A stretch of 64,000 bases of DNA from NCBI RefSeq assembly GCF_000213785.1, contig NC_015557.1, forward strand, positions 124,001-188,000, written 5' to 3'. Under the pieces are notes generated by a model that was not told the DNA's origin, searched no databases, and saw nothing but the letters and a program-made list of their open reading frames with translations. The translations under genes and the position numbers were made by a program. Positions within the stretch are counted from its first letter, which is position 1, and every line of letters begins with the position of its first letter. This document shows, one piece after another, positions 1 to 64,000 of the stretch. The stretch is from Hydrogenobaculum sp. 3684 (lineage in GTDB: Bacteria > Aquificota > Aquificia > Aquificales > Aquificaceae).

Positions 1-595
1 CCATATCTGCCCCTAAATGCTTTAGCATCTCTATCTCTTTTTTAGTTTCAAACCTTGGACCTTCGGTACAAGCGTATACACCCTTTACATAGAAATGTAA
101 ATTCAATTCTCTTAGTGTTTCGTTTGCTATTCCTATCATCTCTTCGCAAAAGATGTTTGACATGTCTGTATGTACTACTTTTTTAGCTTTTAAAAGCCTA
201 TAAAAAGGTGTATCTTCTTCATCTATGTCTTTGGAAAACACCCCTTCGAAAAACGTTGATACTCTTGATTTGGTAAAGTCTAAAACATCGGATGTTATAA
301 CAATATCACCGCTTTTAAAAAGTGTGTTTATACCACCTGTAGCCCCTATGCTTATTAGTTTTCTAACACCTATTTTATATAAAGCGTATATGTTTGCTCT
401 ATAGTTTACAAGATGAGGTGGTATGGAATGGTCTATGTCGTGCCTTGATAAGAAGGCAACGCCATTTTTTAAAAATATTTTGGAAGATGGTTTACCAAAA
501 GGAGTATCTATATCTAGTTCTTCAACATCATCAAATATTTTATATAAACCACTTCCACCTATTATTCCAAGAAAAGCATTGTTTTCGTGGTGCAT
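1..595 (-). CDS. mtnP: S-methyl-5'-thioadenosine phosphorylase / purine nucleoside phosphorylase, partial (C-terminus outside window)
   Basis: The reading frame opens with ATG at 595 and runs off the window edge after about 198 codons. The start MHHENNAFLGIIGGSGLY carries the IGGSGLY phosphate-binding signature of the MTAP/PNP II family. Further on are RHDIDHSIPPH, a GATGGIN segment and a late LGADM segment that fits the usual LGAD(V/M)VGM region. The family phosphorolyses methylthioadenosine or purine nucleosides in nucleoside salvage. The region that separates MTAP from PNP specificity is not in the window. A TATTAT-like -10 box lies a few bases before the ATG, so the mRNA may have almost no leader. 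Confidence 0.9.
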   Translation of the reverse strand, partial: MHHENNAFLGIIGGSGLYKIFDDVEELDIDTPFGKPSSKIFLKNGVAFLSRHDIDHSIPPHLVNYRANIYALYKIGVRKLISIGATGGINTLFKSGDIVITSDVLDFTKSRVSTFFEGVFSKDIDEEDTPFYRLLKAKKVVHTDMSNIFCEEMIGIANETLRELNLHFYVKGVYACTEGPRFETKKEIEMLKHLGADM

Positions 596-628
596 AAAAA
601 TATAATATCACACCACGAAAAGTTTTGT

Positions 629-1381
629 TTAAGCTTCTAACTCTGATAATCTCTTTATTTCATAACCTCGTTTCAAAGAATACTCTATAACATCTTTTAG
701 TGTAAGATCGTCTGGATATTTAAAGTGCATTAAGACTTTTGTTTTTGTTGGCCTGCCAAGTTTCATAGATAGCTCTTCCATATGTTCCATATAAATTTTG
801 AATTTATCTAAAGGTTGTATGGGGTTTTTATAAACACCAAAATGAGGTCTATGATAAAAAGACAAATCCAAATCCCACCAAGCTATATCCCAACCATGGG
901 CTTTTATAAGGGATTCGATATATTTTTTGTTTATATAATTGCCAACGTCTCCGTATGGATATCTAAAATGCTTTATGTTGTTAAAATTTTCGTTTCCAAG
1001 CTTGTCTATAAACGTTTTTTCATATAGGCTAAAGTCTTCGTCTATTTTAGATATAGTTTCCTTTGAGAAGAAGTTATGATAGTAGGTGTGGCATCCTAAT
1101 TCATGCCCGTTTTCTATGGCATTTATCCATGGTTTCGGGTCTTCTTCTATAACTCTTCCTATGATAAAAAAGTTTGCCGGCACCTGATAATAATTTACTA
1201 TGTTTACTATTTTTTCTCTATCAAACCACCCGTCGTCTATAGTTAAAGCTATTTGTGGCTTTATATTGGTAGATTTTGTTTGTTCTTTTGTGGCGTTTTT
1301 CAATGTGCTTCCAAAAGCACTACCAATGCCTAAGCCTATTCCACCTACAAGAATGTTTTTTAAAAATTCTCTTCTTTCCAT
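629..1381 (-). CDS. Polysaccharide deacetylase (NodB domain) with Tat-type signal
   Basis: A 250-residue protein with an N-terminal twin-arginine signal (ERREFLK followed by a Gly-rich hydrophobic stretch, residues 2-25). The NodB (CE4) domain shows TIDDG at 47-51 (general base and metal Asp), the metal-binding pair HTYYH at 98-102 and an R-Y-P-Y-G motif near 140. These match metal-dependent N- or O-deacetylases acting on peptidoglycan or exopolysaccharide in the periplasm. Tat export agrees with the two tatA genes near 50 kb. The substrate cannot be told from sequence. A TATAAT-like box lies about 15 nt upstream of the ATG. Confidence 0.88.
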   Translation of the reverse strand: MERREFLKNILVGGIGLGIGSAFGSTLKNATKEQTKSTNIKPQIALTIDDGWFDREKIVNIVNYYQVPANFFIIGRVIEEDPKPWINAIENGHELGCHTYYHNFFSKETISKIDEDFSLYEKTFIDKLGNENFNNIKHFRYPYGDVGNYINKKYIESLIKAHGWDIAWWDLDLSFYHRPHFGVYKNPIQPLDKFKIYMEHMEELSMKLGRPTKTKVLMHFKYPDDLTLKDVIEYSLKRGYEIKRLSELEA

Positions 1382-1443
1382 ATTTCTACTCTAAAATATT
1401 ATATATAAGAATTATGAAAGAAACATAAAATTTATGTGAGCAT

Positions 1444-2268
1444 TCAAAGGTTGTTTGGGGTTGCGGTAGTTTTTGTAGGGTTTAAAGATTTTTGGTTGTT
1501 TTCTTTTTCTCTTATTGTTATAAACTTGTTGTAGCGCAAATCCACTATTTTGTTTGCGAGATAACTAGGGCCGTAGTTTAATATTATTTTTAGCCTCTCT
1601 AAAAGTTGCTTTTTATCGTATTTATTTGAAAGTGGTAGTATAATCTCCCCGTTTATATCTTTTATATCTACAAAAATACCGCTGTTGGTAATAAATATAT
1701 TTTTGTCTTTAAATTGTTTTAAATAATTTGCTATAGGCTTTAGCCACAGTTTAACTTCTTTCTGGGTTTTTTCTATATCTGGTGTATATATAATGGTTAG
1801 GCCTTTGGTGTTGAAGTATCTTTTATCAAACAAATTACCTTTGTCATCCATGAGATAGCTTTTGTTTTGGTTTACCACAACGGCAATGGGTTTTCTTTCT
1901 TTTATATAAACATCTACCACTACATCGTTATTTAATATACCCTTCAAATCTTTTTTTATAGCCACTGAAGCTACAGCGTTGCCGGTGGCTTTTTCTAATT
2001 TATCTTTGATGCCAGATGCATTTATAAAAAGCCAGTTTCTTTTGTAAGCTCCTATGGCATCTGCCACTACCTTCGGCGGTATATTTTGATCTCCGTAAAC
2101 ATTTACGGCTTTTGCTTTAAAAAAGCTTATGCTGTCTATAAGAAAAGGTGCAAAGAAACTAAAAAGCCCAAAAAGTATAAGCCATACAAAAGGTAAAACT
2201 TGCTTAACAGTGTTCCATTTTGAAGATTTCCCCTTTTGTTTTCCTCGATGATAATATAAGTTAGCCAT
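1444..2268 (-). CDS. ftsQ: Cell division protein FtsQ (POTRA domain)
   Basis: A 274-residue single-pass membrane protein. It has a basic cytoplasmic tail (1-22), one TM helix (about 24-48), then a POTRA-like segment (KAVNVYGDQNIPP..., about 52-125) and the FtsQ-type beta domain. FtsQ links FtsB/FtsL to the early divisome. Its start overlaps the end of ddl by 8 nt, and the order murB-ddl-ftsQ is the classical dcw cluster order. ftsA does not follow and ftsZ lies 13 kb away, so the cluster is split. Sequence conservation in this family is low, so the call leans partly on synteny. Confidence 0.82.
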   Translation of the reverse strand: MANLYYHRGKQKGKSSKWNTVKQVLPFVWLILFGLFSFFAPFLIDSISFFKAKAVNVYGDQNIPPKVVADAIGAYKRNWLFINASGIKDKLEKATGNAVASVAIKKDLKGILNNDVVVDVYIKERKPIAVVVNQNKSYLMDDKGNLFDKRYFNTKGLTIIYTPDIEKTQKEVKLWLKPIANYLKQFKDKNIFITNSGIFVDIKDINGEIILPLSNKYDKKQLLERLKIILNYGPSYLANKIVDLRYNKFITIREKENNQKSLNPTKTTATPNNL

Positions 2269-3127
2269 TTACAAGCATCTCCACCATCTTGTCAAAAGAT
2301 ATGCCGGCTTTCTTAAGGGCCATAGGCAAAAGGCTAAGTTCTGTAAGACCAGGTATAGTATTTATTTCAAGGGTGTATACATCTTCACCTTTTACCCTAA
2401 AATCTATCCTTGCCATATCTTTTAACTCAAATATATCCACTAACTTTGAAGCGATCTCTTTTAGCTTTTTAGCGATGCTTTCGTCTTCCACAAAGATATA
2501 TTCTGACATACCTTTTGTATATTTGCTTTCAAAATCGTATATACCTTTTTTTGGTATTATCTCTATAGGTTCTAAAATAAACCCTTTGAAGTATCCCACC
2601 GTCATATCTTTGCCCTCTATAAACTCCTCTACAATAAGCTTATCGTCTATTTTGAATATATTTTGAGCAGCTTCTTTAAGGGATTTGTCATTTTCTACTT
2701 TGAAAAGCCCAAAACTAGAACCAGCAGAAGCTGGTTTTGCAATACAGGGAAATATGCTCCAATCTATAGCATCTTTTGGTTTGTAAGCTTTCCATTTTGG
2801 GGTTTTGATATTGTTTTGCTCAAATATCTGTTTTGAAAAATCTTTATCCATACATATGGCGCTTGTTTTCGTGGTTGAGCCTATGTAAGGTATACCTAAT
2901 ATATCAAGAAGCCCTTGAACTCTGCCGTCTTCTCCATATGCCCCATGGGCTATTATAAAAACTTTTTCTGGATTTATCTGTTTTAATTTCAAACATAAAT
3001 CTTTGTCTATTTCTAAAACATCTACGTCGTAGCCAAGCCTTTTAAGGGACTCTTCTACCGCTTTAGCACCTTTTAGGGCAATCTCTTTCTCAAGCGAATC
3101 TCCGCCAGTTATAACCGCTATGCGCAT
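2261..3127 (-). CDS. ddl: D-alanine--D-alanine ligase
   Basis: A 288-residue ATP-grasp enzyme that makes the D-Ala-D-Ala dipeptide for peptidoglycan. Visible motifs are the N-terminal GGDSLEKE, AHGAYGEDG, the nucleotide-binding KPASAGSSFG, VEEFIEGKDMTVG and the C-terminal metal/substrate motif EINTIPGLTELSLLP. Length is near the family minimum of about 300. The ATG at 3127 overlaps the end of murB by 10 nt and the stop overlaps ftsQ by 8 nt, so the three genes are probably translationally coupled. Confidence 0.95.
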   Translation of the reverse strand: MRIAVITGGDSLEKEIALKGAKAVEESLKRLGYDVDVLEIDKDLCLKLKQINPEKVFIIAHGAYGEDGRVQGLLDILGIPYIGSTTKTSAICMDKDFSKQIFEQNNIKTPKWKAYKPKDAIDWSIFPCIAKPASAGSSFGLFKVENDKSLKEAAQNIFKIDDKLIVEEFIEGKDMTVGYFKGFILEPIEIIPKKGIYDFESKYTKGMSEYIFVEDESIAKKLKEIASKLVDIFELKDMARIDFRVKGEDVYTLEINTIPGLTELSLLPMALKKAGISFDKMVEMLVNG

Positions 3128-3966
3128 ATCAGTTTTATTTCCTCTTCTAATATTATATTAAAAGCTTTGTAAACTTGCTCTTTTGCTATACTTAATATAT
3201 CGATAACATTTTGAAAAGATGCGTTTTGATAGTTTATTAAAAAGTTTGCATGCTTTTGGGAAAAACCTATATCTTTTATTCTATATCCTTTTAAACCAAC
3301 CGCTTCTAAAAGCTTACCGGCAAAGTTGCCTTTCGGATTTTTAAACGTAGAACCAGAAGTGGGCATATTTAGAGGCTGGGCTTCTATTCTTTTTTGGTTT
3401 ATAGTTTGTGCTAAAGGTTTTATATCTTGATGACTTTTTCTAAACAAAAACTCTCCGTACAACACCGGCTTGTTTTCAAACTCTGTTTTTCTATAAGTAT
3501 AAAATATTTCTTCTTTTGGTTTGTAAATTATTTCCTCTTCATCTATAAACCATACACCTTTTATAAAGTCAAAAATCTCTACACCATAAGCTCCTGCATT
3601 CATGGCTATTGCCCCGCCAATGCTTGCTGGAAAACCTATCAACTTGTAAAACTCTTCTACGTTGTTTTCTATAGATAGTTTTATTAAGTCTTTCAAAGGT
3701 ACTCCTGCAGAGGCTTTTACCAAAATACCTTCTTTTGTTTCTTGGATTTTAACATCGTAAAAATATTTTGTATTTATTAATACGCCGTTGAAATCTCCAA
3801 ATATGGTGTTTGAGCCTTTTCCAAGTATGCAGAGTTTGTCGTTTTTGTATTTTTTGTATATATCTAAAAATTCTTTTTCGTTTTCTGGAAAAAACATATA
3901 CGAACCTACTCCGCCTATTTTTATCGTTGTGAAGTCTTTTAAGTCCGCATTTTTGTTTATTATCAT
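3118..3966 (-). CDS. murB: UDP-N-acetylenolpyruvoylglucosamine reductase MurB
   Basis: A 282-residue FAD enzyme for the second step of UDP-MurNAc synthesis. It shows the FAD-binding motifs LGKGSNTIF and IGFPASIGGAIAMNAGAYG, YRKTEF, the catalytic-Ser motif SGSTFKNP and the C-terminal GFSQKHANFLIN. The size suggests a short type II MurB. It is the first gene of murB-ddl-ftsQ. The divergent promoter region upstream (3967-4030) is shared with the GAF-PAS-GGDEF gene. Confidence 0.95.
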   Translation of the reverse strand: MIINKNADLKDFTTIKIGGVGSYMFFPENEKEFLDIYKKYKNDKLCILGKGSNTIFGDFNGVLINTKYFYDVKIQETKEGILVKASAGVPLKDLIKLSIENNVEEFYKLIGFPASIGGAIAMNAGAYGVEIFDFIKGVWFIDEEEIIYKPKEEIFYTYRKTEFENKPVLYGEFLFRKSHQDIKPLAQTINQKRIEAQPLNMPTSGSTFKNPKGNFAGKLLEAVGLKGYRIKDIGFSQKHANFLINYQNASFQNVIDILSIAKEQVYKAFNIILEEEIKLICA

Positions 3967-3999
3967 CAGTTTATTTTATCATAACGTATATAAATTTGC

Positions 4000-4005
4000 T
4001 ATAAT
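4000..4005 (+). promoter_or_regulatory. Putative -10 box of the GAF-PAS-GGDEF-EAL gene
   Basis: A perfect TATAAT lies 25 nt before the ATG pair at 4031/4034. No good -35 hexamer is visible, and the ribosome site is weak (GTGGA). Confidence 0.45.
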
Positions 4006-4030
4006 ACATATAAAAATAACTTTACGTGGA

Positions 4031-5077
4031 ATGATGGAAAATAAAATTGTAAAGTTGTATAGGTTGATGAGGGCTATAAACCAGGAGATTGTTAGAAGCG
4101 TAAATGCTTCAACACCTTACGATGAAGCTTCATTTTTTGAGCATCTTTGCGATATAGTAGTAGAGCATTTTGTAAAGTTTGCTTTCATAGGTTTTTATAT
4201 AAAAAGCATAAATAAAATAGTACCAGCTTATTATCCCAAAAAATCACTTGATAATATGTACTTAGATTATCTTAAATTTTTGGAAATTCCTCTTGATGAG
4301 TCAGATATAAGGTCAAAAGGGCCTGCCGCCACATGTTTTAAAACAAATAGCGTTGTCATAATAGAGGATATAGAAAAAGATCCAAGAATGATACCTTGGA
4401 AAGAGGAAGCTTTAAAAAGAGGATTTCGCTCAAGCGCTACTTTGCCTGTAAGAAAAAACGGTGATATCATAGGTGTGTTTGGGATGTATGCGGACGAGAT
4501 AAACTTTTTTCAAGAGGAAGAAAGGAGCTTGTTAGAGGAATTAGCTCTTGATATAGGGATGACTCTTAACGCTATAAAGACACGTTGGCTTTTTCAGGCT
4601 GTAGAATCTGGGCTTTCTTCTTACATGGACTTATTTATCATGACAGACAACGACGGTAAGATATTGTATGTGGGCGATAAAACGTTGAAAGTTTTTGGAT
4701 ACGACAAGGGTGAGCTTTTAGGTAAAAAAGTTGATATTTTATTTAGTTATTTATTTAATTATAAAGATTTATTAGAGGCTATATCCCAGGCTAAAGAGTA
4801 TAGTAGTATAGTGCTTTTCAAAACAAAACAAAACAAAAATGTTTATGTAGATCTGGCTGTTGTACCGATAGCCAACGAGAATTTTATATTTATAGGCAAA
4901 GATGTATCAAAAGAGAAGAGCTTAGAAGAGCAAATGCATTTTCTTTTAAATCAAGACCCTGTTACCGGTTTATTCTCTTACTCATTTTTGATAGCAGAAC
5001 TTGATATGCATGTGAGAAGAGCATTGGAAATGAGTGAATGGGGGGGGGTGAGCCGTCGGCCGTGGTTCCCGAGATGA
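4031..5077 (+). CDS. GAF-PAS-GGDEF(start) half of a frameshifted c-di-GMP signalling protein
   Basis: From MMENKIVK the frame encodes 348 residues: a GAF domain (about 20-185), a PAS domain (about 195-300, with FIGKDVSKEK at its end) and the start of a GGDEF domain (DPVTGLFSYSFL). It then runs into the G9 tract and stops at TGA 5075-5077. The rest of GGDEF and the EAL domain continue in the -1 frame from 5038. Ten or seven G, a -1 ribosomal shift, or transcriptional slippage adding one G would give one protein of about 801 residues. The longer upstream frame from 3788 is spurious because it overlaps murB and ignores the ATG pair at 4031/4034. As written the gene is split; error, pseudogene and phase variation cannot be separated from one sequence. 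Confidence 0.85.
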   Translation: MMENKIVKLYRLMRAINQEIVRSVNASTPYDEASFFEHLCDIVVEHFVKFAFIGFYIKSINKIVPAYYPKKSLDNMYLDYLKFLEIPLDESDIRSKGPAATCFKTNSVVIIEDIEKDPRMIPWKEEALKRGFRSSATLPVRKNGDIIGVFGMYADEINFFQEEERSLLEELALDIGMTLNAIKTRWLFQAVESGLSSYMDLFIMTDNDGKILYVGDKTLKVFGYDKGELLGKKVDILFSYLFNYKDLLEAISQAKEYSSIVLFKTKQNKNVYVDLAVVPIANENFIFIGKDVSKEKSLEEQMHFLLNQDPVTGLFSYSFLIAELDMHVRRALEMSEWGGVSRRPWFPR

Positions 5078-6435
5078 ATGCTATAAACACTGGTAAAGCT
5101 AATTACAATAGGCTTGGGGCTTTCATACTGGCGGATATCTATAGATTTACTTATATCAACGACGTATATGGTTTTGATATAGGCGATGAGCTTTTGAAAG
5201 CTGTTGGCAGGAGGCTAAGAGATATATTTAGGCCAACAGATATAATAGGTAGGGTTAGTTCTGATACCTTTGGTATAATTTTGACAGATTTAAAGGACAA
5301 GGAAGATGTAATAATACTTTTGGATAGATTAAGAAAAGCTTTTGAGCAACCTTTCAACATAAATGGCAATGTTATAAGTGTAGCTATGCAAATGGGTATA
5401 GCTATTTTCCCAGATAATGGAAAGTCTGCCAAAGAGGTGTATAAAAATGCTGATATATCTTTAGCTAAAGCTAAAAAAAATACAGAGTGGAGTTATGTAT
5501 TTTTCAGCGACGATTTAAACTCAAAAGCTTCCCAGTTTTTACTTTACAAAACACACCTTGAGAAAGCTTTTGAGAAAGGAGAGTTTGTAATATATTATCA
5601 GCCTTACTTTGATATCAACACTCTTTGTATTGCTGGCTTTGAAGCGCTTACAAGGTGGAAATCCGAAGAACTCGGCTTTATCTCGCCCATTCATTTCATA
5701 CCTATACTTGAAGAGTCTGGTCTTATATCAAAATTAGAAACTTGGCTTATAAATCAAGCGTGTAAAGACTTGGAGTATCTGAATAGCATAAAGCTTTTTG
5801 CAAATATGCCAATACCAATATCTATCAATATATCACCTATTTCTTTTAAAAATGAAGATGTATATGAAAAAATTGTAAATATTACCTCAAGATACAAGAA
5901 GACAGATAGAGCGGCATCGACGCATTTCGAGTCTGAGGAACATGCACAGTCACTCAATAGCTCTGAGAACGGCTTACAAGTATACCACGGCTTACAGCAC
6001 ACTTTATTTGGCTGTATAAACATAGAAATTACCGAGAGTTTATTTTTAGAAAATTTCGACAAAGCCATATCTACGCTTGAAAAGCTTAGGAGCTCTGGTT
6101 TTAAGATATCTATTGATGATTTTGGAACTGGTTATAGTTCTTTTTCCTATCTTAAAGATTTACCAATAGATTATCTTAAAATAGACATATCTTTTGTAAG
6201 GCATATATTAAACGATAAAAAATCAAGATCTATCACGAAAACTATAATAGAACTAGCCCACAACCTTGAGATGAAGACCATAGCAGAAGGTGTAGAAACA
6301 AAAGAACAGTTTGAGTTGCTAAAGTCTTTAGGGTGCGATATTGTTCAAGGTTTTTGGTTGGCAAAACCAATGCCGATAAGTGAGTTAGTAGATTTTATTG
6401 AAAGTTGGGAGCATGAAAAAATAAATTATTATTGA
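5038..6435 (+). CDS. GGDEF(degenerate)-EAL half of the same frameshifted protein
   Basis: This frame holds the body of the GGDEF domain (FILADIYRFTYINDVYGFDIG..., then RVSSDTFG where GGDEF should be, so cyclase activity is unlikely). A full EAL domain follows with the expected catalytic residues: FEALTRW, SINIS, IEITES, IDDFGTGYSS, LKIDISF, AEGVETKEQ and VQGFWLAKP. It is therefore probably a c-di-GMP phosphodiesterase. Between NITSRYKKT and CINIEITES it carries about 32 extra residues that come from a dispersed DNA repeat (5908-6003). ATG 5038 overlaps the G tract and is not a convincing independent start. Confidence 0.85.
   Translation: MGGGEPSAVVPEMNAINTGKANYNRLGAFILADIYRFTYINDVYGFDIGDELLKAVGRRLRDIFRPTDIIGRVSSDTFGIILTDLKDKEDVIILLDRLRKAFEQPFNINGNVISVAMQMGIAIFPDNGKSAKEVYKNADISLAKAKKNTEWSYVFFSDDLNSKASQFLLYKTHLEKAFEKGEFVIYYQPYFDINTLCIAGFEALTRWKSEELGFISPIHFIPILEESGLISKLETWLINQACKDLEYLNSIKLFANMPIPISINISPISFKNEDVYEKIVNITSRYKKTDRAASTHFESEEHAQSLNSSENGLQVYHGLQHTLFGCINIEITESLFLENFDKAISTLEKLRSSGFKISIDDFGTGYSSFSYLKDLPIDYLKIDISFVRHILNDKKSRSITKTIIELAHNLEMKTIAEGVETKEQFELLKSLGCDIVQGFWLAKPMPISELVDFIESWEHEKINYY
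5040..5048 (+). other. Run of nine G at the frameshift point
   Basis: Nine consecutive G in an AT-rich gene. The upstream frame reads TGG GGG GGG GTG and ends 29 nt later, while the downstream frame is one base back. The bases after it (5049-5074) are unusually GC-rich for this window. The tract lies in a loop between the first GGDEF helix and the strand FILADI. Confidence 0.9.
5908..6003 (+). repeat. Dispersed 78-bp repeat, copy A, in frame inside the EAL domain, with an internal 18-bp unit
   Basis: Bases 5908-5977 align without gaps to the TnpB-element end copy (35044-34975, minus strand) with 55 of 70 identities. An 18-bp unit (5978-5995, also found four times at 50797-50868) follows, flanked by a duplicated CGGCTTAC, and the repeat closes with AGCACACT. 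Total 96 bp, or 32 codons, so the EAL frame stays open. The added residues include HFESEEH and SLNSSEN. Confidence 0.85.
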
Positions 6436-6460
6436 TAAAGTTTTAGGTTTTTGATATAAT
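6432..6460 (+). promoter_or_regulatory. Sigma-70-type promoter of tRNA-Arg / rpsO-pnp
   Basis: TTGATA at 6432-6437, a 17-bp spacer, then a perfect TATAAT at 6455-6460. The tRNA begins at 6475. The -35 box overlaps the stop codon of the EAL gene. Confidence 0.8.
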
Positions 6461-6474
6461 ATATAAATTTAGAA

Positions 6475-6548
6475 GGGTCCGTAGCTCAGTTGGATAGAGC
6501 AAGGGATTTCTAATCCCTAGGCCGGGGGTTCGACTCCCTCCGGACCCG
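6475..6548 (+). tRNA. tRNA-Arg (anticodon TCT)
   Basis: The acceptor arms GGGTCCG and CGGACCC pair perfectly. The anticodon stem AGGGA/TCCCT encloses loop TTTCTAA with anticodon TCT. The T arm GGGGG TTCGACT CCCTC is typical. Discriminator G at 6548; CCA is not encoded. It reads AGA/AGG Arg codons, which are common in this window. Confidence 0.95.
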
Positions 6549-6577
6549 TTCTGATAAACGTTAATTGGAGGTTAGAT

Positions 6578-6853
6578 ATGCCTATTTTAAAAGAGAGAAA
6601 ATGGGAACTTATAAGAAGTTTTCAGCATCATGAGAAAGACACTGGCTCACCAGAGGTGCAGATAGCCATATTAACAGAGCGTATAAATAAACTTACAGAA
6701 CACATGAAGAAAAATAAAAAGGATTTGCATTCAAGGCGTGGGCTTATAGCCATGGTAAACAAAAGGAAAGCGTTGCTTGATTATCTCAAAAGAAAAAATT
6801 ATCAAAAGTACCTTGAAGTGTCTGAAAAACTTAACTTGAGAGTGAAGAACTGA
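6578..6853 (+). CDS. rpsO: 30S ribosomal protein S15
   Basis: A 91-residue protein with the S15 pattern [22 protein letters not shown] and a C-terminal NLRVKN. It binds the central domain of 16S rRNA early in 30S assembly. It starts 30 nt after tRNA-Arg behind a TTGGAGG ribosome site. pnp follows after 2 nt, the conserved rpsO-pnp pair in which pnp processing and autoregulation are known in other bacteria. Confidence 0.97.
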
Positions 6854-6855
6854 GT

Positions 6856-8967
6856 ATGATGGTAAAAGCTGAGATTGAAAACCAAGACCCTATATATATA
6901 GAAGCGAACAAGTATGCCCATCAAGCAGATAGTAGCATTCTTATATCTCAAGGTGATACAAAAGTACTGATTACTGTTTGCGTATCGGAAGAGCCACTTT
7001 GTGGCATAGATTTTGCACCTTTATCGGTAGATTATAGAGAGCGCTCTTTTGCTTGGGGTAAAATACCAGGAGGGTTTATAAAAAGAGAGGGAAAACCCAC
7101 AGACAGAGAGGTGCTTGTATCAAGGGTTATAGATAGACCTTTAAGGCCTTTGGTGCCAAAAGGCTTTTTAAATGAAATAGTGGTGACATGCCTTACGTTA
7201 TCAGCAGATGACAAGTACGATCCGGATGTTTTGGCTATAACCGGAGCTTCAGCGGCTTTGATGTGTTCTTCTGTGCCTTTTGAAGGACCTGTAGCCGGTA
7301 TGAGGGTTTGCAGAGTAAACGGAGAATTTATAATAAATCCCACATACGAGCAACGTAAAAATAGCGATATAGATATCATAATGGCTATATCAAAAGATGC
7401 TATAGTGATGGTAGAAGGGGGAGCAAAAGAAGTAGAAGAAAGTGTACTTTTAGACGCTTTATTTTTTGGACTTGAAAAAGGACAAACCCTTATAAAAGCC
7501 CAAGAAGAGCTTGTAGATTCTTTAAAACCGGAGAAAAAACCAATAGGTCATATAGGTTTACCTGAAGATACGGCAAATAAGCTAAAAGAAATTACTTCCT
7601 CAAAGATTTTAGAAGCTTTTAGTATAGAAGATAAAAAAGAAAGGTCTAAAGCTTTAAAAGATGTTTATGCTCAAGCAATGCAAGAATTAGGTATACCCAA
7701 AGAGCAAGAGTTTGATTTTGCGGTATCTTTTAAAGATTTAGAAAGCCAGTTGATGAGGGAGCAAATTCTAAAATCCAAAAAACGTATAGATGGTAGAAAG
7801 GAAACAGATATAAGGCCAATTACCATAGAGATGCATCCACTAGAAAGACCACACGGTTCTGCAGTTTTCACAAGAGGACAAACTCAAGCTTTAGCCACGG
7901 TGACTTTGGCACCAAAAGACGAAGCTCAGCTTGTGGAAACAATATTTGAAGGTGAGACTTTTAAAAGGTTTATGCTTCATTACAACTTTCCACCTTTTAG
8001 TACAGGCGAAGCAAGACCTTGGGGTCCTCCAAGAAGACGTGAAATAGGCCATGGTGCTCTGGCGGAAAGAGCTTTAGAGCCTCTTTTACCAAAAGAAGAG
8101 GATTTTCCTTACATTATAAGAGTAGTTTCAGATATTTTAGAATCAAACGGTTCAAGCTCTATGGCTACGGTGTGCGCAGGTTCTTTGGCGCTTTTTGATG
8201 CCGGTGTACCTATGAAAAAGCATGTAGCTGGCATAGCTATGGGTCTTATAAAAGATGGCGATAACTTTGTAATACTTACCGATATACTTGGAGATGAAGA
8301 CCATCTTGGAGACATGGATTTCAAGGTAGCTGGCACAAGGGATGGTGTAACAAGCGTCCAGATGGATATCAAGATAAAAGGTCTTAGCAAAGATATAATG
8401 GTAAAAGCTTTAAACCAAGCCAAAGAAGCCAGAATGTTTATATTGGATAAACTTTATGAAGCTATACCAGAACCAAACAAAGAAGTGTCCAAATATGCTC
8501 CTAAAGCTCAAGTGATGAAAATTCCAGAGGACAAAGTGGGTCTTGTAATAGGTCCTGCTGGAAAGAATGTAAAGTATATAAAAGAGCAATTTGGTGCAAG
8601 TGTATGGATAGATGGCGCTAATGCTTATATAAATGCACCTACTATAGAAGCTGTAAATAAGGCGGTAGATTTTATAAACTCTTTAATTCAAGAGGTAGAG
8701 GTAGGTGGCGTATACGAAGGCAAAGTAATAAGGGTAGAAAACTACGGCTTGTTTGTAGAAGTACTGCCTGGCAAAGTAGGTCTTTTGCATGCATCTGCTA
8801 TGACTGAAAAGCCTACTATAAGCGTTGGTGATACTATAAAAGTAAAGGTTATGGCTATAGACGAACAAAATAGGTTAAACCTATGTAGTCCAGACTATCA
8901 AAAGCCAGAAAACCAAGAAAGACCAAGAAAAGAACAACCCAATAGGAAACCCCATCATAGAAAATAG
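6856..8967 (+). CDS. pnp: Polyribonucleotide nucleotidyltransferase (PNPase)
   Basis: A 703-residue phosphorolytic 3'-5' exoribonuclease. Domains in order: RNase PH 1 (about 10-140), the helical linker, RNase PH 2 (about 310-450, with RPHGSAVFTRGQTQALATVTL and FPPFSTGEA), KH (about 548-610, VIGPAGKNVKYI) and S1 (about 617-685). Length is standard. The short basic tail (NRKPHHRK) is unremarkable. The start has two adjacent ATGs and the first is used here. Confidence 0.97.
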   Translation: MMVKAEIENQDPIYIEANKYAHQADSSILISQGDTKVLITVCVSEEPLCGIDFAPLSVDYRERSFAWGKIPGGFIKREGKPTDREVLVSRVIDRPLRPLVPKGFLNEIVVTCLTLSADDKYDPDVLAITGASAALMCSSVPFEGPVAGMRVCRVNGEFIINPTYEQRKNSDIDIIMAISKDAIVMVEGGAKEVEESVLLDALFFGLEKGQTLIKAQEELVDSLKPEKKPIGHIGLPEDTANKLKEITSSKILEAFSIEDKKERSKALKDVYAQAMQELGIPKEQEFDFAVSFKDLESQLMREQILKSKKRIDGRKETDIRPITIEMHPLERPHGSAVFTRGQTQALATVTLAPKDEAQLVETIFEGETFKRFMLHYNFPPFSTGEARPWGPPRRREIGHGALAERALEPLLPKEEDFPYIIRVVSDILESNGSSSMATVCAGSLALFDAGVPMKKHVAGIAMGLIKDGDNFVILTDILGDEDHLGDMDFKVAGTRDGVTSVQMDIKIKGLSKDIMVKALNQAKEARMFILDKLYEAIPEPNKEVSKYAPKAQVMKIPEDKVGLVIGPAGKNVKYIKEQFGASVWIDGANAYINAPTIEAVNKAVDFINSLIQEVEVGGVYEGKVIRVENYGLFVEVLPGKVGLLHASAMTEKPTISVGDTIKVKVMAIDEQNRLNLCSPDYQKPENQERPRKEQPNRKPHHRK

Positions 8968-8970
8968 TTT

Positions 8971-9405
8971 ATGAAGCTTTTAGTAAAAAAACTAAGAGAA
9001 GATGCTTCACTTCCTTTTTATGCTACATCTGGTGCTTCCGGGCTCGATCTTTTTTGTGTTGATGATGTAGTAGTGATAAGACCTTTGGAAAGAGCTTTGG
9101 TGTCTACTGGTATAGCCATAGAGCTTCCAGAAGGCTATGAAGCTCAAATAAGACCAAGAAGTGGTCTTGCTCTTAAAAAGGGTGTAACTGTCTTAAACAG
9201 CCCAGGTACCATAGACCATGATTATAGAGGTGAAATAAAAGTCATACTTATAAATTTATCAGACAAGGAAGTAGTTATTGAAAAAGGTGAAAGGATAGCT
9301 CAGATGGTTATAGCCCCCGTGTTAAAGGTAGAAGTAGTAGAAGTAAAAGAGCTATCTAATACACAAAGACAAGATGGTGGTTTTGGTTCCACAGGTATGA
9401 AATGA
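8971..9405 (+). CDS. dut: Deoxyuridine 5'-triphosphate nucleotidohydrolase (dUTPase)
   Basis: A 144-residue trimeric dUTPase that cleaves dUTP to dUMP and PPi. All five motifs are visible: ASGLDLF, RPRSGLALKKG, GTIDHDYRGEI with its catalytic Asp, RIAQMVI and the C-terminal GGFGSTG. It follows pnp by 3 nt and overlaps trpD by 4 nt, so it belongs to the same transcript. Confidence 0.97.
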   Translation: MKLLVKKLREDASLPFYATSGASGLDLFCVDDVVVIRPLERALVSTGIAIELPEGYEAQIRPRSGLALKKGVTVLNSPGTIDHDYRGEIKVILINLSDKEVVIEKGERIAQMVIAPVLKVEVVEVKELSNTQRQDGGFGSTGMK

Positions 9406-10415
9406 TAAATGTTCTTTCTAAATTATCAAGAAAGGAAAATCTAACAAAAGAAGATATAAGACAAACGTTAGAATCTATTGCTTCAAACCAAGCCACAGAA
9501 GCTCAAATGGGTGCTTTCATAATGGGGATGAGATTAAAGGGGGAAACAATAGAAGAGATAACAGAGATAGCAAAGTTTTTTAGAGAAAGAGCTTTAAAAG
9601 TTCCAGTAGACAATCAGGAAGAACTTTTAGATACGTGTGGGACGGGTGGAGATGGGAAATCTACCTTCAACATATCAACGGCTAGTGCATTTGTTATAGC
9701 AGGTGCTGGTTTTAAAGTGGCAAAACACGGCAATAAATCCATATCTTCAAAGTGTGGAAGTGCTGATATATTAGAACGTCTTGGCGTAAACATAAATATA
9801 TCACCAAACCATATAGCAAGATGTATAGAAGAAGTTGGTATTGGGTTTATCTATGCACCTTTTCATCATGGTGTTATGAAAAACATAGCAAAGCCACGAA
9901 AAGAACTTGGAATAAAATCCGTTTTTAACCTTGTAGGACCTCTTTCAAATCCTGCTGGTGCTAAAAGGCAAATAATGGGTGTTTATGACATATCTTTGGT
10001 GGAGAAAATAGCCTACGTGTTAAAGGAGCTAGGTAATATAAAATCTTTTGTGTTTAGTAGTTATGATGGTATGGATGAGGTTTCTATAAGCTCAAAAACA
10101 CTTGTGGCAAGACAAACAAAAGATAATGTTGATATATTTGAGTTCGATCCTACAGAGTATGGATTTTCTTTTAAAAATATAGAAGATATTCAAGCCAAAG
10201 ATATAGAAGAAAGCTTAAATCTATTTAATATGGCTTTAAGCGGCAAGCCGTCGGCTGCTCTTGATGTAGTGCTTATAAATGCTAGTTTTGGTATTATGGC
10301 TTTTGGTGATATAAATTTTAAAGAAGCTTTGGAGACGGCAAAAGAGAGCATTTTTTCTAAAAAAGCTTTAAACAAGTTGCAAAGTTTGGTAGAATGTTCA
10401 AATTATAATAAATGA
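9402..10415 (+). CDS. trpD: Anthranilate phosphoribosyltransferase
   Basis: A 337-residue enzyme transferring phosphoribose from PRPP to anthranilate in tryptophan synthesis. It shows the PRPP-loop motif DTCGTGGDGKSTFNIST, KHGNKSISSKCGSADILE, FNLVGPLSNPA and a DGMDE motif near 225. It overlaps dut and mqnA by 4 nt each, so trpD stands alone among unrelated genes rather than in a trp operon. Confidence 0.96.
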   Translation: MINVLSKLSRKENLTKEDIRQTLESIASNQATEAQMGAFIMGMRLKGETIEEITEIAKFFRERALKVPVDNQEELLDTCGTGGDGKSTFNISTASAFVIAGAGFKVAKHGNKSISSKCGSADILERLGVNINISPNHIARCIEEVGIGFIYAPFHHGVMKNIAKPRKELGIKSVFNLVGPLSNPAGAKRQIMGVYDISLVEKIAYVLKELGNIKSFVFSSYDGMDEVSISSKTLVARQTKDNVDIFEFDPTEYGFSFKNIEDIQAKDIEESLNLFNMALSGKPSAALDVVLINASFGIMAFGDINFKEALETAKESIFSKKALNKLQSLVECSNYNK

Positions 10416-11149
10416 TGAGAGTAGGTAAAGTATCTTATCTTAACACGCTCCCTATGTTTTATAACATTTCAAACTATGAAATAATAGAAGGACACCCTTC
10501 AGAGCTTTTTAAAATGCTTGAAGAAGATAAAATAGACATAGGCATATTATCATCTGCCGTATATTTAAAAGATAAAGATAAGTACGCATACCTTGATGGC
10601 ATTTCCATATCTGGTAAAGAAATGGTATGTTCTGTTTTGCTTTTTTTGAAAGAAGATCATATAAAAAATGTTTATCTTACCAAAGATTCTGTTACTTCAA
10701 GGGTATTGACAAGATGGTATGTAGAGGAAATTTTAAAATTAAAACCAAACTATGTAGATGAAGAAGAAAAAGCAGATACAATTCTTTACATAGGTGATAA
10801 AGCTATAAAAGAATATCATTCTAAGGCCTATAAAAAAATCGTAGACTTAGGTGAAGAATGGTTTAAAAGATATGGTGTTGGTTTTGTTTTTGCGCTTTTT
10901 ACATACAAGAAAAACTCTGTAAAATCCTTTGATAAGCTAAAAGAGGATGTGATAAATTCTATAAACCTTTTTTATGAAAAGCTAAAAAACAATTCTTTAG
11001 AGGATGAGATATTTAAAAAATATGATTTTGTAGATATAGGCTTTTTTAGAAAGTATTTTTTTGAATGCCTTGATTTGGGACTAAGAGAAGACCAAAAGCG
11101 CTCTCTTAGTATATTTGAAGACTTTGTGAAGCGCTTTGATCTTACTTAA
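10412..11149 (+). CDS. mqnA: Chorismate dehydratase MqnA (futalosine menaquinone pathway)
   Basis: A 245-residue member of the MqnA/MqnD periplasmic-binding-like fold. The start [15 protein letters not shown] and the motif [12 protein letters not shown] are typical of MqnA, which makes 3-enolpyruvylbenzoate from chorismate, the first step of menaquinone synthesis by the futalosine route. It overlaps trpD by 4 nt, and both enzymes draw on the chorismate branch point. Its end overlaps the convergent clpX by 4 nt. Confidence 0.88.
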
Positions 11150-12345
11150 CCAGCTTTTTTATACATATAAACTGGTTTTTTGTTCTCATCTATAACTATC
11201 TTTTCTACGTTTACCAAAGAAGGTGCTTCATACATAATATCAGTCATGATTTTTTCTACTATAGCCCTTAGTCCTCTAGCGCCGGTTTTCCTTTTTATAG
11301 CCTCTTTTGCAATTTCTCTTAAAGCGCCCTCTGTAAACTCTAGCTCTATGCCTTCCATTCTTAAAAGCTCTTTATACTGTTTAACAATAGCATTTTTAGG
11401 TTCAGTTAGTATTCTTATCAAATCTTCTTCTGTTAGTTCATTTAACACACTTATAACCGGTAGTCTTCCTACAAACTCGGGTATAAGCCCAAAGTTGATA
11501 AGGTCGTCGGGTTCTACCTGAGATAGTATATTGCCTTCTTCTTTGTATTTTGAAATTTCTGTTTCAAAACCAACGGTGCTTTTACCAAGTCTTCTTTTTA
11601 TTATATCTTCTAAACCTACGAAAGCCCCACCGCATATAAACAGTATGTTGGTAGTGTCAAGCTGTATAAACTCTTGGTGTGGATGTTTTCTGCCACCTTG
11701 AGGCGGTACGTTTGCTATAGTCCCTTCTATAATTTTTAAAAGAGCTTGTTGCACACCTTCTCCCGATACATCTCTTGTGATAGAGGGGTTATGGCCGGAT
11801 TTTTTAGCTATTTTATCTATTTCGTCTATGTATATAATACCTTTTTTGGCTTTTTCTATGTTGTAATCACAATTTTGTAAGAGTCTCACTAAAACGTTCT
11901 CTACGTCTTCTCCCACATAACCTGCTTCTGTAAGGGTAGTGGCATCTGCTATAGCAAAAGGCACATCTAAAATTTTAGCCAATGTTTTTGCCAAAAGCGT
12001 TTTGCCACTGCCTGTGGGCCCTATGAGAAGTATGTTGCTTTTTTCTATATCTGTAGTAGATTTCCTAAGTATTCTTTTGTAATGGTTATAAACTGCCACA
12101 GATAGAATCTTCTTTGCTTCATCTTGACCTATAATAAACTCATCTAGAATTTCCTTTATCTCTTTTGGTTTTGGTATAGACCTTACTTCTTTTGTAACTT
12201 CTTCTGTCTCATGGTGTTTTATTAGGTCCATCGCTTTTTCTACGCATTCGCTACATATATTTATTCCATTTGGACCCGCTATCATCAATGGCACATCTTT
12301 GGATGATTTGTTGCAAAATGAGCAATATTCTTTTTTACCAGCCAT
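11146..12345 (-). CDS. clpX: ATP-dependent Clp protease ATP-binding subunit ClpX
   Basis: A 399-residue AAA+ unfoldase. It has an N-terminal zinc-binding domain (CSFC and CSEC pairs, residues 8-36), Walker A GPTGSGKT, Walker [11 protein letters not shown], pore loop GYVGEDVE, an [13 protein letters not shown] segment and the IGF-type ClpP-contact loop region. It delivers substrates to ClpP. It lies 1 nt after clpP in the conserved order tig-clpP-clpX. Confidence 0.97.
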
Positions 12346-12346
12346 G

Positions 12347-12964
12347 TTAAGCCCTCTTTGTGATTACTTTGTCTATCAGCCCATAATTTTTGGCTTCTTC
12401 AGCAGACATAAAGTAATCTCTATCCACATCTTTTTCTATTTGTCTTAAGCTTTTACCAGTGGCATTTGCCAATATAGTGTTTAATATATGCTTTATACGC
12501 TTTATCTCCTCAGCGTGTATAAGTATATCTGTAGCTTGACCTTGTACGCCTCCAAGTGGCTGGTGTATCATGATGCGAGCGTTTGGAAGCGCAAACCTTT
12601 TTCCCTTTGCACCGGCTGCCAAAAGCACCGCTCCCATAGAAGCAGCTTGTCCTATGCATATTGTGGTTACATCTGGTTTTATATACTGCATAGTATCGTA
12701 TATGGCAAGACCAGCTGTTACAGAACCACCAGGGGAGTTTATATACATTTGTATATCTTTTTCAGGGTCTTGGGCTTCTAAGAACAAGAGCTGGGCTACT
12801 ATGAGATTTGCCACATGGTCATCTATAGGAAAACCAAGTATAACTATACGGTCTTGTAAAAGCCTTGAATATATATCGTAGGCTCTTTCACCACGAGGTG
12901 TTTGCTCAACTACTATTGGTACAAGTTGATCTATGATCCTCTGATAATCTTTAGGGTTGCTCAA
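12347..12964 (-). CDS. clpP: ATP-dependent Clp protease proteolytic subunit ClpP
   Basis: A 205-residue serine protease subunit. The triad is visible: Ser in [14 protein letters not shown], His in [11 protein letters not shown], Asp in [22 protein letters not shown] is the oxyanion-region motif. The start overlaps the end of tig by 14 nt, which indicates coupling. It pairs with ClpX in cytoplasmic protein turnover. Confidence 0.97.
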
Positions 12965-14321
12965 CGTTTTCCTCCTTTAAAGATGTATTCTCTTTAAATT
13001 TAACCATTTCTAAAAGTTTGTCCATAGCTTTAGAAGCAAGTATGTCTTTTATAAGCACAGACTTCCTGTCTTCTCTTAAAAAGTAGTTTTCTATGTTCTC
13101 TCTCAATCTTTTTAAAGACTCTTCATCTTTCTGATTTTCTGGTAGCACGTCTTTGTAAGCTTCTACTTGTTCGTCTATATATTTCTTTATATCTTCATCT
13201 GTTAGTTCTATGCCAAATTTTTTGGCGTAAGATACAAATATTGAGCGAGTTTTAGCACTTGTGATACCTTCTTTGATAGACTTATCGTACGCTGATTTTT
13301 CTATAACTTTTAACGTTTCTTCATCAAATGAGCTCAAATCAAACATGTTGTTTAATCTGTTTAGCTCCTCTTCATAGACCAAATTGGCAATTCTTATAGC
13401 TTCTGTTCTTGATACTTCTGTTATATCTTTGTACTCTTCTAATAAGTATTTGGTAAGAGCTTCTACCTTTACTTCTTCTTTTTTGTTTTCTAGGTAAGTT
13501 TGTAGTCTTTTCTTTATGTTTTCTTTAGCTTCTTGGGCATTTTCTCCAAGGTTTAGCTCTTTTGCCAATTCATCTGTTAGTTCTGGATATACTTTCTTTT
13601 TTACAGACTCTATCTTTGCTTCTATATCCACTTTTGGTGCGTTTTCATCTTCTGTTTCTTGGATTGGTACATTTTCTAGCCTGATTACGTCTTGTTCTTT
13701 TTTTCCTAAAATCTCCTTATAAAGGTCTTCTCTTAAGCCTAACTCTTTTAGTACACCGCTTAGCTTTTGATTTACCTTTTCTCCATCTTGTTTGTCTACG
13801 ACAGTATATTCTATTACAACGTAATCATCTTCTTCTATTGGCTCATCTTTTGGCTCCAACGTGGCTTTGTCTTCTAGGGCGTATTTTATGGCTTGTTCTA
13901 CCATCTCATCTGTTAACTCAAAACTAGGTATTTCTAATTCTATGCCTTCAAGGTCTTTTAGCTTGTCGCTTTCTATGACTGGAAATATTTCAATATAACC
14001 CTCCATTGTGAGCTTCATTTCTTTCTCTGAAAACTTGCTATTTTCCAAGTTTATTTTTATATCCATTACATCAAAGCCCATTTCTTTTGCACTTTCATAG
14101 GCTTTTTTGGCGAAATCTTCTACAAGGGCTTCAAGTATATATTTTTTAAACTTGCTCTTTATAATCCATTCAGGAGCTTTTCCTTTTCTAAAGCCATCTA
14201 CTTCTGCATTGGCTTTTAATTCATTCAAGATTGTCCTGTAAGCTTGCTCTAGCTCTTTTCCTTCTACATCAAAAGCAAAATCTCTAAATATACCTTCTTC
14301 TTTTGTTATGGTAAAAGCCAT
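12951..14321 (-). CDS. tig: Trigger factor
   Basis: A ribosome-associated chaperone of 456 residues. The N-terminal ribosome-binding domain has the signature GFRKGKAP near 60. A divergent FKBP-like PPIase domain (about 150-240) and a long helical C-terminal domain follow. The start is ATG 14321, with GGAGGTTT just upstream. A longer in-frame extension to 14372 is rejected because it reads through the end of tRNA-Leu. Heads tig-clpP-clpX. Confidence 0.93.
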
Positions 14322-14345
14322 AAAACCTCCAAAAATTTTGTTTAA

Positions 14346-14431
14346 TGCGGATGGAGGGACTCGAACCCTCACGGGCTTTTACGCCCACAGGATCCTAAGT
14401 CCTGTGTGTCTGCCAATTTCACCACATCCGC
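14346..14431 (-). tRNA. tRNA-Leu (anticodon TAG)
   Basis: On the minus strand the acceptor GCGGATG pairs with CATCCGC, discriminator A at 14346. The anticodon stem ACAGGA/TCCTGT encloses CTTAGGA, anticodon TAG. There is a long variable arm (GGGCG/CGCCC type) as expected for class II tRNA-Leu, and a T loop TTCGAGT. 86 nt; CCA not encoded. It lies 24 nt upstream of tig on the same strand. Confidence 0.95.
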
Positions 14432-14477
14432 TCTAAATTTAATATTATAGCACAAACTCATACGTTTTAGATTTACT

Positions 14478-14503
14478 AAACTAAATCGGTTGATTTTTAG
14501 TTT
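14478..14503 (-). terminator. Possible hairpin after ridA
   Basis: AAACTAAATC (14478-14487), loop GGTT, then GATTTTTAGTTT (14492-14503) forms an AT-rich hairpin immediately after the ridA stop and before tRNA-Leu. There is no clear U-run on the minus strand, so termination is uncertain. Confidence 0.3.
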
Positions 14504-14884
14504 TTAGGCTTTTATTGCTATAACATCAATTTCTATCAAAGCACCTTTTGGCAAAGAAGATACTTCCACTGTAGAGCGAGCTGGTTTTACAGGGGCATTT
14601 TTAAAAAACTCTTCGTAAATAGCGTTTATCACTGCAAAATTTTCTAAATGGGTAAGGTATATGGTGGTTTTTACTATATCTTCTAAATTAAAATCCGCCT
14701 CTTGAAGTATGTGTTGTATGTTTGAAAGACATTGTTTTGTTTGGGATGCTATGTCTGGTTTTAGATTGCCAGTGTCATCTATACCTATACTACCGGATAC
14801 AAAAAGCATGTTGTTTATAAGCACCGCTTGGGAATAAGGCCCCAAAGGTTTTGGGGCTTTTGGTGTAAATATTTCTTTTTTCAT
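14504..14884 (-). CDS. ridA: RidA-family enamine/imine deaminase
   Basis: A 126-residue protein of the YjgF/YER057c/UK114 family. It shows APKPLGPYSQAV near the N-terminus, VKTTIYL in the middle and the C-terminal signature ARSTVEVSSLPKGALIEIDVIA with the conserved Arg. These trimers hydrolyse reactive enamines made by PLP enzymes. Start ATG 14884 overlaps the ftsZ stop by 4 nt. Confidence 0.93.
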   Translation of the reverse strand: MKKEIFTPKAPKPLGPYSQAVLINNMLFVSGSIGIDDTGNLKPDIASQTKQCLSNIQHILQEADFNLEDIVKTTIYLTHLENFAVINAIYEEFFKNAPVKPARSTVEVSSLPKGALIEIDVIAIKA

Positions 14885-15966
14885 ATCTTTCTCTTTCTTC
14901 TAAGGTAAGCTGGTAAGTCTTCTTCTTCCTGAGCTTGCGGTTCTACGACTCTTGGCTTTTCTTCTTTTTTAGGTTCTCTCTCTTGGGTTTTTATAACCTT
15001 TAAACCTTGTTGGGCTTTTACATTTTCTTCAAAATCAGTGGCTACTATAGCCACTTTTGTATTTTGACCTTCGTTTTCATTTAATACCACAGCACCAAAT
15101 ATAATAAGAGCATTATCATCGGCTTCTTCTCTTATCTTTGCTATAGAGGATTCTATTTCTGTAAATGGTGTGTCTTGATTTATCCAAAGCGTTACCATAA
15201 GTCTCTTTGAACCTTTTATAGAGTTTCCTTCCAACAGTGGGCTATGCATAGCTTGTTCTACGGCAGCATCCAACTTATCGCTATTTTTAGATGTACCTAT
15301 ACCTATCAAAGATAACCCACCGTCTTGCATTATCGTTTTTACGTCTGCGAAGTCTACGTTTATTAAAGCTGGAGTGGTTACTATGCTTGTTATGCCTCTA
15401 ACCGCTTGAGATAGTATATCGTCCACCATTTTAAAGGCGTTTCCTATCGTGAGGTTTCTATCTGCTATATCATGGAGTCTTTGATTGTGTATTACAATAT
15501 ACGTATCGCATACATCTTTTATCTTTTGTAATCCTTCTTCTGCTGCCTGAGCTCTTTTTGGACCTTCAAAGTTGAAGGGCTTTGTGCATACACACACCGT
15601 AAGTATGTTCATTTCTTTTGCCGCTTGGGCTATAACAGGAGCCGCTCCTGTGCCTGTGCCACCTCCAAGACCTACCGCTATAAATAGCATATCGGTATCT
15701 CTTAATATTTCTTTTATCTTATCCAAATCTTCTAAAGCTGCTTGTTCTCCTATCTCTGGTCTCGCACCGGCTCCTAAGCCTCTGGTTATTTTTTCACCTA
15801 TTTGTAGCTTGTTTGGGACAGCTAGCGTGCTAAGATGTTGTATATCTGTATTTAAAGCATACAATTCAACATTTTCTATACCATCAAGATACATTCTATT
15901 AACAGCATTGCAACCACCACCGCCTACGCCAAACACTTTAATTTTTGTAGGATTTATAAGATCCAT
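14881..15966 (-). CDS. ftsZ: Cell division protein FtsZ
   Basis: A tubulin-like GTPase of 361 residues that forms the Z-ring. Motifs: VFGVGGGGCNAVNRM, the tubulin signature GGGTGTGAAP and the T7-type NVDFADV. The C-terminal linker is charged and the tail AYLRRKRKI is short and basic. The start is taken as ATG 15966, 5 nt after AGGAGG. The in-frame GTG at 15972 overlaps that Shine-Dalgarno and is rejected. It is separate from murB-ddl-ftsQ; ridA follows with a 4-nt overlap. Confidence 0.96.
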   Translation of the reverse strand: MDLINPTKIKVFGVGGGGCNAVNRMYLDGIENVELYALNTDIQHLSTLAVPNKLQIGEKITRGLGAGARPEIGEQAALEDLDKIKEILRDTDMLFIAVGLGGGTGTGAAPVIAQAAKEMNILTVCVCTKPFNFEGPKRAQAAEEGLQKIKDVCDTYIVIHNQRLHDIADRNLTIGNAFKMVDDILSQAVRGITSIVTTPALINVDFADVKTIMQDGGLSLIGIGTSKNSDKLDAAVEQAMHSPLLEGNSIKGSKRLMVTLWINQDTPFTEIESSIAKIREEADDNALIIFGAVVLNENEGQNTKVAIVATDFEENVKAQQGLKVIKTQEREPKKEEKPRVVEPQAQEEEDLPAYLRRKRKI

Positions 15967-16040
15967 ATACACCTCCTAAATATTACTCATAATTAGTATA
16001 TCATAAAAATATTGTTGTTTTTCTTATGGCTTAAAAATTC

Positions 16041-16068
16041 TTGAAATTTTTTTTGCTTATGGTATAAT
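16041..16068 (+). promoter_or_regulatory. Promoter of tRNA-Asn
   Basis: TTGAAA at 16041-16046, a 16-bp spacer, TATAAT at 16063-16068, with the tRNA starting 11 nt later at 16079. Confidence 0.8.
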
Positions 16069-16078
16069 AATACTGTTA

Positions 16079-16151
16079 TCTGGGGTAGCTCAACCGGCAG
16101 AGCGGGTGGCTGTTAACCACCAGGTTGGGGGTTCGAGCCCCTCCCCCAGAG
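16079..16151 (+). tRNA. tRNA-Asn (anticodon GTT)
   Basis: Acceptor TCTGGGG pairs with CCCCAGA, discriminator G at 16151. Anticodon stem GGTGG/CCACC with loop CTGTTAA gives anticodon GTT. The T arm has GGGGG TTCGAGC CCCTC. 73 nt, no encoded CCA. It is convergent with the ABC transporter gene, one base apart. Confidence 0.95.
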
Positions 16152-16152
16152 T

Positions 16153-17925
16153 TTAAATAGATCTTATAAATTTTTGAATATACGTTATCTCGTATTGAGC
16201 GTTTTCTTTTAAAATCAATTTTTTAACGTGAAAATCTTCCAAAGATTTACGATGAGCAACGCTTATTATCGTTAGGTTTTTAAGCTTTTCTAATAAAATG
16301 TTATAAAGGTGTAGCTCTTTTTCTTCGTTTAAAGCGCTTGTGGATTCATCCATAAAAAGCCAATCTGGTGAATGAAGCAACACCCTTGCTATGTTGAGAC
16401 TTTGTTGTTCACCCGGAGAAAGCACCTGAGACCATAGATTTTTTGTGTTTAAATCCTTTGAAAGGTAAGAAAGACCTACCATGCTTAAAAGTTCTTCCAA
16501 ATACTCGTTCGTTATGGCTTTGCCATCTGTAGATGGGTATAAAAGTATTTCTCTTAGACTCCCATATGGAAAATAAGGTTTTTGCGGTAAAAACATATGG
16601 TTTTGTGGCAGTTTTATAGTTCCTTCTCCAAAGGGCCAAATGCCGGCTATTGCTCTTATTAGGGTTGATTTACCTACACCCGCTGGGCCCATGATGATGG
16701 TGTGTTCTTTTTTATCTATGTTGAGGTTTAAATCTTTTACGATAAACTTTTCAGAATAAGGTATCTTTATACTTAAATGTTCTATTGTCAGTCCATCTTG
16801 GCTTGGTAAAATAGTTATCTTGCTTTGACGCTGAGAATTTTCTATAGCTTTTATGTTTTTCTCAAAAGTCCTAAGCCTGTCTACCACCGAGTACCAAGCG
16901 GCTATTGAAGCGTAAGAGTTTACTATAAAAGATAAAGACGATTGCACTTGACCAAAAGCGCTGGCTATCTGCATCACGTCACCAAGTTGTATCTTTTTGG
17001 CAAAAAACCTTGGGGCTGCTACAAGTATTGGGAATATTATGGCTATTTGATTGTATCCAGATGTAAACCATCCAAGCATTTTTTGCCTTACCATGATTTG
17101 CCAGTAGTTTTGAAATACGTATCTAAACGTATCCATGAGGTTTTGATGCTCTTTTTCTTCTGCGTTTAAAAGAGCTACAGATTCTGAGTTTTCTCTTATT
17201 CTTATCAAAGCAAATCTAAAGTTTGCTTCAAACATTTGCTGGTCAAAGTTTAGTTTCACTAGGGGCTTACCGATTTTGGCGGTAATATATGTGCCTGCCA
17301 CTGCGTATATAATCGCTGCCCAAACCATATAAGCTGGTATTGTGATTTTAATATGAAAAGCATTAAAACTTATAGGACCAGATATAATCCAAAGCATTCC
17401 GACAAATGAGAAAAACGTTACCACCGAGCTCATCAATCCAAGAAATAAGCTAAGACTCTGGCTTATAAAGGCATTTACGTCATCTGCTATACGTTGGTCT
17501 GGGTTATCGGTGTTTTGTTCTATCACTTGCATGTGGTAAAACTTTTTATTGCTTACCCATTTGTTTATGTAGTGTGATGTGAGCCAAGCTCTCCACTTTA
17601 TCTGGAGCATCTGTTGAAGGTATGTAGCGTAGACTGCCGATACTATAAAAAGCGTTGCAAGTATGCTAAACTCTAAAAGCGCTTTCCAAAAACCTTTTTC
17701 ATCAAAGTGTTGCAATGCATCGTAGAAAACTTTATACCATTTTGTAAAAAGTACATTTAGAAATACTTGGAAAAGATTTAAAAAAATTATTACAAAAAAC
17801 AAAAGCCAAGCTTTTTTCTTTTCTTCCGAATGAAGCCAATAGGGTTTTAATATGTGCCAGAAATCTTTCCAGAAAGTCTTATCCAGTTTACTTATACTAC
17901 TATCCATCTTATTTAATTCTAACAT
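16153..17925 (-). CDS. SbmA/BacA-like ABC transporter, fused permease-ATPase (YddA type)
   Basis: A 590-residue protein. The N-terminal ABC_membrane_2 domain has about six TM segments (residues 35-330, including FTKWYKVFYDALQ and NPDQRIADDV, both typical of SbmA/BacA/YddA). A C-terminal ATPase follows with Walker A GPAGVGKST, signature LSPGEQQSLNIAR and Walker B DWLFMDEST. Relatives move peptides, vitamin B12-like compounds or very-long-chain acyl-CoA, and the substrate here is unknown. It follows flgA by 12 nt on the same strand. Confidence 0.88.
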   Translation of the reverse strand: MLELNKMDSSISKLDKTFWKDFWHILKPYWLHSEEKKKAWLLFFVIIFLNLFQVFLNVLFTKWYKVFYDALQHFDEKGFWKALLEFSILATLFIVSAVYATYLQQMLQIKWRAWLTSHYINKWVSNKKFYHMQVIEQNTDNPDQRIADDVNAFISQSLSLFLGLMSSVVTFFSFVGMLWIISGPISFNAFHIKITIPAYMVWAAIIYAVAGTYITAKIGKPLVKLNFDQQMFEANFRFALIRIRENSESVALLNAEEKEHQNLMDTFRYVFQNYWQIMVRQKMLGWFTSGYNQIAIIFPILVAAPRFFAKKIQLGDVMQIASAFGQVQSSLSFIVNSYASIAAWYSVVDRLRTFEKNIKAIENSQRQSKITILPSQDGLTIEHLSIKIPYSEKFIVKDLNLNIDKKEHTIIMGPAGVGKSTLIRAIAGIWPFGEGTIKLPQNHMFLPQKPYFPYGSLREILLYPSTDGKAITNEYLEELLSMVGLSYLSKDLNTKNLWSQVLSPGEQQSLNIARVLLHSPDWLFMDESTSALNEEKELHLYNILLEKLKNLTIISVAHRKSLEDFHVKKLILKENAQYEITYIQKFIRSI

Positions 17926-17937
17926 TTTTATATGAAA

Positions 17938-18645
17938 TTAATATGAATTTGGGCTTATAAGAACAGTATCTTTGTCTACAACTTTGCCAACGATAAAAGT
18001 TTTTGGGTTGTCTAAAGGCTGCAGCCTTACAAATTTGCCAAGATATCCGTTTTGCATTGCCTTTGCCTTTGTGGTAATCCTTATATAGCCGTTGTCGTAT
18101 ATCACTCTTACTATATCTCCGTAGCGTATAATAGGTACCATGCTTATCATAGATGTTCTTATGGGCTCTCCTATGCCTATATTTTGCAAAGCTGTAGCCC
18201 CTATCACTTGATGCTTCGATACGACCAAGTTTTGAGGTACAAACCTAATGTATTTTACGGTGCTTTTAATATCATTTTTTGTAATAATTTGTCCTCTGGT
18301 GATGAGTTTTTTTGCCACTACAACAGGCACTCTCCATTCTATATAGGCTATGGCGTTGTAGGTTCTTTGAAGTATGTGGTTTGAGTTTATATTTATTGTA
18401 GCGTAGGCGTCAGGGCTAAGAGGAGGCACTCTTAAATCTACCGATATATCTTTTGAATCCACTTTGAAAGGTTTGTATACAAAGCAGTTTACCGAATCTA
18501 CTTTTACGTTATCATGGTACTCTCTTTTTATTTGGCTTTTAACAAGTTCTTCTACATATTTTTGACTAAAAATTATCTCTTTTGAAAAGCCACAAAACGA
18601 TAATAAAAGCAAAAAAACAAAAACACTATAAAAGGTTTTTTTCAT
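17938..18645 (-). CDS. flgA: Flagellar basal body P-ring formation protein FlgA
   Basis: A 235-residue periplasmic chaperone for FlgI P-ring assembly. It has a signal peptide (MKKTFYSVFVFLLLLSFCGF) and a C-terminal SAF domain (VVVAKKLITRGQIITKNDI onward). Late motifs IGEPIRTSMISMVPIIRYGD and AMQNGYLGKFVRLQ are typical. Its start overlaps the flgG stop, so flgG-flgA are co-transcribed. Confidence 0.9.
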   Translation of the reverse strand: MKKTFYSVFVFLLLLSFCGFSKEIIFSQKYVEELVKSQIKREYHDNVKVDSVNCFVYKPFKVDSKDISVDLRVPPLSPDAYATININSNHILQRTYNAIAYIEWRVPVVVAKKLITRGQIITKNDIKSTVKYIRFVPQNLVVSKHQVIGATALQNIGIGEPIRTSMISMVPIIRYGDIVRVIYDNGYIRITTKAKAMQNGYLGKFVRLQPLDNPKTFIVGKVVDKDTVLISPNSY

Positions 18646-19436
18646 TAACCCGTGTATAGGTTTGCTGCAGTAGAAAGCATAGTGTCTGCTGCTGTAATCC
18701 CTTTTGCGTTAAATTGGTAAGCTCTTTCTGCTATTATAAGGTTTACCATTTCGTTTACTATATTTACGTTTGAAGCTTCTACATATCCAGATAAAAGCGT
18801 ACCAAGTCCTTGAGTACCAGGGTTTGATACTATTGGATTTCCAGAAGCTTGGGTTTGTTCAAACAGGTTGTTGCCTATACGCTTTAAACCAGCTGGATTT
18901 ACAAAGTTTGCCAGTTGAAGCTGGCCCACCACTTGGACCCCTTGCTGTCCTGGTATTGTAACAGCCACCGTGCCATCTGGGCCTATGTTTACAGAGGTTG
19001 CGTTTGGTGGTATCGTGATTTGAGGCTGAATAAGGTATCCATCTGCCGTTACTAAATCTCCATTGGCGTCTAATTGAAGTTGTCCATTTCTTGTATAGGC
19101 TATAGTACCATCTGGCATAGCCACTTGGAAAAACCCGTTTCCTTGTATAGCCACATCAAGAGGATTACCAGTTTGCTGGACGTTTCCTTGGGTAAATATA
19201 CCGTAGGTACCATCTATATAAGCACCAAGCCCAAGCTGGTATCCTATTGGGTTTTGTGAGTTTTGGGATGTTTCCATGCCAGGATCTTTTACAGTTTGGT
19301 ATATAAGATCGTCAAATACAGGCTGAAGTTGTTTATAGCCTACCGTATTTACATTTGCCATGTTGTTTGATATGACATCAAGGTTTTGTTGTTGAGCTGT
19401 CATACCAGCCGCCGATGTCCACATAGCCCTAAACAT
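18645..19436 (-). CDS. flgG: Flagellar distal rod protein FlgG
   Basis: A 263-residue rod protein. It has the N-terminal rod signature (AAGMTAQQQNLDVISNNMAN), GNPLDVAIQGNGFFQV, and a C-terminal VNEMVNLIIAERAYQFNAK coiled segment. Length is standard. The ATG at 19436 has GGAGGTAAG just before it. A TTGAAA-N16-TATATT promoter-like element lies 30-60 nt upstream. Confidence 0.97.
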   Translation of the reverse strand: MFRAMWTSAAGMTAQQQNLDVISNNMANVNTVGYKQLQPVFDDLIYQTVKDPGMETSQNSQNPIGYQLGLGAYIDGTYGIFTQGNVQQTGNPLDVAIQGNGFFQVAMPDGTIAYTRNGQLQLDANGDLVTADGYLIQPQITIPPNATSVNIGPDGTVAVTIPGQQGVQVVGQLQLANFVNPAGLKRIGNNLFEQTQASGNPIVSNPGTQGLGTLLSGYVEASNVNIVNEMVNLIIAERAYQFNAKGITAADTMLSTAANLYTG

Positions 19437-19491
19437 ACACTCTTACCTCCGAGGTATAAATATATGCCTTATCCTAAAGTTTTCAATGCTT

Positions 19492-20802
19492 TTAATATAA
19501 AGTAACAGCATTTAACATACTCTGTTGCGTTCCATTGCCGTAACAATTAACTGGTTTAAATAAATTGGGGTAATTTGATGCTATTTGGCTAAGGACGGGG
19601 TAGTTAAAGTTGATAGAACTACTACCGCTTAGGCTGATTCCATTGCTTGCGCTTACAGTGTTAGCATATAAAGCACCATTAATACTTGAACTTCCTGTGC
19701 CAATATTTGTTAAATTATTAATCATGATAAGACTTTTTATGTTAGAAGAACCAGTTATAGTAATACTTCCGTTGTTAGCTATGAAAGTTATAGGGCTTTG
19801 TTGTCCTATTTGAGAGCTTCCGTTGACAACAAGATTTAATGTGTTTGGAGTATATAGCAAACCGCCGTTAATATACGCGCTACCATTAAGGGTTATATTT
19901 ATATTGCCGTTTGTGTATATTAGTTGATTGCTTCCAAAATTACCAGAATTTGCATAGCTAGTAAAATTTACATCTAAATTACCGCCTATGTAGTATATTG
20001 AACAATTATTGCTCAATGGTTGTGAACCGCAATAAATTGTAGACCCGTTAACAGTAGCAGAACCGCTGCAATAGCAACTGTTGTTTTGAGTGGGGGCGTT
20101 TATAGAACTACCATTGGTGGTAGTGCCAAAATAATTAGCCACTTCTGTTAGTATATAGTTTTGAAGTTGTGAAAAGCTATTAAAATTTGTAATCATTTGA
20201 GCTATATCTGTGTATGTTGTTTTTCTTATATATGGATTTCCTCTGATACCTGGACTATTCAAGTCTGGATTATTCTGACATGTAGATAATTTTCCTGCTC
20301 CAGTCATTGTTATGGGTATGTTGTGCATGCCCTCTAGCAGTCCTGTTGCTTCACATTGGTCTACATAGTCACAACCGTTAATAGTGGCAGTCCCGCTCGT
20401 GCTTATTGAACCATTTATCAATCCCAAAGTTGCCCAGTTTGCCCCTGTTGATACCGTGATTGCTCTTACTACTTCTCCTCCTGTTTCACCAGTACCTATT
20501 GATTCTATAAAGCAGGTTTTATTGTTAGCATCTGATTGTGTTATCACTTGTACTGTCCCGCCGGTTGGAAGTGTTTGAGATATACCACAACCGTTGTTAG
20601 TACAATTACAAGTGTCATTTATAACGTTGTAAGCTACTTGTTGAAGTCCATAATCGGCGTTGTAATAGGCTTTTGAATAGTTTATCATAGCCCCAGATGT
20701 CATATTGCCGTAATATACAAGCATAGCTCCTGCTGCGCCTATTACAAAAAGCACTATCATAACAAGCATTGTAGTGATGAGTGTATAACCTCTATTCTTC
20801 AT
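19492..20802 (-). CDS. PilX-like minor pilin with Ser/Asn/Gly-rich repeat domain
   Basis: A 436-residue type IV pilin-like protein. The prepilin site is G-YTLITT with an N-terminal hydrophobic helix (about 8-30). Position +5 lacks Glu, as in GspK/PilX tip subunits. Residues from about 100 on are rich in short strand-like repeats around NGS, GSSSING and GSSNI, which suggests a beta-solenoid. Several Cys (CNCTNNGC, NNSCYCSG) may form disulfides. It is last of a PilV-PilW-PilX set. Function at the pilus tip is inferred. Confidence 0.72.
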   Translation of the reverse strand: MKNRGYTLITTMLVMIVLFVIGAAGAMLVYYGNMTSGAMINYSKAYYNADYGLQQVAYNVINDTCNCTNNGCGISQTLPTGGTVQVITQSDANNKTCFIESIGTGETGGEVVRAITVSTGANWATLGLINGSISTSGTATINGCDYVDQCEATGLLEGMHNIPITMTGAGKLSTCQNNPDLNSPGIRGNPYIRKTTYTDIAQMITNFNSFSQLQNYILTEVANYFGTTTNGSSINAPTQNNSCYCSGSATVNGSTIYCGSQPLSNNCSIYYIGGNLDVNFTSYANSGNFGSNQLIYTNGNINITLNGSAYINGGLLYTPNTLNLVVNGSSQIGQQSPITFIANNGSITITGSSNIKSLIMINNLTNIGTGSSSINGALYANTVSASNGISLSGSSSINFNYPVLSQIASNYPNLFKPVNCYGNGTQQSMLNAVTLY

Positions 20803-20814
20803 AAAATAGCCCTC

Positions 20815-21708
20815 CTATTTGTAAAAATCAAAACTAAAAGTTATAGAAGCAGTGCCTCCAGAGGCGTTTTTAGCCTGAGAATTTACGCCTATGATAGCCT
20901 CTATCATATTGCATGAGTTTGAAGAGATACAGCCTTGTGGATATGCATTAAAGCTAAGGCTTTGGACTGGAACTATTGGCTGTGTGTTGGTGGTACTAGT
21001 GACTTCGTTTATAGTTTGTAAATAAAGCCAATTGTTGTTGTTATCACTTTGATTTGGCTGACAGAAAAACGTTATTTGATAGGGCACCGAGTACAATATA
21101 TCGCCTGGGCTTAAACTTAGATTTTGGCCTGTAGTAACATCGTATATAACAGCTCCAGATATTGTAGCGTTGGAAGTTGTGGTAGATATGCAAGATGCGT
21201 TGTTTGGAGATATATTTATTGTAAATATGTCAGGGGTCGTATTGGAAGAGTTGGAATAGTAAAAGCTTCCATTTCTAACTAGATAATAGTATGCAGTGCT
21301 ACCACTTGGATTTGTATCTGAAAGTCTACAGCTTATAACATCTGCGTTGGAATTGCTGTCTATATTTTGCACCATACCAAAACCATACAAACTACCGTAG
21401 AAAGAGAGGCTATCACAAGGGCTACCAGATGATATGGATATATAGTTTGGTGCTGGCGGTGGATATCCTCCATTTGTATTGCTACTATTTGATGGCACTC
21501 CTGCACCACCTCTGTCTAAGTATTTTTGCATTACCACGTAAGCGTTGTAAGTGTTTTCCTCTGCTCCTGAGATTGAGTTCGTGTTAAAGAAAATCTTTTG
21601 AGTGGATTCGTATAGCTCAAACAGTGCAAGCATTAGGACTACGCTCATTGCTATTGCTACAAGCATCTCTGTTATGGTAAAAGCCTTAGACTTAGAATGG
21701 GCAGTCAT
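20815..21708 (-). CDS. PilW-like prepilin N-methylation protein
   Basis: A 297-residue protein with a prepilin motif (KSKA-FTITEMLVAIAMS) having Ala rather than Gly before the cleavage point and Glu at +5. A hydrophobic helix (9-30) is followed by an extracytoplasmic domain with scattered Cys. The order between PilV-like and PilX-like genes supports the PilW assignment. It overlaps the PilV-like gene by 17 nt. Confidence 0.75.
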   Translation of the reverse strand: MTAHSKSKAFTITEMLVAIAMSVVLMLALFELYESTQKIFFNTNSISGAEENTYNAYVVMQKYLDRGGAGVPSNSSNTNGGYPPPAPNYISISSGSPCDSLSFYGSLYGFGMVQNIDSNSNADVISCRLSDTNPSGSTAYYYLVRNGSFYYSNSSNTTPDIFTINISPNNASCISTTTSNATISGAVIYDVTTGQNLSLSPGDILYSVPYQITFFCQPNQSDNNNNWLYLQTINEVTSTTNTQPIVPVQSLSFNAYPQGCISSNSCNMIEAIIGVNSQAKNASGGTASITFSFDFYK

Positions 21709-22039
21709 TGTCGATCTGGCTATAAGATAGATTGTTGTAAGAGGCTGTAGATGTTATTGTGCTACAGCCACTTGTAGGTTGAGGGCAATTTACATTTAAA
21801 TTTACTTGTATACCACCGCATTGGGCTGTAGAAGGTATTTGTTGTCCACTCATGCACATGGCTATACCGTTTGAAGATACAGTTGTAAGACATCCATATA
21901 TAAACCTATTTTTTGCATCGTTGGCAAAAAAAGACTGCATCGCTGCAAACGTAATAACCCCTATTGCTAAAAGAGCGATGGATACCATCACCTCCGTAAT
22001 AGTAAGTCCCAATTTTCCATGTTTTTGAGTTTTTACCAT
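21692..22039 (-). CDS. PilV-like minor pilin
   Basis: A short (115-residue) prepilin with motif KLG-LTITEVMVSIALLAIG, Gly at -1 and Glu at +5. The remainder is a small Cys-containing domain. It heads a three-gene minor-pilin operon. TATAAT lies about 21 nt before the ATG, with a weak AGAG ribosome site. Minor pilins prime pilus assembly and can act in DNA uptake. Confidence 0.75.
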   Translation of the reverse strand: MVKTQKHGKLGLTITEVMVSIALLAIGVITFAAMQSFFANDAKNRFIYGCLTTVSSNGIAMCMSGQQIPSTAQCGGIQVNLNVNCPQPTSGCSTITSTASYNNLSYSQIDNDCPF

Positions 22040-22065
22040 ACACTTCTCTAATCAAAATTATAATA

Positions 22066-23439
22066 CTAATTTTTGTCTATGCTTTCTTCTAAAGAAGATA
22101 AATCTATCTGCTTTTTTACAAAATCTTTGTTTGTGCTGCCGTAAGTTTTTTTTCTTGATATAGACAATTCTTTAGAAATTATATCTTTTGCGTCTTTGTC
22201 AAAAGCCTTTGAGAAGTTGTTCAGCTCTTCTTTGGTTAGAGATTCTAAGGGTTTTTGGTGTTCTATGGCGTAAGCTACGATATTTCCTACTATGTGATGA
22301 GCTTCTCTAAAGGGTATATTTTTTTCTACAAGATAGTTTGCCAAATCTGTGGCTAAAAGAAGGTTTCCCGCTTCTATATTTTGTCTAAACTTTAGATCTT
22401 TTACTATAAGTATCATCATTTTTAAGCTGTTTAAGAGGGTTTTTGTAGCATCAAAAATAGGTTCTTTGTCCTCTTGAAGGTCCCTGTTGTAAGTCATTGG
22501 AAGCCCCTTTAGGTTTATCATAAGATTTATAAGGTTTGCGTAAACTCTTCCAGTTTTTCCTCTTATAAGCTCTAAAACATCTGGGTTTTTTTTCTGAGGC
22601 ATGATGGAGCTTCCAGTGCAAAGGCTGTCTGGTAAATCTATAAACTTAAACTCTTCTGTGTTAAATATAATTAAATCTTCTGCCATCCTGGAAAGATGCA
22701 TCGCTATAGAACTAAGGCAAAACATGTACTCTATGGCAAAATCTCTATCTGCTACAGCATCCATTGAGTTTCTTGAGATTTTAGAAAAGTTCAAAACACT
22801 TGCTTCTAAAAACCTATCTAGTGGAAAATCTGCCCCTGCTAAAGCACCGCTTCCAAGGGTTAGGGTATCTATCCTTCTATAAGCATCTATAAGCCTTTGA
22901 GAGTCCCTTAAAAAAGCCTCTTTGAAAGAAAGAAGATAATGAGCCACCAACACCGGCTGAGCCCTTTGTAGGTGCGTGTACCCTGGCATTATAAGATCTT
23001 CATACTCTTTTGCTTTTAAGACAAGCTGTTGTTTTAGTGCTTTTAAAAGCTCAAAAATCTTTAAAATATGGTCTTTCAAATAAAGCCTTAAATCTGTGTT
23101 TACTTGATCGTTTCTTGATCTTCCAGTGTGTAGTTTTTTGGCATCTTCTCCTATTAGTTCATACAACCTACTTTCTATATTCATATGTATATCTTCTTTT
23201 GATATATCAAAATAAAACTCGTTTTTTTCTATCTCTTGTTTTATCTTTTTTAGGCCGTTTTTTATATTTTCGTAAGCGTCTTTTGATATGACACCTGCTT
23301 TTAAAAGAGCTTCTAAGTGTGCAAAATCTTGCTCTAAGTCGTACATTGCCAAGGCTTTATCAAAGCTTATAGATTCTGTAAAAAGTTCTACGTCTTTTGA
23401 TGTATCTTCTTTAAATCTTCCAGACCACGCTTTACTCAT
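22066..23439 (-). CDS. argH: Argininosuccinate lyase
   Basis: A 457-residue fumarase-superfamily enzyme giving arginine and fumarate. It has MSKAWSGRF at the start, LHTGRSRNDQ, GYTHLQRAQPV and the superfamily signature GSSIMPQKKNPD. Length is standard. Its start overlaps the CcsA-like gene stop by 4 nt. Confidence 0.97.
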   Translation of the reverse strand: MSKAWSGRFKEDTSKDVELFTESISFDKALAMYDLEQDFAHLEALLKAGVISKDAYENIKNGLKKIKQEIEKNEFYFDISKEDIHMNIESRLYELIGEDAKKLHTGRSRNDQVNTDLRLYLKDHILKIFELLKALKQQLVLKAKEYEDLIMPGYTHLQRAQPVLVAHYLLSFKEAFLRDSQRLIDAYRRIDTLTLGSGALAGADFPLDRFLEASVLNFSKISRNSMDAVADRDFAIEYMFCLSSIAMHLSRMAEDLIIFNTEEFKFIDLPDSLCTGSSIMPQKKNPDVLELIRGKTGRVYANLINLMINLKGLPMTYNRDLQEDKEPIFDATKTLLNSLKMMILIVKDLKFRQNIEAGNLLLATDLANYLVEKNIPFREAHHIVGNIVAYAIEHQKPLESLTKEELNNFSKAFDKDAKDIISKELSISRKKTYGSTNKDFVKKQIDLSSLEESIDKN

Positions 23440-24209
23440 CCTGTTATTATACTATGTTTTATGAATATAACAGATATAACCGTTATGGTGCTTCCCAAAG
23501 CTGATAAAACGGATATTGTGGTGGGTTTTGAAGATTTAAAGATATAAGTGTGTACTAGTATTGCATAATAAAACCATAAAAACGATATGACTATAATCTT
23601 TGGGTCTACGTAAAGGCTTTTATCGTAATAAAAAGACCACATAACACCAAAAAGGATAGTAATGGTTAGAAATATAAAACTCATGTTTATGGACAACTTT
23701 TCTATAAATATTAAAGTATATATAGGAACGTATGTTTTTGAAAATTTTTTTTGTTTTATCTGCTTTTCTGATATAAGTTTTAACAAAGAAAATATACCTC
23801 CAAGCATGATGAAAGAGTAAGAGAACCCCGCACTTATTATATGTATTAAAAATATCGGGTTTAAAAGGCTTGGTTGTTGATGTAAAAATACGTTTCTTAG
23901 GTTTGCCATGCTAAACAAAGCCCCTATAAAAGATATAATAAAACCTATGTTTTCTAAATTTCTAAACTTAGTAAGAAGGATCCCATAAAAAAGCATTATG
24001 ATGTTACCAGAAAAAGCCACTATAGCATCTATGTTGCTAAAAACCACCCCAGATTTTACATTTAAAATAAGTTTTATAAGATAAAACAAATTCCCAAGCA
24101 TTATAAAAATTAGACTGTATTTTATTGTGTTTTTGGCTTTTAGAGTATAAAGCAAAAAGCTTATAAAAGCCATAAGGTAAAATAGTATATTAAATATATA
24201 AAATATCAT
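23436..24209 (-). CDS. CcsA/HemX-like cytochrome c assembly membrane protein
   Basis: A 257-residue protein with about eight TM helices. The late segment GVMWSFYYDKSLYVDPKI resembles, in degenerate form, the Trp-rich WWD region and following DPK(E/I) of CcsA/CcmC/HemX proteins. HIISAGFSYSFIMLG carries a candidate haem-ligand His. It may export or handle haem for cytochrome c maturation. It overlaps rimO and argH by 4 nt each. The exact subfamily is uncertain. Confidence 0.65.
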   Translation of the reverse strand: MIFYIFNILFYLMAFISFLLYTLKAKNTIKYSLIFIMLGNLFYLIKLILNVKSGVVFSNIDAIVAFSGNIIMLFYGILLTKFRNLENIGFIISFIGALFSMANLRNVFLHQQPSLLNPIFLIHIISAGFSYSFIMLGGIFSLLKLISEKQIKQKKFSKTYVPIYTLIFIEKLSINMSFIFLTITILFGVMWSFYYDKSLYVDPKIIVISFLWFYYAILVHTYIFKSSKPTTISVLSALGSTITVISVIFIKHSIITG

Positions 24210-25411
24210 ATATCTACCAATAGATCAGTACCAATGCTTGCTATAACTTTTGCTTTTTTAATAATACCAGTCTTAGGGCTTGGGCTTTCAAGCATAGCTA
24301 TACCATCTATCTCTGGGGCTTGAAAGAAAGCTCTTGCTCTATCTTTTTTCTCTATAAGTATATCTATCTCTTGCCCTACCAAAGCGCTATTTTTTTCTTC
24401 CAATATCTCTTGGGACAGATTAAACACTTCTTTGTAGCGTCTTTGTTTTTCTTCTTTTGGTATTTTATCTTCAAACTGATATGCATATGTTCCCTCTTCG
24501 TGGGAGTATTCAAAAACCCCTACAAAGTGAAAAAGTTCTTGGCTTATAAAATCTAAAAGCTCTTCAAAATCTTTTTGTTCTTCCGTTGGATAGCCCACTA
24601 TAAAAGAGCTTCTTAGTATAGGTTTTTTATGCTTCATAGCGTTTATTTGCTCTAAAAGCCTAAAAACATCTTTTTTTGTATATCCTCTTCTCATGTTTTT
24701 TAAAACATTATCAGATATATGTTGAAGTGGTATATCAAAATAAGGCAATACGCTTTTTGAGTTGTCTATATAATCTATAAGGTCTTTACTTATGCTGTTT
24801 GGATAAAGATACATGAGCCTTATCCAAGGAAAATCAAGCTTTTCAAGGGCATGTAAAAGTTTTATTATGCTTTTAAAAGAGTTATCCTCTTGATAGTAAA
24901 GGGTATCTTGGGATACTATGACAAGTTCTTTTACACCCTTTTCTTTTAAATATGTTGCCTCTTGTGTAAGCTCTTCTATGGATTTTGACCTATGGTTACC
25001 TCTTATATTGGGTATAGCGCAAAAAGAACATTTCCTGTTGCATCCTTCTGCTATTTTAAGGTAAGCATAATGCTTTGTGGTAATTTGTCTTTTTGGTGTT
25101 TGTAAAAGCTCAATACCTTCTAAATCTTTTATATTTTCAAAAAATATCGCTTCTGGTATCTCTTTTTGAAGCTCTTCTTTGTATCTGTACACAAGGCACC
25201 CTGTCACAAACACTTTTTTGCCATCGTTTATGGCTTTTAGTATCTCTTCTATGGATTCTCTTTTGGCTTGTTCTATGAATCCACATGTGTTTATAACAAC
25301 GGTGTCAGCTTTGTGGTAAGAGCTTATGTTTTCTTTTTTGAAAAAACCCATTATATTTTCTGAATCTACAAGGTTTTTTGGACATCCTAAATTTATAAAA
25401 TTTATTTTCAT
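24206..25411 (-). CDS. rimO: Ribosomal protein S12 methylthiotransferase RimO
   Basis: A 401-residue radical-SAM methylthiotransferase. The N-terminal UPF0004 domain begins NFINLGCPKNLVDSE and contains VINTCGFIEQA. The radical-SAM CxxxCxxC is CNRKCSFCAIP. A short TRAM domain closes the protein. It beta-methylthiolates Asp89 of S12. It lies 1 nt after metK, which makes its SAM cofactor. Confidence 0.95.
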   Translation of the reverse strand: MKINFINLGCPKNLVDSENIMGFFKKENISSYHKADTVVINTCGFIEQAKRESIEEILKAINDGKKVFVTGCLVYRYKEELQKEIPEAIFFENIKDLEGIELLQTPKRQITTKHYAYLKIAEGCNRKCSFCAIPNIRGNHRSKSIEELTQEATYLKEKGVKELVIVSQDTLYYQEDNSFKSIIKLLHALEKLDFPWIRLMYLYPNSISKDLIDYIDNSKSVLPYFDIPLQHISDNVLKNMRRGYTKKDVFRLLEQINAMKHKKPILRSSFIVGYPTEEQKDFEELLDFISQELFHFVGVFEYSHEEGTYAYQFEDKIPKEEKQRRYKEVFNLSQEILEEKNSALVGQEIDILIEKKDRARAFFQAPEIDGIAMLESPSPKTGIIKKAKVIASIGTDLLVDI

Positions 25412-25412
25412 A

Positions 25413-26531
25413 TCAAGAAAAATACTCTAGTTTATCAAGCTTTTCCCATGAAAGACCTTCTTTGCCAAAGTGTCCATAGCAAGCAGTTTTTTTGTATATA
25501 GGCTTTCTAAGGTCCAAGGTTTCTATGATATCTTTTGGATACAAGCTAAAAACTTCTCTTATTCTAGATTTTATAAGGTCTACTGGTTTTGTTTCGGTGC
25601 CAAAGGTCTCTATGTCAAAACCTATGGGTTCTTTTACACCAAAAGCATAAGCTATCTGTATGAGGACTTTTTTAGCCCAACCAGCTGCCACTATGTGTTT
25701 TGCTATATACCTCGCCATATAAGAGGCAGCTCTGTCTGTTTTTGTAGGGTCTTTGCCAGAAAAAGCGCTTCCTCCTGAGAAAGATATATCGCCGTAAGCA
25801 TCTGATACTATTTTTCTGCCAGTCATACCTGTATCTGCCACAGGCCCACCTATGATAAACCTACCGGCTGGGTTTATCTTTATCTTGGTTTCTTTTTTTA
25901 AAAGCTCACTGGGTATATGTTTTTTAATGATATCTTCGAAGATAAGTTCTCTTAAATGATTTAAGCTTATATCAGGATCGTGTTGTACAAACATATTTAT
26001 AGAATCTATATAAAATTTGTTTTGATCTTCGTATTTGATACCCACTATCGTTTTACCATCAGGTCTTAAGAAGGGCATTATACCTTTTTTTCTAAAATCT
26101 GATGTGGTTTTTGAGATTTTATGAGCATAATAAATTGGTGCTGGTAAAAAGCTTTCCGTTTCATCGGTGGCATAACCCACCACTATGGCACTATCGCCTG
26201 CTCCTTCTGATGCTATACAAAGGGCTATCTCTGGGCTTTGCTCGTTTATAGAGCTTATAACGCCTATCAAATCTCCATCAAAACCATACTCTGGTTTTGT
26301 ATATCCTACTTCTTTTATAGCTTTTTTTGATACCATTTGTAAATCTACGTATGCAGAGGAAGAGACTTCCCCTGCTATAAATACAATGTTGGAGCTAAGC
26401 AAAACGTTTATTGAGACCCTAGAAAACGGGTCTTTTCTCATGAACTCATCTAATATCTCATCGGATATGATATCTGCAAGCTTGTCCGGATGCCCTTCAA
26501 AAGGTGATTCCGCAAACCTTATCCTATCCAT
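25413..26531 (-). CDS. metK: S-adenosylmethionine synthetase
   Basis: A 372-residue enzyme making SAM from ATP and methionine. The start FAESPFEGHPDKLADIISD corresponds to the usual SESVTEGHPDK motif. GAGDSAIVVGYATDET and GGSAFSGKDPTKTDRAASY are the two family signatures. It is somewhat shorter and more divergent than the proteobacterial form. Its start overlaps the PGI/PMI stop by 8 nt; rimO follows. Confidence 0.95.
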   Translation of the reverse strand: MDRIRFAESPFEGHPDKLADIISDEILDEFMRKDPFSRVSINVLLSSNIVFIAGEVSSSAYVDLQMVSKKAIKEVGYTKPEYGFDGDLIGVISSINEQSPEIALCIASEGAGDSAIVVGYATDETESFLPAPIYYAHKISKTTSDFRKKGIMPFLRPDGKTIVGIKYEDQNKFYIDSINMFVQHDPDISLNHLRELIFEDIIKKHIPSELLKKETKIKINPAGRFIIGGPVADTGMTGRKIVSDAYGDISFSGGSAFSGKDPTKTDRAASYMARYIAKHIVAAGWAKKVLIQIAYAFGVKEPIGFDIETFGTETKPVDLIKSRIREVFSLYPKDIIETLDLRKPIYKKTACYGHFGKEGLSWEKLDKLEYFS

Positions 26532-27489
26532 CTTGAAGTCTCTTTTTTACATAGGTTATTATATCTACAGGTAGCGGATCGTAGCCGTACATGTTTGCCA
26601 AATGATAGCTGGCAAAATCTCCTATGTATATATTCTTTAAAAGCCTTGAGATGTAGGAGTTTCCTTCTTCTGATATGAGTATCGGGTTAAAGCCCTTGTC
26701 TTTTAAAATGTCTATTGTCATATTTACCCTTAGGCTTACCCTTGGGTGTTCTTTTTTATCTGCTACTATAACAAACCTAAGGTATTGGTTTATGTCTGGG
26801 TTTGTATAACCTACCACTTCGTTGTGATGCATCTCTGGTATATATGCGTTGTAAGCTGGTGTTTTTGAGTTTTCGTTTATTTGGGTTTTAAACCTGTAAG
26901 CGGCTGCTTCCATAAGCGGTGTTCCATATATTATAGGCACATATCCAAACAAGCTTTTTGCTATGTCTTTTGAAACTTCCTCATAACGAGAGCTTGAAGC
27001 TTTTAGATCTTCTTTTAAGTCTAATATTTCTTCTTCTTTTCCAAAAAGCCATAAACAAGCATTAAGCATAAATCCAAGAGCATACCTCGGAGGATAACCA
27101 GTGGGTATTTTTATGTGTGGTACACCGTGCTTGTTGGACAATTCTTCTAACTTTCCGCCAGAGCTTATAGATATTATTTTCGCCCCTACTTTTATGGCTT
27201 GTTCAAATACAGATATTGTTTCTTCCGTATCGCCACTATAAGATATACATACCACAAGAGCGTCTTTGTCTACAAAAGGCAAAAGTTCATACCCTTTTAT
27301 AGAGAATACGGGCTTGTTAGAACCATTTTTTATAAGGTAGGATTTCATTATTTCTCCTACAATACCAGACCCTCCCATGCCGCTAAACACAAGCATGTTG
27401 TAGCTTTGTGGCAACATGTTGCCAACATCGACTTTTTCAAAGTGGTCTCCAAAACCCCTCAACATCTCTAATGCGCTTTTCATTTTCAA
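26524..27489 (-). CDS. Bifunctional phosphoglucose/phosphomannose isomerase
   Basis: A 321-residue SIS-domain enzyme of the short PGI/PMI family known from archaea and thermophilic bacteria. Motifs: GMGGSGIVGEIM (phosphosugar loop), CISYSGDTEETIS (SIS), GYPPRYALGFM and the C-terminal EMHHNEVVGY with a catalytic His/Glu. It interconverts glucose-6-P or mannose-6-P with fructose-6-P. It starts an operon with metK and rimO. Confidence 0.88.
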   Translation of the reverse strand: MKMKSALEMLRGFGDHFEKVDVGNMLPQSYNMLVFSGMGGSGIVGEIMKSYLIKNGSNKPVFSIKGYELLPFVDKDALVVCISYSGDTEETISVFEQAIKVGAKIISISSGGKLEELSNKHGVPHIKIPTGYPPRYALGFMLNACLWLFGKEEEILDLKEDLKASSSRYEEVSKDIAKSLFGYVPIIYGTPLMEAAAYRFKTQINENSKTPAYNAYIPEMHHNEVVGYTNPDINQYLRFVIVADKKEHPRVSLRVNMTIDILKDKGFNPILISEEGNSYISRLLKNIYIGDFASYHLANMYGYDPLPVDIITYVKKRLQDG

Positions 27490-27528
27490 ATACCTCCTTA
27501 AGTAATATTTTACATCAATATATACTCA

Positions 27529-27558
27529 TTGATAAAGATAAATTTTGTATGTTATAAT
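27529..27558 (+). promoter_or_regulatory. Promoter of acylphosphatase, placing transcription start at the ATG
   Basis: TTGATA (27529-27534), 18-bp spacer, TATAAT (27553-27558). The ATG at 27568 is 9 nt past the -10 box and no Shine-Dalgarno fits, so the transcript should be nearly leaderless. Confidence 0.75.
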
Positions 27559-27567
27559 GTCTTTTCA

Positions 27568-27849
27568 ATGAAGTATATTCTAAAAGGAAAAGTTTTTGGA
27601 AGAGTTCAAAAAGTAGGTTTTAGGGCTTTTACAAAAGATATAGCGGATAGTTTGGGTATACAAGGCTATGTTAGAAACCTTGAAGATGGTACGGTAGAGT
27701 TTGAAGCTATAGGAGAGAAGGAAACTCTTGAGATGTTTTTAGAAAAGCTAAAAGAAGGCCCAAAACATGCTTTTGTCTCTGATATAAAATATAACATGGA
27801 GGTTTTTGAAGATGAAGATTATCCAAAAAGCTTTGATATTTTGTATTAG
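27568..27849 (+). CDS. acyP: Acylphosphatase
   Basis: A 93-residue acylphosphatase. It has GRVQKVGFRAFTKDIA, where the Arg binds the acyl phosphate, and GYVRNLEDGTVE, where the Asn is catalytic. It hydrolyses acyl phosphates such as carbamoyl or glyceroyl phosphate. ATG 27568 is preferred to an in-frame upstream start because that start would lie ahead of the promoter. It overlaps the next gene by 38 nt. Confidence 0.92.
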   Translation: MKYILKGKVFGRVQKVGFRAFTKDIADSLGIQGYVRNLEDGTVEFEAIGEKETLEMFLEKLKEGPKHAFVSDIKYNMEVFEDEDYPKSFDILY

Positions 27850-28873
27850 CCTTGGGCTTTTAACTTGGCAAGCTAAGGCTTATGAGTGCCATTATTACAA
27901 GATAAGAAAAGGTGACACGATAGACGGTATTGCCCATAAATTTCACGTTTATACAAAATCCATAAAAGAGGCAAACCCTTCTCTTAGGAAACATAAATTT
28001 TTATCTATAGGGCAAAAAATCTGTATCCCTTACAAACCAAAAAGACCAAAAATACCTACCATGAGCTATAAAGTAAAAAGCGGTGATACATTGTCGGTTT
28101 TGGCGAAGCGTTTTGGTACATCTGTAAGAGAGCTAAAAGAGTTAAACAACCTTCATAGGAATTTTCTAAGGGTAGGAGAGACTATAAAAGTTCCTTACAA
28201 TACAAAGTATGTAGAAAGATACGAAGGCAGAAAGTACAAGCTTTATGTTATCAAAAACGGTGGTACTCTTAGAGATGTTTCAGATGTAGCCGGTGTACCG
28301 CTTAGGATACTTGAAAAATTAAATCCAGATTTAGTAGGTAAGTATCTTAGTAAGGGCACTGTTGTAAAGCTTGGTAAAAAGCGTATAACCTATAAAAAAC
28401 TTATAGCAAGAGCCAAAAAGCGTTATAAAGAAAATTATCAAGCTAAACCATTACCAAGCCAACCAAACAATCTAAAAGCCCTTACTCAAGAAGAAGCTAA
28501 TTCTCAATCAACGTTGCATAAACATGTAAATATACCACTACCGGTAGAAGGTCAGATACAAAGGGCCCAAAGGGGTATAAATATCGTTACCGACTGTGGA
28601 AAGCCGGTAAAAACTATAAACTCAGGCATAGTGGTTTATAGCGGTGATGATTTGGCAGCTTACGGTAATATGGCCATAGTGGATGGTGGTGGTATTATAA
28701 CGGTTTATGCTTATAACCAAAAGCTTTTTGTAAAGAAAGGTCAGATGGTAAATAAAGGTCAAACTATAGGTTTGGTGGGGACAAAGCCTGGTACTTCTAT
28801 TTGTGAGCTTCATTTTGAATTAAGAAGCAAAGACGGCACTCCTATAGATCCTATCACTTACTTTGGTAGATAA
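27812..28873 (+). CDS. LysM and degenerate M23 (LytM/NlpD-like) cell-envelope protein
   Basis: A 353-residue protein with a signal peptide (MKIIQKALIFCISLGLLTWQ...). Two clear LysM domains follow (YYKIRKGDTIDGIAHKF and YKVKSGDTLSVLAKRF), then a third weaker one and a C-terminal M23 fold. The M23 zinc ligands are mostly lost: the usual HxGxD is RGINI, the usual YxHL is YAYNQ, and only LHFE remains. Such proteins (NlpD, EnvC) activate amidases rather than cut peptidoglycan. ATG 27812 is preferred over TTG 27806 because GGAGG is well spaced. Confidence 0.85.
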   Translation: MKIIQKALIFCISLGLLTWQAKAYECHYYKIRKGDTIDGIAHKFHVYTKSIKEANPSLRKHKFLSIGQKICIPYKPKRPKIPTMSYKVKSGDTLSVLAKRFGTSVRELKELNNLHRNFLRVGETIKVPYNTKYVERYEGRKYKLYVIKNGGTLRDVSDVAGVPLRILEKLNPDLVGKYLSKGTVVKLGKKRITYKKLIARAKKRYKENYQAKPLPSQPNNLKALTQEEANSQSTLHKHVNIPLPVEGQIQRAQRGINIVTDCGKPVKTINSGIVVYSGDDLAAYGNMAIVDGGGIITVYAYNQKLFVKKGQMVNKGQTIGLVGTKPGTSICELHFELRSKDGTPIDPITYFGR

Positions 28874-28911
28874 TTTGTTATAATATACTTAAACTTTAAA
28901 GGAGGTGTACA

Positions 28912-29436
28912 ATGGATTTAAGCAAGATAGTAAGCAAAAATCCGCCGGAGGACATCTACGCTTTCATAGAAATACCAAAGGATAGCAACATCAAGTATGA
29001 GCTTAACAAAGAAAGCGGTGTGATCTTTGTGGATAGGGTACTTTTTACCGCTATGTATTATCCTTTTAACTATGGTTTTGTGCCAAACACCTTAGCAGAG
29101 GATGGAGACCCTATAGATATAGTTGTGATATCGGAATTCTCTGTGGTACCTGGTTCTGTTATAAGATGTTCTTTAATAGGTATGCTTGAGATGGAAGATG
29201 AGGCTGGTATAGACACGAAGCTTTTGGCAGTGCCCCACAAGAAAATAGACCCAGCATTTTCTTACGTAAAAGATGTGGATGATTTACCAGCTCATATAAA
29301 GGAAAAGATAAAACACTTTTTTGAGCATTACAAAGAGCTTGAGCAGGGCAAATGGGTAAAGCTCAAAAACTTCTTATCAAAGGAAAAAGCCACAGAGGAG
29401 CTTCGAAAAGCTATAGAGCGATTTTCAAATAAATGA
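28912..29436 (+). CDS. ppa: Inorganic pyrophosphatase (family I)
   Basis: A 174-residue enzyme. It has [26 protein letters not shown] and the metal-binding signature DGDPIDIVV. It hydrolyses PPi to drive biosynthesis. A strong AAAGGAGGTG precedes the ATG and a TATAAT lies at 28879-28884. It overlaps kdsD by 4 nt. Confidence 0.97.
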
Positions 29437-30392
29437 GCCTTGTAAAAGACACGGCCTTAGAGACCATATCAAAAGAAATAGAAGCCGTTGAAGGTTTAAA
29501 GCTTTTAATAAATGAAGATTTTGAAAAAGCTATAGATGTTATATATCGTTCTGAAGGTAAGGTTATATTGACTGGAGTTGGCAAATCTGGCCATATAGCA
29601 AGAAAAATAGCTTCTACTATGGCAAGCGTTGGTACCCCTGCGGTGTTTTTGCATCCAAACGAGGCTTTACATGGAGATCTTGGTATTATTTCAAAAGAAG
29701 ATGTTGTTTTAGCATTGTCCAACAGCGGCGAGTCTGCTGAAATACTTTACATGATTCCTTATATAAAAATGATGGGATGCTTTTTAATATCTATTACAAA
29801 CAATAAAAACTCTACTTTGGCAAGACAAAGCGATATATCGATAGTGCTTAACGTTGAAAAAGAAGCATGCCCTTTAAACTTGGCTCCCACATCTTCCACC
29901 ACTGCCATGCTTGTACTTGGCGATGCTATGGCTATGAGTCTTTTGAGGCTTTCTGGTTTTAAAGAAGAGGATTTTGCTCTTTTGCATCCGGCTGGGTTTT
30001 TAGGCAAGAAGCTAAAGCAAGTAAAAGATGTGGGTCATTTTGGTGATGAGCTTCCTATTGTAAAAAAAGATGCAAAGATATATGAGGCCATTATAGAGAT
30101 AACTCAAAAGGGCTTTGGAGCTACAGCGGTAGTGGATGAAGCTGGAAAGCTGGTGGGCATATTGACAGATGGTGATATAAGAAGGATTTTAGAAAGTAAA
30201 GTAGATATAAATACCACTAGTGTGTATGAGGTTTGCACTAAAAACCCAAAAACCATATCAAAATCTGACATATTAGCAAAAGCTCTATCTTTGATGGAAA
30301 ACCACAAGATAACTGTTCTTATCATAGAAGAGAACGAAAAGCCAATAGGTATAATACACCTTCATGACATACTGAGGTCTGGTATAAATTGA
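29433..30392 (+). CDS. kdsD: Arabinose-5-phosphate isomerase (KdsD/KpsF family)
   Basis: A 319-residue protein with an N-terminal SIS domain ([24 protein letters not shown], then LALSNSGES) and two C-terminal CBS domains (about 205-319, GATAVVDE and [18 protein letters not shown]). It interconverts ribulose-5-P and arabinose-5-P, the first step to KDO for LPS. It overlaps both neighbours by 4 nt. Confidence 0.94.
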
Positions 30393-30952
30393 ACTCTTCA
30401 AATATTTTTACAATACCAAATCTTTTATCGTTTTTTAGGCTTTTAATGTCTCCATTTTTTTTATTTTTAGTAAAAGCCGATATAAAGCTAGCGTTTTTTC
30501 TATTTATTTTAGTCAGTATTACAGACGCTTTGGACGGGCTTATAGCAAGGCTTACAAACAGCGTAAGTTTTCTTGGCAAACTGCTTGATCCTATAGCCGA
30601 TAAAGTTTTGATATTGTCTTTGTCTTTTGCTTTTATAAAACTAAAGTACCATATGCCAGCTATTCTTTTTAAGCTAATATTGGCTAGAGAGGTGTTTATA
30701 ATTTTAGGAAGTGTTTTGTTGCTCTATCTTGGTGTAGTGCCAAAGCCCTCTTATCTTGGAAAGCTTGCCACGTTTTCTATGATGATGCTTTTTTTTGGGC
30801 TTTTCATAGAGAATATTAAGAATTACGAAATAAAATTTATAGACTTATTTTACGATGTAGTAGGTGTTTTTGTAGCGCTAAGCTTCTTTGAATATCTGAA
30901 CATAGGTGTTAGAAATATGATAAACGTATTCAACCATAAAGTTTTAAAATAG
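30389..30952 (+). CDS. pgsA: CDP-diacylglycerol--glycerol-3-phosphate 3-phosphatidyltransferase
   Basis: A 187-residue membrane enzyme with several TM helices. The CDP-alcohol phosphatidyltransferase signature D-x2-DG-x2-AR-x8-G-x3-D-x3-D is present as DALDGLIAR ... GKLLDPIAD. It makes phosphatidylglycerol-phosphate. The start codon is TTG at 30389, overlapping the kdsD stop (TTGA). Confidence 0.9.
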   Translation: MNSSNIFTIPNLLSFFRLLMSPFFLFLVKADIKLAFFLFILVSITDALDGLIARLTNSVSFLGKLLDPIADKVLILSLSFAFIKLKYHMPAILFKLILAREVFIILGSVLLLYLGVVPKPSYLGKLATFSMMMLFFGLFIENIKNYEIKFIDLFYDVVGVFVALSFFEYLNIGVRNMINVFNHKVLK

Positions 30953-30956
30953 ATTC

Positions 30957-32795
30957 ATGAAGCTTTTTATAAAGAAGCTTTTTATACTTTTTGTATTTAT
31001 ACTTGTTTTATTGGCGGCTTCTGGTATAAAATCCTTTGGCGTAAGCTCAAGTTTAAACTCTTATTTAGAGAAAAAGTTAAATCATGCCATAGAACTCATA
31101 CATCTAAGGGACTACCAAGATGCTGTCTCAGAGCTTATGGACGTGTACTCTATGGCTCCAAAAAGTAAATACGGTGAGCTTTCTTATCTTTACATAGCAA
31201 AGGCCTATGCTTACGAAAACTACTACAGTGCAAATATAAAAGGTGTCCAAAACGCTATAGTTATGCTAAACATGTACCCATTTTATTATAAGGTCCCATC
31301 TTATATAGCTCTACAAAGAGAAATAATAGGTGATATATATCTTCTTTTGGGAGATTTCAACAAAGCCACTGGTGTTTTTATGGTTTTATCAAGCAAATAC
31401 CCAAACGTAAACAGGTATAAGATCAAGTTAGCCTATGCGACCCTTAGAAACCACGATAAAAATGGTATAGATTATACTAAAAGCATTCAAAACAAAGATA
31501 TAAAAACTCCAGAGGATACCGCTCTTTATTATTTTGATTACGCCATATACTATTTTTTGACTGGAGATTATAAAAACACTACCTTCATGCTTCATGAAGC
31601 TTCTAACTACGATAGTTTTTTATCTTATCACCCCTATTACGAGTTTCTTTATGGATACGCTTTTTATAAGTTATCAGATTGGCAAGATGCCATGTTTCAC
31701 CTTGAGCTTTCAAAAAGAAGAGACATATATGGAAGGTATAAAAACAAAGTAAATTATGTACTAATGCATATTTATCTTATTACAAAAGACTATCTTGATG
31801 CTCATAGGATTTTAAAAGAATTTTTAAAGCATGACGGTGTTTTTTACAATCCAGTTGCCTATATATCCTTTAGTTCTTTATGGATGCACCCTGGTTATTT
31901 GGCCACTTACAAAATACCGTTTTATCAAAATACCTTAGATAAGCTTATGTGGCTTCATTTCCCAAGCGTTTTATCTTTATATCCGGATTTTGGCCTTCTC
32001 AATTACTACCTTGAAGGTGAACTTAATTCCGAAGAGATTCAAGATATGTTTATAGGATTTTTAAACATAAAATTTCCAAATAGACCTATAAATTTTGATG
32101 ATATAAACGTATCCTTTGAAAAGCCTATAAACTATATATCAAACCTTATATCAAGAGAAAACCCCTACGATGAAACCTTTGCCTATAGGCTTTATAGCGT
32201 TTACAAAGAAGATCCATCTTTATTTGCGATGTTTTTACAACCTAGCACTTATGAGAACATCTCAAGAGTTTTTGTGTATGTAGGTGATACAAAAGGACTT
32301 GGATTTACAAACGGTATCCAAGATCAAAATATAAAGACGTTTCTACAAGGAGAGTTTTATATAGAACAAGGTGATATAAAAGATGGTGTTGCAGCTTTAA
32401 ACTCAGTGCTAAACAATTTAAAAGGCGATGATAAAGAAGAGGCAGAATTTCTAATAGGCTACTATACCAACGACGATACCATATTGGATAGATTTTTATC
32501 TCATAAAAATATTTATACATCTAATAGATTAAAAGACTATGCTAAGCTTGGACTTTTAAAAGACGGCATATTAAAGTTAAACAAAAAAGATTATAAAAAT
32601 GCTTTAAAATATTTTAAAACCTATATAGAGATTTACAATAAAACAAAAAACAACACATATTGGTGGGCTTTATATAAAGCTGCTTACATTAGCTACTTGC
32701 TAAAAGATAAAAATGAGTTAAAATATATATTAAGTTTGGCTAAAAATAGCCAAAACCTTTGGGCTAAGGCTGCTATTATTTTGTGGGGTGAGTAG
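30957..32795 (+). CDS. TPR-repeat envelope protein of unknown function
   Basis: A 612-residue protein with an N-terminal signal or TM segment (about 8-28). The body is helical, with tetratricopeptide-like repeats near 45-160, 195-280 and 490-600 (for example ALKYFKTYIEIYNKTK). There is no catalytic motif. It is 4 nt after pgsA and 2 nt before flgB, so it reads into the flagellar genes. It may be an assembly scaffold in the periplasm, but I do not recognise a named family. Confidence 0.7.
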   Translation: MKLFIKKLFILFVFILVLLAASGIKSFGVSSSLNSYLEKKLNHAIELIHLRDYQDAVSELMDVYSMAPKSKYGELSYLYIAKAYAYENYYSANIKGVQNAIVMLNMYPFYYKVPSYIALQREIIGDIYLLLGDFNKATGVFMVLSSKYPNVNRYKIKLAYATLRNHDKNGIDYTKSIQNKDIKTPEDTALYYFDYAIYYFLTGDYKNTTFMLHEASNYDSFLSYHPYYEFLYGYAFYKLSDWQDAMFHLELSKRRDIYGRYKNKVNYVLMHIYLITKDYLDAHRILKEFLKHDGVFYNPVAYISFSSLWMHPGYLATYKIPFYQNTLDKLMWLHFPSVLSLYPDFGLLNYYLEGELNSEEIQDMFIGFLNIKFPNRPINFDDINVSFEKPINYISNLISRENPYDETFAYRLYSVYKEDPSLFAMFLQPSTYENISRVFVYVGDTKGLGFTNGIQDQNIKTFLQGEFYIEQGDIKDGVAALNSVLNNLKGDDKEEAEFLIGYYTNDDTILDRFLSHKNIYTSNRLKDYAKLGLLKDGILKLNKKDYKNALKYFKTYIEIYNKTKNNTYWWALYKAAYISYLLKDKNELKYILSLAKNSQNLWAKAAIILWGE

Positions 32796-32797
32796 TT

Positions 32798-33172
32798 ATG
32801 GGGCTTTTTAACGGTGTAGATGAAGTAGTTCCTTATTTAGATTATACGTGGTTAAAACACAAGGTTATACTTAGCAATTTAGCAAATGCAGATACACCAC
32901 ACTACAAGGAGTTAAACGTAAGGTTTGTACCTTTTGAAAAAGAGCTAGCCCTAAAGATAACAAATCCCAAAAAACAAATTCAACCAGTACAAACAGGGCC
33001 TCATTTTGATATATTGGAAAAAGAATCTGGGCTTATAGGAAACGATAGAAACAACGTCAGTATAGAAGAGCAGATGGCACAGGCAAACGCAAATTATATA
33101 GCTTATGAGACTTATATGAAGATGATAACAGACAACATAAACGAACTAAACACAGCTATAAAAGGGCAATAA
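32798..33172 (+). CDS. flgB: Flagellar proximal rod protein FlgB
   Basis: A 124-residue rod subunit with N-terminal LKHKVILSNLANADTPHYKE (flg_bb_rod signature) and a C-terminal amphipathic helix ending MITDNINELNTAIK. Length is normal. The expected next gene, flgC, is separated from it by the TnpB element. The AAAGGAGGT at 33171-33179 immediately after the stop is probably the original ribosome site of flgC. Confidence 0.95.
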   Translation: MGLFNGVDEVVPYLDYTWLKHKVILSNLANADTPHYKELNVRFVPFEKELALKITNPKKQIQPVQTGPHFDILEKESGLIGNDRNNVSIEEQMAQANANYIAYETYMKMITDNINELNTAIKGQ

Positions 33173-33187
33173 AGGAGGTAAAAACAG

Positions 33188-33328
33188 TTGACAAATTTAT
33201 GGCAACGAGGAAGTATGAAAGAATGTAAGGAGATATATGGTTTGAGTAGAGGTACATTGATAAACTATGATAAGAAAGGATTGATAACACCTATTATATA
33301 TGGGCAAAGAGGATCTAAAAAGAAATGA
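33188..33328 (+). CDS. 46-residue MerR-like HTH ORF, truncated IS607 tnpA
   Basis: From TTG 33188 (8 nt after GGAGGT), or ATG 33215, the frame reads to TGA 33326-33328. ECKEIYGLSRGTLINYDKKG fits the MerR/IS607 TnpA wing-HTH pattern (GVSRRTLYRWEKEGKL type). The serine-recombinase domain is absent. The stop overlaps the tnpB ATG as ATGA, so tnpB translation is probably coupled to it. It seems to use the Shine-Dalgarno that belonged to flgC. It could be a decayed tnpA or a retained DNA-binding module. Confidence 0.6.
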   Translation: MTNLWQRGSMKECKEIYGLSRGTLINYDKKGLITPIIYGQRGSKKK

Positions 33329-34968
33329 TAACGCTGGAATGTTTACTTGAATTTGAGACCAATGAAAATAGAGATACTGTATTAGATTTAATGCGTAGGT
33401 TTTCATCAGCAATGAGATATGCATATAAAAGGTTGTTAGAAAGTGAAAAAAGAAAAGATTTAAAGAAAAATATATCAAGATTATTTAACATAAATACAAG
33501 ATATTCAGATAATGCAATACTGCTGGCTAAACAAACGATAGAGATATACAAATCGCATAATAAAAATCCCAAAAAGGTTATATTTGGATCAAGAGCGTTA
33601 TTTGATAAACTAAACAAGAAACACTTAACTGGAAAATCAAGAAAGAGTCTTATAAAAAAGTGGAGAGAAAAAAGGCAAGGCAATCTCTATTCAAGAGGCG
33701 ATAAATCTAAACAAGGAAATCTAAATTTAAGGCTGCAGTGGATAAACGATAAGTTATATTTGAGAATAAATATAGGAGATAGACAGTACGTTTATGCAAA
33801 AGTAATTAGAACTGTAAACAGGAAGAATGATAAATGGATAGATTTTATGTTTATGCTATTGAAAGCTAAAGAATCTGGTAGTTGGTTTCCATATAGTGTT
33901 AGGTTAACATTGAAAAACGGTAATGTATATGCTTTCATATCTGTTGAAGAGAAACTACCACCTGTTGCAATCAAAAAAGATAATGGTGTTATAGGTATAG
34001 ATATAAACGCTTATCCATTCCATTTAGCATTAGCAACCGCATCAAAAGATGGAAATCTGGAAAACTATCAAGCAATAAGCTTGTATGAATTATTAGATGT
34101 TAGCTCAGAGAAAAGACAATATTTAGAATGGCAAATAGCACATCAAATAATAGAAATTGCTAAGAAGGAAAACAAAGCTATTGCAATAGAAAACTTAGAT
34201 AAACTACCAAAAGGTAAAAGAGGAGATGGGTTTGCTAAACTAAGACAGAAATTGCAAAAGTGGATATACAAGAGATTATTAAATAAAATAGAGATTACAG
34301 CAAGAAGAAATGGAATAGAAATTAGAAAAGTAAATCCAGCATATACATCTTTAATAGGCAAATTAAAATATGCACCGCAGTTTAACATAGACAAAGATAT
34401 TGCAGCAGCATTTGTAATAGCAAGAAGAGGATTAGGATATAAGGAAAAACTACCTAAAAACTACAAAGGATTATTAAATGATAAAGATTTTCTTTTGTTT
34501 AGTGAAGCCAGTATTGAGGATAAGATCGCTAAACTTAAGAAAGAGATGAAAGAAGAGAAAAATCAATACAAAAGAAACAAATTAAAAAGCAAGCTAAGTA
34601 AATTAAGAAAAGAACTTAAAGCACTAGAAAAACATTTATCGTTTGTTATAGAAAGTGAAAAGAGTAAGTCAGTTTCTCAACAACCTGTAAACCAACGGAA
34701 GGAACAGGTGAGAGGTCTACCTATAGGTAGATACAAAAACTGGCAAATTCTTTTCACAGCCTTTACCTTTTCTTGCCTTGAGAGTTATAGAGACTTTTCT
34801 CCCTTGAAAAGGGTAATGATTTCAAGGGATTGGGTAAGGATGGCAAATAGGTTAGTTCCTGTACTTGGTGCAGGGACTATGACACTTCCAAAATACCGCC
34901 TGTTGGGGTTGGAAGTATCTGAAATGGCGGAATACAAATACCCCAACCCAAACTGTGCAGAGCAATAG
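33325..34968 (+). CDS. tnpB: TnpB, RuvC-type RNA-guided nuclease family, without zinc finger
   Basis: A 547-residue protein with a RuvC-like nuclease core: GVIGIDINAYPFHLALA (first Asp), AIAIENL (Glu) and NIDKDIAAAFVIARRGLG (last Asp). The usual CxxC...CxxC zinc finger between the last two motifs is replaced by VNPAYTSLIGKLKYAPQ. It is longer than typical TnpB (about 400). A Lys/Glu-rich coiled segment (about 395-445) and a roughly 100-residue tail follow the last motif. All three acidic residues remain, so it may be active. The stop codon lies inside the palindromic right end, where omega RNA of such elements is normally encoded. Confidence 0.85.
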   Translation: MITLECLLEFETNENRDTVLDLMRRFSSAMRYAYKRLLESEKRKDLKKNISRLFNINTRYSDNAILLAKQTIEIYKSHNKNPKKVIFGSRALFDKLNKKHLTGKSRKSLIKKWREKRQGNLYSRGDKSKQGNLNLRLQWINDKLYLRINIGDRQYVYAKVIRTVNRKNDKWIDFMFMLLKAKESGSWFPYSVRLTLKNGNVYAFISVEEKLPPVAIKKDNGVIGIDINAYPFHLALATASKDGNLENYQAISLYELLDVSSEKRQYLEWQIAHQIIEIAKKENKAIAIENLDKLPKGKRGDGFAKLRQKLQKWIYKRLLNKIEITARRNGIEIRKVNPAYTSLIGKLKYAPQFNIDKDIAAAFVIARRGLGYKEKLPKNYKGLLNDKDFLLFSEASIEDKIAKLKKEMKEEKNQYKRNKLKSKLSKLRKELKALEKHLSFVIESEKSKSVSQQPVNQRKEQVRGLPIGRYKNWQILFTAFTFSCLESYRDFSPLKRVMISRDWVRMANRLVPVLGAGTMTLPKYRLLGLEVSEMAEYKYPNPNCAEQ

Positions 34969-35050
34969 TGTGCTGTAAGCATTTCTCTGAGCTATTGTGT
35001 GGCTGTGAATGTTTCTTAGATTCGAAATGCGATTGTATCGCTCTACAGTT
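34951..35050 (-). repeat. 100-bp palindromic right end of the TnpB element, containing repeat copy D
   Basis: Inverted ends AACTGTGCAGAGC (34951-34963) and GCTCTACAGTT (35040-35050) bound an imperfect palindrome with internal hairpins such as GCGAT-TGT-ATCGC. The minus-strand 78-bp unit 35044-34967 is the copy against which A (55/70 identities), B (51/66) and C (19/23 in its best part) align without gaps. The position, after the tnpB frame and at the element end, is where omega/reRNA scaffold is expected. That RNA role is inference. Confidence 0.8.
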
Positions 35051-35078
35051 TTGTACAGTTTGGTTGACCAGGTAAATT

Positions 35079-35489
35079 ATGCTTGATATATTTAACGCTT
35101 TTGATGTATCTGCTTCTGGTATGTATGCAGAGCGCATCAGAATGAACACTATTGCTTCAAACCTTGCAAACTACGAATCTTACAAGACAGACGGCACTCC
35201 TTATCAAAAATTAGAGCCAGTGTTTCAAGCAGTTTACGATAAAAACATGCTTTCAGATGGTTTGGTACCGGTTAATGTTAGCGAAATTAGACAGTCAAAC
35301 GGTTTTAAGCTTATATACGATCCTTCAAACCCACATGCAAACGCTCAAGGGTATGTGGAAGAACCAAATATAAACGTTACTACCGAGATGGTGGATATGA
35401 TTACAGCTACACAGAGCTATCAAGCTAACCTCAGCGCTTTTAATATGACAAAGAACATAGCTCAGTTTACTATTAATAGCTGGACCTGA
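35079..35489 (+). CDS. flgC: Flagellar proximal rod protein FlgC
   Basis: A 136-residue rod protein with ASGMYAERIRMNTIASNLANYES at the N-terminus and VTTEMVDMITATQSYQANLSAFNMTK at the C-terminus. The frame is intact. The transposon has replaced the upstream ribosome site; only AGGT, at poor strength, now precedes the ATG. It leads flgC-fliE-fliF-fliM-fliN. Confidence 0.95.
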   Translation: MLDIFNAFDVSASGMYAERIRMNTIASNLANYESYKTDGTPYQKLEPVFQAVYDKNMLSDGLVPVNVSEIRQSNGFKLIYDPSNPHANAQGYVEEPNINVTTEMVDMITATQSYQANLSAFNMTKNIAQFTINSWT

Positions 35490-35491
35490 TT

Positions 35492-35794
35492 ATGGAAAAT
35501 AAGATAACCAGTATACCGGATTTATTTGCAAACAATTCTTTAGAAAAGCCTAAAAAACAAGAAAATTCTCAAGGAGAAACCTTTTTTGATGTACTGTCAA
35601 ACTTTCTAAACTATGCAAACGATGTACAGCAAACTGCCGAGGCCACTAAGAAAGCCATATTAGAAGGAGCTGATATCCCTTTGCACGATGCCGTAGTTCA
35701 GTTTGATAAAGCTGGTGTGGTGTTGAACTTGTTGGTGCAGGTAAGAAACAAGCTTTTAGATGGTTATCAAACACTCATCAACACTCAAATTTAA
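35492..35794 (+). CDS. fliE: Flagellar hook-basal body complex protein FliE
   Basis: A 100-residue protein joining the MS ring to the rod. The conserved C-terminal half is present: a DIPLHDAVVQFDKAGVVLNLLVQVRNKLLDGYQ-like stretch with the family pattern of helix plus VRNKLLD.YQ.. (about 68-95). It starts 2 nt after flgC. Confidence 0.92.
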   Translation: MENKITSIPDLFANNSLEKPKKQENSQGETFFDVLSNFLNYANDVQQTAEATKKAILEGADIPLHDAVVQFDKAGVVLNLLVQVRNKLLDGYQTLINTQI

Positions 35795-35800
35795 ACATTT

Positions 35801-37300
35801 ATGGATTTTAGAGAAATATTAAACAACTTAAAAGAGCGTTTCCAAGCTTTAAATAAGACTCAACAAATTGCGGTCTTGTCTATACCTGTAGTTTTAGCGC
35901 TCTTAACTGGGTTAATATTTTTTATCACATCAAGAGTGCATTATACCGTTTTATATGGAGATCTAAACAACAGAGATATGGCTGCCATAGTAGAACAGCT
36001 TGAAAAAAACAACGTAAAATACAAAATTACTCAAGACGGTAGGACTATATTGGTGCCAGAATCAGAAGCGAGGCAACTGAGGTTAAAATTAGCAGCTATG
36101 GGACTTCCCACCAAAGGCTATCCAGGTTTTAAGCTTTTAAACAAAATGCCACTTGGTATGACAGATTTTATGCAGCATGTAGAATATCAAAGAGCTTTGG
36201 AGCAAGAATTATCAAACACAATACTTGGATTTAGCAACATAGAAAAAGCCAAAGTAAGTTTAGCAATACCAAAACCAAGTATATTTATAACCCAAAGCCA
36301 AAAACCTTCAGCTTCGGTATTTATAGAATTAAAACCGGGGGCTTCAATCACGAGACGTCAGGTTATAGCTATAAGGAATTTGGTGGCCGCTAGTGTACCC
36401 GATTTAACCCCCAACAGAGTGACTGTGGTTGATAGCAACGGTGTGGACCTAACGGAAGAACTAAACAACCCCTCTTCCTATCTTACGAACGAACAGTTAA
36501 GGGTAAAAACAGCTTTAGAAAACTCCATAACAAAACATCTTGAACAAGTGTTGGGTCAGGCTCTTGGTTATAACAACGTTAGGGTTGCTGTGGATGTAGA
36601 ACCAGATTTTTCTCAAGTGGAAACAAAATCAAAAAATTACAATCCCAACACTACAGCGATAGTTAGTCAGCAGAAAAAACAAGAAACCACCACAGGTACC
36701 AGCGTATCCGGTGTCCCAGGTACAGCCTCAAACATACCACCAATGAGTGGACTTAGACCAAACGCCAATTTTCAATCTACTAAAAAAGAAGTTACTACAA
36801 ACTACGATGTTAGTGTAGAAAAAACTCATGTTGTAGATAAGACCATACGCATAAAGAGAATGAGTGTAGGCGTCATAGTAAACGCTGATCTTAAAAACGT
36901 AAATCTAAACAGCATAAGGCAATTGGTAATTGCGGCGGCTGGGGTAGACCCAAAAAGAGGTGATACTGTATCCGTCATAGCGGTACCCTTTTATAAACCT
37001 GTTGTACCGAAACCTCCTATATATGTTGTTTATGCAAAGTATGGTATAGCTGGTGTCTTGCTTCTTTTGTTGCTCGGAATACTGCTTTTTGTATTCTTAA
37101 AAACCAGAAAAAAACCAGAAGTTCAAGAATTACCAGCTGTAAGTGCAGCTATGGAAGCTTTAGAATCGCTTGAGACTGAAGAGTTGAGAGAAAAGGCTAA
37201 AGAGCTTATTACCGTTGATAAGATGATAAAAATAACCAAGGAAAATCCAGATAAGGTAGCAAAGATTATTAAACATTGGCTTACTGTAAAAAAGGCTTAG
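35801..37300 (+). CDS. fliF: Flagellar MS-ring protein FliF
   Basis: A 499-residue protein, slightly short for the family. Two TM helices (about 24-43 and 408-430) flank the periplasmic ring domains, with YTVLYGDLNNRDMAAIVEQL and IFITQSQKPSASVFIELKPG near the start. The C-terminal cytoplasmic FliG-binding tail is short. fliG is not next to it, which is unusual for this gene order. Confidence 0.95.
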   Translation: MDFREILNNLKERFQALNKTQQIAVLSIPVVLALLTGLIFFITSRVHYTVLYGDLNNRDMAAIVEQLEKNNVKYKITQDGRTILVPESEARQLRLKLAAMGLPTKGYPGFKLLNKMPLGMTDFMQHVEYQRALEQELSNTILGFSNIEKAKVSLAIPKPSIFITQSQKPSASVFIELKPGASITRRQVIAIRNLVAASVPDLTPNRVTVVDSNGVDLTEELNNPSSYLTNEQLRVKTALENSITKHLEQVLGQALGYNNVRVAVDVEPDFSQVETKSKNYNPNTTAIVSQQKKQETTTGTSVSGVPGTASNIPPMSGLRPNANFQSTKKEVTTNYDVSVEKTHVVDKTIRIKRMSVGVIVNADLKNVNLNSIRQLVIAAAGVDPKRGDTVSVIAVPFYKPVVPKPPIYVVYAKYGIAGVLLLLLLGILLFVFLKTRKKPEVQELPAVSAAMEALESLETEELREKAKELITVDKMIKITKENPDKVAKIIKHWLTVKKA

Positions 37301-37312
37301 AGGTAAACAACT

Positions 37313-38278
37313 ATGGCTGAACAGGTTTTAGGTCAAGAAGAGGTAGATCTTCTTTTAAAGTCTCTAGGTAAAGAAGAAGAGGTAGAGGAAAAATCTCTAG
37401 GGTATAAGAAGTTTGATATAGATGATTTAGAGCATATTTCTTTAGGTACAATAGCAGGACTTGAGATTATATTAGAAAAGTGGAGCAGGCTTTCAAGGGC
37501 AAAGTTATCCAGTTTAGTAGTGGCTATTAACAACGTTTACAAAGCAGAAACGTCTCTTATAAGATTTGAGGATTTAATAGCTAAATTACCAGTTCCATCG
37601 TGTATAAACACGTTTAATATTACTGGGTTAAAAGGTACTCACTTTTTGATATTAGATCCTCGTATGATTTATAGTATAGTAAGTGTTATATTTGGCGGTT
37701 CGGCTAAACCTTACAGGATAGAGGGTAAGGAATTTACAAAGTTAGAGTTGAAAATTATAAAAAAAGTGGTAGATTTACTTTTAAGCGCTTTTCAAGAAAG
37801 TTGGAATAGTATATTGCCTGGAGAGGTTATGTATTTGGAAACAGAGGTAAACCCAGCTCTTATAGCTCCCATGAATTCTAAAAAGGAAATGTTTATACAA
37901 GCTCATATAAATATAGAAATAGATGGTATAGAGTATCCTATTTTTCTTGCTATACAAAACTCTTCTTTAGAACCTGTTGTAGACAGGTTAAGGAACGTAT
38001 CAGAGGCATCAGAGTATGTTGATTATGATAGTATAATTAAAAATTTAATAAAAAATTTACCGGTTAGTTTGTCTGTAACTATAGATGGTGGCAATTTTAC
38101 GGTAAAAGATATACTAGAATGGGAAGTAGGCGATACTATAACGCTCAAAACTTCTGCCAACAGGCCAGTTAAGGTAAATATAGAAGGAGTACCTAAGATG
38201 TATGGTGTATTGGGGCGCTCCAATTCTAAAAAGGCTGTTAAAATACTAAAATTATTGGATAATAAGGAGAGTCAATAA
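37313..38278 (+). CDS. fliM: Flagellar motor switch protein FliM
   Basis: A 321-residue C-ring protein. The N-terminal LGQEEVDLLLKSL matches the CheY-binding LSQ(D/E)EIDALL motif. The CheC-like middle domain (about 40-220) and a C-terminal SpoA domain (about 245-315) follow. It keeps the CheY-docking peptide although the only CheA/HPt-like gene seen in this window is broken. Its stop overlaps the fliN ATG. Confidence 0.9.
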   Translation: MAEQVLGQEEVDLLLKSLGKEEEVEEKSLGYKKFDIDDLEHISLGTIAGLEIILEKWSRLSRAKLSSLVVAINNVYKAETSLIRFEDLIAKLPVPSCINTFNITGLKGTHFLILDPRMIYSIVSVIFGGSAKPYRIEGKEFTKLELKIIKKVVDLLLSAFQESWNSILPGEVMYLETEVNPALIAPMNSKKEMFIQAHINIEIDGIEYPIFLAIQNSSLEPVVDRLRNVSEASEYVDYDSIIKNLIKNLPVSLSVTIDGGNFTVKDILEWEVGDTITLKTSANRPVKVNIEGVPKMYGVLGRSNSKKAVKILKLLDNKESQ

Positions 38279-38733
38279 TGCCAGAGGAAGAAAAACAAGA
38301 TAAACAACCTGAAGAGCTCAAGGAAGAAGAAAACAAAGCAGAACCCATACCTCAAAACGATGAAGACTTGATGAAATTGTGGGAAGAGGCTATGCAAGCC
38401 CAAGCTCAAACTGAGTCCAGCACTGAAAACCAGCAACCCCAAGCTACTGTACAAGAACAAGATATATCTAAAGAGTTACAGCGTATCCTTGATATACCTC
38501 TTTCTATTACTGTAGTTATAGGAACAACGGTAATAACTATAAAAGAGTTGCTTAATCTAAGACCCGGTTCTGTGGTGGCTTTGGATGAGTCTATAAATAG
38601 TTTTGTATCCGTTTATGCAAACGGAAAACTCATAGCTAAAGCTGAGCTTGTGGTAGTTGGAGAAAATTTTGGCATAAGGATAGCCGAAATAATAGAGAAA
38701 GAAGATCGCGTAAAATCTTTAGCAAGTCATTAG
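38278..38733 (+). CDS. fliN: Flagellar motor switch protein FliN
   Basis: A 151-residue protein. Residues 1-60 are an acidic, Gln-rich linker. The C-terminal SpoA domain (about 70-145) has LDIPLSITVVIGTTVITIKELLNLRPGSVVALD, split here only for description, and GIRIAEII at the end. It is the last gene of the flgC-fliN operon and is convergent with the PfkB kinase with no gap. Confidence 0.92.
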   Translation: MPEEEKQDKQPEELKEEENKAEPIPQNDEDLMKLWEEAMQAQAQTESSTENQQPQATVQEQDISKELQRILDIPLSITVVIGTTVITIKELLNLRPGSVVALDESINSFVSVYANGKLIAKAELVVVGENFGIRIAEIIEKEDRVKSLASH

Positions 38734-39654
38734 TTATAAGTATCTTAACTTTACTTGTTCTTTTATGGCAACAGCATCCTCTAGCGTAGCTAACGCTGTA
38801 CCAGGTTTAAGCGTTGTGGCTGTCCCTGTTGCCACCGCATATTTTAAAGCTTCTTCATCTGAAAACCCCATATGCTTAGCGTATATAAAACCAGCTACCG
38901 CAGAATCACCAGCTCCTATAGTGTTTACTACCTTAACATCTGGAGGTGTTGCATGCATTATTGCATTTTGACTTACATAAACTATTCCGTCTTTACCTAA
39001 AGATACCAAAACTATCCTTACACCCATTCTATTTATCTCTTTTGCGGCTATTACGGCGTCTTCTATAGTTTTTACATCTCTTCCTACTACCCTAGAAAGT
39101 TCGTGTTTGTTTGGTTTTATAATGTCTGGTTTGTGGCTTATGTTGAATTTAAGGGCTTCTCCATCTGTATCAAGCACTACTGTAGCTGATCTGGATTTTG
39201 CTATATCTATAATTTTCGAATAAACCGCAGGTTTCAGCCCCTCGGGGAGTGATCCGGATATCACTACATAAGAAGGGTTGTCTAAGTTGTTTACCTTATC
39301 CATTAGCTTTGTCAATTCAAAGGGGGGTATGGTTGGTCCTTTTGCGCTTATTATGATTTGGTTGTTGTTTGTATTTATAATGATGTTTGTTCTTGTTTCT
39401 TCTGATATTCTTATAAAATCAAAATTTACACCTTCATTTATCAAAAGCCCCTCTATCTCAAGCCCTGCAAACCCTCCTACAAAACCAAGGGCTACACTTG
39501 GAACTCCAAAATTGATTAGCACCCTTGATACATCTATACCTTTACCGCCCGCATATTTTTCTTCTTTTAATATCCTGTTGGTATCATCTTGCTTTAGCTC
39601 ATCTAGCCATATAGTCCTATCCAAAGCTGGGTTTAAGGTGATTGTATATATCAT
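38734..39654 (-). CDS. 1-phosphofructokinase-type PfkB sugar kinase
   Basis: A 306-residue PfkB-family kinase of the FruK/LacC branch. It starts MIYTITLNPALDRTIWLD, has YAGGKGIDVSRVLINFG and the C-terminal catalytic NTIGAGDSAVAGFIYA. Substrates in this branch are fructose-1-P, fructose-6-P or tagatose-6-P. It overlaps the aldolase gene by 4 nt, so a phosphofructokinase-aldolase pair acting on hexose bisphosphate is likely, but no PTS gene is nearby. Confidence 0.82.
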   Translation of the reverse strand: MIYTITLNPALDRTIWLDELKQDDTNRILKEEKYAGGKGIDVSRVLINFGVPSVALGFVGGFAGLEIEGLLINEGVNFDFIRISEETRTNIIINTNNNQIIISAKGPTIPPFELTKLMDKVNNLDNPSYVVISGSLPEGLKPAVYSKIIDIAKSRSATVVLDTDGEALKFNISHKPDIIKPNKHELSRVVGRDVKTIEDAVIAAKEINRMGVRIVLVSLGKDGIVYVSQNAIMHATPPDVKVVNTIGAGDSAVAGFIYAKHMGFSDEEALKYAVATGTATTLKPGTALATLEDAVAIKEQVKLRYL

Positions 39655-40550
39655 AGGCTCTCCTTAAATATCTTGTATGCCTCTTCTGGGGTTTTATCAT
39701 GCAACGTTATAGCTGATATGGCTTTTGTCATTGCTATGGCTTCTTTTAATGGTCTTTGGTGTATATTTCTACCAGTGCCGTTTCCTCTTATACCAGCTTC
39801 TTTATAGGTATATAACTCTTTTAAAAACTCTAAAACCCCTTCTTTTGAACCTCCTTCACATATAAGCCCAGTATTACCAGCTGCTTCTACTGCTATGTGA
39901 AGCAGTTCTTTTACATCTTTCCCTTCTTGTTTTGGTACTTTTATTTTGGCAAAATCCGCTCCAAGACATGCCGCTACACCAGCAGCCCCAGCTATAAGCT
40001 CTGGGTCATGTTCGTTTTTTACGGCTTTTCCTTTAGGATACATCCATAACACCGCTATCATGTTGTTTTTGTGCGCTTCATAAACAAGCTCTGAGGCTTC
40101 TTTTAGCATTACATGTTCAAACTCACTACCAAGATACACTGTATACCCTACTCCTAATATTTTTATTCCCTTTTGTTTTATGTCTAAGATTTTATCAAAA
40201 TCCTGAAGACTCAAGCTTATTGGATCCCTTTGCTCAAAAGGTACTAAGTTTGTCTTAGAGTTTACTTTGACAAGATAAGGTATGTTTGGATATTTTTTTG
40301 CGTATCTTGTGATAAGCCCAAGCTGTGTAGCAAAAACACCTATTTCTCCTTTTGAGGCTATTTTAAAAAGGTGCTCTGGGTTTGCATCGTCTTTTGCTAT
40401 ACCTTCTCCGTAAAAATCTTTGTTTAGATGTTCTATTTTTTGGTCTCCAGCAAAAAGCATGAGATTTCCGGTGTTTTTTGTAGCTTCGTTGAAGCTCTTG
40501 AGAAATTCTTCTTCACTTGATACATTTGCAGGTATGCTTACTTCAAACAT
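39651..40550 (-). CDS. Class I fructose-bisphosphate aldolase, DhnA/archaeal type
   Basis: A 299-residue TIM-barrel aldolase of the DeoC/LacD/DhnA superfamily. It has NLMLFAGDQKIEHL near the start, AVLWMYPKGKAV, the Schiff-base region GADFAKIKVPKQ and RGNGTGRNIHQRPLKEA at the end. It is expected to interconvert fructose-1,6-bisphosphate with triose phosphates. It overlaps the PfkB gene and the upstream lipoprotein gene (8 nt). Confidence 0.8.
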   Translation of the reverse strand: MFEVSIPANVSSEEEFLKSFNEATKNTGNLMLFAGDQKIEHLNKDFYGEGIAKDDANPEHLFKIASKGEIGVFATQLGLITRYAKKYPNIPYLVKVNSKTNLVPFEQRDPISLSLQDFDKILDIKQKGIKILGVGYTVYLGSEFEHVMLKEASELVYEAHKNNMIAVLWMYPKGKAVKNEHDPELIAGAAGVAACLGADFAKIKVPKQEGKDVKELLHIAVEAAGNTGLICEGGSKEGVLEFLKELYTYKEAGIRGNGTGRNIHQRPLKEAIAMTKAISAITLHDKTPEEAYKIFKESL

Positions 40551-41100
40551 TATTACCCTCCTTAATACTTATTATAGCATTTTTTATAAAGCTATTTAAT
40601 TTTTTTGCCATGGTTTGTAGTGCTATGTTTTCTTGTTCCATAAGCTCACTAAAATCTTTGACAGAAAATGCTTTGTTGTAGTTAAAATCTTCTATCTTAT
40701 AGGTGTTTTTATACTTTAAATAAAACCTTGCTTTTAGTATCATATTACCGCTATTAAATGTTTTGAAGCTTGGTTCAAAGTCGTAAATGTATATTGAAAG
40801 CTTATAATCTGATATGGGTTTTTCCACTAAGTAAGGTAGCGCTTCTAAAAGATAGTTCTTGACAGTACAGTTTAAACTACAAGGAAAACGGTGTTTTGCA
40901 AAATATCTTAGTTGATGTTTATAAATGTAAGCCATATCGTCAGTGTCTAAGTATCTTGGAGAGCTAACGCTTGATATGTAAACTTTTTTGACGTTTGTAT
41001 AGCTTTCTTTTGGTTGTATAAATTCTATGGTTTTTTCTTTTTGGACAAAAGCACAAGAAGATATGAGTATCATACCAAAAGCCAAAAGAATTTTTTTCAT
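40543..41100 (-). CDS. ABC-type transport auxiliary lipoprotein
   Basis: A 185-residue lipoprotein with signal and lipobox (LILISSC-type, Cys at about 16). The remainder resembles the ABC-transporter auxiliary lipoprotein component (PqiC/ABC_trans_aux-like) that accompanies MCE systems. It overlaps the MCE protein gene by 4 nt, which supports an outer-membrane-side partner in lipid traffic. Confidence 0.68.
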   Translation of the reverse strand: MKKILLAFGMILISSCAFVQKEKTIEFIQPKESYTNVKKVYISSVSSPRYLDTDDMAYIYKHQLRYFAKHRFPCSLNCTVKNYLLEALPYLVEKPISDYKLSIYIYDFEPSFKTFNSGNMILKARFYLKYKNTYKIEDFNYNKAFSVKDFSELMEQENIALQTMAKKLNSFIKNAIISIKEGNNV

Positions 41101-42014
41101 TTTGTTTCCTCCAGCGGAAAGGGTTTTTGGCGGTTTATGATAAAAAATGCATTTGGATGATTTTTTATGTGTTTTATTAGAATCCTCATCTCGTTAGATG
41201 TTTTTTGTATATCTTTCAACGTTCTGTTTATCTGAGGGTATACGTTGTCTGTCAATGTATCTGAATTTGTTTTCAGGCTTTTAAGAAGAGTATCTAATTT
41301 TTTCGTTTCTTTGTTTAACTTATCCGCCAGAAGGTTGTATTTTTCTACTGTATTGTTTATATCTTGCACGTTTAGTTCGTTTATCTTGTTGTTAAAAGCC
41401 GTTAAAACTTTGTTGGTATTAGATAAAGAGTTTTTGGAATCTTTTATAAGACTATTTAGGTTTTTTATGGTATTGTTTATGTTGTCAAACAACGTATCAA
41501 ATTTTTTGGTATTTTTAGAAGATATTAGATTGTTTAGATTTTTTATAAGATTGTTAGCCGAATCAAGTATTTGAGGTATATAATCTGATATTTGTTGAAG
41601 TTCTGATGGTTTCATAGGTATTACGTAAGCTTCTAAATCTTTGTCGTAAAAGGCTTTTACTCCTTTCTCACGTTCTAAGTCTATGTAAGATAGCCCAGTT
41701 ATACCGGTGATTCCTAAGCTTGCTATTACATCTTTTTTTAAGTCAAGATTTTTCTCTACGGATATTTTTATCTTTATGGTTTCTTGGTCTTTTGCTATTT
41801 TTATAGCGCTTACTTTCCCAACATCAACACCTTTGTATTTTACCGGTGAGCCTACAGATAAACCAGCTACCGAGTATTTTGTAAAGATGTAGTAAGTGTT
41901 TAAGTCTCTATTTTTAAAAAAACTTGTAGAAAAATATATTGTGGCTATTACAACGCCTATTCCAAAAACTATAAAAAATCCTATCAGCGTGTATCTTGGT
42001 TTTCCTTCAATCAT
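41097..42014 (-). CDS. MCE-domain lipid transport protein (MlaD-like)
   Basis: A 305-residue protein with an N-terminal TM anchor (about 9-30) and an MCE domain (about 38-120, SVAGLSVGSPVKYKGVDVGKV). A long coiled-coil rich in Asn, Lys and Leu follows (about 135-285). It is the periplasmic lipid-binding ring subunit of an Mla-type importer. It overlaps the ATPase gene by 8 nt. Confidence 0.88.
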   Translation of the reverse strand: MIEGKPRYTLIGFFIVFGIGVVIATIYFSTSFFKNRDLNTYYIFTKYSVAGLSVGSPVKYKGVDVGKVSAIKIAKDQETIKIKISVEKNLDLKKDVIASLGITGITGLSYIDLEREKGVKAFYDKDLEAYVIPMKPSELQQISDYIPQILDSANNLIKNLNNLISSKNTKKFDTLFDNINNTIKNLNSLIKDSKNSLSNTNKVLTAFNNKINELNVQDINNTVEKYNLLADKLNKETKKLDTLLKSLKTNSDTLTDNVYPQINRTLKDIQKTSNEMRILIKHIKNHPNAFFIINRQKPFPLEETK

Positions 42015-42741
42015 AACAATGACCTCTTTGACCTTTTATAAAAGATTGTATCCATGGGTGGTTTTGAGCTTTTAACAAAGATGGACTTCCGTTGAAGATA
42101 ACCTTTTTGTCATAAAGTATCAACACTCTATCAACTATTTTTAAAGAGGCTATATCGTGAGTTACTATAACGACGGTGGTACCTAAGCTATCTCTTGTGG
42201 ATTTTATAAGGCTGTCAAACTCATCGGCAGATATTGGGTCTAAGCCAGAAGTCGGTTCATCAAGTATAAGTATATCTGGCTCCAGTGCCAAAGCCCTCGC
42301 CAAAGCCACTTTCTTTTTCATGCCCCCAGAGAGCTCACCCGGATAAGCCCATATGTTGGTAAAACCAACCATGTTTAACTTTACTATAGCGTTTTTAAAA
42401 GCAATATCTTTTGATAGCGAAGTCTTTTTTAAAACTGGATACATCACGTTTTCTACGCTTGTGATAGAGTTAAAAAGTGCGTTAAATTGAAACACCACCC
42501 CTATTTTGTCCCTTATCTTTTGTATGGTTTTCTCATCGTTAAAATCTATCTTTTCCCCGTCAAAGTATATCTCTCCAGATTTTGGTTTTAAAAGAAAAAG
42601 CATCAACTTTACCAACGTACTTTTACCAGATCCGCTTCCACCTACTATGGCCACTATCTCTGATTTTTCTATTTTAAAGCTTATATTCTCATGGACTATA
42701 TGATTGCCGTATCCAGAGTAAACATTTTTAAATTCTATCAT
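42007..42741 (-). CDS. MlaF-like ABC transporter ATP-binding protein
   Basis: A 244-residue ATPase with Walker A VGGSGSGKSTL, Q-loop VFQFNALF, signature LSGGMKKKVALARAL, Walker B ILILDEPTSGLDP and H-loop VTHD. The KKK insertion after LSGGM is typical of MlaF/MCE ATPases. It overlaps the permease gene by 4 nt. Confidence 0.92.
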   Translation of the reverse strand: MIEFKNVYSGYGNHIVHENISFKIEKSEIVAIVGGSGSGKSTLVKLMLFLLKPKSGEIYFDGEKIDFNDEKTIQKIRDKIGVVFQFNALFNSITSVENVMYPVLKKTSLSKDIAFKNAIVKLNMVGFTNIWAYPGELSGGMKKKVALARALALEPDILILDEPTSGLDPISADEFDSLIKSTRDSLGTTVVIVTHDIASLKIVDRVLILYDKKVIFNGSPSLLKAQNHPWIQSFIKGQRGHCYD

Positions 42742-43721
42742 ATGTCAATCTTTGCAAAGATGATAGAGAATATAGCATCTATCACTATGATACCAGATAT
42801 GCTTATCACTACACTTTTCATAACGTTTAATGTGACGTCTTCAGGCTTTTTACCAGAATAAAAACCAAAGTATGTGCCTACAAGTCCTATATATGCCCCA
42901 AAAAACGGAGCTTTTACCAAACCCACGAACACCTGGTTAAATCCTACAACCTCTCTTAGTCTATCAAAAAACATATCAAAAGGGATATCTAAAAAAGTTT
43001 TTGCTATAATAGCCCCGCCTAGTACCATTACGTTGCTTGAAAAAAGCACCAGCAAAGGCGTTATCAACGTAAGAGTTATGATTCTTGGTAAACCAAACAC
43101 CACGTAAGGAGATATGCTCATTACCTCTATAGCATCGATTTCTTCGTATACGTTTCTTATGCCTATGTTTGCCGTGTATCCACTGCTTACCCTACCAGCC
43201 AATATGATACCTGTTATAAGAGGACCAAGCTCTCTAAAGGCCGATATACCTATTAGATTTACTATAAATATATTTGCTCCAAAGCTTATGAGCTCATTTG
43301 CACTTTGATAGGCTATCACTATCCCCACCAAAAACGACAGTACCGCCAATATAAAAAGAGAACCAATGCCAGAGCTTTCTATCTCTTTTAAAAAAGATTC
43401 AAATTCTATATCTTTTATATTTTTAAAACTATGATAAACCAATATTCCTATATACTCTAAAAAGGTTAAAGATAAGTTTATATTTGAGTCTTTTTTTGTC
43501 TTTTCGTTGTTGTATTTTAATAGCTCTTTTACTTTTTGTATAAACTCTATATGTTCTTTTTTGCCCACTAGTTCTTTATCTTTATATTTTTCTAAAAGCT
43601 CCAATACAAAAATGGCTCCAAAGGTATCTAATTTCTCAATATCTTTTATATCTATTGTATGCTCTTTTATAAAGATAGATACATCAATTTTCCCCTCAAT
43701 GGTTTCTTTCGTTAAGTCCAT
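42738..43721 (-). CDS. MlaE-like ABC permease with N-terminal STAS-like segment
   Basis: A 327-residue permease. Residues 1-75 look like a STAS-type cytoplasmic module (DIKDIEKLDTFGAIFVLELLEKY). The MlaE domain (about 110-325) has five to six TM helices and the motif ELGPLITGIILAGRVSSGYTANIG. It begins the operon permease-ATPase-MCE-lipoprotein (then aldolase and kinase). Confidence 0.9.
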   Translation of the reverse strand: MDLTKETIEGKIDVSIFIKEHTIDIKDIEKLDTFGAIFVLELLEKYKDKELVGKKEHIEFIQKVKELLKYNNEKTKKDSNINLSLTFLEYIGILVYHSFKNIKDIEFESFLKEIESSGIGSLFILAVLSFLVGIVIAYQSANELISFGANIFIVNLIGISAFRELGPLITGIILAGRVSSGYTANIGIRNVYEEIDAIEVMSISPYVVFGLPRIITLTLITPLLVLFSSNVMVLGGAIIAKTFLDIPFDMFFDRLREVVGFNQVFVGLVKAPFFGAYIGLVGTYFGFYSGKKPEDVTLNVMKSVVISISGIIVIDAIFSIIFAKIDI

Positions 43722-43730
43722 AGCCTAATT

Positions 43731-43760
43731 TTAACAAAATATACTTTGCAGTGGTATAAT
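43731..43760 (+). promoter_or_regulatory. Promoter giving a leaderless transcript for the 43768 gene
   Basis: TTAACA (43731-43736), 18-bp spacer, TATAAT (43755-43760). The ATG at 43768 is only 7 nt past the -10 box, so transcription should start at or beside the A of ATG. No Shine-Dalgarno is present. Confidence 0.7.
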
Positions 43761-43767
43761 TAAAATT

Positions 43768-44214
43768 ATGAAAAAGTTTTTTTATATATCATGTTTACTT
43801 AGTTTTTTGGCTTTTGGCGAAAATATACAAATTATCCAACAACCTATACAACCTTCCCAGAGCGGCGCTAATCCACCCCAAGTCAATACATCTTTTCCAG
43901 CTCAGGCACCATCTAACTCTCAATCTTCAAATTCTCAAAATCAATGTCCTACCGAAGATGCTATAAAAGGATATCTCGTATCCCAGAATTTAGCCACATA
44001 TACGATATTGGCTATTGTTCCTTCAGAGTCGGTGCCAGGATATTGTGATGTTATACTAAATAGCATGGACAACAAGACATTTTTTATTAGAATAAGAAAC
44101 GATATGGCTTACGTTATATCTGGAAGCGTTGTTAATACAGCCACTGGCAAGGTGCAGGTACCAGATATGAGCAAATTTAACACCACAGACAACACTACAA
44201 ACAATCAGCAATGA
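43768..44214 (+). CDS. Exported protein with DsbC N-terminal-like domain
   Basis: A 148-residue protein with a signal peptide (MKKFFYISCLLSFLAFG) and a Pro/Ser/Gln/Asn-rich linker (20-58). A small domain (about 60-130) has VPSESVPGYCDVIL, KTFFIRIRNDMAYVISGSVV, a pattern like the cystatin-like dimerisation domain of DsbC/DsbG. There is no thioredoxin domain and no CxxC. Two Cys (about 59 and 93) may pair. Function unknown. It overlaps the CobW gene by 4 nt. Confidence 0.6.
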   Translation: MKKFFYISCLLSFLAFGENIQIIQQPIQPSQSGANPPQVNTSFPAQAPSNSQSSNSQNQCPTEDAIKGYLVSQNLATYTILAIVPSESVPGYCDVILNSMDNKTFFIRIRNDMAYVISGSVVNTATGKVQVPDMSKFNTTDNTTNNQQ

Positions 44215-45137
44215 TATCTTCTTTTGTAATAACGGGGTTTTTAGGTGCTGGTAAAACTACTTTTATGCTAAAAGCTGTAAAAGAGCATTTTAAAGATAAA
44301 AAAGTAGCCGTAATCGTAAACGAGATTGGTGATGTAGGTGTTGATGGTAAAATACTTCAAAATGTTTATTCTAATGTGCTTGAACTTTCAGAGGGTTGTA
44401 TATGCTGCACTTTACAGGTAGAGTTTGAAAAAGGCGTTTACGAGATTTTAGAAAAATACAATCCAGATTTTCTTTTTGTAGAAACCTCTGGAGCTTCAAA
44501 TCCATTTCCTATCATGTTAAGCCTTCAAAATATAGGTTCTTTGTTAGAAGGTGTTGTATGTGTTGTAGATGCAAAGAATTTTCATAACTATAAGTCTAAC
44601 GAAACTTTTAAATATCAAATAGGTAGTTCAAATATAATAGTCATAAATAAGATAGATTTGGTATCTGAAAAAGAGTTAGAAAATATAGAAGATGAAATAA
44701 AAGTCATAAAAAAAGAGTATAATCTAAGAGATTTTCTAACCTCAGAAGAATTTTTTAAAGATTTTAAAATTTATAAAAGTAAATACGGCCAAATGGACGA
44801 AGATTTGTTTAAACACATCTATCCTATAAGGGATTTACCAAATCTACCACTAAATTTAGCTGGAGTAAATCATCTTGAAGAATCCCATATAGGGGAGTTT
44901 GTGGTATTTTTGGAAAAAGAGATATCTTACGATGAATTGGAGCAGAAGTTAAAAAATATACCTAAAAATATATACAGGATAAAAGGTATCGTGAGGCTTA
45001 AAGATTTTCAAACTCCTATGGTTGTCAACTATGTGTTTGGTTATACGGAGCTAAGCCCTATAGAAAAATACGATGGTAAGTCTTTTTTGGTGTTTATTGG
45101 CGAAAATATCAAAAAAGAAAATGTTTTTGTATTATAA
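44211..45137 (+). CDS. CobW/G3E-family GTPase (putative metallochaperone)
   Basis: A 308-residue P-loop GTPase. Motifs: Walker A TGFLGAGKTTF, Switch-region VNEIGDVGVDG, the metal-binding CxCC as SEGCICCTL, FVETSGASNP and NKID. A short CobW_C domain (about 225-300) follows. G3E proteins insert or deliver Zn, Co or Ni. The target is not known; a NicO-like transporter lies nearby on the other strand. Confidence 0.85.
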   Translation: MISSFVITGFLGAGKTTFMLKAVKEHFKDKKVAVIVNEIGDVGVDGKILQNVYSNVLELSEGCICCTLQVEFEKGVYEILEKYNPDFLFVETSGASNPFPIMLSLQNIGSLLEGVVCVVDAKNFHNYKSNETFKYQIGSSNIIVINKIDLVSEKELENIEDEIKVIKKEYNLRDFLTSEEFFKDFKIYKSKYGQMDEDLFKHIYPIRDLPNLPLNLAGVNHLEESHIGEFVVFLEKEISYDELEQKLKNIPKNIYRIKGIVRLKDFQTPMVVNYVFGYTELSPIEKYDGKSFLVFIGENIKKENVFVL

Positions 45138-45144
45138 TTAATGT

Positions 45145-45561
45145 ATGGGGATATTGTTTGATAAGAAAGATTTTTTGCCGTTGGTGGGGTACTCCTTTTC
45201 CTTGCTTGGAAGGATAAACAAAGAGCTAAGTCTAGCAGAAAATTTAAGCGTACTAAGAAATATAACACTCCTTGGCATAGGGTTTGACAAAAAAGACGAG
45301 AGCATTCTAAAGGCTTTGGTGGATTCAACTAGAGCATCGGATGCATTTTTTGTGTTTGAAGATTTGCTGGTGCTTTTACTGTTTGGTACTGATAAAGAAG
45401 GGGCTATACATATAATAAACGAGTTAAAAGAATTTTTTGGAGAAAACATGTCTTATGCCATGGTTACATCTCCGGAAGATGGAGGTGATGCATCTACTTT
45501 GGTAGAAAACTTTAGAGGTATGGTAAAGCTAAAGCTTTCTTTAGATATTTATGATTTATAG
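45145..45561 (+). CDS. Small protein resembling a degenerate GGDEF domain
   Basis: A 138-residue protein. RASDAFFVFEDLLVLLLFGTDKEGAI resembles the SSDxxxRxGGDEFxxLLPxT region of diguanylate cyclases, with the signature replaced by FEDLL. AMVTSPEDGGDASTLVENF resembles the later GIA..PEDG..A..L..A motif. The N-terminal part is short. It could be a catalytically dead GGDEF-fold protein. TATAAT (45133-45138) is 6 nt before the ATG, again leaderless. Confidence 0.5.
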   Translation: MGILFDKKDFLPLVGYSFSLLGRINKELSLAENLSVLRNITLLGIGFDKKDESILKALVDSTRASDAFFVFEDLLVLLLFGTDKEGAIHIINELKEFFGENMSYAMVTSPEDGGDASTLVENFRGMVKLKLSLDIYDL

Positions 45562-46442
45562 TATTTTTTATATTTTATTGTTTCAATTATCATACTAGAC
45601 AAGCCTATTCCCATAACTGTTATTATCACTAAGAAAAATCCTATATCAAGGTTGTGAAGGTTGTGTATCCTCAAAGGTGTTTTTATGCTAAACTCCAACC
45701 ATTCTGGTTTTAAAAGCCCCAATACACCAACTATAAAAAACAAAATACCACCAAAAAATAGCGTTCTTGCAGCGGTAGTTCTTGCTATTTTTCTAGATAC
45801 TTCGTGTGGTAAATTTAAAGATTTACCAAGAAGTCCAAACAATGTACCCATAATTACTTGCACCGTTGTGGTGCCAAGCCCAAACATAAATCCCGGCAAC
45901 CAACCAGTGTAGGCGCTTGGCATAGAAGGAGCCAATACGGTATATATAATTATTGCAAAAGCCCCAAAACCCCATCCTGCTATAAATCCATGCAACATTG
46001 CCATTTTTATAGTTATAACTTCGTGAGCATCATCTATGCTATGTCCAAGAAGTGCCTCTTTGTGATGCGATGTGTCTATCTTGCCAAAGTGTATATGGAA
46101 CATGTCTTTGTATCTGAATATATAAAGTCCACCAAAGGCCATAGCTAACCCTACAAGTATGTATGTAATGTATTCTAAAATAGGTATTTTTAGGAAGTTT
46201 ACCAAAGAAAAATAAGCTAGCTCGCTGGCTATAGCCCTTTGTAGTGTAAAGGCTAGCGAAAAAGATAAACCCACTAAAAATCCTTTTTTCGCTGAGTAGC
46301 TTCCAACGGAATAGCTAAATGTTATAGGCCAAGTATGTTCATCCGGTGTTATGCCGTGTATTATCCCCAACAAGTAAGCTGTTAGTAGTGTTACCCATAT
46401 GTTAGAAGATGCTGTTACGTTGTATAAGTCTATCATCTGCAA
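45549..46442 (-). CDS. NicO/UreH-like membrane transporter
   Basis: A 297-residue protein with about seven TM helices. LGIIHGITPDEHTW in the first helix resembles the HX4D(H) metal motif of nickel/cobalt transporters (NicO/RcnA). The loop FHIHFGKIDTSHHKEALLGHSIDDAHE is His-rich and could bind metal. Its start overlaps the upstream gene by 10 nt. It is last in an operon with an HTH regulator, so metal-responsive transport is a reasonable inference. Confidence 0.6.
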   Translation of the reverse strand: MQMIDLYNVTASSNIWVTLLTAYLLGIIHGITPDEHTWPITFSYSVGSYSAKKGFLVGLSFSLAFTLQRAIASELAYFSLVNFLKIPILEYITYILVGLAMAFGGLYIFRYKDMFHIHFGKIDTSHHKEALLGHSIDDAHEVITIKMAMLHGFIAGWGFGAFAIIIYTVLAPSMPSAYTGWLPGFMFGLGTTTVQVIMGTLFGLLGKSLNLPHEVSRKIARTTAARTLFFGGILFFIVGVLGLLKPEWLEFSIKTPLRIHNLHNLDIGFFLVIITVMGIGLSSMIIETIKYKKYYKS

Positions 46443-47131
46443 TTGTATATACTCATATAAACTCTCGCTATGGATTCGTAAGAAAAGTATATGAGTATCA
46501 CACCTATTAATTTATACACAGCCTGATGCTTTAGTTTTATAAGATATTTTGATAAGAATCCAAAACTAAACATCGTAACCATGGTTCCCAATCCAAAACT
46601 AAACATTATAAGGATGCCTTGTATCTGGCTTTTAGAAAGAGCTGCCAAAAGTAAAAACCCATAAACCATAGGGCATGGTAAAAACCCGTTAAAAACCCCT
46701 ATTAAAAATGGTGAAAAAATGCTTTTTGTGCTTGATAAAACATTTATTATATATATGATACCTTCGTAAAGAGGGTTTAAAAAGCCTATGCTACCTATGG
46801 CTTTACCGAAAATAAGTTTTAGACCTATAAAAGCCATTAATATGGCTATAGCTACCGAAAATATTCCGGAAATATACTTTATATTGCTTATAAAAGCCCC
46901 AAACTTTATACTTCCGAAGCTTACCAAGAACCCAAGAAACACATAGGATAGTATTCTACCTAAGTTGTAAAGAAAAAGATAAATGATATTTTTTACATTA
47001 TCTTCTTCGCTTAACTTTGATACACTTGCAGGAAATACTCCGCACATGCCGTAGCAGTGCACAAACGATAGCAACCCTGAGATAAATATAAGCACATAGT
47101 TTGTGGTCAAATCTAATGTACTTGTTATCAT
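46433..47131 (-). CDS. DsbD/UreH_2-like (sulfite exporter TauE/SafE-annotated) membrane protein
   Basis: A 232-residue protein with about six TM helices. SFVHCYGMCGVF matches the G-S-x-x-HC-x-GMCG motif of the UreH_2/CcdA-like transporters. The pseudo-repeat GFLPCPMVYGFLLLAALS carries the second P-C-P motif. Such proteins move reducing power or metal (often copper, near cytochrome oxidase genes). The stop/start overlap with the HTH gene is ATGA. Confidence 0.68.
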   Translation of the reverse strand: MITSTLDLTTNYVLIFISGLLSFVHCYGMCGVFPASVSKLSEEDNVKNIIYLFLYNLGRILSYVFLGFLVSFGSIKFGAFISNIKYISGIFSVAIAILMAFIGLKLIFGKAIGSIGFLNPLYEGIIYIINVLSSTKSIFSPFLIGVFNGFLPCPMVYGFLLLAALSKSQIQGILIMFSFGLGTMVTMFSFGFLSKYLIKLKHQAVYKLIGVILIYFSYESIARVYMSIYNCR

Positions 47132-47319
47132 ATTTCTTCAGCTTCCAGCCTTTTTATAGCTGAAAGCGGTATTCTATAGGCTCCATTTAACTTCACTATC
47201 CTATCTCCATCTTCTGTCCAAAACCTACCGCATTGTATCATGCGATAGACTGTTTTTGTACTACAGCCAAGTAGCTCCGCCAGTTCTTTAACGCTAAGGT
47301 ACTTCTTTTTAGTATTCAC
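47128..47319 (-). CDS. Small helix-turn-helix (excisionase/MerR-like) regulator
   Basis: A 63-residue protein, nearly all a winged HTH: YLSVKELAELLGCSTKTVYRMI then YRIPLSAIKRLE. The start is GTG 47319 with AGGAGGT upstream. It leads an operon with two membrane transporters, with a 4-nt overlap to the next gene. A 10-bp perfect inverted repeat spans its promoter, so autoregulation is likely. It has no metal-binding Cys cluster. Confidence 0.8.
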   Translation of the reverse strand: MNTKKKYLSVKELAELLGCSTKTVYRMIQCGRFWTEDGDRIVKLNGAYRIPLSAIKRLEAEEI

Positions 47320-47331
47320 GGCTTTACCTCC

Positions 47332-47372
47332 TACTAACCATTTAGTATTAGTATAATCAAATATGGTTAGTA
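47332..47372. promoter_or_regulatory. 10-bp perfect inverted repeat flanking the -10 region (operator candidate)
   Basis: TACTAACCAT (47332-47341) and ATGGTTAGTA (47363-47372) are exact inverted copies, 21 bp apart. On the minus strand the space between holds TATACT, and the proximal arm runs into the AGGAGGT of the HTH gene. The arrangement suits a dimeric repressor that covers the promoter. Confidence 0.65.
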
Positions 47373-47406
47373 AGGCAAGCCTTAAAAATGTAGCTAAATC
47401 AACAAC

Positions 47407-47784
47407 TTACTTTCTTGTAGTTTTCGTGCTCTTAGGTCTTCGGCTTTTCTTGGTGTTTGAATCTGCCTTTTGGTCTTCTATATCGGGAATAATCTTAAGG
47501 AGCTTTGGTTTTATCTCTTCTATGTATTCTCTCATACTCCTTATGCGGTAGTGAATAGACGAAAAGTCTGGTACTTCTATACCTTTTGGTACTATATCTT
47601 TTGCCTTCTTCTCCAGATCTCTCAAAGACCAGCCGTATTTTTCTCTAAGGGCTATCAAAAACAATACCAGCCTATCGTCGTATTTTTTTGGTCTACCAGG
47701 TCTTTTGCTTTTTTTAGCCGACACCTTCGGCACAAAATCTTCAAGCTTAGCCAAATACTGTTCTAACTCTTTTTTTGTCATCAT
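47407..47784 (-). CDS. Orphan protein resembling a transposase N-terminal domain
   Basis: A 125-residue basic protein. After an N-terminal helix, SKRPGRPKKYDDRLVLFLIALREKYGWSLRDLE, in two parts, resembles the DNA-binding N-terminal region of IS5/ISNCY-type transposases. The DDE catalytic part is missing and a Lys/Arg-rich tail ends it. No inverted repeats or neighbours suggest an intact IS. It has its own promoter (TATAAT 7 nt before the ATG), so it may be a domesticated DNA-binding protein or a remnant. Confidence 0.55.
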   Translation of the reverse strand: MMTKKELEQYLAKLEDFVPKVSAKKSKRPGRPKKYDDRLVLFLIALREKYGWSLRDLEKKAKDIVPKGIEVPDFSSIHYRIRSMREYIEEIKPKLLKIIPDIEDQKADSNTKKSRRPKSTKTTRK

Positions 47785-47803
47785 AGATATTATTATAACA
47801 CAT

Positions 47804-48484
47804 TTATTTTTTAAAAGCTAAAAATATGCCTTTTGGCGTAAGAAATTTGTCTATAGTAAATATGTCCTCAAAGAAATTTGCATCCCCTCCTGTGATAACA
47901 ACTTCCACGTTTTCCTCGCTTTTTATTGTGTTTATAGTACTAAGAAGCTCTTTTGCTATGCCGTATGCTATGGCTTCTTGTGTGTTTGACGGTTTTTGGA
48001 AATTTCTTGCTTTTTCTAATTCGTTTGTGGGCATCTGTAAATGCGGTACGCTTATAATTAGACATTCTTTTCTTTGGATTAAACCAGGTGTTATATATCC
48101 ATACTCTATTTTGGAATTTTTCACTATATCGTATGTGATAGCACTTCCCATGCTAACTACTAAAACGTTGCTCGAATATAGCTTTGAAGCTGCGTAGGAG
48201 TTTATGAGCCTATCTATACCGTATCCCTCGTATGGGCTTTTGAAGTCTGTAAGCTTTTCAAATAAAGATGTGTCTATTTTTCTTAATTTGTTTATTATTA
48301 TAAAATCTTCAAACTCCTTGTTGGTGGATATGGCGTAAATTTCTTCTTTATAGTTTTTATAGTTTTCAATATAACACTCCAGCGTCTGCCTTTTTGCAGA
48401 TATGTCAAATACAACATCTATGCTGTCTATAGACTTTACCTCATAGCACTTTATCCTAGTGTTACCTATATCCAATATCTTCAA
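47804..48484 (-). CDS. coaX: Type III pantothenate kinase
   Basis: A 226-residue ASKHA-fold kinase for the first step of coenzyme A synthesis. It has [12 protein letters not shown] (phosphate 1 motif), YEGYGIDRLINSYAA, VVSMGSAITYDIV (phosphate 2) and VVITGGDANFF (adenosine). It is a little shorter than the usual 250. It overlaps guaB by 4 nt. Confidence 0.9.
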   Translation of the reverse strand: MKILDIGNTRIKCYEVKSIDSIDVVFDISAKRQTLECYIENYKNYKEEIYAISTNKEFEDFIIINKLRKIDTSLFEKLTDFKSPYEGYGIDRLINSYAASKLYSSNVLVVSMGSAITYDIVKNSKIEYGYITPGLIQRKECLIISVPHLQMPTNELEKARNFQKPSNTQEAIAYGIAKELLSTINTIKSEENVEVVITGGDANFFEDIFTIDKFLTPKGIFLAFKK

Positions 48485-49950
48485 GGTTCTAAAGAGTAGT
48501 TTGGTGCTTCTTTTGTGATTACTACATCGTGAACGTGAGATTCTCTATAACCTGCTTGGGTTATCTTTATAAACCTCGTGTTTTCTTGTAAAGCTTTTAT
48601 GTTTGGACTTCCGGTGTATCCCATACCAGATTTAAGCCCACCTACAAGCTGATACAAAACATCTATAACACTGCCCTTGTAAGGTACTCTTCCTTCTATA
48701 CCCTCTGGTACAAATTTTTCTAAATTTTCTTGGGAGTATCTGTCCGCTGAACGTCTTGACATCATAGCCCCTAATGATCCCATACCTCTATACACTTTGT
48801 AAGCTCTGCCCTGATAGAATATATGCTCTCCAGGTGCCTCATCGGTACCAGCCAACAAATTCCCAAGCATTACAGAACTAGCACCTGCTGCAATAGCTTT
48901 TACTATATCCCCTGAGTGTCTTATGCCACCATCGGCTATAATCGGTATATCGTATTTTTTGGCCACTTCATAACAGTTTGCCACTGCGCTTAATTGAGGC
49001 ACCCCTACACCACTCACTATACGAGTAGTGCATATGGAACCTGGGCCTATACCTACTTTTACCGCATCGGCTCCAGCTTTAACAAGGTCTTCTACAGCTT
49101 TTGGAGTAGCTATGTTACCACCTATAACCTGTAAATCTGGGTATTTTGATTTTACTTGTTCTATTACTTCCAAAACTCTTTTAGAATGCCCATGGGCTGT
49201 GTCTACTGCTATTACATCTACTCCAGCATTTACTAAAAGCTCAAGACGGTACATTGTATCTGGACCTGTGCCTATGGCAGCCCCCACCATAAGCCTTCCA
49301 TATTTGTCTTTTACAGCTTCTGGATATTGGATACGTTTCATTATATCCTTTATGGTGATTAGCCCTTTCACTTTACCTTCGTCGTCTACTATGGGTAGTT
49401 TTTCTATCTTGTGGGCTCTTAATATCTCAGTGGCATCTTCTAGCGATATTCCCTCTTTTGCTGTGATGAGGTTTTTAGAGGTCATAAACATAGAGATAGG
49501 TTTGGAAAAATCCTGATGTTTTACAAATCTTAAATCTCTGTTTGTAAGAATACCTATGAGTTTTCCTTCGTCGTCCACCACTGGAAGACCAGATATTTTG
49601 TACTTATCCATGAGCTTTTTTGCTTCTTGGACTGTATCTGTGCTTTTTATAGTGATTGGTTTTAGTATCATACCGCTTTCTGATTTTTTTACAAGTTCTA
49701 CTTCTTTGGCTTGCTCTTCCGGGGTCATGTTTCTGTGGATAATACCAATACCACCCTTTCTTGCCATGGCTATAGCCATTTTGTACTCTGTGACAGTGTC
49801 CATAGCGGCAGATACTATTGGTATATTTAGCTTTATCTTCTTGGTAAGATAAGTAGATACATCTGCTTCATAAGGTAAAAAATCAGCGTAAGCTGGCTCC
49901 AACAAAACATCATCAAACGAATAATATTCTCTAAGGTTATGCTCTAACAT
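48481..49950 (-). CDS. guaB: IMP dehydrogenase
   Basis: A 489-residue enzyme of guanine nucleotide synthesis. It has a TIM barrel with a two-CBS insert (about 95-210), the active-site loop [13 protein letters not shown] with the catalytic Cys, [14 protein letters not shown], and the flap [10 protein letters not shown]. Length is standard. It begins without a Shine-Dalgarno, 6 nt from a TATAAT. Confidence 0.97.
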
Positions 49951-49956
49951 AATCTT

Positions 49957-49986
49957 ATTATATACTAAATACCTTTTCAGAGTAAA
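49957..49986 (-). promoter_or_regulatory. Promoter of guaB, leaderless
   Basis: On the minus strand TTTACT (49986-49981), 18-bp spacer, TATAAT (49962-49957), then 6 nt to the ATG at 49950. The mRNA would begin at or next to the start codon. Confidence 0.65.
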
Positions 49987-50049
49987 GTTTTCTTTTTTTA
50001 AAAGCCTAAAAGCAAAATTTGGATTATATTAATAGTATAGGAGGTATTT

Positions 50050-50241
50050 ATGTTTGGAGATTTGTTTGACAATCCCTTGAAGCTTGTGCTTATATTTGCA
50101 ATAGTTTTGGTGCTTTTTGGAGCAAACAGACTTCCAGAAATGGGCAAAGGTTTAGGAGAAGGTATTAGAAACTTCAAAAAGGCACTTTCTGGAGAAACTG
50201 AAGAAAAGAAAGAAGAGGAAAAGCCAAAAGAAGCCAATTAA
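50050..50241 (+). CDS. tatA: Sec-independent translocase subunit TatA (first copy)
   Basis: A 63-residue TatA: short periplasmic N-terminus, TM helix (about 9-25, [16 protein letters not shown]), the FGxxxLPE hinge, amphipathic helix [15 protein letters not shown] and an acidic/Lys tail. GGAGG precedes the ATG by 6 nt. A second tatA follows after 56 nt. It serves Tat export, consistent with the twin-arginine deacetylase at 629-1381. Confidence 0.93.
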
Positions 50242-50297
50242 TTTTGTGTAAATTTTTATCTTCATAATTATGATATAATTTGTTAGGAGGTTGTATT

Positions 50298-50486
50298 ATG
50301 TTTCATATGCCAAACATTACTGAGCTTATTGTTATATTGTTTGTAGTTTTTCTTCTTTTTGGTGCAAATAAACTACCAGAGGCTGGAAAAGGTTTAGGAG
50401 AAGGCATTAGAAACTTCAAAAAAGCACTTTCTGGGGAAGATGATAAATCAAGAGAAAAAGAGGTAAAAGCAGAAGAGGTGAAATAA
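50298..50486 (+). CDS. tatA: Sec-independent translocase subunit TatA (second copy)
   Basis: A 62-residue paralogue starting at ATG 50298 (AGGAGG 7 nt upstream). An earlier in-frame start at 50280 would place the Shine-Dalgarno inside the gene. The helix [18 protein letters not shown] differs from copy one, but the amphipathic helix DNA is almost identical (about 50391-50445 against 50148-50203). One copy may serve as a TatB-like subunit. Confidence 0.92.
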
Positions 50487-50488
50487 AG

Positions 50489-50903
50489 ATGGGGGTAAAC
50501 GATTTGAACGATATCATAAAGTCATGAGCCTTTTGTAATGCATACTATAAAAGGAGTGGCTGGTTTTCTTGGACTTGAACCTATAGTAGAAACTGCTCAT
50601 AAAGCAGAAGATATTCTTGGTAAGCTAAGAAATGCTGAATTTGTTATATCTCCTGCTATAAACGATTTACTTTTAAAAGCTGCAGATAAAATAAGAGAAT
50701 ATTTGGAGAAAGCTGAAAATCAGGAAGAGTTGGAGCCTGATAACGAGCTTTTGACTCAGTTAGAAGATGTTTTGAAAAACCCAAATAAATACTCTGACAA
50801 GTATACCACGCACCACAAGTATACCACGATTAACAAGTCTGCCACGCACCACAAGTCTGCCACGGTTTCAAAGGTACTCAATAGCTCTGAAAAATGCCGT
50901 TGA
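50489..50903 (+). pseudogene. CheA/HPt-domain gene remnant
   Basis: The start MGVNDLNDIIKS stops at TGA in about 12 codons. The next frame, from ATG 50538, gives HTIKGVAGFLGLEPIVETAHKAEDILGKLR, here given in its two parts HTIKGVAGFLGLEP and AHKAEDILGKLR, which is the phosphorylation-site helix pair of a CheA P1 domain. The first HPt helix is missing, so an internal deletion is likely. After about 90 residues the sequence turns into hexapeptide repeats (YTTHHK-type) and a half repeat copy, then stops. No kinase domain follows. The phospho-acceptor His (HTIKG) remains. Decayed gene is the best reading. Confidence 0.7.
50797..50868 (+). repeat. Four tandem 18-bp repeats
   Basis: Units begin ACAAGT(AT/CT)(A/G)CCACG at 50797, 50815, 50833 and 50851. 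They encode YTTHHK, YTTINK, SATHHK and SATVSK-type hexapeptides at the end of the HPt remnant. A single unit of the same sequence is inside repeat copy A at 5976-5993. Confidence 0.9.
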
Positions 50904-50909
50904 TACACT
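50875..50909 (+). repeat. Dispersed 78-bp repeat, half copy C
   Basis: 35 bp matching the 3' half of the family; it shares an exact 15-mer (ACTCAATAGCTCTGA) with copy A and 19 of 23 bases with the IS-end copy D. It gives the last residues VLNSSEKCR of the HPt remnant and ends directly at the birA ATG (50910). Confidence 0.75.
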
Positions 50910-51623
50910 ATGAAACTTATATGGTTTAATAGCATAGATTCTACGCAAGATTATATTAAAAGCCATATAAAAGAGCTGATGGATGATACCTGTGTTTTAG
51001 CGAACGTACAAACCAAAGGCAGGGGTAGGTATGGGCATGTTTGGTTTTCTTCTTTAGAAGAAGGGCTTTACTTTAGTATACTTAAAAAGAATTTGCATAT
51101 AGAACCATTTTCTCTCGTGGTTGGTGTTTCTCTTTTTAAAACTATCAAGACTTTATACGGCATAAGAGCTTTTATAAAATGGCCAAACGATATATACGTT
51201 TTATTGGAAAAGCCAAGAAAAGTTGCAGGTATTTTGGTAGAAAAAATAAAGGAAAATACCATAATAGGTATAGGCGTAAATTTAAACCAAGAGGATTTCC
51301 CACAAGATATATCAGACAGGGCTATATCCTTAAAGCTTTTCACTGGTATATATATATCAAAGCAACACTTTTTAACAACGTTTTTTGATTTTTTCTATCA
51401 AGATATAGACTATTTTAACTCTCATGGTTTTGAAGATTTTAGAAATATTATAAACGACAACCTTCTTTATAAAAACAAACTTATAACGGCAAACGATGGG
51501 AAGGTGTCTGGGATTTTAAAAGAGGTAGATAAAGATGGCTCTATAGTGATTGAGAAAGACAGTAGGCTTATTAGTTTAAACGCTGGTGAAATAGAGTCTA
51601 TGATGCCTAAAGAAACGTGGTAA
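50910..51623 (+). CDS. birA: Biotin--[acetyl-CoA-carboxylase] ligase
   Basis: A 237-residue biotin protein ligase lacking the N-terminal repressor HTH. It has TKGRGRYGHVWFSS (biotinyl-AMP loop), IKWPNDIYV and KVAGILVE. It starts immediately after repeat copy C and has no visible Shine-Dalgarno, so the repeat may have replaced its original leader. Confidence 0.93.
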   Translation: MKLIWFNSIDSTQDYIKSHIKELMDDTCVLANVQTKGRGRYGHVWFSSLEEGLYFSILKKNLHIEPFSLVVGVSLFKTIKTLYGIRAFIKWPNDIYVLLEKPRKVAGILVEKIKENTIIGIGVNLNQEDFPQDISDRAISLKLFTGIYISKQHFLTTFFDFFYQDIDYFNSHGFEDFRNIINDNLLYKNKLITANDGKVSGILKEVDKDGSIVIEKDSRLISLNAGEIESMMPKETW

Positions 51624-51653
51624 AATATTTATAACTTTTAAAAGGAGGCAAAA

Positions 51654-52166
51654 ATGAAAAATCTTAAAAAGATGTTAAAGGCTTCAGCATTAGCTGTAGG
51701 GCTATTGTCTGTTTTGTCGGCTTCTTCTTACGCTGGTGGTTTTGCATGTGTGGATACTCAAGAGGTAATGCAAAAATCTACTTTTGCCGAATCCCTTGGC
51801 AAATCTTTAAATGATAAAGTTAGTGAGATAAGGCAAAAGCTCAAAAGCTATGAAACTGAACTTCAAAACCTTCAAAAGGAGATAGAGAGCAAAGCCATCT
51901 CCAAACAAGCCAAAAAACAAAAGATTAAAGAATACGAAGACTTAAGACTAAAAGCTTTGGAGTATCAGCAAGACGCTCAAAAAGAACTTCAAGCTATGCA
52001 AGAAAAAGCAGGTAAAGAGTTTACCGAAGCCCTTAAAAATGCAGTTACATCTTATGCAAAATCTCATAACTTAGAAGGTGTCTTTGATTGCAACCAAATG
52101 CTTTACACTGGTAATCTTGATATAACACCATCTATTATAAAAACCATAGATAGTGCACACAAATGA
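51654..52166 (+). CDS. Skp/OmpH-like periplasmic chaperone
   Basis: A 170-residue protein with a signal peptide (to about 27, ASSYA-G) and a long coiled coil (about 50-125) rich in Lys, Glu and Gln. The start [13 protein letters not shown] matches the Skp pattern. It carries outer-membrane proteins through the periplasm. AAAGGAGG lies before the ATG. It overlaps lpxD by 4 nt, the common skp-lpxD pair. Confidence 0.85.
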
Positions 52167-53137
52167 AATTATCTGAAATAGCCTCCTTGCTTGGGGGCAT
52201 TTCAAACTATATAGTTGATATAGATGTTGTTGGTGTTAGTTCTGTTTTATCTCAAAAGCCAAATACTATAGTATTTGTAGATGAACAATATAAAGATATA
52301 GATTTTAAACAAGACATAGCTTACGTATCTGATATAGATTTACAAGCGCCAAACTTTATAAAGGTGCAAAATTTAAAGTATGCGATGGCTATAGTCCTTG
52401 ATACTTTTTATAAAAGTGAAAAACCAAAAGGTATATCGGACAAAGCTTTTATAGAAGAGGGTGTACATATTGGTAAAGACGTTTATATAGGACCATTCTC
52501 CTATATAGGCAAAAACGTAAGCTTAGGAGAAGGAGTGCTAATATATCCTTTTACTTACGTGGGAGACAACACCATTATAGGAAACGACAGCATTTTGCAT
52601 AGCGGAGTTCATATATACAAAAATACCGTTATAGGTAAAAATGTAATAATACATTCAGGGGCTGTGATAGGGGCGGATGGATTTGGATACGCTATAGGAC
52701 CAGAAGGTATAAAAAAGCTAAATCATATAGGAAACGTTATCATAGAAGATAATGTAGAGATAGGGGCAAACACCACTATAGATAGGGCGCTTCTTGATAG
52801 CACAATCATAGGTAAATCTACAAAGATAGACAACCTTGTAATGGTAGGACACAATTGTAAGATAGGGCAAAACTGCTTTTTGGTATCTCAAGTGGGGCTT
52901 TCGGGTAGCGTCAATATAGGGGATAATTCAATACTTGCTGGACAAGTGGGAGTGGCAGATCACGTAAACATAGGCTCAAACGTACAAGTAGCAGCCAAAT
53001 CGGGCGTTGCCTACGATCTTCCTTCTAACAACACGTACGGTGCAAACCTACCATCTATAGAATGGAACAAGTGGAAAAGAATTTACGTATCTTTGTTAAA
53101 ACTTCCAGATGCCTTAAAGAAGCTAAACAAACTTTAA
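52163..53137 (+). CDS. lpxD: UDP-3-O-acylglucosamine N-acyltransferase LpxD
   Basis: A 324-residue left-handed beta-helix acyltransferase of lipid A synthesis. The N-terminal uridine-binding domain (1-95) is followed by hexapeptide repeats (IGxxVxIGP type, 100-290). GADGFGYA with the catalytic-His region HIGNVII follows. It is convergent with the YjgP/Q permease gene with a 4-nt overlap, at a CAAACT/AGTTTG hairpin. Confidence 0.95.
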
Positions 53138-54195
53138 AACCAGTTTGCTCTTTGTGTATCAAAAACTCTTTTTAAAGCGTAAAAGCTCATAAATATGTAT
53201 ATCACTACAAAAAATAAGGGATTCATATTTATTTTGGAAGATAAGCTGTAAGGTATTACTATACCTATAACAAATAAAAAAGCATGCCATAAAAACGCTT
53301 TATACCAATCTATCGTATTTTGGCTTTTAGCTATATAAAAAGATGCTATGCATACCATCAAAAAAGGCAAAAAGGAAAACTCTAGCTTAAATATAAACGT
53401 TGATATATATGGAAACGTGTTTAATCCTTCTTTTCTCATTACGATAGCGGTTTTAACAAGTTCTGTAAGAGATTGTTCGTCTGGGGTTTTTATCCAAAGG
53501 TTCAAATCTTTTGGATTTATATTTGTTTTAAGGTGTAATGTCTGGAAATGTATTTCTCTAAACGGGCTAAAGGATGTTTCTATCCCTTGTTCTAAATCCA
53601 TATAACCATTTTTCACTGTGGCTTTTTTAGCTTTTATGATATAGTTAAATTTGTTGTTTTTTACATTTATTATCTTTATGTTGTAAAATAAACCGTTTGA
53701 TGTGGCTAAAGATGTTCCTATGAAAGTTTTTTCGTTGTTTTTTTCTTTTGCTATCCAGAGGTTTCTAGCTATTCCAAGCTCGTATTTTTGATTTTTTTTA
53801 TAGACGTGCTCTATGTATTTTAGTTCTTTTGTAGCGTTTGGTATGAAAAATTCGTTTAGCATCAAATTTCCAAAAGATATTAAAAGACTTACTATGATAA
53901 AGGGCTTAAATATATGGCTTATTGGTATTCCAAAGCTTTGAGGTACCAAAAACATCTTTATCCTTTTTAAGTAGTGGCTTAATACAAAAACTGATATAGA
54001 CACATTTATTGTAGCAGTGTAAAAAAGTACTATCGGTAAAAAGTTTAATATTGTTTGAAAAAGTATTTTTGGGCTTTTCATATGATAAGTGATAAAAAAA
54101 TTTGAAATTTGATATATAAAAAATAATGCTAAAATAGATAGATAAACCAAAAATATAGCAAACAAAAAGCGCTTCGTTATAAATCTTAGAAGCAT
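53134..54195 (-). CDS. LptF/LptG-family LPS export permease
   Basis: A 353-residue protein with six TM helices, three on each side of a periplasmic domain (about 135-250). LNEFFIPNA and [15 protein letters not shown] are typical of YjgP/YjgQ proteins. It should work with LptB in pulling LPS from the inner membrane. I cannot say LptF or LptG. It starts beside the preceding protease stop (1-nt overlap). Confidence 0.82.
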
Positions 54196-55046
54196 TATTT
54201 TTTGTTTTGAGTGGTTTTATAAGGAATAGGTATGTATTGGACAGAGGGTACTTGAGAATTCGTGGGTTGGTCGTAAAGCTCCATGAGTTCATAAACTTCT
54301 TCTGGTACATCGGTGTTTATATTTAAGCCCATGGCTTTTAGCTGGTCTACATCAAGGGGATAATCATGTGTAAATTTACCTGTGGATAACTCTTCTGCTA
54401 TCTTTTTTGCAACATCATCAGGATGTCCTTTTTTCTTTAAAAGCTCGTATACATAGCTTTTCATCTGCTCTATTGCTTTTTTGGATACATCGGCCATTAT
54501 CATAGTTTCATCGTCTATATCCTCTGGTTTTTTTACATCAAGCACTTTTAGTATAGAAGCAGCCGGCATTTGCCCTATCTGTGGATCAACGGGTCCTAAT
54601 ACGGCGTTGTGATCCATTGTTATCTCGTCGGCGGATAAGGCTATTAGTGTGCCACCGCTCATGGCGTAGTGAGGAACTATGACTATAACTTTTGACTTAT
54701 GTCTTGCCAAAGCACTAGCTATTTGAGAGGCAGCCAACGCTAATCCCCCAGGGGTATGAAGTATCATAACAATAGGCATATCTTCTGGAGTCATCCTTAT
54801 AGCTCTTAACACCTGTTCAGAGTCTTCTATGTTTATAAACTTCATAAAGGCAAACCCAAAAAATGACAACCCCTCTTGTCTATGAATCATCGTTATGACT
54901 CTGGCGTTATATTTTTTTTCTATAAGCTTTATCATTGCCTCCCTTTCTCTATTTAAAAGGCTTCTTCTCCAAAAAGGCCAAACTACAAAGAAAAATAAAA
55001 ACAAAAACCAAAATAGATTAAAAAGCCCACCTATATCTTGATTCAT
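54195..55046 (-). CDS. Membrane-anchored ClpP-fold serine protease (SDH/SppA-like)
   Basis: A 283-residue protein with an N-terminal TM helix (about 8-28) and a ClpP/crotonase-fold domain (about 65-235). ILHTPGGLALAASQIA gives the oxyanion region, YAMSGGTLIALSADEI the nucleophile Ser, and LGPVDPQIGQ follows. It fits the family once called serine dehydrogenase proteinase (PF01972). Role is probably membrane protein quality control. Confidence 0.85.
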   Translation of the reverse strand: MNQDIGGLFNLFWFLFLFFFVVWPFWRRSLLNREREAMIKLIEKKYNARVITMIHRQEGLSFFGFAFMKFINIEDSEQVLRAIRMTPEDMPIVMILHTPGGLALAASQIASALARHKSKVIVIVPHYAMSGGTLIALSADEITMDHNAVLGPVDPQIGQMPAASILKVLDVKKPEDIDDETMIMADVSKKAIEQMKSYVYELLKKKGHPDDVAKKIAEELSTGKFTHDYPLDVDQLKAMGLNINTDVPEEVYELMELYDQPTNSQVPSVQYIPIPYKTTQNKK

Positions 55047-55075
55047 ATGTAAATTATACCATATTTAAAATTAAT

Positions 55076-55816
55076 TTATAATTGCTCATCTATTATAGGG
55101 CTTAATATAGCACTAATCCAAAGGCTTAGTCTTATGCCTCTTGAAAGTGCTCTTTTGGTGGTGTTTAGGCTTTTAATAGCTTTGTCTATATCTTCGTTGA
55201 AGCCAATTTTTAACATGTGTTGCTCTAGTTTTTCTACTAGACAGTCTATAAGCTCTTCCTTTTCTTTAATATCTTTTATGTTGTCTATCTGGGGGATTGT
55301 TTCGTAAAAGCGTTTTGAGATAAGCTTCTCACATAGAGGATGTTTTGAAGTTTTTCTTTCAAAAAGCTCTAAAACGACGGATCTTGATACTATCGTAGGT
55401 ATTATGTTTGATAAAGAGTCCGCTGTGATGATAAATTTTAGGTAAGAAGGCGGTTCTTCTAAGGTTTTCAAAAGGGCGTTTGAGGCTTCTTTTAACATGT
55501 TTTGGGCGTTTGTTATAAGACATACTTTGTTTGTACTATAGTTTGGTTTTAGGTTGGCAAAATTTGATATTTCTCTTACATCGTCTATCTTTATAGAGTT
55601 TTCTTTTCCTATCCATATAAAATCTGGATGCTTTTCATAAAATATCTTGCAACTATAACACTCTTTGCATCCCCATGGTTGCTTGTTTTCACAGAGAATC
55701 CCCTTTGCATAAGAGAGGGCTAGTTTTTCTACATCTTTTTCTATAGATACAATAAGGGTAGAGGTAGGTATTCTTTGGTTTAGCTGGGCTTTTTCTAAAA
55801 ATTCTTTTGCGTTCAT
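55076..55816 (-). CDS. holB: DNA polymerase III delta' subunit
   Basis: A 246-residue clamp-loader subunit. The zinc module WGCKECYSCKIFYEKHPDF and motif ASNALLKTLEEPP are typical, and IVSRSVVLEL holds the SRC-like motif as SRS. It lacks an intact Walker A, as expected for delta'. It lies 1 nt from mltG. Confidence 0.87.
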   Translation of the reverse strand: MNAKEFLEKAQLNQRIPTSTLIVSIEKDVEKLALSYAKGILCENKQPWGCKECYSCKIFYEKHPDFIWIGKENSIKIDDVREISNFANLKPNYSTNKVCLITNAQNMLKEASNALLKTLEEPPSYLKFIITADSLSNIIPTIVSRSVVLELFERKTSKHPLCEKLISKRFYETIPQIDNIKDIKEKEELIDCLVEKLEQHMLKIGFNEDIDKAIKSLNTTKRALSRGIRLSLWISAILSPIIDEQL

Positions 55817-55817
55817 G

Positions 55818-56336
55818 TTATCCTTCCACTTTTTTTATAGCTTTTATATGGTTTTTCAGGCTTTTATTAAAATAGATGTTGCCAGATTTATCGCTTACAA
55901 AGTAAAGGTAATTGGATTTCGCAGGGTCTATGGCGCTCTTTATAGAGTTGATACCTGGGTTGCAGATAGGGGTTGGTGGAAGCCCTTTTACAAGATACGT
56001 GTTGTAGGGGCTTTTTATAGAAAGGTCTTTTTTGGTGATAGTGCCGTTCCATTTTCCTTTTGTTTTTAAAGCGTAAATTACAGTAGAATCCATTTGAAGT
56101 GGCATATCTTTTTTAAGCCTGTTGTATATAATAGATGCCACAAGCGGTTTATCTTTTAAATACTTTGCTTCCTTTTCCACTATAGAGGCTATTATAATCT
56201 GATCTTTTGTGGGGTTTAGATGGTTTTTCTTCATCGTTTCTTTAAAAGCTTTATACATAGAATATATTATATATTTTGGATTCTCATGCTTATAGAAAAA
56301 AATATGTATCTGGAAACAAATACCCTTCAAAACCAT
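55818..56336 (-). CDS. mltG: MltG endolytic transglycosylase, C-terminal part (after frameshift)
   Basis: This frame holds the C-terminal half of MltG: ASIVEKEAKYLKDKPLVASIIYNRLKKDMPLQMDSTVIYAL, read here in pieces (ASIVEKEAKYL, IIYNRL, MPLQMDSTVIYA), then KSPYNTYLVKGLPPTPICNPG and a final YFVSDKSGNIYF. The real junction is at the T7 run, so residues before HENPKY are not native. With one T fewer the two frames join as PDTYFF-YKHENP. Confidence 0.85.
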   Translation of the reverse strand: MVLKGICFQIHIFFYKHENPKYIIYSMYKAFKETMKKNHLNPTKDQIIIASIVEKEAKYLKDKPLVASIIYNRLKKDMPLQMDSTVIYALKTKGKWNGTITKKDLSIKSPYNTYLVKGLPPTPICNPGINSIKSAIDPAKSNYLYFVSDKSGNIYFNKSLKNHIKAIKKVEG

Positions 56337-56763
56337 TTGAGTTTATACCAAGCGCTTTGGCGTAAGATTTGTCTTTGGCGTACTTTAAAAAAGCTTTTTT
56401 AGAACATATACCGTTTTCTTGAAGTCTATTTGCTATATCGTATATATCAAAACCTTCTGGTATTGTAATTTTATGAAGCAAAAACTCTCCCCTTGTTAGC
56501 TTTCTATACACTTCAAAAGGGCTTACGATGCCTTTAAATCTATACTCTCCATATTTTATATGGGCGTTTGTAATATAAAGAAGAGCTTCCAATATGTATT
56601 TGTTTACTATGCCGTTTCTTGAGAGTTTGTTTATAGCCTTTTCTTTGTTTAATCCGTATATATCTATTGTTTTATTTACTATATGTGGTCTTAAAAGCCA
56701 AAAACCAAGCATAAGCACGGTGCCAAGGATTATAAAAGATATCTGTTTAAAGGTTTTCTGCAT
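56290..56763 (-). CDS. mltG: MltG endolytic transglycosylase, N-terminal part (frameshifted)
   Basis: 157 residues: TM helix (about 9-25), a LysM-like subdomain and the catalytic start ITIPEGFDIYDIANRL, then GFEGYLFPDTYFF with the presumed catalytic Glu. It stops at TAA right after seven T. The joined protein would be 314 residues, normal for MltG, which sets glycan strand length. The gene overlaps ruvX by 17 nt. It may be a true mutation, transcriptional slippage site or sequencing error. Confidence 0.85.
   Translation of the reverse strand: MQKTFKQISFIILGTVLMLGFWLLRPHIVNKTIDIYGLNKEKAINKLSRNGIVNKYILEALLYITNAHIKYGEYRFKGIVSPFEVYRKLTRGEFLLHKITIPEGFDIYDIANRLQENGICSKKAFLKYAKDKSYAKALGINSNGFEGYLFPDTYFFL
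56296..56302 (-). other. Seven-T run at the mltG frameshift
   Basis: Plus-strand A7 (56296-56302), read as T7 in mltG: ACA TAT TTT TTT CTA TAA. Six T would give ACA TAT TTT TTC TAT AAG and restore one open frame. Confidence 0.9.
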
Positions 56764-57118
56764 ACTCTTTTAATATTATATATGCACTTATGTGGTCAAT
56801 CTCTTTTTCATCGCTTAAGCTTTTGGCTTCAAAGGTTGTGTATCTTTCATCTTGTAATACTATTTCTATGTTTAACTCTTTTTTTAAAAGCTCGTAAAAC
56901 TTTTTTACCTTTTTCGCCCTTTGGCCTTCCTTTCCAGAAGGCGTTAGTGGGTATCCAAGCACTATTAGCTCTATTTTGTAGGCTTTTACTATATGCTTTA
57001 GCGTTTGTATTAGATTTTTATCGTTTTTTATTATCTTAAAGGGTTTATATATCTTTAGATGCTTATCTCCTAAGGCAAGCCCTATTCTCTTTGTTCCGTA
57101 ATCTATGCCAAGCATCAT
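56747..57118 (-). CDS. ruvX: Putative pre-16S rRNA nuclease / Holliday junction resolvase-like YqgF
   Basis: A 123-residue RNase H-fold protein. It has MLGIDYGTKRIGLALGD, GYPLTPSGKEGQRA, LQDERYTTFEA and the closing DHISAYIILKEY with its Asp. The family matures 16S rRNA 5' ends. Standard size (about 135), slightly short. Overlaps mltG by 17 nt. Confidence 0.93.
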   Translation of the reverse strand: MMLGIDYGTKRIGLALGDKHLKIYKPFKIIKNDKNLIQTLKHIVKAYKIELIVLGYPLTPSGKEGQRAKKVKKFYELLKKELNIEIVLQDERYTTFEAKSLSDEKEIDHISAYIILKEYAENL

Positions 57119-57136
57119 CGTGATATCTCTTCTTTG

Positions 57137-57262
57137 TTATACCTTCTCCCACTCAAAACTAACTATATTCTTCAGCAGCTCTTGGTCTATTGTACCTGTT
57201 TTTAGGTAATCTTCCCAAAGGGCTTTTATAGTATTTTCGTATGTGCAGTTTAGCATACTCAT
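57137..57262 (-). CDS. 41-residue ORF coupled to the PhnD-GAF-PAS-GGDEF-EAL gene
   Basis: ATG 57262 overlaps the TGA of the large EAL gene (ATGA). The frame reads MSMLNCTYENTIKALWEDYL and ends NIVSFEWEKV before TAA at 57137-57139. I recognise no family. The tight overlap and the acidic, helical composition suggest a real small gene, perhaps a partner of the phosphodiesterase, but it may be chance. Confidence 0.4.
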   Translation of the reverse strand: MSMLNCTYENTIKALWEDYLKTGTIDQELLKNIVSFEWEKV

Positions 57263-60114
57263 TTGCTTCTTTTCATATCCTCCAAGACAAACTTTATAGC
57301 CTCATTTTCTAGCATAGGTTTAGCAAAATAAAACCCTTGAAAATAATCCACTCCCATCGATGAAAGCATATCTATTTGTTCTTTTGTTTCTACGCCTTCT
57401 GCTAAGGTCTTAAAACCAAAATCTTTGGATAAGCCGGTTATAAACTTTACTATGGAAAAATCGTGCCTATCGGTTGTAATACCTCTTACAAAAGATATGT
57501 CTATTTTAAGTATATCCACTGGAAGATGCTTTAGATAAGCCAGTGATGAATAACCAGTGCCAAAATCATCTATAGATATTTTAATATGTTTATTTAATTC
57601 TTTTATACTTTTAAATATCTTTTTGGATTTTTCTATATTTTTTATAATGTTTCTTTCTGTGATTTCTAAAACTAAATTATCTTGAACATCCACAGGCACA
57701 GAAGCTAACTCTTCAATAAAACTGTCATCGGGTAAGCTTAAGATCCCTTTTGCCGATAAGTTCAAAGATATAGATATATCTTTGTCTAAAGATTTAAATA
57801 TTCTTATCTTATTAGATATCTCTTTTAAAGCCCATTCTTCAAAATGCATGATATACTTACTATTTTCAAGGTAATCTATAAATTTATATGGTGCATAGAC
57901 AGTACCATCTTTATCTACTATTCTTATAAGAGATTCAAAACCTACGATTTTCAAATCTTTTGAACCAAGATAAGGTTGAAAATAAAACCTAAACAAACCC
58001 TCGTCAAAAGCTCTTTCCACAAGCTTTTCTAATATTATATACTCTTGTAATCTTGTGTTTACCTCAGATTCATAAAACTTTATAACGTTTTCACCCTCTT
58101 TCTTGGAAAGGTTTAGGGTGACAACGGCGTTGCTGTAAACTTCTTCAAACTCAGTAGCAGCGACATCAGATAATACAATAGAAACGTTGTAAGAGATGCT
58201 AATATAGTTTTTGGTGGTTTTTATTTTTCTATCTAAAATACTTCTAATCTTATATATCAAAATAGATTCACTTTCTATATTTGGGACAAATATGCCAAAT
58301 TCATCGTTTCCGACCCTTGCCACAAACCCCTCTTGAAATTCTTGCTTTAAGATATTTGCTACTTCTTTTAGCACTTCGTTGCCCACATCAAACCCATAGG
58401 TGGAGTTAATAAAAGACATGTTGTAAATATCTATAAGTATCAAAGCAAAATCTTTGTATCTTTTGTTTTCAACGACATCTGAAACATAAAACTTAAAAGC
58501 TAAAAAGTTTGGCAGTTCGGTAAGAGTATCGTAAAATCTATATTTATAAAGCTCTTGGCTCAATACTTTTTCATGGGTTATGTCTTTGCCAACGAATAAA
58601 AATTTCATGGTCCCGTCTTTAAGCACCACTGGATATATAGTCTGATCTATGTATATAACATTTCCATTTTTTGTCTTATTTACAAAGATAGCAGAAAAAG
58701 GTTTGTTTGACAATATGCTATCCCAAAGATCTTCATAAAACTTTTCATCCTGATATCCAGATTTAAATATGCTTGGTTTTTTACCTATCAGTTCTTCTTT
58801 TTTATAACCTGTCAGATCTAAAACATATTGATTGACGTACTCAATCAAACCTTCTTTGTTTGTTATAAGAAGCCACATTTTTGCATCGTCTGCGGCTTTT
58901 CTTAAAACGATACTTTCTTTATCTTTATCAATCTTCTCCAAAGCAAAAGATACATCTTTTTTAAGCTCTTCAAATATTGTCATAAATTCTTTTTTAAAAG
59001 AAAACGTTATATTAGAATAAACGCTTATTACCGCATAAACTTCTCCATTTTTTTCTATAGGGATAGCTAACGATGTATATATATCTCTTTTTAAAAGCTC
59101 ATCTTTCCAAAATTTCATAACCTCTGATGTTAATGTGTTTTCGTTTACAACAATCCTATTTTCCCTGTAAGCTATGCCAGCTGGTCCTCTCCCTTCTGGT
59201 ACATCTTTTCTTACACTTATTTTAAGACTATCCACATATCCATCGTCTTCACCACATTTATGCACTGGTTTTATGAACTCTCCTTCTTTTTTACCAATCC
59301 ATACAAATTTAAAACGGCTTTTATCCACAAGATCTTGGCATATTCGCTCAAAAAGCTCTTTTTCCGTGTCAGCAGATATTATCACCTTGTTTATATCTTT
59401 TAAGCTTTCTAAAAGTATGCTACGGATTACAGATGTTCTGACAACATTTCCAGATTTGTAATATATCTTTAGTTTATTCGTGAGTTTATTTGTGTTTTCT
59501 TCAGAGATTTCTCCCAAGCCCAAGGCTTTTATAAAAGCCTTTATACTATTTTGATGTGTTTCATAAAATTCTTTTGATACCAAAAAGTGATGACCTGCAT
59601 CCAAAGATATTTCCTTTATGATGTTTATGCTGTCTTTGGCTTCTTGGTCTAATTGATCGTAGTATTCTTTAAATATTAGCCCTAAATCTACTCCACCGCT
59701 TATCACCTTTTTCACAACATCATCATAGGACTCTGACAAGACTATGTTTTTGTCGTAAAAGTCCATATCGTATAAGACATAAAAAGAATCTATCTTATCT
59801 ACAATTGTTATATTGCTTGGTTTTTCATCGTTAAACTTTTTTCGGCTTATCAGTAAAAAAACATCATTTTCATTTTTAAATTTGCCTATGATCTTATAGC
59901 CCTTATTTAAAAGCAACAACGTTATATCAAAGCTTGCATAATAAATATCTGGTTTAAAATCATCCTTAGAAAAATAAGCGTATTCTTCGTCAAAGTTTTT
60001 AAAAGGCTTAAGCTCCACATGTTGGCCAAAGATTTCTTTTATCTTTTTAGCTATGTTTAGCCATTTATCAAGCCCTTTTTTTGTATCGTGTGGACAAACT
60101 CTAAAATCAATCAT
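57259..60114 (-). CDS. Multidomain c-di-GMP phosphodiesterase: PhnD-like sensor, GAF, PAS, GGDEF, EAL
   Basis: A 951-residue protein without signal peptide. Residues 1-225 resemble a phosphonate-type periplasmic binding protein (PhnD fold: RVCPHDTKKG, PDIYYASFD, SGGVDLGLIF), here apparently cytoplasmic. GAF follows (about 245-395), PAS (about 405-520, GYKKEELIGKKPSIFKSG), GGDEF (about 530-690, signature altered to RVGNDEF) and EAL (about 700-945). EAL residues are intact: FESLIR, SLNLS, LEITE, IDDFGTGYSS, LKIDISF, AEGVETKEQ, FQGFYFAKP. So phosphodiesterase is likely and cyclase doubtful. Close relation to the 4031-6435 protein is clear over PAS-EAL. Confidence 0.88.
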   Translation of the reverse strand: MIDFRVCPHDTKKGLDKWLNIAKKIKEIFGQHVELKPFKNFDEEYAYFSKDDFKPDIYYASFDITLLLLNKGYKIIGKFKNENDVFLLISRKKFNDEKPSNITIVDKIDSFYVLYDMDFYDKNIVLSESYDDVVKKVISGGVDLGLIFKEYYDQLDQEAKDSINIIKEISLDAGHHFLVSKEFYETHQNSIKAFIKALGLGEISEENTNKLTNKLKIYYKSGNVVRTSVIRSILLESLKDINKVIISADTEKELFERICQDLVDKSRFKFVWIGKKEGEFIKPVHKCGEDDGYVDSLKISVRKDVPEGRGPAGIAYRENRIVVNENTLTSEVMKFWKDELLKRDIYTSLAIPIEKNGEVYAVISVYSNITFSFKKEFMTIFEELKKDVSFALEKIDKDKESIVLRKAADDAKMWLLITNKEGLIEYVNQYVLDLTGYKKEELIGKKPSIFKSGYQDEKFYEDLWDSILSNKPFSAIFVNKTKNGNVIYIDQTIYPVVLKDGTMKFLFVGKDITHEKVLSQELYKYRFYDTLTELPNFLAFKFYVSDVVENKRYKDFALILIDIYNMSFINSTYGFDVGNEVLKEVANILKQEFQEGFVARVGNDEFGIFVPNIESESILIYKIRSILDRKIKTTKNYISISYNVSIVLSDVAATEFEEVYSNAVVTLNLSKKEGENVIKFYESEVNTRLQEYIILEKLVERAFDEGLFRFYFQPYLGSKDLKIVGFESLIRIVDKDGTVYAPYKFIDYLENSKYIMHFEEWALKEISNKIRIFKSLDKDISISLNLSAKGILSLPDDSFIEELASVPVDVQDNLVLEITERNIIKNIEKSKKIFKSIKELNKHIKISIDDFGTGYSSLAYLKHLPVDILKIDISFVRGITTDRHDFSIVKFITGLSKDFGFKTLAEGVETKEQIDMLSSMGVDYFQGFYFAKPMLENEAIKFVLEDMKRSK

Positions 60115-60212
60115 AACAATACCTCACTTATTAACATAAGGATATTTGATATTTTATTATATTGTTATTATTATATTTATTTTTTATAATTTGATAAGTT
60201 TACAATGATAGC

Positions 60213-62435
60213 TTACACCTTTACGCTTCCGTCTTTTGGGTTTTGTTGAGAGCTTGGCATACTGGTATCCCGTGGCAGACTTGCAGTAAGCTTTTTATAT
60301 TCTTCTTCCAAAGCGTTTGGTTTATGAAGGTAAAACCCTTGGAAAAACATAAACTCTTTTGGAAAATGAATAGACGAAGCAATGTTTGTTAGAGCTTCCA
60401 ATATTTGGTTGCTGTCTACAAACTCGTATATCACCCTAAGCTTGTTTCTTTTACAAAACATGGTGATAGTTTCCACCATAGACATATAAACCTGTGAATC
60501 CAATATTTTCTTTACTATAGCACCGTCTATTTTTATGGTTTTTATAAGACCCGACTCCGAAAGCTCTCCTATAAGCTCGTAATTGGTGTATCCTGTGCCA
60601 AAATCGTCTAAGGCAAGGTAAAATAAATGATCTTTCATATCGTTTTCAAACAATTCTTTGTTGGTGGTGATAGCGTATTCGGTAAGCTCTAAGTTTAGCA
60701 TAACCTCATTTTGTGATAGTGTTTTTATGAGTTCTTTTAAAAGCCCTACTGCTTCATCGTTTTCAAGAGAAGGTGGATATATGTTTAGATAAAGCTCGTT
60801 GGTTATAGCTTTTATCTTATCTACATTTTCCAATAATTTACTAATAACCGCTATATCAAGTAGCGTCATCGCATTTTCTCTTTGGAGAATGTTTATAAAT
60901 TTATAAGCTGGTATATAATCATCACCTTGTTTTATCCTTACAAGCACTTCAAAAAATCTGTTTTTTAAATTTTTATCGTATATCCATTGAATAAAAATAT
61001 CTACATCTTTATTTTTCACTTTCTTTAAAACGATATCTTTTAGCTCTAAGTTTGCCTTTGCTTTTTCCAAGAGCTCTAACTTTCTATCACTTACATCTAC
61101 TACCACTAAAGGTGGTGCAAGTTCTTTAAATTTTGTTTTTGACTCTTCTTTTATTATATTTATAATTTCACTCAGTTCTTCTGAAGATACTTCAAGAAAT
61201 CTATTTATATCAAACTTATATATATAAAATACTGGGTGGTTGCCAATCACAATACTTGATGCTCTTAAGTCTTCTGCCAACAATTCTATATCTTTCATTA
61301 GATCGTTGTAAAAGCTAATAAAATTGTAAGTTAGATCGTTGTTTAAAAATACATAGAACTCATTTTTAACTCTAGTGAAAAACAGTTGGTTGAAATTTTC
61401 CATATGTTTGACAACAGTGTTTTTTAGCATTTCTAAAATTGTTTCACATTCTTTACCAAACTGTCTATCCGTCCTGGATCCAAAAAAGTTAACCACTAAA
61501 AGAGACAGTTTGTCCTTATACTTTTTGTTGTTTAATATCTGTGGTATAAGTATTCCTTTGTCTTGATTCCAACGACTTGAGATAAGTTCATAGTTGTATA
61601 TAAGCTCATATACAGCGTTTATAGCGTAGTTTGATATAGAAACAGCATGCCTGTAATCTTTTGAAAGATAATAACCTATAAACTGGTTTATGTAATTGTG
61701 AATATCTTTGTGTACTTCTATGGTTTTTACCCTAATAGCTTCTGCACCAAAACTCATTATGTCAAAACCAAGCCCATGAAGAATCTGCCCTACTTTGCAA
61801 TCAATGTGGCTTTGTATCTCGGCTTTGAGATGCTCTTCAGAAGCTTCTTTAAAAGCTTTTTGTAAAGCTTCTAATTTATTTTTTATACCTTCTTTAAAAA
61901 ATGAGTCGTATTTTGAATAAGTATGTATGTTGTCACCATTTATTATAAAGCCGATAGCGTGATCTATAATACCTTCTATATAAGCATCGGCAGTGGTTTT
62001 ATCAAGCATCTCTTTTAACCTCATTATGGTAGTACTTTCTAACCCAAGCTCTTCTTGATGAAGTTTTAAAAGATCTATGTAATAATCTATGGAATCAAAC
62101 ATGGTATCTCTGCTTATACCAAGCTGGTAATGTCTTTTGGCTACAGTTTCAAGTTCAATCTCAGCGGTTTTTAGAGCGGTATCATCGCATTTCTGATCTA
62201 AGGAACGTTCACAGTTACTTTCTTGCTCTGAGAAATGCCGTTGGCACACTTCATCTTTTTCTTGGATAAGTTTTATTATATTGTAAAGCACTTCAGATTG
62301 GGCTTTTATTAGTTTTTCAATTGTAAAAGGTGAGTTTAAAAACGCTGATGCATGGTAATCTTGTAAAAAGTGTGAGTAAAACTCGCTGAATATCTTATGA
62401 GATATAGATGAAAACTTCTCTTTTTCTGCAATCAT
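60213..62435 (-). CDS. Globin-like sensor EAL phosphodiesterase with repeat-derived insertion
   Basis: From MIAEKEKF (ATG 62435, GGAGG 6 nt upstream) 740 residues. Residues 8-160 look like a sensor globin (SEFYSHFLQDYHASAFL, then AKRHYQLGISRDTMF, with H102 as the candidate haem ligand). A helical middle and a GGDEF-like region without signature (about 310-450) follow. The EAL domain (about 480-715) has FEVLVRI, YLNIYPPS, LELTEYA, LDDFGTGYTN, IKIDGAIV and FQGFYLHKP. Residues about 62-89 (VCQRHFSEQESNCERS...) come from repeat copy B on the opposite strand. The earlier start at 62462 lacks a ribosome site. Confidence 0.8.
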   Translation of the reverse strand: MIAEKEKFSSISHKIFSEFYSHFLQDYHASAFLNSPFTIEKLIKAQSEVLYNIIKLIQEKDEVCQRHFSEQESNCERSLDQKCDDTALKTAEIELETVAKRHYQLGISRDTMFDSIDYYIDLLKLHQEELGLESTTIMRLKEMLDKTTADAYIEGIIDHAIGFIINGDNIHTYSKYDSFFKEGIKNKLEALQKAFKEASEEHLKAEIQSHIDCKVGQILHGLGFDIMSFGAEAIRVKTIEVHKDIHNYINQFIGYYLSKDYRHAVSISNYAINAVYELIYNYELISSRWNQDKGILIPQILNNKKYKDKLSLLVVNFFGSRTDRQFGKECETILEMLKNTVVKHMENFNQLFFTRVKNEFYVFLNNDLTYNFISFYNDLMKDIELLAEDLRASSIVIGNHPVFYIYKFDINRFLEVSSEELSEIINIIKEESKTKFKELAPPLVVVDVSDRKLELLEKAKANLELKDIVLKKVKNKDVDIFIQWIYDKNLKNRFFEVLVRIKQGDDYIPAYKFINILQRENAMTLLDIAVISKLLENVDKIKAITNELYLNIYPPSLENDEAVGLLKELIKTLSQNEVMLNLELTEYAITTNKELFENDMKDHLFYLALDDFGTGYTNYELIGELSESGLIKTIKIDGAIVKKILDSQVYMSMVETITMFCKRNKLRVIYEFVDSNQILEALTNIASSIHFPKEFMFFQGFYLHKPNALEEEYKKLTASLPRDTSMPSSQQNPKDGSVKV
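62173..62250 (+). repeat. Dispersed 78-bp repeat, copy B, in frame inside the globin-like domain
   Basis: 78 bp, 26 codons, read antisense by its host gene. It aligns without gaps to IS-end copy D with 51 of 66 identities over 62173-62238, and the last 12 bases (to CACACT) also fit. The host frame stays open in the orientation opposite to that of copy A. Confidence 0.85.
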
Positions 62436-62563
62436 AAGACGCCTCCATTTTAAATATAACATAAATTATTAATTTTTTTCCATAATATGTATTAGTATTT
62501 TTATTTGGACTTCTTTGGACAAATGAGACTTTTAGTTTTTGGCTTTTAACGATATTAAAATTT

Positions 62564-62797
62564 ATGAGAGATTTAAGTTTAACGGCGGTAATTATCAACG
62601 TGTTTGTGGGGCTGTTTTTGTTCTTTTTCAAGAATAAGCTTGAAACTCTTGAAAAGGAGATAGAAAACCTAAGGCAGAAATCTGTGATAAAAGAAGACTA
62701 TCACAGGGAGCTTGATAGGTTTTTCAAAGAAGTGTTTAGAAGACTTGACAGATTGGAGGCTTACTATGTGGGACAAAACCAAGCTAAAAAGCGTTAA
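62564..62797 (+). CDS. Small membrane protein with coiled coil, holin/spanin-like arrangement
   Basis: A 77-residue protein: one TM helix (about 6-24), then a charged coiled coil (KLETLEKEIENLRQK...RRLDRLEAYY). It overlaps the lytic transglycosylase-like gene by 32 nt. This pairing resembles a phage lysis or conjugation cassette, but no other phage gene is near. Function unknown. Confidence 0.55.
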   Translation: MRDLSLTAVIINVFVGLFLFFFKNKLETLEKEIENLRQKSVIKEDYHRELDRFFKEVFRRLDRLEAYYVGQNQAKKR

Positions 62798-63320
62798 AAA
62801 CCTCTACAAGGAGGAAGTGCTGCAGATACCGGCTATTTTTAAAAACAAAGATGACTACGTGGCGTTTTTGATGGCGCAGTCTTATCAAGAATCTGGGTGG
62901 AATGAAGAAAGCGTTTCTAAAACAGGTTGTAAAGGCTTTGCTCAGTTTGAACTATCCACTTGGAAATTTGTTTGGAAAAAGCTCCTAAAACATGAAGAAA
63001 TACCAAGTATATGGGACATAAAAGCTCAAATAATAGCCCAACATACTTACATGAAATACCTTATAAACGCCGTTTCCAAGAAAGAAACCATGTTACCAAG
63101 GCAGGAAATACTAGCTTATTCTTTGATGGCTTACAACGGTGGTCTTGGCGTGGTGGAGTGGTGCTTAGAATATCACGGTGTTGTTTCTGTAATAGCTTTA
63201 AGAGATTATAGAAATTCTCACAAAAGCACATACCCCGATGAAAATAAAATTTTTGAAATTCTAAACTACCCAATATCCATCTTTAACATATGGCGTAGCC
63301 TTCGAGAAATTGCTGTATAA
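62766..63320 (+). CDS. Lytic transglycosylase-like (SLT fold) protein
   Basis: A 184-residue protein starting at ATG 62766 (GGAGG upstream). Motifs of the goose-lysozyme/SLT type: AQSYQESGWNEESVS with the catalytic Glu, GCKGFAQFELSTW and AYSLMAYNGGLGVVEW. There is no signal peptide, which suits a holin-dependent endolysin. The longer frame from 62712 lacks a ribosome site. Confidence 0.7.
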   Translation: MWDKTKLKSVKNLYKEEVLQIPAIFKNKDDYVAFLMAQSYQESGWNEESVSKTGCKGFAQFELSTWKFVWKKLLKHEEIPSIWDIKAQIIAQHTYMKYLINAVSKKETMLPRQEILAYSLMAYNGGLGVVEWCLEYHGVVSVIALRDYRNSHKSTYPDENKIFEILNYPISIFNIWRSLREIAV

Positions 63321-63321
63321 T
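63316..63321 (+). promoter_or_regulatory. -10 box directly upstream of rodA/ftsW
   Basis: TATAAT at 63316-63321 overlaps the previous stop codon. The ATG at 63331 is 9 nt downstream and no Shine-Dalgarno is seen. Confidence 0.55.
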
Positions 63322-63330
63322 ATGTGATAA

Positions 63331-64000
63331 ATGAGGTTTTACATTAAAGAATGGGATGAAATCATACTTGTAAGTGTATTGCTTTTATACATAATAGGTC
63401 TTGTAAACATAGCGAGTGCAAGTTTGGTGGGCAGTGTATTTATAAAATTTAGTTTTTCTACTTATAAAAAACTTATATTTCAGCTTGGTGTTGGTATTGT
63501 AGGCTTTTTTATGGCTGCTTTGATTACTAAATTTGATTACGAAAAGCTTAAAAACCCAAAGGCCATATATAGTATTATATCTTTAAATATTTTTTTACTC
63601 ATAGTGGTGCTTGTAATAAAGTATGCCAAACATATGCCTGTAAATAGATGGCTTTTTGGTGAAAGTTTACAAGTGTCAGAATTTTCAAAGATTATAAACA
63701 TTGTTTTTTTAGCTTACTATATAAGTAGAAAAGGTGAGGTTAGTGCTACGAAGGAGCTTTTGTTTGCTTCCTTTTTGGTAGCCTTCCAGTCTTTTCTGAT
63801 ATTTTTAGAACCAGATAGGGGAAGTGCTATTTTTTTACTTTTTATTGCTTTTATAATGCTTTGGATAGGCAACGCTCCTCCTAGGGTTTTATATCCGGCA
63901 ACGTTTATGTTTGGTGTGCTGGGGATTCTTTTTTTACTTTTAAAAACTGGCGGAAACTATGTGGAAGGTCGTTTTGCGGCGTGGTTAAACCCTTTTGCCA
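63331..64000 (+). CDS. RodA/FtsW/SpoVE family protein, partial (C-terminus outside window)
   Basis: The frame runs from ATG 63331 off the end (about 223 residues). It has several TM helices and the SEDS motifs: YIIGLVNIASAS, NRWLFGESLQVSEFSKI (compare the usual R(W)I.G...QPSE..K) and FLEPDRGSAIFLL (the usual QPDLGT(A/S)). SEDS proteins polymerise peptidoglycan glycan strands. RodA is a little likelier than FtsW from QVSEFSK, but this is not decisive. Confidence 0.88.
   Translation, partial: MRFYIKEWDEIILVSVLLLYIIGLVNIASASLVGSVFIKFSFSTYKKLIFQLGVGIVGFFMAALITKFDYEKLKNPKAIYSIISLNIFLLIVVLVIKYAKHMPVNRWLFGESLQVSEFSKIINIVFLAYYISRKGEVSATKELLFASFLVAFQSFLIFLEPDRGSAIFLLFIAFIMLWIGNAPPRVLYPATFMFGVLGILFLLLKTGGNYVEGRFAAWLNPFA

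Follow-up and report, generated by a model that had tools for sequence, protein, structure and literature searches.

A GAF-PAS-GGDEF-EAL gene of Hydrogenobaculum divided into two overlapping reading frames at a nine-G run

Introduction

Frame-transition genes have been catalogued by GeneTack, which sorts them into programmed frameshift, phase variation, translational coupling and pseudogene (Antonov et al. 2013, PMC3711429). Short overlaps between reading frames are associated with strong termination-reinitiation coupling, and they are enriched among genes for the subunits of complexes (PMC10666635, PMC6728339). The tandem GGDEF-EAL proteins MorA, MucR, PA0575, PA0861 and DosP have the same domain order and fold as the product of the gene described here, but they are single chains, whereas in our case two open reading frames (ORFs) each encode a part of the GGDEF domain.

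The gene lies in the window (the whole 64-kb stretch of DNA that was analysed), which belongs to a complete genome (1,552,775 bp) of Hydrogenobaculum, a bacterium of hot springs. The original prediction held that a nine-G tract splits a GAF-PAS-GGDEF-EAL gene at a contingency locus or a site of programmed slippage, with decay or sequencing error as alternatives. We compared the locus mainly with G003, a second complete Hydrogenobaculum genome (1,559,514 bp, about 6% different in DNA), with ARK-05, a lineage known from one MAG, and with KMB_Bin01, which carries the fused gene.

Results

Two ORFs share one GGDEF domain. The two halves of the gene are offset by one frame, as originally described, ORF2 being in the -1 frame relative to ORF1. 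The main features of the locus are the following.

3976..4005, + strand: sigma-70-like promoter match upstream of ORF1 (10/12 in a consensus scan; weak, and not evidence of function)
4034..5077, + strand: ORF1, 347 aa (348 aa from ATG 4031), GAF-PAS plus the N-terminal GGDEF helix alpha1 (DPVTGLF...HVRRA), from the alignment to the fused KMB_Bin01 protein
5038..6435, + strand: ORF2, 465 aa, -1 frame, the remaining degenerate GGDEF (SSDTF) and the EAL domain
5040..5048, + strand: nine-G run where the frame breaks, within the part that encodes the GGDEF alpha1-beta1 loop
5903..6020, + strand: in-frame insertion in the EAL loop, an interspersed repeat with about 20 further copies in the genome and absent from ARK-05 and KMB_Bin01

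Between the promoter match and ORF2, the same scan returned on the + strand just two matches of 9/12 (4442-4470 and 4640-4667). The claim of a split gene stands insofar as two ORFs meet at the G-run; it needs amending in that the cut passes through the GGDEF domain itself, leaving the alpha1 helix in ORF1 and the remainder in ORF2, and in that the GGDEF motif is degenerate. The EAL motifs of ORF2 are complete (GFEAL, SINISP, IEITES, DDFGTGYSS, LKID, AEGVE and QGF), and with the usual catalytic residues present this domain is a predicted phosphodiesterase; the ancestral single gene is predicted to have encoded a sensor-regulated c-di-GMP phosphodiesterase. A search for a plasmid copy of the split locus gave no match.

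The repeat at 5903-6020 belongs to a family of about 78 bp, short, interspersed and often tandem, of which this genome and G003 each contain about 20 loci. Members also occur at L052, L054 and L053:880-1290, and none in G001, G002 or G004. They are mostly intergenic, and they also lie inside a ribonucleotide reductase-like gene, at differing sites in this genome and in G003. Such in-frame repeats are reminiscent of the Rickettsia palindromic elements found in proteins.

The position of the G-run, not its length, is remarkable. The nine-G run is real, and the 1.55-Mb genome has no other run of at least eight G or C; two more runs of exactly seven bring the total of those of at least seven to three. 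Its asserted rarity holds as a count, but composition alone predicts about as many, since 0.3-1.8 starts of nine G per genome are expected under Markov models of order 1-5, so that its length by itself is not beyond genome-wide chance; in a dinucleotide shuffle of the window, 0.27 matches to eight G are expected. When tract length was simulated, 7 or 10 G joined the frames of ORF1 and ORF2 (799 or 800 aa from ATG 4034), in agreement with the original arithmetic, and 8, 9, 11 or 12 G left them apart.

The break occurs with and without a G-run. The fused gene is intact in KMB_Bin01 (L023), in G002 (L006) and in homologues from other phyla, and because of this distribution the fused GAF-PAS-GGDEF-EAL form is ancestral. 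The break is common to three lineages: this genome, G003 and ARK-05. In G003 the tract also counts nine G. ARK-05 (L022) is split at the same place with GAATTGGGTAGGTGAGCC instead of the G-run, and it differs there from KMB_Bin01 by two single-base gains whose net offset equals that of the two extra Gs here; the break thus needs no G-run and is not a homopolymer error. Homopolymers are error-prone on some sequencing platforms, and a sequencing or assembly error in the run had been among the original alternatives. As the cause of the split it was rejected in view of the identical G-run in G003, a complete genome about 6% different, and of the ARK-05 offset in a context with no homopolymer, and we hold an error of this kind to be highly improbable.

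Both halves are constrained. Codon comparisons indicate that both halves are under purifying selection. Between this genome and G003, we counted 15 synonymous to 1 nonsynonymous differences in the GGDEF part (omega 0.015, P ~5e-8), 24 to 18 in the EAL part (omega 0.17, P ~6e-5) and 17 to 22 in ORF1 (omega 0.31, P ~0.02), the P values being set against a neutral expectation of 72-74% nonsynonymous; if the shared nine-G run is ancestral, all these differences postdate it. Against ARK-05, omega is 0.11 for ORF1, 0.08 for GGDEF and 0.19 for EAL (P 1.6e-6 to 6e-16 across the parts), a constraint that may be partly older than the split; for the neighbours murB, ddl, rpsO, pnp and the deacetylase-like gene at 629-1381, the corresponding values are 0.02-0.11. 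A pseudogene would be expected to have lost purifying selection, and the omega values of 0.015-0.31 against G003 and 0.08-0.19 against ARK-05 show no such loss.

These counts bear on ongoing decay, in which indels would have inactivated the gene and its loss would now be in progress. The repeat inserted in the EAL loop would fit such a history, and so would the G003 orthologue, in which 2 nt are missing right at the EAL motif (L003:3108-3125), a deletion that, from its sequence, should abolish phosphodiesterase activity. Polarised with ARK-05, the G003 branch is relaxed to near neutral in ORF1 (8 synonymous to 17 nonsynonymous), and since this comes with the deletion, decay is under way in that copy. 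Yet the GGDEF part of G003 is strictly conserved on its own branch (11 to 0) despite the deletion, the branch of this genome is constrained throughout (9:4 in ORF1, 3:1 in GGDEF and 13:9 in EAL), and two of the split lineages retain an uninterrupted ORF2 of more than 420 codons. The purifying selection that acts on both halves argues that the locus is not a dead pseudogene in this genome and disfavours the originally suggested decay in its simple form, which we rate as rather unlikely.

A contingency locus is a further explanation: slipped-strand mispairing at the G-run would toggle the gene between fused (7 or 10 G) and split states and yield cells with linked and unlinked sensor and EAL output. 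The run sits exactly at the break, where 7 or 10 G bring the fusion back, and a gene switched ON from time to time would keep both halves under selection; the constraint seen between this genome and G003 is thus also expected under phase variation. Long G/C tracts can moreover arise in c-di-GMP genes of the genus, as G003 shows, where a tract of C25 interrupts a different PAS-GGDEF gene. Against this explanation, both genomes that carry the tract have nine G (n=2), and ARK-05 is split with no tract at all; KMB_Bin01 and G002 lack it as well, so that the tract is not conserved in orthologues. A search of viral contigs for tract-length variants gave no match. Contingency-rich genomes, in contrast, carry many long G/C tracts, and apart from the nine-G run no G/C run here exceeds seven. 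The idea of many contingency tracts in this genome was rejected on the count of just three runs of at least seven. On balance, we consider switching of this gene unlikely.

The C25 tract (G003:C1:1226472-1226496; L051:1973-1997) lies inside a PAS-PAS-GGDEF gene that is out of frame there, with ORFs at L051:1550-2008 and 1905-3794. It was sought and found absent in the G003 paralogue (183464-185746) and in related genes of G000, G001, G002 and G004. In G002:C78, a nine-G run (L056:1045-1053; G8 matches at 38644-38652) is flanked by an EAL-domain gene and a chemoreceptor-like ORF and may lie within a promoter region. A broader proposal, that Hydrogenobaculum switches c-di-GMP genes by slippage at G/C runs in coding regions (the nine-G run here, C25 in G003), joining and separating sensor and output, seems doubtful to us; if true, it would represent a c-di-GMP contingency system in a thermophilic non-pathogen. 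A search of the literature library for phase variation in Hydrogenobaculum found no paper.

Recoding has a site here and none in ARK-05. In a fourth explanation, ribosomes slipping by -1 on G_GGG_GGG, or RNA polymerase slipping on the nine Gs, would give some fused protein besides truncated ORF1. The slippery heptamer is in the right frame (TGG GGG GGG read as G_GGG_GGG), it is the only slippery site between the stop of the -1 frame (TGA 5035-5037) and the ORF1 stop, and both halves are conserved. On the opposite side, a search for a downstream pseudoknot or hairpin after the run returned none, the region folding worse than shuffles (z = +1.4 and +2.4); bacterial frameshift sites do not always need such a structure. 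The closely related G_GG.G_GG.U, when assayed in E. coli with no stimulator present, was the least shifty of the motifs, at 0.018% (PMC4066793). In ARK-05 the motif is missing: its codons are GGT AGG TGA in the zero frame and GGG TAG GTG AGC in the -1 frame, and because TAG closes the -1 frame beside the AGG TGA of ORF1, a -1 slip is essentially excluded. We therefore view recoding as very unlikely. The original proposal of contingency or slippage is thus permitted at this locus by frame arithmetic, but it fails as a general mechanism, ARK-05 being split with neither a G-run nor room for a -1 slip.

ORF2 has candidate starts of its own. With essentially no slip window in ARK-05, its ORF2 has to start anew, at the GTG overlapping the TGA or downstream. 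In the window, three elements are relevant to an independent start.

5043..5052, + strand: GGGGGGTGAG, candidate Shine-Dalgarno for ORF2 starts, 12 nt before GTG 5062 (computed)
5062..5064, + strand: GTG, candidate ORF2 start, conserved in G003 and ARK-05, with ATG in KMB_Bin01
5074..5077, + strand: ATGA overlap, in which the ORF1 TGA (5075-5077) overlaps the in-frame ORF2 ATG 5074

The computed duplex of GGGGGGTGAG with the anti-Shine-Dalgarno is worth -9.7 kcal/mol, against -10.0 for rpsO and -3.7 for the ARK-05 counterpart; the 12-nt gap to GTG 5062 is longer than usual, and pairing is weak at ATG 5038 (-3.3) and at ATG 5074 (-2.2). In both arrangements an ORF2 start overlaps the ORF1 stop, through ATGA here and GTGA in ARK-05 (L022:4962-4965), and the -4 overlap is kept in G003 and in ARK-05, where it lies at another position. 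NTGA overlaps are common by chance, an estimated one in five per split, and two of them thus lend modest support only to coupling.

The break maps to a flexible loop. An AlphaFold2 model was computed for the fused KMB_Bin01 protein; its mean pLDDT is 80.8 and its pTM only 0.47, so that the placement of the domains is uncertain. Around the break the model has a helix (325-347), a loop of lowest confidence (348-359, pLDDT <50) and a strand (362-370), and the break maps around residues 345-347, at the edge of the loop. The GGDEF-EAL part of the model matches PaMorA (4rnh) with a TM-score of 0.93, normalised by target. In the alignment, the alpha1-beta1 loop is longer in Hydrogenobaculum and short in other phyla. 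From the model, fission in such a floppy loop would be structurally tolerable. In the stretch of ORF1 that leads up to the break, which comprises the linker and the GGDEF helix (alignment columns 309-348), omega is 0.00-0.09 among the split lineages and 0.02-0.04 against the fused gene, about equally strict. This constraint suggests that the GGDEF helix of ORF1 still packs on the ORF2 part, whether the two are separate chains or are joined in some fused protein.

Discussion

We infer that, among single mechanisms, fission with coupling best accounts for all three split lineages, and we give about an even chance to a functional fission of the gene within a disordered loop, accompanied by translational coupling, probable assembly of two chains and a secondary role for the G-run. 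The original prediction did not include this reading. According to this proposal, a single GAF-PAS-GGDEF-EAL gene would have been cut in Hydrogenobaculum, in the expanded, disordered alpha1-beta1 loop of a degenerate GGDEF domain. One mRNA would serve both ORFs through termination-reinitiation, the tail helix of ORF1 would dock back onto the GGDEF core of ORF2, and sensor and EAL output could then act as two assembled chains. The nine Gs, here and in G003, would be a by-product of indels in a tolerant loop; they may now serve as a Shine-Dalgarno and may also slip occasionally. Since ARK-05 has the same break with no run, the G-run is probably not the switch it first appears.

If fission with coupling is correct, the locus offers a young and datable split within a folded domain of a signalling enzyme, and the fused form lives on in relatives from the genus. 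It makes testable whether a degenerate GGDEF domain cut in its alpha1-beta1 loop leaves sensor control of the EAL output in place, and whether a short overlap is enough by itself to rescue a gene so divided. The locus also cautions that a homopolymer at a frame break is not always a switch.

Among described systems, the poly-G/C contingency loci of Campylobacter and Helicobacter resemble this locus in having a G-run at the frame break of a signalling gene; here, in contrast, the long tract is single, has equal length in two strains, and a relative is split with no tract. The frame-transition genes of GeneTack share with it a -1 transition conserved in homologues, a nearby G repeat and an ORF2 start beside the ORF1 stop; the scheme asks for five members, and with three in one genus it does not settle the class (PMC3711429). 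Translationally coupled overlapping pairs likewise consist of same-strand ORFs, and the present pair shares with them a 4-nt stop/start overlap at a conserved break, a Shine-Dalgarno-like run towards the 3' end of the upstream ORF, and proteins that likely act together. It differs from them in that it would have arisen by splitting one domain, the GGDEF, in that coupling is deduced from the arrangement of the ORFs, and in that longer forms of ORF2, from ATG 5038 or GTG 5062, are possible.
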